In this document: piece by piece, positions 1 through 25,233 of the stretch
Numbering within the stretch: the stretch's first letter is position 1
Layout: each line of letters starts with the position of its first letter
Source of the DNA: a virus
Direction: 5' to 3' (one strand)
DNA length: 25,233 bases
IMG/VR virus record: IMGVR_UViG_3300020457_000087
Coordinates: 1 to 25,233 of that record
Notes under the pieces: model-generated
Told to the model about the DNA's origin: nothing
Databases searched by the model: none
What the model saw: the letters and a program-made list of their open reading frames with translations, nothing else
Position numbers and translations under genes: made by a program

Positions 1-1412
1 GTTCCAGATCCTATAGAGAGAACTGTTAATCCTGCACCAATAACATTATCGATAGCAGATACAGCAGCACCAACAACGATACCGGTGGTGTTAATACCAA
101 TTACTGCTGTATTAACTCCGATAGTTGCAGATTTAGTGCTTGATTCTATAAAGACTACACGATCTCCTCTTATCTCTTCACCCGGTATGAATCCTGAAAT
201 TGTAGTTCCAATTCCAACATTTGATATTTTAAGAACTTTTGTATCTGCATCCCACTCTTTGACTCTTGCTTGAGTTAGTGATGTTTGACCTGTGATAATA
301 TCATTAAGGAAGAAATTACCACGACCAGTGATAATATTTGGATCACTTATTGTAACTGCTGGTGATAAGGTATATCCAACACCGGGATTTGTAATACGGA
401 AAGATGATAACTGTGTATTACCTATATCAATAACAGCATTCGCTGTAGCAGTGGTTCCTGACCCTGGCCCAGCGATTGTGACTGTCGGGGGTGTTGTATA
501 CCCTGTTCCTTCATCAGTTATGTTAAAGTCGATTACACCTTCTCCAATAGTTGTTATACCACATGTAGCAATTGCACCACTTCCACCACCACCTAGTATT
601 CTAATACTTGGTGCAAATGTATAACCAGATCCAGCGTTGGTTAATAATATTTCTTTAATTGAGAATACACCAGATACAGATGTTGTTATCGCCACAGCTG
701 ATGCGTTTACTCCTCCAGCAACTCTGTTTGTAGATATCGCTACAGTTGGTATGGAAGTATATCCACTTCCATCATTAAGTATAGTGATACCATTTACAAA
801 TCCAGATCCTAAAGTTGCTGTTGCTGTTGCGGTTCTACCTGTACCTACTAAATTAAGCGTTGTTATAAATCCTTGATCCTCTATCTGAGTATCAATCTCA
901 TCAATTGATGTGTCAATGACTTCATCCTCATATTCAAAGAGTTCACATTGTAGTTCATACACATAATTTTTACCAAGTTGATAGAATGGTTTTTCATGTT
1001 CAACAAATTTTACTTCAAATAATCTTTGTCCAAGTGGAAAAAATATTAAATCACCTTCACGAGGTCTTGTTGCTAATTCAAATTCATCATCATTTAAAAA
1101 TGGTGATATAAAATCTTCAAACCTTTCTCTTGATATTGTTAGTGTAACTTCATCTCTTAAACTTACACCAAATTTAGTCATTACATCACCTGCACCTGAA
1201 TATCCTTCATAGGTATTCACATATGCTTCCAATAAAAAATTATCATCAAATTTTGATGATTGTACTTCTTCAATTATTGATTGTTTATTTACAAATTTTC
1301 TAGGAATGTATGTTACTTCAACACCATAAATTTTCAGTTGTTCATTGATTAAATCTTGAACTAACCTTTGTTCACCTTGAGATCCTTGTAGAAAAAACGG
1401 ATTTAAAGCCAT
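1..1412 (-). CDS. 14: Neck protein gp14, 3' partial
   Basis: 470 residues are visible and the frame is open to the window edge. The N-terminal 160 residues match T4 gp14: YGVEVTYIPRKFV, LEAYVNTYEGYSGAGDV with FGVSLRDEVTL, REGDLIFFPLGQRLFEV, and PFYQLGK. T4 gp14 ends at 256 residues; this one continues past 470. The extension holds four GxGYT repeats (residues about 212-356), then ITGQTSLTQARVKEWDADT near 372, FIPGEEIRGDRVVF near 405, and a hydrophobic, Gly-rich stretch up to the edge. The ATG follows gp13 by 5 nt with only a weak GGGTGA Shine-Dalgarno. The neck role is well supported by the N-terminal half and by adjacency to gp13; the role of the extension is unknown. Confidence 0.93.
   Translation of the reverse strand, partial: MALNPFFLQGSQGEQRLVQDLINEQLKIYGVEVTYIPRKFVNKQSIIEEVQSSKFDDNFLLEAYVNTYEGYSGAGDVMTKFGVSLRDEVTLTISRERFEDFISPFLNDDEFELATRPREGDLIFFPLGQRLFEVKFVEHEKPFYQLGKNYVYELQCELFEYEDEVIDTSIDEIDTQIEDQGFITTLNLVGTGRTATATATLGSGFVNGITILNDGSGYTSIPTVAISTNRVAGGVNASAVAITTSVSGVFSIKEILLTNAGSGYTFAPSIRILGGGGSGAIATCGITTIGEGVIDFNITDEGTGYTTPPTVTIAGPGSGTTATANAVIDIGNTQLSSFRITNPGVGYTLSPAVTISDPNIITGRGNFFLNDIITGQTSLTQARVKEWDADTKVLKISNVGIGTTISGFIPGEEIRGDRVVFIESSTKSATIGVNTAVIGINTTGIVVGAAVSAIDNVIGAGLTVLSIGSG
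340..780 (-). repeat. Four tandem GxGYTxxP repeats in gp14
   Basis: Four units of roughly 40-45 residues are centred on GSGYTSIPTVAI, GSGYTFAPSIRI, GTGYTTPPTVTI and GVGYTLSPAVTI. Between them are small-residue strands such as GGGGSGAIAT and GSGTTATANAVI. The codons differ between copies, so the repeats are old rather than a recent DNA expansion. The same module appears in gp8, the DUF4815 protein and the giant protein. Confidence 0.8.
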
Positions 1413-1417
1413 ACATA

Positions 1418-2275
1418 TCACCCAATAAAGTCAAGAGGTGGTAATTCGTATTCCTCTTTTAACTTGGTTAATGCAAATTCTAAGTCTCTTTGACCATCTT
1501 CATATATTTCTCTTCCATTTAATTCCAATCCACCGGGTAATTTAACTCCTCTAAATTTAATTAAATTTTGTCCCCACTGACGTTTCATAATTGCAGTCAA
1601 ATACATCTTAAGAAACATATCATTATAGATTTTTGTAAAATCATCTGGATTTAATATTCTTTGGCAATCAATCACTATAAAATCACCCTCCCTTATAGAA
1701 TTAAAATCCATGTCCAGATATAATCTGTTTTGCTTCTTGTTAAATCTTACTTGTCTTTCAGGTGTCAATAGAAAATCTATATCTTCAAGATAACTTTTTA
1801 CCATTGAATATTGAAGAAGTTCAACAGAGTTAAAGTAATAAAGATCGTTTAAAAATAATTGGTATTTAATACTAAACATACCACCAGATATTGCACTGGT
1901 ATTAAATTTAAATATTTTTTCAATACCTATTACAGAATCAGGTATTTGTATAAAATTGGAATTCTCTACAAAACTAGTTGTAGTAGATCCATAACCACTT
2001 ATGGGAGTTGAAGTTCCTGTCGTTGTTACTATACCTGCAGTATTGGTTGATTCTGCATTAGAAGCAGCTTTACCTCTATCAATTTCATCTTGAGTAAATT
2101 CATGTTTAAGGAACATTTCCTCAACACCATCAAAATGTCTTTCATTAAAATATTGTAATGCATCATCTACTAGATCATCAATTTGATCATCATCAAGATT
2201 TATCTCAAGAACAGGTGCACCTAATTTCCTAAGAGAATAATCTATTAATTGTTGTCTAGTAGCTGGTTTTGACAT
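1418..2275 (-). CDS. 13: Neck protein gp13
   Basis: 285 residues; T4 gp13 has 309. In T4, gp13 and gp14 form the neck that closes the filled head and receives the tail. Shared landmarks are LRKLGAPVLEINLDDDQIDD with LQYFNERHFDG at the N-terminus (T4: LRRLGAPIINVELTPDQI...YHFDG), and LPGGLELNGREIYEDG near the C-terminus, with the end PPLDFIG (T4: LPGGVTVDGQRLIEEA...PPFGILVG). The middle, including a Ser/Thr-rich stretch near residues 75-95, is more variable. Start choice is supported by AAGGAG and TAATG coupling to the coiled-coil gene. The stop lies 5 nt before gp14. Confidence 0.93.
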   Translation of the reverse strand: MSKPATRQQLIDYSLRKLGAPVLEINLDDDQIDDLVDDALQYFNERHFDGVEEMFLKHEFTQDEIDRGKAASNAESTNTAGIVTTTGTSTPISGYGSTTTSFVENSNFIQIPDSVIGIEKIFKFNTSAISGGMFSIKYQLFLNDLYYFNSVELLQYSMVKSYLEDIDFLLTPERQVRFNKKQNRLYLDMDFNSIREGDFIVIDCQRILNPDDFTKIYNDMFLKMYLTAIMKRQWGQNLIKFRGVKLPGGLELNGREIYEDGQRDLEFALTKLKEEYELPPLDFIG

Positions 2276-2487
2276 TATTCTCCTTCAACATCAGAGGCTA
2301 GATTTTCATATTTTTCTTGCCACTCAAGTGCCTGTTGTGCAAGTTTAGTTTTTTCATCATTAAAATCTGTTAAAACAGTTGTCAATTTTGCTTCCAACAG
2401 GATATTTTGATTTGTCAATGCAGCAATTTTTTGATTGTATAATTTAATCAATGTATTCACATCAACATCATTATTTTGATTGTTCAT
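2275..2487 (-). CDS. Small coiled-coil protein upstream of gp13
   Basis: 70 residues, nearly all predicted helix: VNTLIKLYNQKIAALTNQN continuing through LLEAKLTTVL to LAQQALEWQEKYENLA, with Leu/Ile/Ala in heptad positions. It resembles small proteins I recall in front of gp13 in cyanophage genomes; function is unknown. It starts 5 nt after the stop of the fibre-like gene, with a weak GGTGGC Shine-Dalgarno made by that gene's last Gly codons. Its end overlaps the gp13 start by one base (TAATG). A structural adaptor or assembly chaperone would fit size and position, but nothing in the sequence proves it. Confidence 0.75.
   Translation of the reverse strand: MNNQNNDVDVNTLIKLYNQKIAALTNQNILLEAKLTTVLTDFNDEKTKLAQQALEWQEKYENLASDVEGE
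2280..2285 (-). promoter_or_regulatory. Ribosome-binding site for gp13
   Basis: AAGGAG on the minus strand, 4 nt before the gp13 ATG (2275). It lies inside the last codons of the 70-residue gene (GAA GGA GAA TAA). This supports the gp13 start and coupling with its upstream neighbour. Confidence 0.8.
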
Positions 2488-2492
2488 AATTT

Positions 2493-4427
2493 TTAGAATG
2501 AGCCACCATCAATGGTAGTCGTGTACATAGGTTTACTAGTATATGTAGTCGAGACATTAGAAGGTGTTTTACCAGTTGATGCCCCATTTAGTAAAAGTTG
2601 AGCAGAAGTATTAAATGTTCCCTCTACACCAATTAGAGTAACAGATGTTGTGTTTGATGTTGTTTTAACAATACCATTTTGAGATCCACCACCTGCTTGT
2701 CTTACATATTGTCCAGCAACAACACTTAATGCACTTCCTAATGTTAATACAATCTCTGTATTAGTTGTTAGTATTTGTGTTGAAGTAAATGTTGCTGAGC
2801 CTGGTGCATCAGTTGAATTTTGTAAACCAGTGCTATCAAAGTAAACAATACCATGAGTTGCAAAATCACCTGCTTGATAGTAGATACCTTTGATATCTAA
2901 ATTACCTCTTGTTCCTGTTACAACTTCATTAGTAACTGTTGCATCAGGTATATAAGTAAAACTTCTTGCAGGTGCTTGACTATTTTCACCTGTACTATCA
3001 TTATATCCAAAGAAACCAACCTTATTATTTGAAACACCTGATCCAGTGTTATAGTTGAATGAAATACCACGGTCAGTATTTGTATCAAAACCATGAGTGA
3101 TTGTTAACTGAGTTGTAGTTACAATTCCAGCAGTTGTTTGTGCAGATAATCGAATTGTACCAATTCCAGTTCCACTCGCAGGTGGAATGAATGAATGAAC
3201 AGTTGTACTACCGGGAATCGATGAACTACCAGTAACAACGTCACCTGTATTAATACCAACAACTGAATCTACAACTACAAGTGTTGTACCAGATCCAACT
3301 GTGGTGACAACAGTTCTTTTACTGGTTACATCACCAACACGCATGATAGCATCATTGACGGTTGCAGATGTTGAGTTAACCTGAGTTGTTGTACCATCAA
3401 CCTGCAAGTCACCTTTAATGATAACTGTACCTTCATTACTTAATCCAGATGGGAATGGGTCAATGAATAGTTGATTACCACCACCTGCTTGAGTTTGAAT
3501 GATATTAGATGATATACCAATATTTCCTACTTCTACTTCACCTTGTACGATGATTCCGTTTGATTTAGTCTCTAGTTTCTTAGCTCCATTATGATATAAC
3601 TCAACTGAGCCACCATCAGTAAATTTTGCTTGAACTGCATTATCAGCAGCATTTTTTATTTGAACTAAACTACCTGTAATATCAAGTCCACCAGTTCCAA
3701 CATCTTTTATCTTACTATTGGCTCCATCATGAAATATTCTTAAATCAAGGTCATCACCAAACTGTGCCTCTACATTGTCAGGAAAATGTGCGTTTTGACT
3801 GAAGGTAATACCACCACCAACAAAAAACTTACCTCCAACAAAGAGGTTTTTCTCAATACCAACACCACCCTCTACTATAAGTGCACCAGTATCTTTGTTT
3901 GTTGCTTGCGTTGTAACGTTAATCCTTACGTCTGCACCTGTAAAGGTTAACTGATCTGTGCCATTTTCATCATACTCTATCTGAGCATCTGAACTTCCAG
4001 CATCACCTTGAGCACCAGCACCAAACGCTAATTTAGTATCGTCGGGTATTCTTACCTCACCAGTGCCATTTGGATTAACAATTACGTGTCCATCAGTATC
4101 AGTTGATGAGAATGTATTACCATCTAATGTTAAATTATCTACATTCCACTCATCTACTTTTCTGTTTTGATCCAGAATAGCAACAAATCCATTAGCAGCA
4201 GTTGTCGGGTTTGCCTGACTAGCGACTTTACCGGGTTCTATACTCAATAAGTCGGTGTAATATCGACCACCAACTATTCGTGGGTTATCTCCAGAATCAC
4301 CAGCAAACAGTCGTCCACCGAAATTACCGTGCGTTCCGACTCCAACGGTTAAACCTAATTCACCGAAATTAAGAGTTCCGGGTTGTGCTATACCCGTCGA
4401 TCTTTTAACTCGTATTATACTGGCCAT
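2493..4427 (-). CDS. Fibre-like virion structural protein
   Basis: 644 residues. The N-terminus (IRVKRSTG, then PGTLNFGELGLTVG and GGRLFAGD) is a recurrent start in marine T4-like phage structural proteins, probably a virion-attachment domain. Downstream are typical fibre modules: DTGALIVEGGVGIEKNLFVG near residues 180-200, FGDDLDLRIFHDGANSKIKD near 222-242, VELYHNGAKKLETKSNG near 275-292, and a DGTTTQVNST unit near 345. The rest is Thr/Ser/Val-rich beta sequence ending in IDGGSF. It sits just upstream of gp13, where T4 has the whisker gene wac (fibritin), so a whisker or tail-fibre role is possible. No heptad coiled-coil like that of fibritin is visible, which argues against a direct homologue. 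The ATG abuts the preceding TAA and has a good Shine-Dalgarno. Confidence 0.85.
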   Translation of the reverse strand: MASIIRVKRSTGIAQPGTLNFGELGLTVGVGTHGNFGGRLFAGDSGDNPRIVGGRYYTDLLSIEPGKVASQANPTTAANGFVAILDQNRKVDEWNVDNLTLDGNTFSSTDTDGHVIVNPNGTGEVRIPDDTKLAFGAGAQGDAGSSDAQIEYDENGTDQLTFTGADVRINVTTQATNKDTGALIVEGGVGIEKNLFVGGKFFVGGGITFSQNAHFPDNVEAQFGDDLDLRIFHDGANSKIKDVGTGGLDITGSLVQIKNAADNAVQAKFTDGGSVELYHNGAKKLETKSNGIIVQGEVEVGNIGISSNIIQTQAGGGNQLFIDPFPSGLSNEGTVIIKGDLQVDGTTTQVNSTSATVNDAIMRVGDVTSKRTVVTTVGSGTTLVVVDSVVGINTGDVVTGSSSIPGSTTVHSFIPPASGTGIGTIRLSAQTTAGIVTTTQLTITHGFDTNTDRGISFNYNTGSGVSNNKVGFFGYNDSTGENSQAPARSFTYIPDATVTNEVVTGTRGNLDIKGIYYQAGDFATHGIVYFDSTGLQNSTDAPGSATFTSTQILTTNTEIVLTLGSALSVVAGQYVRQAGGGSQNGIVKTTSNTTSVTLIGVEGTFNTSAQLLLNGASTGKTPSNVSTTYTSKPMYTTTIDGGSF

Positions 4428-4655
4428 TTAGAAGTTTCCTCCATTAATATCTAAATTTTGTACTGATCCGGGTGTCAGTTGTAAAGTTGCCTCAAATTTT
4501 TGAGTTGCGGAATTGAAAACTAAAACCATTCCATTTTGAGGATTATTGATAGTAGTATCACTTAATCCCGCTAGAGATCCACTAACATTACCTGCTAATG
4601 ATGATACAACTTTCGTTGCGTTTTGTTGTCCAACTCTTACTTTGATGTCGGCCAT
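4428..4655 (-). CDS. Small conserved structural/fibre-associated protein
   Basis: 75 residues. Its central part (LAGLSDTTI, then NGMVLVFNSATQKFEATLQL) is the pattern I know from marine-phage tail-fibre segments (L-x-D followed by G-x-V-L-V-Y/F-N-x-x-T-x-K-F), here as a stand-alone small protein. It ends in DINGGNF, similar to the IDGGSF terminus of the next gene product. The start shares one base with the upstream stop, and its TAA stop directly abuts the next ATG, so it is likely co-translated with its neighbours. Function is unknown; it may cap or join the fibre-like protein encoded next to it. Confidence 0.75.
   Translation of the reverse strand: MADIKVRVGQQNATKVVSSLAGNVSGSLAGLSDTTINNPQNGMVLVFNSATQKFEATLQLTPGSVQNLDINGGNF
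4437..4442 (-). promoter_or_regulatory. Ribosome-binding site for the 644-residue fibre-like gene
   Basis: GGAGGA on the minus strand, about 9 nt before the ATG at 4427. It is formed by the two final Gly codons of the 75-residue gene (GGA GGA AAC TTC TAA). Confidence 0.8.
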
Positions 4656-4999
4656 CAGCGAGTCACTCCTTGTCTTACTAAAACTGATCCTTCAACAACT
4701 CGTGTTACTTCACCTGCACTATCGGAAACAATAACGTCATATACGTATCTTCCGGGTTTAATTGATGCAGTGGTTGTACTTGTTAAACCAACTTGAATCG
4801 CACCATTCTCTGCTGAAGAAATTGATGCAGTAAAAGTCGCTGCTACACCTGTGCTTCCTGCATGTTTTCTCATTTGAGAAGATACAGAAAAACCACTCAA
4901 ATCCAGTGCTGAATTTGTTGAACTGTTCTCTAATGAGAATGTTTGTTGAAAAGTTGCACCAGTGTTAATTGTCAGATTGCTAACATATACAGCTGCCAT
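4655..4999 (-). CDS. Small beta-rich virion structural protein
   Basis: 114 residues. The sequence (VSNLTINTGATFQQTFSL, then LDLSGFSVSSQMRKHAG, then IKPGRYVYDVIVSD) has the alternating pattern of an immunoglobulin-like beta-sandwich. It resembles small conserved proteins of marine T4-like phages and the N-terminal domain of some phage baseplate upper proteins (BppU-like). No signal peptide, membrane segment or catalytic motif is seen. It is the first gene after a late promoter box and ends in TGATG, sharing one base with the next start. Likely a minor tail or fibre-attachment component; the exact role is unknown. Confidence 0.75.
   Translation of the reverse strand: MAAVYVSNLTINTGATFQQTFSLENSSTNSALDLSGFSVSSQMRKHAGSTGVAATFTASISSAENGAIQVGLTSTTTASIKPGRYVYDVIVSDSAGEVTRVVEGSVLVRQGVTR
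4666..4671 (-). promoter_or_regulatory. Ribosome-binding site for the 75-residue gene
   Basis: AAGGAG on the minus strand, 10 nt before the ATG at 4655. It lies within the last codons of the 114-residue gene (Gln-Gly-Val). Confidence 0.75.
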
Positions 5000-5026
5000 C
5001 TATTGAATAATATGAGATCTATACTT

Positions 5027-5034
5027 TATTTATA
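5027..5034 (-). promoter_or_regulatory. T4-type late promoter box upstream of the 114-residue gene
   Basis: The minus strand carries a second perfect TATAAATA, in the 45-nt gap between the 66-residue gene and the 114-residue gene. The expected start of transcription is near 5021, giving a leader of about 22 nt without a recognisable Shine-Dalgarno sequence. It would drive the fibre, coiled-coil, gp13 and gp14 genes independently of the promoter before gp8. Confidence 0.7.
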
Positions 5035-5044
5035 TTTTAACCAT

Positions 5045-5245
5045 CTATGAATTTTTTTTGATTAAATCGTTCAAAAGTCTCTTGAGTGTATCTACCTCAG
5101 ACTTTAAACTATCTAATTCTGATTTCTCGATAGTCTTTTTATTCTTCATCTTCTTATACGCCATATAACCAGAGGTATCACAATTAATGATAGCCCCTGA
5201 TTTTTCATCACGATAAAGATGTTTATGTCCTTCTACTGGGATCAT
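5045..5245 (-). CDS. Small conserved cyanophage-type protein with C-terminal coiled coil
   Basis: 66 residues. The N-terminal half (EGHKHLYRDEKSGAIINCD, then a short gap and YMAYKKMKNKK) resembles a small protein I recall from structural regions of marine T4-like phages, where its function is unknown. The C-terminal half (SELDSLKSEVDTLKRLLNDL) has heptad-spaced Leu and Val, predicting a short coiled coil. Its ATG overlaps the stop of the DUF4815 gene in an ATGA junction, so it is probably translated by coupling. It could be a small virion component or an assembly helper for the large upstream protein; the sequence does not decide this. Confidence 0.75.
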   Translation of the reverse strand: MIPVEGHKHLYRDEKSGAIINCDTSGYMAYKKMKNKKTIEKSELDSLKSEVDTLKRLLNDLIKKNS

Positions 5246-8200
5246 GCTAATGCAATCGCTCTTAAATCTGAAAGTCTTGGTGCCTCGGCTTCATTTGTAC
5301 CACTAAACACCACTTTGATAGCGAATCCAGTAAATTCTTGAAGATTATCAACACTAAATTGATATTCAAAAAATTCATTACCACTACTTGATGGAACTAA
5401 TGCATCAGGTCTTCCAGAATTTTTAGCAGGATCAATAACTTCATCACCAAATCCATCACCGTCAGTATCAGAAAGATTATCAAAACCGGGGAACAAGTCA
5501 TATGATTGTTCACCTTCACTTATTTCATCATTAAACAATTTGTATAAAACTCTAAAGTCTGCTGACTCTGCCCTATTAGCACTTATGAGCACTTGAAGGG
5601 AAGTTGCTGGTTGTTTCAAATCAACACGATTTGAAATATAGACTCCTGCATGTGGATCATTTGTATTTAGTTTCACTCTTGCGTCAGTAGCATAATCAGA
5701 TATAGGTTTATTTAATCTATTTCTGATGTAAATTATTGATCCATTCATCGTATCAATAATAGGAGAAAGATTTCTATCTCCAGATAACATTCTAACTGCA
5801 AGAGTATTTGATCTATTTTTTGGTAGATCTGTTAAATACTCTGTCTCATTTATAGGTGATGCTACTATTCTAGGTGAACTTAGAGGATTAATCGCATTCA
5901 TTTTAACATCTTCAAATCCTTGATCTACAAATGATACCTCATTTCCACCAGCACTTGTACCACTTACAGTTCTTACTCTAGTTGATAAAGCTGTTTGACC
6001 GGGAGTTATAAAATTAAATCTTGGATAAATTGCATTATATTGGATATTTTGTGATGCAAATATTTCATCCCCTCCAGCTGTGGCATCAGTAGTAAAGTTT
6101 GCCATATTATCACCTGATGATCTATTCGGCAATTGTGCAGCAACACCAGTGCCTCCACGATTACCACCTCTATTGACAGTTACATAGTACTTATCAATAT
6201 CACTTGATGTTTGTAGTAAATTATCTCTTCCCACAAATGTATGAGATGAGTTAATACCAGTTAATGAAATGCCATTCAATTCATATTTTTGAACTATACT
6301 ACCTTTTGGATGTTCCCGTATTGAGGATCCATCGATGCCTCTTACTTCAATATCAATTGTTTTTCCATCTGATTGGATACCATCATAATGAATAATTTCA
6401 TTATTCACCTTAATATATCCTCTGGATGTTGTTATACCCTCAAATCTAGCAAACTCATCAGTTGCAGTAATGGTTCCAGTTGGATCCGAAACTAATAATT
6501 GTGAATCACCAATATTCAAATCAGCATCCAATACCATAGTAGGTGTATCAGGTTGCACATTGGAAATTTGTAATTTGTTATTACCTGAATGCATTCCATG
6601 ATTATAATGATTTACCTCAATAACATTACCTTCAAATAACTTACTAATCACTTCTGAATTACCATCTACTAATAAATTTCCAGTGACTGCTGAAAATGTA
6701 TTACTTGCAAATTTTAATAAGGGTTGATTATTATTAAAACTTTCACCCTGAACATCAGTAAGGTAAAGTGTATCAGTGTCTCCAATACTATCAATAGAAA
6801 TTTCTACTCCAGTTCCTTGTTTTAAATTAGCTGATGATGTAGTAAGTCCTACAAGATCACCTTTTGTATAACCAGAACCAGCAGCGTTAACACTGTTAAT
6901 AGTGGTTATTACACCACCAGATACAGTGACATTTAATTTCAAACCTGTTCCATTACCAGTTATTGCAAAAGTATCTACAGTTTGATTTGAAATAGTAGGA
7001 TAACCACTTCCGACTGCTTCAATTGATGCTGTAGAAACTAAACCACCAAGTCTCTCAACCTGTCCTCTTGGTGTTGTTACACCCACACCTGCAACACCTG
7101 CACCAACAATGTTACCAACTGCAACTTCACTTAAGAATGTTGAATTATTTGATACATCAATTTTGACTTTAAGTTTTCTAGGAAGTGTGCGTATAGCATT
7201 TTTTCTTAGATTTGAAACTTGAGCACTCTCATAATTTAGTTCTGGATTATAGAAGAATACGGTTGCATCTCTTGATTTAGCAAAATCTGCCTTATAAAGT
7301 TTAATTTTCATATCTTCAAATTGGCTTGGTGTCCAAATTGAACCATTTTGTGATTTAAATAAACTTCCACCAATATACTGTTTTGATATTATAATACTTT
7401 CAGCATCAGGTAATGTTTGCGTTTCAATAGTAGGTTCACCCATCCTAGCGATCCATGCTTCATAATTATCACTAGAAGGAGCAAGTAGAACGATAGCATA
7501 CTGCTCTCCACCCTGAAGATAAATTGGTGATGGAAATGTAACTCTTGTTGGGACAGATGCATCATCAGATATGTTAATCTGTGAAGGATCTAAAACAACT
7601 TGTGCATAATCTTGCATCAAGATAAGTGTTGGAATACCTAATTCCATTGTTCTTACTTGAACAGTGAGTTTCTCTCTTTCATCTTTTGATTTAAAGAATA
7701 AATCAACTGATGTTAAGAATGCACCAGATTCATCAACTGTAAATGATTGTGCTAGAGGGTCATCATCTTCAATATGAACTACCTCACGAATTACTTGCGT
7801 AACTTCAGTCACGTTTGTGATATTCTCAGTAACATTAGTTACATTAGTCACATTAGTTACTTCTGTGACTTCTGTTACGTTAGTTACGTTAGTAATATTT
7901 TGTGTTATTTCTTCAGTAACATTTGTTATGTTGAATACAACTGGTTGTGGGGGTGGTGGTGGAACACGAACAACCACTGTTGATTGTCTAAAGGTATCAA
8001 CAACTCCACTTGTTCGATATGTTTGTTCAACTTGACTTATTGCAGGATCACCTAATAATGGTTTTCCATTTGTTTCACTTGATGTTAATTTAAATGTTTT
8101 AGTACCATTTGTAAATCTTAAAGGTGGTGCAGGGACTGTCAGAGGATCTCTGAAGAAGAAAGCACCACGTAAATCACCAACTACATCAGATACAAGTCTA

Positions 8201-11200
8201 ATGTCTGTTACAGTCGCAGTGGCTCCGCTTTGTTCACCAACTAATTTAGTTCCTATTTGAATGTATCCAAAATATCTACCTTGTGCTTCTTCTACCAATG
8301 AAGATACATCTATGTTTAAAATTGTTGAAGCAGAAGAATATACACTCGGTATGGTCAAATTGGTATTATATGGATCTGTTGTGTAAGTTAAAGTTGGATT
8401 ATTTGCAGGGCCTGATTTATGATTTGGTTGTTTTGTTCTCACCGCAAATATTCTATCTGGGCCATTAAATCCCTCTACAGTTTCACCTAAATCAAATGAA
8501 CCAGAATCCATTGAAATTTCAATTAATTTTGGAATTACATCAATACCACTTTCACTATCAAAGAATGGGTAAAATCTTGTTGTAGGTTTCATGCCAGAAA
8601 CATCAAAAGAAACGTTTCTAGATCTGATATGAGTATCAGGTTCACTACTTATTATTTGATCATTCGTGTAAGTATCTTCAATATCACCTAATACAGTTCT
8701 TGTTCCATTATCAAGTATGACATTTCTTGTCCATGTATCTGCACTTGGACTAAGAGTCATCCTACCTCTAAAGGTAACAATATTAAATGGGTTAACATTT
8801 TCAACCCTTGATGCAAGTGGTTGGTCAAGTAAAGTTACCTCATCATAATCTAGTGTAATTAAGTCTCCTGTTTTTCTAGCACCTGAATCAAGTAATAATA
8901 AATTTTCTGAAAAATCTGCTGTATTTGAATTAATTGATGGATCTAATGCTAACTCAGGTTTTAAAGAATAAAAGTCTGTAGGTGTTACTAATTGTTGTGT
9001 GGTTGAAATTACATCACACTTACAATCTGGATTTCTTCGATCAAGTAATGAGGCATTTTTAAAATCATCAACAAAAAATCCAGTCTTGAATCTTGACAAA
9101 CCATCAGCATCTTGTATCTGAGTAGATTTAGTATTCAATTCTAAAAGTGATAAAGAGGTAACTGTCTCAAGATTTTCAATGCGATCCTCTAATTTTCCAA
9201 TATCTCTCATCGTGTATCGACGATTATCAACTAAAGTGATCACTGCATCTTTAGGATCAAACAAATAAGCTGGTAATTCAATCGTACCAACTGTCATAGC
9301 AGTTTCTACATCAAGAGGTACTAATGGATTTTCTGAAGAAACACCTTTTAAAATTTGAAATTCACCTCTTAAATATTTTGGCCCTCTTGTATCTGCAATA
9401 TCTAAGACTAACTTATCAATTCTAGGGAGATAGAAACTAAAATCAATTTTAGATGCTTCATTTGGTGCAACAACTAAAGTTGGATTATTACCTGAAGAAC
9501 TCATATCACGACTTGAAAAGTCAAAAGGAGATTTAGTTGTTGATGTAAAATCCTCCACTCTTGGTCTAAAATCTAACGTATCTGATGATCGAACACCACT
9601 TGGTAAAATAGAAACATCTTTATAATTTTCAACTGGATATGAATTAACTGTAAATACATCTCCCGTATCAGCTGGGGGAACAGTGAATTTATCAAAAAAT
9701 ACTTTTACTCTTCTAGATGGAATTTGTTCTCCATCTTTTCTAACAATTCTTGAATAATCATAATATTCATCTCTTTGACCATTATCTAAAATAAAACTTG
9801 ATGAAATATCCTTGAATTGTCCTAAAGATATAGCTTGTAAATTGGTTGTAATACTAGATTCTTCAAATGTAACTGACTCACCAATTATAAATCTTGCTTG
9901 TGTTAAGTATGCAATTTCAACTGTAGTTGCATTTGTTTGTCCTACTAATTGAGCTATAGCTCCGCTTTGTGCACCTTTAATTTTTTCTCCAAGAACTGTT
10001 GCAGTATTTAACGATAATCCACTAACAAATACTAATTTATCTAAAACTGGATCAGTAAAATTAGTTGATTCAAATACACCAACTATTTTTACAACATCAG
10101 GAGTATTTAAAGAAATTTCTTTATCATCTACTCTCAAACCATAAAATTGATTATTTGTCAAACCATTTGTATTAATACCAGAAACGCTTGATTTTTGAAC
10201 GGATACACTATTTGATCTTGAAAGAATTTTAGTTTTTTGTGATATGACATTTTTCTGTACAGTAACATTAATGGTAGATGCAACATTTGCTAATCCATTA
10301 ATCGTAACTGAACTGTTATCAGCAGCTAAAACAACTTGAGATCTATCAAGAGTGCTAATAGTTCCGTTTGAGTTATTATTAACATGATATCTCTCTGCAT
10401 CGTATGGTACGAAGAAAGAACTAGTTATTCCAACATCTGCTAAACTTACTGTTACAGATCCACCTGAAGGAGTTTTTTGAACTTGTCTCTTGACAAGCAA
10501 TTCAGATCCCTCAAGTGATACATCAGATATATTTTTTTTCGATAATGCAGCATGAAGACCTACACTCACTTTTCGTATTTTAGGACGACCAACATGAACA
10601 CCAGTTGGTGATAAGGATCCCATAACAGTTCCAACACTAACACCTGTAACACTATTTGTCGCTACAAGTGAAACTGTTTTTAAATTATCAGAAATATTAC
10701 TAACTCGATTAAATCTTGGTGCTGCATCTGTTGGTAAGTTAATAATGATAATATCTCCCACTCTTAAAGATCCAAATGTTTTACCTGCACATGTTAATGG
10801 AGATACTCCAGCTGAAGGTGCACCAATACTAACTTCATCCCCCAATCCAAGTCCTTTTATTAATCTTTGTTCTAATACTAAGTCACCTTGAAAATGTGCT
10901 CCTGTTCCAAATGGATTACTCTGAAATACAGAGAAAACATCATCTGTACCATATTTTCGTACAGTGTTTATATTTCTTGTAAAATCTAATTTACCATTAA
11001 TTCGTATCTGTTCACCCCTTATAAATGTTCCTGATACATTTCTTAAATTTACAGTTGATGAACCACCACCAGCTGATACTGCAAAACCAGATGCTCCACT
11101 TGATAATCCCTCAATATATGAAGTATCAGGAAGTTCACTATTTGATACTGCAAGGTTTAAGGTAAGTTGAGTATGCATTTGAACATCATAAAGATATAAA

Positions 11201-12579
11201 TCATACTTCGTGGCCGCGTTAACATGACTTGAATCTGAATTTTCAAGAGCATAAACTCTTGCATTTCCTATTTGATTACCATTTGCAGATGGATTAGATC
11301 CTGTTCCTCTTCTTTGATCTCTCAAACTAACTATAGAATCTTGATTTAATCCAATTTTTGGAGATCCTAACACATTATTCAATTTAAATAATGTTCCAAA
11401 TGCAAAATTTACTGGTGCATTATTAACACTCTCTGTGTCTCTTGGTTTATCAACATCTATGACAGATGTTCCCGGTCTCTCAACATCATATCCCTTTACA
11501 TACGCTTTTCCGGGTGAAACCTTGACGCACATTAAGGATTCGTCTGGTATATTTCGTTGATCTGTACGTTCACCTTCCTTAAATACACCCTCATTTGATA
11601 GACCATCATTTAGACACTCATTAACTTCAACTTTAAAATTATCAACAGCATAATTACCTGACTCTTCATAAGTCCTCTTTGCAAAATAATCTTTTATTAA
11701 TGAGTACTCTGCTTGATTATTAACTCTCTTTAATTGACCATTTTTTAACCTTATCAACTCTATAAAATTCTTATCATTATAATCTGTTAAAGGTTTCTTA
11801 ATTAAAGTTGTAGAAATTTTTAATCTATCTGCACCCGGAGCTGCAAAGTTAGAAAAACCTCTTGCATTGTCAAATAAACTACTATCATCTTTTGCAGAAA
11901 TTATTTCTTCTTGAATGAATAATCCTACTCTGTAATTTGGTATATTTGAATATGGATCTAAAACAATTTTATCTTTTGTGACATTGACAAAATGACCTCT
12001 TATAAAGAACACACCATCAGCTATAGATACTGCAGATCCAACTTTTGATGCATCATTATCAATAAGAGTCGCAACAGTCTCACCTGATACAATTTGAGTG
12101 TTACCATAAGTGATAGTCTCATTTAAAAGAAGATTTTCACCATCCTCCATGAATGCTACATTTTTACTATCACCAGAGTCTAAGTATTTTACAAAAATTG
12201 TTAAATCTGTTATATCATTTGAATCTGAAGGTAACGCATAATTATCAACTTTTATTTTTACTCCTGTATTTTGACCTGTTAATATTTTTCCTTTTAAATT
12301 ATCAATATATATTGAAACTGGAACACCTAAATGATCTGAATTTAATTTTATAGAGTAATATTCAAAATCATAACTAGCATTTCCGGGGATCACCATTGAT
12401 CCTTCTTTGAAAATATGACTACCAAAAGATTCAATCTGATCTTGTAAGATAGACTGAAGTGTAGTCAATTCTCGAGCTTGTACAGGTTTACCCGGATTGA
12501 ATAATAACCTATAAAATTTATTATCCTTGGAAAAGTCGTCGAAATATGGACTTATATTTAAATTAGTTTTCTGTGGCAT
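5242..12579 (-). CDS. DUF4815-type baseplate/tail structural protein
   Basis: 2445 residues. The N-terminus (NLNISPYFDDF, then KFYRLLFNPGKPVQARELTT and FKEGSMVIPG) is the signature of the DUF4815 family of T4-like marine phage virion proteins. Further landmarks are RYTMRDIGKLEDRIENLE at about residues 1118-1137 (short helical stretch), CKCDV near 1185, MKPTTRFYPFFDSESGIDV near 1335, PPPPP near 1540, about fourteen [N/E][V/I]T tripeptides at 1547-1595, DPLAQSFTVDESGAFLTSVD from about 1608, a GSGYT repeat pair near 1880-1930, and DTDGDGFGDE near 2368. The C-terminus ends in LRAIALA. It occupies the place of T4 genes 9-12, so a baseplate or proximal tail-fibre role is likely, but no T4 protein was matched. 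It starts 3 nt after the gp8 stop, with only a weak Shine-Dalgarno. The gene ends in ATGA, overlapping the next start by 4 nt. Confidence 0.88.
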   Translation of the reverse strand: MPQKTNLNISPYFDDFSKDNKFYRLLFNPGKPVQARELTTLQSILQDQIESFGSHIFKEGSMVIPGNASYDFEYYSIKLNSDHLGVPVSIYIDNLKGKILTGQNTGVKIKVDNYALPSDSNDITDLTIFVKYLDSGDSKNVAFMEDGENLLLNETITYGNTQIVSGETVATLIDNDASKVGSAVSIADGVFFIRGHFVNVTKDKIVLDPYSNIPNYRVGLFIQEEIISAKDDSSLFDNARGFSNFAAPGADRLKISTTLIKKPLTDYNDKNFIELIRLKNGQLKRVNNQAEYSLIKDYFAKRTYEESGNYAVDNFKVEVNECLNDGLSNEGVFKEGERTDQRNIPDESLMCVKVSPGKAYVKGYDVERPGTSVIDVDKPRDTESVNNAPVNFAFGTLFKLNNVLGSPKIGLNQDSIVSLRDQRRGTGSNPSANGNQIGNARVYALENSDSSHVNAATKYDLYLYDVQMHTQLTLNLAVSNSELPDTSYIEGLSSGASGFAVSAGGGSSTVNLRNVSGTFIRGEQIRINGKLDFTRNINTVRKYGTDDVFSVFQSNPFGTGAHFQGDLVLEQRLIKGLGLGDEVSIGAPSAGVSPLTCAGKTFGSLRVGDIIIINLPTDAAPRFNRVSNISDNLKTVSLVATNSVTGVSVGTVMGSLSPTGVHVGRPKIRKVSVGLHAALSKKNISDVSLEGSELLVKRQVQKTPSGGSVTVSLADVGITSSFFVPYDAERYHVNNNSNGTISTLDRSQVVLAADNSSVTINGLANVASTINVTVQKNVISQKTKILSRSNSVSVQKSSVSGINTNGLTNNQFYGLRVDDKEISLNTPDVVKIVGVFESTNFTDPVLDKLVFVSGLSLNTATVLGEKIKGAQSGAIAQLVGQTNATTVEIAYLTQARFIIGESVTFEESSITTNLQAISLGQFKDISSSFILDNGQRDEYYDYSRIVRKDGEQIPSRRVKVFFDKFTVPPADTGDVFTVNSYPVENYKDVSILPSGVRSSDTLDFRPRVEDFTSTTKSPFDFSSRDMSSSGNNPTLVVAPNEASKIDFSFYLPRIDKLVLDIADTRGPKYLRGEFQILKGVSSENPLVPLDVETAMTVGTIELPAYLFDPKDAVITLVDNRRYTMRDIGKLEDRIENLETVTSLSLLELNTKSTQIQDADGLSRFKTGFFVDDFKNASLLDRRNPDCKCDVISTTQQLVTPTDFYSLKPELALDPSINSNTADFSENLLLLDSGARKTGDLITLDYDEVTLLDQPLASRVENVNPFNIVTFRGRMTLSPSADTWTRNVILDNGTRTVLGDIEDTYTNDQIISSEPDTHIRSRNVSFDVSGMKPTTRFYPFFDSESGIDVIPKLIEISMDSGSFDLGETVEGFNGPDRIFAVRTKQPNHKSGPANNPTLTYTTDPYNTNLTIPSVYSSASTILNIDVSSLVEEAQGRYFGYIQIGTKLVGEQSGATATVTDIRLVSDVVGDLRGAFFFRDPLTVPAPPLRFTNGTKTFKLTSSETNGKPLLGDPAISQVEQTYRTSGVVDTFRQSTVVVRVPPPPPQPVVFNITNVTEEITQNITNVTNVTEVTEVTNVTNVTNVTENITNVTEVTQVIREVVHIEDDDPLAQSFTVDESGAFLTSVDLFFKSKDEREKLTVQVRTMELGIPTLILMQDYAQVVLDPSQINISDDASVPTRVTFPSPIYLQGGEQYAIVLLAPSSDNYEAWIARMGEPTIETQTLPDAESIIISKQYIGGSLFKSQNGSIWTPSQFEDMKIKLYKADFAKSRDATVFFYNPELNYESAQVSNLRKNAIRTLPRKLKVKIDVSNNSTFLSEVAVGNIVGAGVAGVGVTTPRGQVERLGGLVSTASIEAVGSGYPTISNQTVDTFAITGNGTGLKLNVTVSGGVITTINSVNAAGSGYTKGDLVGLTTSSANLKQGTGVEISIDSIGDTDTLYLTDVQGESFNNNQPLLKFASNTFSAVTGNLLVDGNSEVISKLFEGNVIEVNHYNHGMHSGNNKLQISNVQPDTPTMVLDADLNIGDSQLLVSDPTGTITATDEFARFEGITTSRGYIKVNNEIIHYDGIQSDGKTIDIEVRGIDGSSIREHPKGSIVQKYELNGISLTGINSSHTFVGRDNLLQTSSDIDKYYVTVNRGGNRGGTGVAAQLPNRSSGDNMANFTTDATAGGDEIFASQNIQYNAIYPRFNFITPGQTALSTRVRTVSGTSAGGNEVSFVDQGFEDVKMNAINPLSSPRIVASPINETEYLTDLPKNRSNTLAVRMLSGDRNLSPIIDTMNGSIIYIRNRLNKPISDYATDARVKLNTNDPHAGVYISNRVDLKQPATSLQVLISANRAESADFRVLYKLFNDEISEGEQSYDLFPGFDNLSDTDGDGFGDEVIDPAKNSGRPDALVPSSSGNEFFEYQFSVDNLQEFTGFAIKVVFSGTNEAEAPRLSDLRAIALA
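5449..5478 (-). other. DxDGDGxGD calcium-loop-like motif
   Basis: The DUF4815 protein reads DTDGDGFGDE near residue 2368, about 80 residues before its C-terminus. The spacing of Asp residues matches calcium-binding loops of dockerin, thrombospondin-3 and EF-hand-like type. It lies in a linker between a SYDLFPGFDN strand and the conserved C-terminal domain. Metal binding is inferred from the motif only. Confidence 0.5.
7795..7965 (-). repeat. Poly-proline plus [N/E][V/I]T tripeptide repeat
   Basis: Within the DUF4815 protein, a run of five prolines (codons about 7948-7965) is followed by about fourteen tripeptides of the form N/E-V/I-T, with a few single-residue slips. At DNA level this appears on the plus strand as repeated gttac and gtaac units with third-position variation (acg, act, acc, aca), so the repeat looks maintained at protein level. 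It separates the N-terminal DUF4815 part from the DPLAQSF domain. A regular beta-structured trimeric stalk is a plausible but unproven reading. Confidence 0.85.
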
Positions 12580-12582
12580 TTT

Positions 12583-14148
12583 TTAGAATTCCAGAATAAT
12601 TTTAATGTCTTCTTTTTGTCTTGCACCTCTTGAAATAGTCGCTCTATTATCAATGTACAATAAATCACCTGACCCTTTATTTATTTCAGGAGAAGCAAGA
12701 CCACTTGTGAACGAAACTCCGAGAGCAACGTTCGCATTGTTTACAGTTGTAATACCTGCACTAAAAGTAGTTTCAACAGTCCCTGAACCACCACTGTAAG
12801 CGATAGGTCTATTTGTTGACTCGAAAGGTATTCTACCAGCTTTTTGATCAACAGATAAGAAATCTGTTTGATCAAGACCATTTTCAAAATAAAGTGATCT
12901 ATCTTGAATATATTTCAATACTTTAGTATCAGCATCAAATGAAGCGATATATCCAACAGCTGTATTTCCTACACCAGTTGTCTGTTCAATTTGTGTTCCT
13001 ACAGTAGGTGTTCCAGTAAAAGTATCCAATTTTACTGCTTTTACTGATGAGAACGAGTTACCTGTATAGATTGATGTAGTTCCAAATGATGTAGGATTTT
13101 TAATAAGTGAAACTTGTGCAATTTTAGCATCAATTGGAAAATCCTTTGTAGAATCATCAAATCTAGCGTAAATTAATACTCTATCAGCACCTAATTCCTT
13201 ATACAAATCAAATCCATGACCTTTAGATGGAGGGATGATAGGAATTAACTTAGCAGGAGTGCTATTAGTCAAAGCATCACTGTTAATGGATGATAAATCA
13301 ACCATTCCGTAAGTATAACCTTTACCACCATTAGAAATTGTTGTATCAACTATTTTACCACCAGATATATCAACAACTACTTTTGCACCAGATCCATCAC
13401 CAATAATATCAAATTCACCACCAGTTCCTGTATAGTTGGCACCTTGTTGATCAATATAAACAGTTTTTATTTGATTATTGTTTATATCTGAGTCACCATT
13501 TTCACGTACAGATTGAATCTGTGCGTCAATAGAAGTAGGCCAATCATTTGGAAGAGCAATAAATTCGGTTGAGTCAAACTTAATAATATCACTTGGATTT
13601 ACTGTAAATAAAAATTTCCAAACATATCCATCTTGACTTTGACCAGCTGCTGATGGTTCTAAATCAGTAAATATCGGTTGATCCTCTGATGAATTTCCTG
13701 TAGTATTAATTCCTGATGATCCATTTTCAATACAAATATAAACATTAAAGTTTTCATTCATCACATAATAATTTGAATCATATAATCTATTTGCTTTTGC
13801 ATTAGGTGATTTATTACCATCACTGTAGTCATGACGGTACATGTCATATTTAATACCCTTTGTCCAATCTATTCTTCTGACTAATCTCCTTACGTTTGTA
13901 GATGTAACTCTTTTACCAAACGTGGTGGTATCACCGATATGATTGACATTGTTTATATTATCAACAGGGTTAGGTGTTGCTGTATTCCAATTATCATCTC
14001 TACCAAATGCATTGACTCCACCTACTTTTTGTGCTGTTGGATTAGGTAAACCCACACAAACGTAGAACGAATTTGTTGTAGAAGATACTCCTGCAACAAA
14101 ATTACTTGCATTTAATATTCTGAACTGGTCTGTAACTATTGCTGGCAT
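12583..14148 (-). CDS. 8: Baseplate wedge protein gp8
   Basis: 521 residues. In T4, gp8 forms a dimer in the baseplate wedge and joins gp7, gp10 and gp6. Shared landmarks with T4 gp8 are AIVTDQFRILNASNFV at the N-terminus (T4: AIVTSKFR...LNFYNS), RRIDW around residue 92, QDGYVWKFLF around residue 173 (T4: GDGYVWEYLF), and a hydrophobic C-terminus IKIILEF (T4: INILFTF). It is about 190 residues longer than T4 gp8 (334). The extra material lies largely in the middle and includes a GANYT...GKGYT beta-repeat at about residues 235-280, a module also found in neighbouring genes. The start at 14148 places the conserved motif at the N-terminus and follows a late promoter box. The stop is 3 nt before the next gene. 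Confidence 0.92.
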   Translation of the reverse strand: MPAIVTDQFRILNASNFVAGVSSTTNSFYVCVGLPNPTAQKVGGVNAFGRDDNWNTATPNPVDNINNVNHIGDTTTFGKRVTSTNVRRLVRRIDWTKGIKYDMYRHDYSDGNKSPNAKANRLYDSNYYVMNENFNVYICIENGSSGINTTGNSSEDQPIFTDLEPSAAGQSQDGYVWKFLFTVNPSDIIKFDSTEFIALPNDWPTSIDAQIQSVRENGDSDINNNQIKTVYIDQQGANYTGTGGEFDIIGDGSGAKVVVDISGGKIVDTTISNGGKGYTYGMVDLSSINSDALTNSTPAKLIPIIPPSKGHGFDLYKELGADRVLIYARFDDSTKDFPIDAKIAQVSLIKNPTSFGTTSIYTGNSFSSVKAVKLDTFTGTPTVGTQIEQTTGVGNTAVGYIASFDADTKVLKYIQDRSLYFENGLDQTDFLSVDQKAGRIPFESTNRPIAYSGGSGTVETTFSAGITTVNNANVALGVSFTSGLASPEINKGSGDLLYIDNRATISRGARQKEDIKIILEF

Positions 14149-14166
14149 ATTAATAGTTTTTTTCTA

Positions 14167-14174
14167 TATTTATA
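14167..14174 (-). promoter_or_regulatory. T4-type late promoter box upstream of gp8
   Basis: The minus strand reads TATAAATA, a perfect match to the T4 late promoter -10 box used with the phage late sigma factor gp55. It lies in the 39-nt gap between the giant gene and gp8. By T4 geometry, transcription would start near 14161, leaving a leader of about 13 nt (AAAAACTATTAAT) with no Shine-Dalgarno sequence. Confidence 0.7.
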
Positions 14175-14187
14175 CTAGAAATCTTCA

Positions 14188-17100
14188 TCATGTATGTTTC
14201 TTCCTTAATGCACCTGTATTACGGATACCAAACACCCTTCTTTGAATTGTTGGGAAGGTTGAAATACCCAATCCCTCACCGGAAATTACTGTATTACCAG
14301 TCACTCCTATTGCAATTGGATTTCCCCTATTAATTGAGGAAGTATTGTTGAATAGATAACCCCATGAGAACTTACCCCTTGGTCTTTGTCTTACAAAGAT
14401 CTTACCATTCATACTTGCATGAGGTGTTGTGCAATAATATACGAATGATGTATGTCCAACTCCAGCTGTGTTAAATGTAAGAGTTCCATTTGATAGGTTA
14501 TTGTTTGTAACTCCCTGAGCTCCAGTTAACGCTGCCCCACCATATGTTCTTGCTATTCTTATTGGATGAGCTCCGATGGCACTAACAATACTTAATACAT
14601 CACCTTCATCAAGATAGATTGTGCCATTTACCGCATTAGATAACCCAACCTGTGTACCTTGTTCATCTCTGTGCGATCCATTTAAAACATAATTACTTGA
14701 TCCATTATTAGTAAATGTAATACTAAATGGTAAATTTGCTCTTGCTAAATTAATTCCAGATGTATTAGTATTAGAATGAACATTAACTTCAATCTCTGCC
14801 TTATTTGAGTGTCTATTAATATTTTTAATGATGTAGATATTATCAACGAATGTTCTACCAATACCAACTATATCATTATTATTACCACTTTCATTCAAAC
14901 TAGTGATACCGTGACCAACCACCGTATTTGAAATGTAAATTGGCATAGTTGGAAGTAATTGAGTAAATGCTTGACCTGAAGCTGCCTCTAATCCAAATCT
15001 CAACGCTGTAGTGGATCCGATTGTTATATTAGAAATTCCAGTAATTATTCCAGAAAATCCTCTAACATCAGTTATTTCAGATATAATTTCATCAACCACT
15101 GTTGGTGAATCAACTAAAACATTAGGTGATGCGTTTATTGTATTTGTAACTATTCCACTTGTAGAATCAGAAGTTGCAGTATCACTTAATAATTTTATAG
15201 ATCCAGTATATCCAGCACCTGCATTTGTTATATTAATAGATGAAATAGATCCATTAGTGATAGTTGCAGTCGCTGTTGCTGTTGTTCCACCACTAACAAC
15301 TGAAATAGGTGGATTTGCAATCTTAATAGTTGGTGCGATTGTATAACCTGCTCCTGCATTCACTGTGGTTATTCCTGATATTGTACCTGCTGCAGATACT
15401 GTTGCAGTAAATTGAGCAGTAATTGGTTGTGTATTATTAACTATTAGGGCAGAAAAATCTATACTGGTTACTGCAGCATCTTCATCCTTTTCATATTCAA
15501 AGAAATCTGAATCATCAACGTAAATTCTGTCTGTAGAAACACCAATATCTCCTATTATTTTAGCTGTTGGAAATACAAGTGGTTCAATTGAATCTCTGGC
15601 TTTAGAGACTAAAATACCATTAACAACTCTATCAACCTTTTGTTTTGTCCAACTAACTGGTTTTTTGACAGAATTATCATTTATACCAACACCTGTATAA
15701 AGAACAGTTTCTACAGTATCAGTGGTTGTAATACCAGCAACAATTCTTTTATCTTGTTGTCTATCAATAATTTTTCTTGTATTTACATTTGTTAAATTGC
15801 TTGTATCATTATTTGCTAGAAGTTGAATTAAATCACCATCTTTTACTGTTTCTTTTGATAAAATTTCCTGAATGTCTTCATTAGAAGTACCTTTATAGAA
15901 AAATATTGAAATTACATCATCAGGATCTGGTGCAGTGGTAAAGTTAAATGTTGTTCCACCTTCAAAAGTATATGCCTCACCGGGTTCTTGCAATACATTG
16001 TTTACGTATATTACAAGTAAATTATTCATGTCAATCAGTTGAGAATCAACTGAATCACCAACATCAAAACTTAATAATGCTTGATTTTTTCTTAATGGGA
16101 ATCTTGTCCTTTGCCCATCCTGTAATCTATCAATTGGATCAATGAAATCAAATTCACCAAAGTCCCATGAAGAAAATCTATCAGTAAATGTTTCAGTAAC
16201 TTCTAATACGAAATCTTCTAGAACAGCACCTGTGGCTGTTACAAGACCAACTGGTTTAAATTTATCACCAACTTTAAAATCATGTCCGGGTCTTGTTATT
16301 TTGAATGAATTAATTGTAAATAATGTTGATCCGATACCAACTGTTGAACTAGCTCCAACACTTAATGATACTAGAAGTCCACTTCCACTTTCTGTTGTTG
16401 ATCCAAGACCTCTTCTTGATACACCAACAATTTCCATATTATCATATGACGGTTGTGGGAATTGGAATCTAGGATTCACATAATTAGTTCCTGCTGCTCC
16501 GATGTTTATATCTAAAGTTCCACCAACACCAATGTTTCCAGTTGCTGATGCACCAGTTCCTGCTCCTCCACCAAATCCAATGAAGGCAGTAATTGTATTT
16601 GTGGTTACAGCAGTGATGATAGTTGCTATACCAGCGATTGGATCAGGAAGTCCTGTAGTTTTTGAAATAGCACGAGGATAAGCATGATCTGATTGGAAGT
16701 TATCTCTAGAGCACTTGAATACGATACCTCCAGTATCAATACCAACAAAATTACCTACTGATAATCCATGAGATGCAATTGTTAATTCTAATAATCCTGT
16801 TTCTGATGTATATACTGCGTTTGTTGCAGTTCTTTGAGTAGCAGCAAATATATTATTACCATTAGCATTTGTTCTGATAGAACCCACACCTGCACTTACA
16901 AATCGATGTTCATACGCTAAATCAGTTATTCCAATAGCAACTGTCCCACCAACAGGCCTATAACCAGATCCAAATGTTAATGTTTCTGGTGGTCTAGATG
17001 GTGATACTGATTGATTATAAATTGTAGATCCTATACCTACAGCAGTTATTTCACCAAATTGACTAAGAATCGCTGTAACAGCAGCACCTACTAAAGGAGC

Positions 17101-20100
17101 AACACCAATACCACCAGATGAACCAACTGATATAATTTTTCCACCTCTAGGAAGTTGATTCTGATTTACATCAACATCACTGACAACTTTTTCATTTGTA
17201 CCCTCAGATGTTATTCCTGAAAATACTATATTTTGAGCAGTTGTTCCAACACCAACAAAACTGTAATTGTTGTTTAAATTATTTTCAGTTGTTGGTTTTT
17301 GGAAAATACCATTAATCAATACCAGTGTGCTTCCAGTGGCAATACCTGTTACATTATTACCTTCCTTTCTCATTCTAAATGTTGCACCGACACCTGTAAA
17401 CTCATTTGATATATCATCAAAGATTCTATTATTGGTATATGTTTTTCTTAGATATACCCTTCCTTGGAAATCTGATCTAGGTGTTGGTAAATTAGATGAT
17501 GTTTTTGCTAAATTATTAGTTCCTCTAGGTGGATCAGTAAAATGAGCTGTGTTTTCTACAATATTGAATGAACCTGAGAATATTCTACCTGCAACACCAT
17601 TATTATGGATAGCTGGTTGAGTTCCTAATTTTCCTCTTTCAATATCTAACAAGAAATATGTTCCTATACCTGTTATGGGCCCTACAGTGGTAGTTCCTAT
17701 TCCCACAGACACAATTTTCATAAATTCATTTCCAAATTTAATATTATCTTCATTTCTTATGGATGATATCCCTGACACACTAATAGTAGTGGTTGTTGAT
17801 GAAATATTTCCACCAACATTATGTTGTAAATTAGTTGTTATCGGTGTAAATGCTATAGGAGATTGTATTAAATTATCGACAACTAATACACTCTTCTCTA
17901 ATTTCTTCTTCATTTCAAGTTGATGTGCATTTCCTGAACCAACAGTTATGAATGTGAGAACAGATCCACCAACACTTGCAGATATTGTAAATGAGTCATT
18001 ATCAATCTTATTAACAAAAACAGTTGATGGCACATTTGTATTATGTGCAGTTGTCATTGCACTAGCTGCAACACCCACAAAAGTAGATTTTGGAGTGTAA
18101 GTTAATTCTTCATTATCTGAGAAGAAATGATTAGGTATCGTAAATACACCAGTGGACGTATTAATACCAGTTCCTGTTGTAGGATTAAATGTTTTAACAA
18201 AAATTGGAATATTATCAGATTTTAGATCAAAATTGGTTTTGTTTGCTCTTGTTCCATTAACAGCGTTATATTGGAAAACACTTATTGATTCATTTACTCT
18301 ACCATATCCTAAATTTGGAGGTTGATTTTGTATATCAATATCAGTATACAGAATTTCACTTACGTGTTGAATATGATGTTTTCCTGTGCCACTATCAGGA
18401 TGGAATTTTAATACAAAATTAGATGATGTGAGATTAGCAGAAAATGTTCCAATACCTGATGTGCTTCCAATAGAGATGAATGGATAGTGAACTGTATGTG
18501 TATCTGTGCCATCATGAATTGCCACAACTTGATGTATGGCATGTGTTGCTCCTGCACCAACAGCAGTGCCAAGACCAACTTTAACAATACTCTTAATTGC
18601 ACTAAATCGATTTGAATCAACTCCAACAACATTAGAAATTGCTGAACTTTGAACAGAAGAAATACCTGTTTGAATTATAAAAGATCTTTCAGATCCGTCT
18701 GGTTGACCAGCATTCTTAAATCTAAATGTTCCTGGCCCACCTAGAGTGTTAAATCCAACTACTTTAGCACTAACTTGAATATCAGTGACACCAGCTCCAA
18801 CAGACGATGAATTATCAAAATCAAGACTTAAAATATTATTTGCGATTCTTGATCTAAATGATCCAATAAAGTTTGACGATACACCACCTTGTGTAGATGT
18901 ATCAGCATAATATTCACTGAAATATGAATCTGTTCCATCATGAGAGACGTAAATATCAACATGGTTCTTTTCACCATTTGAGATGTTTAACACCTCCATA
19001 GTGGCATAGAACGCACTTACATCGGTTGTGGATCCAAAAGCAATTCTTTCAGAAGTAGATCCAATACCCACTACTGTTGAAATACCAATTAAATCAACTG
19101 ACCCTATAGCCTGAGTTCCACTTTTTAATCTTTCTGAATTAAATACGTTTTTAATAATTTTGACATCAACATCATCATTATTAGGATCATTAGGTCGAAT
19201 AACTAAATTAGTGTTACCATTTACAGTTTCACCCTCCAATGTTGTTATAGTTGATGCAGAGGATACACTATTCTTTTCAAATGTAAATGTATCAGTATTA
19301 TCTTTAAATATGACAATTTCATCTAATTGTATTGCACCTGTAGAAATATTTCTACTTTGAACCAAAAATCTATTAAAATTATCATTGACGGGTATTTCTA
19401 ATTTACCAGATAAATTAGCATCACTATTGGAGAATAAAGAACTTATATCATCAATTTTTAAAACTCTATTAGTATTACACTGTACAAAGTTTGCTAATTT
19501 TGTTCTTGAAAACTTGACGAACTTAGATTTAGTTCCATTATCTGTTGTATCAATATCCTCACCATCATCAAAATTATTAATTGTATCAACTCTTTGCTCC
19601 GTAATTATATCAGCAGATACAACTGTGGCATTTGATGAACTAATACCAGCTTTAGCACTTGAGGATATTCCAACATCTGCAAAATTTTTCAATCCACTTG
19701 TATGAATTAGACGATTGACAGGATCAATTATTTCATCAAATGTCTTTGTGCTTTGAACTGTATATGAGAGATTTTGATAATAATCATTATCAGATAAGAC
19801 CATGAAATCTTCACTCAATCTTCCTATTTCATCATTCCATCCTTTTGTTTTTCTGAGAGAATAATCAATATTAAATACACCTTTATTATTTTTTAAAGTA
19901 TTAATTGTTGCAACTGTTCCTGAATTTTCTCCTCTTACTTTATCACCAACTTTAATATCAAATGATCCTTCTACTTTAATAAATTCATCAGCACGGTTAT
20001 CTATAACTGTTAAATCTGTTTTAATAAACTTACTATTTTTTTCAACAGCTAAATTTTCGCCAGTTCTAAACTCTGATGATTTTTGAACAACATCAAACTC

Positions 20101-23100
20101 AGGATAATCTTCAAATTTTATTATTGTAGCAAAGTTTGGAACTGTTTCAGCAACTCCGGGATTTGTAGCGGTGCTAGGTAACTCAAATTTAACTATCGCT
20201 GGATCAGTGTTATTGTACTCGACAACATTAAAGAATACGAATCCATTATCAGATGAATTAAAACCATCACCAGTAGTAGAGGTATTTCCTATGTTTTCAA
20301 CAAATACTTTTTCACCAGTTGTAAATTGTGGAGTTGCAAAACCATTAATCGGTGTTTTTAATGTACAAGTTACTATTCCACTATTACTACTCTGTATATC
20401 TGTTATTTTATAACCATTAGAATTATTAATCGTTCTAATAATTTGTTTATTGTTAGTTAAACCTCTTGGAGACTCTAATATTTCAACAGAAGAAATTGAA
20501 CTAGCAGTCAAATTAAGTTGAATTATACCTTGATCACTTGTCAGTTTACCAGTATCTGGATCAACAACCACTAAATCTGGAGCTGTAAGATACTTATCAC
20601 CTCCTTTTAATATTGATACGTCTAATATTGAATCAGAATTAATTAAAGTCACAGTTGGTGATAATCTAGCTTCAGGTTTTAATGTCTTATCTGAGTGATA
20701 ATCAAAACCGGGATCTGTGATTCGTACAGTGTTTATTTTATTAATATTATCAGACAAACAAAGTATACTTGCGTTAACACCATTTGTGGATCTTACACTT
20801 GATACACTAGGAACACTTACATATCCAAATCCACCTGATGTTAAATTAATTTTACTGATTCCGCCCGATGCATTTTTAGATGCAGTGTCATATGTTATTG
20901 ATGACGATGCACCAACTGTATATGAATTTTCCTCTGGAATTTTATTTAATGAGATATCAAAAGTACTTGTAGTAATACCAAAAATTGAATATAATCCATT
21001 ATACTCACTATCAATGTAACTTAATTTTGATGGATTAATAACATCAGGATCAGATGTACTAATAAATCCAGTTTTTTCGAGTGTATAGAATAATTCTTTT
21101 GGATTTTGATCGTGATAATTTAATGTGACAAATGATTCAGTGCCAACTCCTGATAAACCAGTTCTTATAACACCAAAATCAGTGGTTGCACCAGCTGATA
21201 CGAATTCATTTTTAAACTGAGAATCAAAATAGAAATTAAGTTGATAACCTAATAAAGATGAATCGGATACGTAGAATTTTAAATTATTGTTTTTTGTAAT
21301 TGATAAAGGTGGATTTATTAATGATAATTCTTGATTATTACCTCCAGTATTAGTAGTAATACCAACAACTTTGGGTGGTTCATTTTGCACATCATATAAA
21401 GTCTCCGCTAATTGGAACGTATCATCATCAATACGATATACAAAATATGATCTTTCAGATGTTAGACCTGTTGCTGTTGCTCCACTTGTTATATCATAAA
21501 ATAGTTTTTGTCCAGTTTTAAATCCGTGATTATCCTTGAATATTCTATCGGCACCAATATTAGATTGTGTAATTGTAAGTGGATCAATTAAAAGTTTATC
21601 CTCTAATGATGAATATTTTACGATTACAGATGTTGTTACACCAGTTCCTTTTGTTTGATTAGAAATTACGTTTAAATCTATAACATCATTATTTTTAAGT
21701 TCATGTAAAGATGATCCTGTTGATACTCTTGCAGTTATTCTTTGAACTTTACCTGTAACTTGTGTAAAGTTGGTTTCTAATGAATATTCAAAATTATTTG
21801 AACCGTTATTTTTAAAGAATAAAGGAGTGCCATTTCTTTCTGTTGTTATTCCTATTAAATCTTTTGAAATATTTTTTATGAAAACATTTTGAGTATTTCC
21901 TGTAGAAGGAAGATTAAAACTTCCAGATGCTGATGTCTCATTTCCTGTACCACAAGATATTTGGTTAGCACCACTTGGTCTTGTAAATATTACTTCTTGA
22001 TTGTCTTTGAAAGGGTGATTAGGTATAAAAATACACTTAGTTGGTATAGAAACAATCTCAGATAATTCACCTACTGTAAATGATTTAGCAAGACCAGCGT
22101 TTATGATGTCTGTAGTAACACCTACAATTCCTGCAGTCAATCCAAAGCCAACCTGTTCTTTAGGGTTAAAGAATATCTTTTCATTTCTTCTTGATTCAAA
22201 ATCACCAATATTTGGTGTATCTATGGTGAAGAATTGTGGAATAGTTTGTAATAAACCACCTAATTTATGAGAAGTTGTAGCATCAGTAGGATGAACAATA
22301 CCTCTTTTTACTCTCAAGATACTTCTTTGATCAAATTCATTTAATACTAATAGTTTTTCAGTTCCAATACCTATACTACTACCAACAGAGACAGATTTAG
22401 GTATTTTTGCAACATAAATATCTGTCACAATACCTGCAGTGGTATTGCCTGACATGGCCTTATATAAAACTGTGCTTTCAGAAGAAACTCCAATATTGTG
22501 AGAATTAGTAAGACGAGGTATGCTTGTCGATAAACCTGAGATAGCAACTACATCATTTGTAGTCAAAGTATGTGTGGTGGAAATGAATGCAGATACTGAT
22601 CCCTTCCTTTCTTTTACTAATAATACGTCCTCATAAGTGTCAATTTGGGTGCTGACATTTGAAACTGGTTTTCCTGTAACTCTTGATACTTTTGCAGCTG
22701 CACCGCCACCAGAGGTACCACTATTATCAAAAACTAAAGAGTCTTCAACTTTATAATTATCACCTTTACTTACAATTTGGAATCCATCTACATTTCCCTT
22801 TGTAACAGATTCTACGAAAGAAGTTTGTTGTTTTATTTCATATGACTCAATAACAAAATTATAATTAGAATTTTTGTCAGCAAGTTTATATGGATGTGTA
22901 TTTCTAACAAGATTTGATCCATTAAAATCAAAATTATTTTGATCAATTGTAAAGTTTTCTGGAACAGGATCAGATCTATAAGATTCACCTATAAAGTATG
23001 GAAATTCTGGATTACTTGTTACTGTTGAAATACCAGCAAAATATGCATAAGTTCCATTTGGAAAATCTGGTGTTTTACAGAATCTTCCATTATTTTCATC

Positions 23101-25233
23101 TAAATCTCCAGAATCATTGAATGTATAATCTTCAACAAAATATCCATTTGTAAATGTTGATGAAGTTGGTCTATCAATTACATTTGAAATATCAATTTCA
23201 TAACCGGTTTTTAAATTTTTAATTGTAGAATTATCATCATCTGCGTCAGAGAATCCATATGGCCCATAAATTGGATTACCATCATATGCCCAACCTATTA
23301 TAGGTGAGTGAACTAATGGTGTTGAAGCAACATCACCAAAAGCAGTTTGTATTTTACCTGAATATCCTAAAACAGAATATTGTAAATTTGTATCTGATTC
23401 TCTAAGTAATATTTCATCACCAAATCTTACTATATTATTAACTTGTAATGATCTAATAGATGTATCTAGTATTTGCCCCTGTCCATTTGGAATAATTCTA
23501 AGCGAAGGTGTGACTGTATAACCAATACCTGAATTAATTACTTTAACATCAGTGATCTTACCATCTGATACAATCGCTCTTAATTTACCTCCGATTCCAG
23601 TACCAAGACCCACTACCTCTAAATCAGGAGGTGATGTATAGTCTTTTCCACCAAATCTTACGTCACATGAAATAATTTTACCATCTTTTATTATTGGATT
23701 TAATTCAGCTTTCTCACCATTTAATATTTTAATTAAAGGTTTTTTCTCAAAATTTAATATTTCAGATCCATAACCAGATCCGCCCTCATGTACATATGCA
23801 TCATCAAGGGATCCTCTAATAATTGGTGTTATAACCAATGATTCAGTTCTTGCAACAGCCACTCTTGAATAAACTGCATTTACAGTTACTGATATGGGTT
23901 CAAAGAAAAATTCACTATTAACCGGTGTTGATCCTGATATCCTTACAAATTTTCTTCTTACAAAATTAGAATCAGGGTCTGTAGCACCAATTCCAACGTC
24001 AATTAATTGAAATTTATTATCGTCTAATTTTAAAACACGATAGCGATTAGTTATACCAATTCCGATTGGAGCATCACTTGCATTTCCATTAGATGGTGCA
24101 TATTGAATTAAATCGCCTGTAACAAATCCATGATTTTTAAATTCAATAGCATTTTCTATAGTTGAAATACCAACCGGTTTAACAATTAATTTTCTATTTG
24201 TGTAGTTTGTTCCTGAATCAATAATTTTAACTGATTTAAGATGGTTTCTCTTATTTAATGTTCTAAATGTATGATTTCCTCCTGTATTTTCAACTGTAAA
24301 TCTGACAGTATTGATACCTGCTGCATAATCCTCTGCGGTTTCAAATAATATTACTGAATTATTGTTAACCACTTGTGGGTAGTAAACACCACCATCTGAC
24401 AATGTTCTATTTTGAACAGCGTTATTTGTTGTATGAATACCTGGCTCTGATAATGTTGCGTTAAAAACTATTGTAGATATACCGATTGAACCATGTCCAT
24501 TATTACTATAAACTAATGGATCACCATTTTTTAAGTTATGAGTTCGTTTAAATTCAATGATATCATTAATATGATCAACACCACCACGAGCATTTTTCAG
24601 TCTTCCATCAAATTCAAACTCTCTATATCTCCCAACAACAACTGGTTTTAAAATAGCACCTGATCCATTACCACCAGAGAGTGTTACTGAAAATACCTTA
24701 TCTACATCAAAATTTTGTTGGTCTACCAGAACTTCCTCTAAGTTACCTTTAACTACAGGTTGAACTAAGGCAGTTACTCCAACTCCCGGTGCAGTAATAC
24801 TAATTGTAGGAGGATTAACAACATCAAAGTTTTTTCCTGAATTTAATACATCTAATTTTTCTACAGCACCAAAATAAATTTTATCTAATGATTTATAATT
24901 AACAATCTCAACACCATTAATTAAAATACCAGTAGGCCCTACTTTAGTTTTTGGTGATTTTGATGATTTTATATCGACTTGTGCAGGAAATTTCTTTAGA
25001 ATTTTTTGTGTACCAATTAACTCATTTTTATGTCTTAATAATACAAATTTATGACTACCAGTACCAATACCAGATGCATTCATCTCAATATGAGGTGGTG
25101 CTAAATCGTTATCAGCTACAAGAATGAATGATCTTGATGGATATAGTCTTAAAATTCTTTTTACACCAGAATTATCTGCTAAAACTTTTACATAATATAC
25201 TAAACTTGATGTTAAACCAACAATAGGATCATT
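14188..25233 (-). CDS. Giant virion structural protein in the gp7 (baseplate wedge) position, 5' partial
   Basis: At least 3681 residues are visible. A Met codon lies at 25083, but the frame stays open for 50 more codons to the window edge (reading ...RLYPSRSFILVADNDLAPPH), so the true start lies outside. The stop is TGA at 14190-14188. Directly preceding gp8, it sits where T4 encodes gp7 (1032 residues in T4), so a baseplate-wedge or peripheral baseplate role is inferred from position, not from recognised gp7 sequence. Visible modules, numbered from the window edge: GxGYT-type repeats, a YHYH-type domain (about 642-731), two tandem HDGTD-containing units (about 2060-2300), a module with LLVIYVNNVLQEPG (about 3035-3120) of the type seen in marine-phage fibre proteins, more GxGYT repeats, and a C-terminal cupredoxin-like domain (about 3535-3615). 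The protein is rich in Gly, Thr, Ser, Asn and Ile/Val, as expected of beta-rich fibres. No enzyme active site was recognised. Structural role is fairly sure; gp7 equivalence is tentative. Confidence 0.85.
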   Translation of the reverse strand, partial: NDPIVGLTSSLVYYVKVLADNSGVKRILRLYPSRSFILVADNDLAPPHIEMNASGIGTGSHKFVLLRHKNELIGTQKILKKFPAQVDIKSSKSPKTKVGPTGILINGVEIVNYKSLDKIYFGAVEKLDVLNSGKNFDVVNPPTISITAPGVGVTALVQPVVKGNLEEVLVDQQNFDVDKVFSVTLSGGNGSGAILKPVVVGRYREFEFDGRLKNARGGVDHINDIIEFKRTHNLKNGDPLVYSNNGHGSIGISTIVFNATLSEPGIHTTNNAVQNRTLSDGGVYYPQVVNNNSVILFETAEDYAAGINTVRFTVENTGGNHTFRTLNKRNHLKSVKIIDSGTNYTNRKLIVKPVGISTIENAIEFKNHGFVTGDLIQYAPSNGNASDAPIGIGITNRYRVLKLDDNKFQLIDVGIGATDPDSNFVRRKFVRISGSTPVNSEFFFEPISVTVNAVYSRVAVARTESLVITPIIRGSLDDAYVHEGGSGYGSEILNFEKKPLIKILNGEKAELNPIIKDGKIISCDVRFGGKDYTSPPDLEVVGLGTGIGGKLRAIVSDGKITDVKVINSGIGYTVTPSLRIIPNGQGQILDTSIRSLQVNNIVRFGDEILLRESDTNLQYSVLGYSGKIQTAFGDVASTPLVHSPIIGWAYDGNPIYGPYGFSDADDDNSTIKNLKTGYEIDISNVIDRPTSSTFTNGYFVEDYTFNDSGDLDENNGRFCKTPDFPNGTYAYFAGISTVTSNPEFPYFIGESYRSDPVPENFTIDQNNFDFNGSNLVRNTHPYKLADKNSNYNFVIESYEIKQQTSFVESVTKGNVDGFQIVSKGDNYKVEDSLVFDNSGTSGGGAAAKVSRVTGKPVSNVSTQIDTYEDVLLVKERKGSVSAFISTTHTLTTNDVVAISGLSTSIPRLTNSHNIGVSSESTVLYKAMSGNTTAGIVTDIYVAKIPKSVSVGSSIGIGTEKLLVLNEFDQRSILRVKRGIVHPTDATTSHKLGGLLQTIPQFFTIDTPNIGDFESRRNEKIFFNPKEQVGFGLTAGIVGVTTDIINAGLAKSFTVGELSEIVSIPTKCIFIPNHPFKDNQEVIFTRPSGANQISCGTGNETSASGSFNLPSTGNTQNVFIKNISKDLIGITTERNGTPLFFKNNGSNNFEYSLETNFTQVTGKVQRITARVSTGSSLHELKNNDVIDLNVISNQTKGTGVTTSVIVKYSSLEDKLLIDPLTITQSNIGADRIFKDNHGFKTGQKLFYDITSGATATGLTSERSYFVYRIDDDTFQLAETLYDVQNEPPKVVGITTNTGGNNQELSLINPPLSITKNNNLKFYVSDSSLLGYQLNFYFDSQFKNEFVSAGATTDFGVIRTGLSGVGTESFVTLNYHDQNPKELFYTLEKTGFISTSDPDVINPSKLSYIDSEYNGLYSIFGITTSTFDISLNKIPEENSYTVGASSSITYDTASKNASGGISKINLTSGGFGYVSVPSVSSVRSTNGVNASILCLSDNINKINTVRITDPGFDYHSDKTLKPEARLSPTVTLINSDSILDVSILKGGDKYLTAPDLVVVDPDTGKLTSDQGIIQLNLTASSISSVEILESPRGLTNNKQIIRTINNSNGYKITDIQSSNSGIVTCTLKTPINGFATPQFTTGEKVFVENIGNTSTTGDGFNSSDNGFVFFNVVEYNNTDPAIVKFELPSTATNPGVAETVPNFATIIKFEDYPEFDVVQKSSEFRTGENLAVEKNSKFIKTDLTVIDNRADEFIKVEGSFDIKVGDKVRGENSGTVATINTLKNNKGVFNIDYSLRKTKGWNDEIGRLSEDFMVLSDNDYYQNLSYTVQSTKTFDEIIDPVNRLIHTSGLKNFADVGISSSAKAGISSSNATVVSADIITEQRVDTINNFDDGEDIDTTDNGTKSKFVKFSRTKLANFVQCNTNRVLKIDDISSLFSNSDANLSGKLEIPVNDNFNRFLVQSRNISTGAIQLDEIVIFKDNTDTFTFEKNSVSSASTITTLEGETVNGNTNLVIRPNDPNNDDVDVKIIKNVFNSERLKSGTQAIGSVDLIGISTVVGIGSTSERIAFGSTTDVSAFYATMEVLNISNGEKNHVDIYVSHDGTDSYFSEYYADTSTQGGVSSNFIGSFRSRIANNILSLDFDNSSSVGAGVTDIQVSAKVVGFNTLGGPGTFRFKNAGQPDGSERSFIIQTGISSVQSSAISNVVGVDSNRFSAIKSIVKVGLGTAVGAGATHAIHQVVAIHDGTDTHTVHYPFISIGSTSGIGTFSANLTSSNFVLKFHPDSGTGKHHIQHVSEILYTDIDIQNQPPNLGYGRVNESISVFQYNAVNGTRANKTNFDLKSDNIPIFVKTFNPTTGTGINTSTGVFTIPNHFFSDNEELTYTPKSTFVGVAASAMTTAHNTNVPSTVFVNKIDNDSFTISASVGGSVLTFITVGSGNAHQLEMKKKLEKSVLVVDNLIQSPIAFTPITTNLQHNVGGNISSTTTTISVSGISSIRNEDNIKFGNEFMKIVSVGIGTTTVGPITGIGTYFLLDIERGKLGTQPAIHNNGVAGRIFSGSFNIVENTAHFTDPPRGTNNLAKTSSNLPTPRSDFQGRVYLRKTYTNNRIFDDISNEFTGVGATFRMRKEGNNVTGIATGSTLVLINGIFQKPTTENNLNNNYSFVGVGTTAQNIVFSGITSEGTNEKVVSDVDVNQNQLPRGGKIISVGSSGGIGVAPLVGAAVTAILSQFGEITAVGIGSTIYNQSVSPSRPPETLTFGSGYRPVGGTVAIGITDLAYEHRFVSAGVGSIRTNANGNNIFAATQRTATNAVYTSETGLLELTIASHGLSVGNFVGIDTGGIVFKCSRDNFQSDHAYPRAISKTTGLPDPIAGIATIITAVTTNTITAFIGFGGGAGTGASATGNIGVGGTLDINIGAAGTNYVNPRFQFPQPSYDNMEIVGVSRRGLGSTTESGSGLLVSLSVGASSTVGIGSTLFTINSFKITRPGHDFKVGDKFKPVGLVTATGAVLEDFVLEVTETFTDRFSSWDFGEFDFIDPIDRLQDGQRTRFPLRKNQALLSFDVGDSVDSQLIDMNNLLVIYVNNVLQEPGEAYTFEGGTTFNFTTAPDPDDVISIFFYKGTSNEDIQEILSKETVKDGDLIQLLANNDTSNLTNVNTRKIIDRQQDKRIVAGITTTDTVETVLYTGVGINDNSVKKPVSWTKQKVDRVVNGILVSKARDSIEPLVFPTAKIIGDIGVSTDRIYVDDSDFFEYEKDEDAAVTSIDFSALIVNNTQPITAQFTATVSAAGTISGITTVNAGAGYTIAPTIKIANPPISVVSGGTTATATATITNGSISSINITNAGAGYTGSIKLLSDTATSDSTSGIVTNTINASPNVLVDSPTVVDEIISEITDVRGFSGIITGISNITIGSTTALRFGLEAASGQAFTQLLPTMPIYISNTVVGHGITSLNESGNNNDIVGIGRTFVDNIYIIKNINRHSNKAEIEVNVHSNTNTSGINLARANLPFSITFTNNGSSNYVLNGSHRDEQGTQVGLSNAVNGTIYLDEGDVLSIVSAIGAHPIRIARTYGGAALTGAQGVTNNNLSNGTLTFNTAGVGHTSFVYYCTTPHASMNGKIFVRQRPRGKFSWGYLFNNTSSINRGNPIAIGVTGNTVISGEGLGISTFPTIQRRVFGIRNTGALRKKHT
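14395..14640 (-). other. Cupredoxin-like domain near the C-terminus of the giant protein
   Basis: The translation has GTIYLDEGDVLSIVSAIGAH followed by PIRI, then YYCTTPHASMNGKIFVR. A His (codon 14568-14566) is followed 45 residues later by Cys (14433-14431), then His (14421-14419) and Met (14412-14410), giving H-x44-C-x3-H-x2-M. This is the ligand order of type 1 (blue) copper proteins such as plastocyanin. The G-rich lead-in and the NGKI strand after the Met also fit that fold. Fold assignment is by motif; actual copper binding is inference. Confidence 0.6.
18330..19060 (-). repeat. Two tandem copies of an HDGTD-containing domain in the giant protein
   Basis: Two consecutive units of roughly 100 residues share one plan: a Ser/Ala-rich start, a beta-strand ending in HDGTD (SHDGTDSYFSEY in the first, IHDGTDTHTVHY in the second), a stretch with IGSF or IGTF, then LSLDF or LKFHP. 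The first lies at about 19060-18740 and the second at about 18625-18330. They are divergent, so this looks like an old internal duplication of a beta-sandwich-like unit. Boundaries were judged by eye. Confidence 0.6.
23000..23420 (-). other. YHYH-type domain within the giant protein
   Basis: The translation carries GWAYDGNPIYGPYGF (about 23251-23301), followed after an Asp-rich stretch by LDENNGRFCKTPDFPNGTYA and YF (about 23038-23105). These are the two hallmark blocks I know from YHYH proteins (DGxPIYGPYG, then LDxxNGRxxxTPxxPxGTYxY). The YHYH tetrad itself reads YAYF here, so the histidines of the name motif are missing. The function of the domain is not established; in phages it occurs inside very large tail or baseplate proteins. 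Confidence 0.75.

Follow-up and report, generated by a model that had tools for sequence, protein, structure and literature searches.

The baseplate locus and its gp7-like protein

The window, that is, the whole stretch of 25,233 nucleotides of viral DNA that was analyzed, carries adjacent baseplate genes on its minus strand. The features on which our analysis bears are the following.

12583..14148, minus strand: homologue of the gp8 baseplate wedge protein, the next gene downstream of the gp7-like gene
14188..25233, minus strand: gp7-like baseplate wedge protein (phrog_2885), its 5' end outside the window
about 14374..14736, minus strand: cupredoxin-like domain inserted in the baseplate protein, delimited by an AlphaFold2 model, fold matches, homologues and absence from orthologues
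14566..14568, minus strand: His57, predicted N-terminal copper ligand, in an HP motif just before a strand and aligned with the plastocyanin ligand His
14431..14433, minus strand: Cys102, the predicted thiolate ligand, with which strand 96-102 ends
14419..14421, minus strand: His106, predicted ligand, in the loop after the Cys
14410..14412, minus strand: Met109, the predicted axial ligand, immediately ahead of strand 110-116
23032..23310, minus strand: YHYH domain (PF14240) of the gp7-like protein, a Pfam match

The gp7-like protein is a frame of 3,681 amino acids that is still open where the window ends on the right, and its longest relatives have open frames of about 4,334 to 4,336 amino acids. 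It is matched by phrog_2885, "baseplate wedge subunit," at 2,711 bits. Because this match spans only positions 663 to 3426 of the 4179 in the profile, the N-terminus lies outside the contig. Membership in phrog_2885 follows from the profile match together with the position of the gene directly upstream of gp8. The gp8 homologue itself is matched by PF09215 (39 bits against a cutoff of 25) and by phrog_438 (E value of 6e-154). The isolates nearest to it are T4-like cyanophages, at 54 to 58% identity, and we therefore regard the window as part of the genome of a marine T4-like phage of the cyanophage kind. We looked for psbA in longer relatives of the window and did not find it.

In the YHYH domain of the gp7-like protein (23032-23310, minus strand), YAYF replaces the eponymous YHYH. 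A survey of jumbo phages predicts a zinc site in this domain and does not mention cupredoxins (PMC7824862); since the motif is replaced, that site may be degenerate in the window protein. We also sought T4_gp9_10_N in the window protein. It is absent, and the cupredoxin domain is the only one common to this protein and the gp9-like connector (phrog_677).

Ligand motif, sequence relationships and predicted fold

According to the initial annotation, the baseplate-region protein contains a cupredoxin-like domain in which the ligand set is complete, with copper binding marked as inference. The domain and its ligand set are borne out by the homologues as well as by the predicted fold and the ligand columns. 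The H-x44-C-x3-H-x2-M observation is correct, and the cupredoxin domain is genuine. It lies near the C-terminus of the gp7-like protein and is wider than the span that had been flagged (14395-14640). On the minus strand, the motif corresponds to His57, Cys102, His106 and Met109 in domain numbering, and His57 is invariant in alignment A4; in a separate profile-profile comparison, it aligns with the plastocyanin ligand His. The spacing had been given accurately, but by drawing its comparison with plastocyanin alone the annotation missed the norm of the family, C-x2-H-x2-M, which is that of amicyanin. Relative to this norm, the window copy has one residue more between Cys and His, and HP follows its first ligand in place of the usual HN. 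The window domain has no second Cys, so it does not have the CuA pattern of cytochrome c oxidase II (C-x3-C-x3-H-x2-M). A second copy of the cupredoxin domain was looked for in the window and not found.

The probability that the motif arose by chance in an unrelated beta-rich structural protein is negligible. A repetitive protein of this length (3,631+ residues) would give such a motif room to arise. It has 9 Cys among 3,631 residues, however, and at that frequency the exact motif is expected only about 6e-6 times; 0.35% of shuffles contain a loose pattern, H-x(30-60)-C-x(2-8)-H-x(2-5)-M. Homology had already refuted this candidate, and we exclude it because homologues, predicted fold and ligand columns concur independently.

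Membership in the cupredoxin superfamily is indicated by sequence similarity through the family profile. The window domain on its own gives an E value of only 0.015 in comparison with known cupredoxins, and a Pfam run on it returned no cupredoxin match, such that detection came only via homologues and profiles. The family profile matched plastocyanin (E value of 2.4e-4), nitrite reductase (8e-4) and amicyanins (0.03) in the PDB. When it was aligned with phage PetE using hhalign (E value of 2.2e-5), the H, C, H and M all fell in the PetE ligand columns. Together with the model described below, this alignment places the putative type 1 copper ligands, His...Cys-His-Met, at their canonical positions in the fold. 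PF00127 (Copper-bind) matched 6 of the 10 family members tested, with a best value of 6.8e-5. The plastocyanin cutoff (PF00127/TIGR02656) was not reached by the homologues, at 19.8 versus 21.2 bits, and the window copy gave no match. Similarly, a search of P-SSM2 with PF00127 recovered petE at 4e-19 and the tail domain at 1.8e-4, below the cutoff. Finally, TIGR02657 (amicyanin) weakly matched 5 of the 10 family members, at 15.6 bits versus a cutoff of 110.2, and the window domain alone was also below that cutoff.

AlphaFold2, run on the window domain with 78 homologues, predicted a β-sandwich of nine strands (pLDDT 93.4, pTM 0.87). In the model, His57 lies ahead of strand 59-62, Cys102 closes strand 96-102, and His106 and Met109 occupy the loop before strand 110-116. 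This order, with the Cys at the end of a strand and the His and Met in the next loop, is the cupredoxin arrangement. In a Foldseek search of the PDB, all 50 of the best 50 matches listed were cupredoxin-fold chains (best E value of 1.2e-5), among them copper nitrite reductases, rusticyanin, pseudoazurin, plastocyanin, laccase, cytochrome c oxidase subunit II and nitrous oxide reductase. TM-scores of the window model to solved cupredoxins were moderate (0.41 to 0.58), and the best viral fold matches were cyanophage tail proteins. The predicted topology is thus the Greek-key beta-sandwich of the cupredoxin superfamily.

Distribution, insertion and retention of the ligands

With tblastn, the C-terminal 266 residues of the gp7-like protein gave two kinds of phage match. 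The first kind is the cupredoxin region itself, found in tail spikes, tail fibers and gp9-like connectors of P-SSM2, MA01, S-N03, RB11-B, S-SCSM1 and P-GSP1. Matches between the domain and these phage proteins had E values of 1e-11 to 3e-17 at 35 to 40% identity, and all four residues were kept in each of the 9 distinct copies. In the second kind (S-SKS1, S-SRM01, P-SSM5, Sf-CH8 and AG-345-F15), both flanks match and the middle is missing, for which reason we consider these to be baseplate orthologues without the domain. When the flank alone was scanned, the domain was present in 2 of the best 80 loci. The other 78 have a short linker in its place, which in the nearest of them is a sequence such as GLGVTVGINSGNN. 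The domain occupies the same place in four other contigs, including L003 and L004, which are 85% identical over the domain. Because most baseplate orthologues have a linker between the same flanks, the domain is an insertion in one lineage. The window copy groups in a divergent subfamily with the second tail-spike type of P-SSM2 (L075), with an SH-aLRT value of 97.

Outside the gp7-like protein, the domain forms the C-terminal domain of the gp9-like tail-fiber connector in most T4-like cyanophages, with T4_gp9_10_N at the N-terminus. A query of the gp9 type matched at least 353 phage records, of which 271 were Synechococcus phages, 51 were labeled "Cyanophage," 19 were Prochlorococcus phages and a few were Pelagibacter and Methylophilales phages. 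Among the matches listed, the annotation was mostly "baseplate wedge tail fiber connector" or gp9. Ligand-complete main copies were present in 13 of the 14 gp9-type loci fetched. In S-RIM8 and Syn30, gp9 directly follows a gp7-like gene, and in S-SM1 it directly follows the gene for a large virion structural protein. The gene after gp9 encodes a gp10-like baseplate wedge protein with a YHYH domain and weaker, divergent cupredoxin copies. The initial annotation had expected such a domain to be unusual on a virion. This has to be qualified, given that it is widespread in cyanophage tails (353 records), although undescribed in the literature searched. In a search of open papers, we found no paper linking cupredoxin, plastocyanin-like or blue copper with phage tails. 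The fold and the ligand set are known; on this weak evidence, their occurrence as a family of baseplate modules seems to have no earlier description among the open papers searched.

The domain is also found in tail fibers and in secreted bacterial proteins. Some of the bacterial relatives match PF25489, which is named after a plant protein that we take to carry cytochrome b561. Several further arrangements were observed. Gp9-like connectors ending in a ligand-complete domain lie at L337:1586-2809, L338:1086-2312 and L339:1065-2312, and a gp53 baseplate wedge homologue is fused to a cupredoxin domain at L085:4437-5453. In flavobacterial secreted proteins (L181, L188 and others), the domain comes after Lipoprotein_15 repeats and keeps the four ligands. 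The plastocyanin gene petE and a tail cupredoxin domain are both present in P-SSM2, P-SSM5, RB11-B and S-SCSM1 (L329 to L332).

For the count of ligand conservation, viral copies were gathered by patterns outside the ligand residues, which yielded 59 distinct copies; an earlier viral scan, whose pattern contained Cys, His and Met, was left out. As the initial annotation had anticipated for a genuine site, Cys and His are not freely lost among the homologues: 57 of the 59 copies keep all four ligands, counting as kept the window-type Cys, which sits one residue earlier, and the remaining 2 lose all four jointly, with KSDP and NNNV in their place. In a set of 27 representatives that share less than 80% identity, 25 retain any given ligand, compared with 70% for the median column; for the Cys, the figure is 24 by strict column and 25 with the window-type shifted Cys. 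Bacterial copies keep all four in 74 of 77 cases, in a search whose patterns partly include Cys. A single Cys is present in 144 of 152 copies, and because only 8 of the 152 have a second one, Cys102 does not serve in a disulfide.

Ligand-less copies persist in phage tail proteins (L322, L323 and L171), and in L322 and L171 such a copy stands in tandem, directly before an intact one. Two relatives of a ligand-less copy are likewise without ligands, and in S-B43 the His, Cys and His are lost and the Met is kept. The ligands are lost jointly, and we make no claim as to the number of losses; two independent losses had been considered and were dropped, since the tree, from which S-B43 is absent, permits a single one. 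Ligand-less copies were also predicted to adopt cupredoxin folds (pLDDT 91.9, from an alignment that included ligand-bearing relatives), which suggests that the scaffold has a use apart from metal.

The domain is under purifying selection. In one pairwise Nei-Gojobori estimate, dN/dS was 0.16 for the domain, 0.10 for its core and 0.11 for the flanks. A relic fold, one of the possibilities raised by the initial annotation, is disfavored because of this selection, with dN/dS of about 0.10 over the core, and because of the retention of the ligands.

Predicted metal binding, proposed role and known systems

The cupredoxin domain inserted close to the C-terminus of the gp7-like protein probably binds copper and acts as an exchangeable module on the baseplate surface. 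Specifically, one copper ion would be bound through His57, Cys102, His106 and Met109; the domain would form a rigid, metal-stabilized beta-sandwich, exchangeable among baseplate and fiber proteins; and the exposed sandwich would contact neighboring tail proteins or the host surface. The computational evidence consists of homology, predicted fold, ligand columns, joint retention and loss of the ligands, insertion and purifying selection. From it we infer that the metal is copper, that the domain is exposed on the particle and that it takes part in contacts. Predicted copper binding is well supported. The extra residue in C-x3-H and the replacement of HN by HP could alter the geometry of the metal site, and C-x3-H is not known to us from any mononuclear type 1 site. 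The cytoplasm, in which T4-like virions assemble, contains little free copper, and loading with copper would thus need a step after lysis or a chaperone.

The strongest of the alternatives, though an unlikely one, is that the cupredoxin fold serves for adhesion or spacing alone, in the manner of an Ig-like module, with its four residues kept for packing and with no metal in the virion. Ligand-less copies keep the predicted fold and persist, some of them in tandem with intact copies, and, like Ig-like domains, the module moves between different tail proteins. Packing alone, however, does not predict that the ligands should be lost jointly or that their positions should be among the best-conserved columns (25 of 27 for each, versus a median of 70%). 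A different metal at the site, zinc for example, is also unlikely, as is a structural, non-redox role for copper(I). Several soft metals could be coordinated by a set of one Cys, two His and one Met, and the extra loop residue may change the geometry, but the ligand columns coincide with the copper site of plastocyanin and the axial Met is kept in 57 of 59 copies. Met is seldom a ligand in zinc sites, which counts against zinc in particular.

A redox or sensing role of the domain is possible but unsupported. That the virion bears it as an active redox center, which would pass electrons to or from the host surface or trigger the baseplate in response to redox state, we consider distinctly improbable. 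The full type 1 ligand set is in keeping with such a center, as are the bacterial relatives that match PF25489 with its presumed link to cytochrome b561. Yet an electron-transfer partner was not identified, ligand-less copies are tolerated, and orthologous baseplate proteins work without the insertion. A broader scenario, which we regard as rather improbable, would give T4-like cyanophage virions many type 1 copper centers on baseplate and tail fibers (in gp9, gp10, gp53 and gp7), loaded with copper extracellularly, and an infectivity that depends on copper or redox state via host contact or the triggering of the baseplate.

If copper is bound by the inserted module, some of the most abundant phages of the ocean bear a transition metal at the part that meets the host. 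Infection would then be tied to trace-metal chemistry, with a simple experimental handle in chelation and ligand mutants and with the ligand-less copies as natural controls. Furthermore, our findings give a name that suggests a function to a domain that occurs in at least 353 phage records and is annotated there only as part of a "baseplate wedge tail fiber connector" or of a "hypothetical protein."

Among known systems, the plastocyanin/azurin family (PF00127, including cyanophage petE) has the fold and the four ligand columns in common with the window domain. Plastocyanin, however, is a soluble electron carrier, whereas the window domain is part of a baseplate protein; its ligand loop is C-x3-H-x2-M rather than C-x2-H-x4-M, with HP in place of HN, and it falls below Pfam detection. 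Amicyanin has the C-x2-H-x2-M loop of the domain family, to which the window copy adds its one residue, but family matches to the amicyanin model stay far below the cutoff. The gp9-like connector (phrog_677) carries a homologous domain with the same ligands on a neighboring part of the baseplate. There, the domain is terminal and follows T4_gp9_10_N, while the window copy, from a divergent subfamily, is inserted in a gp7-like protein.

Ig-like domains are described as exchangeable beta-sandwich modules added to phage structural proteins (Fraser et al. 2006, as cited in PMC12051499). The window domain is likewise an exchangeable beta-sandwich, but one with a cupredoxin fold and a set of metal ligands. 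Iron- or zinc-bearing tail parts are known from phage spike tips and PAAR. Like these parts, and like the YHYH domain with its predicted zinc site (PMC7824862), the window domain would place a metal site in the tail, but its fold and ligands are different and the metal predicted for it is copper.
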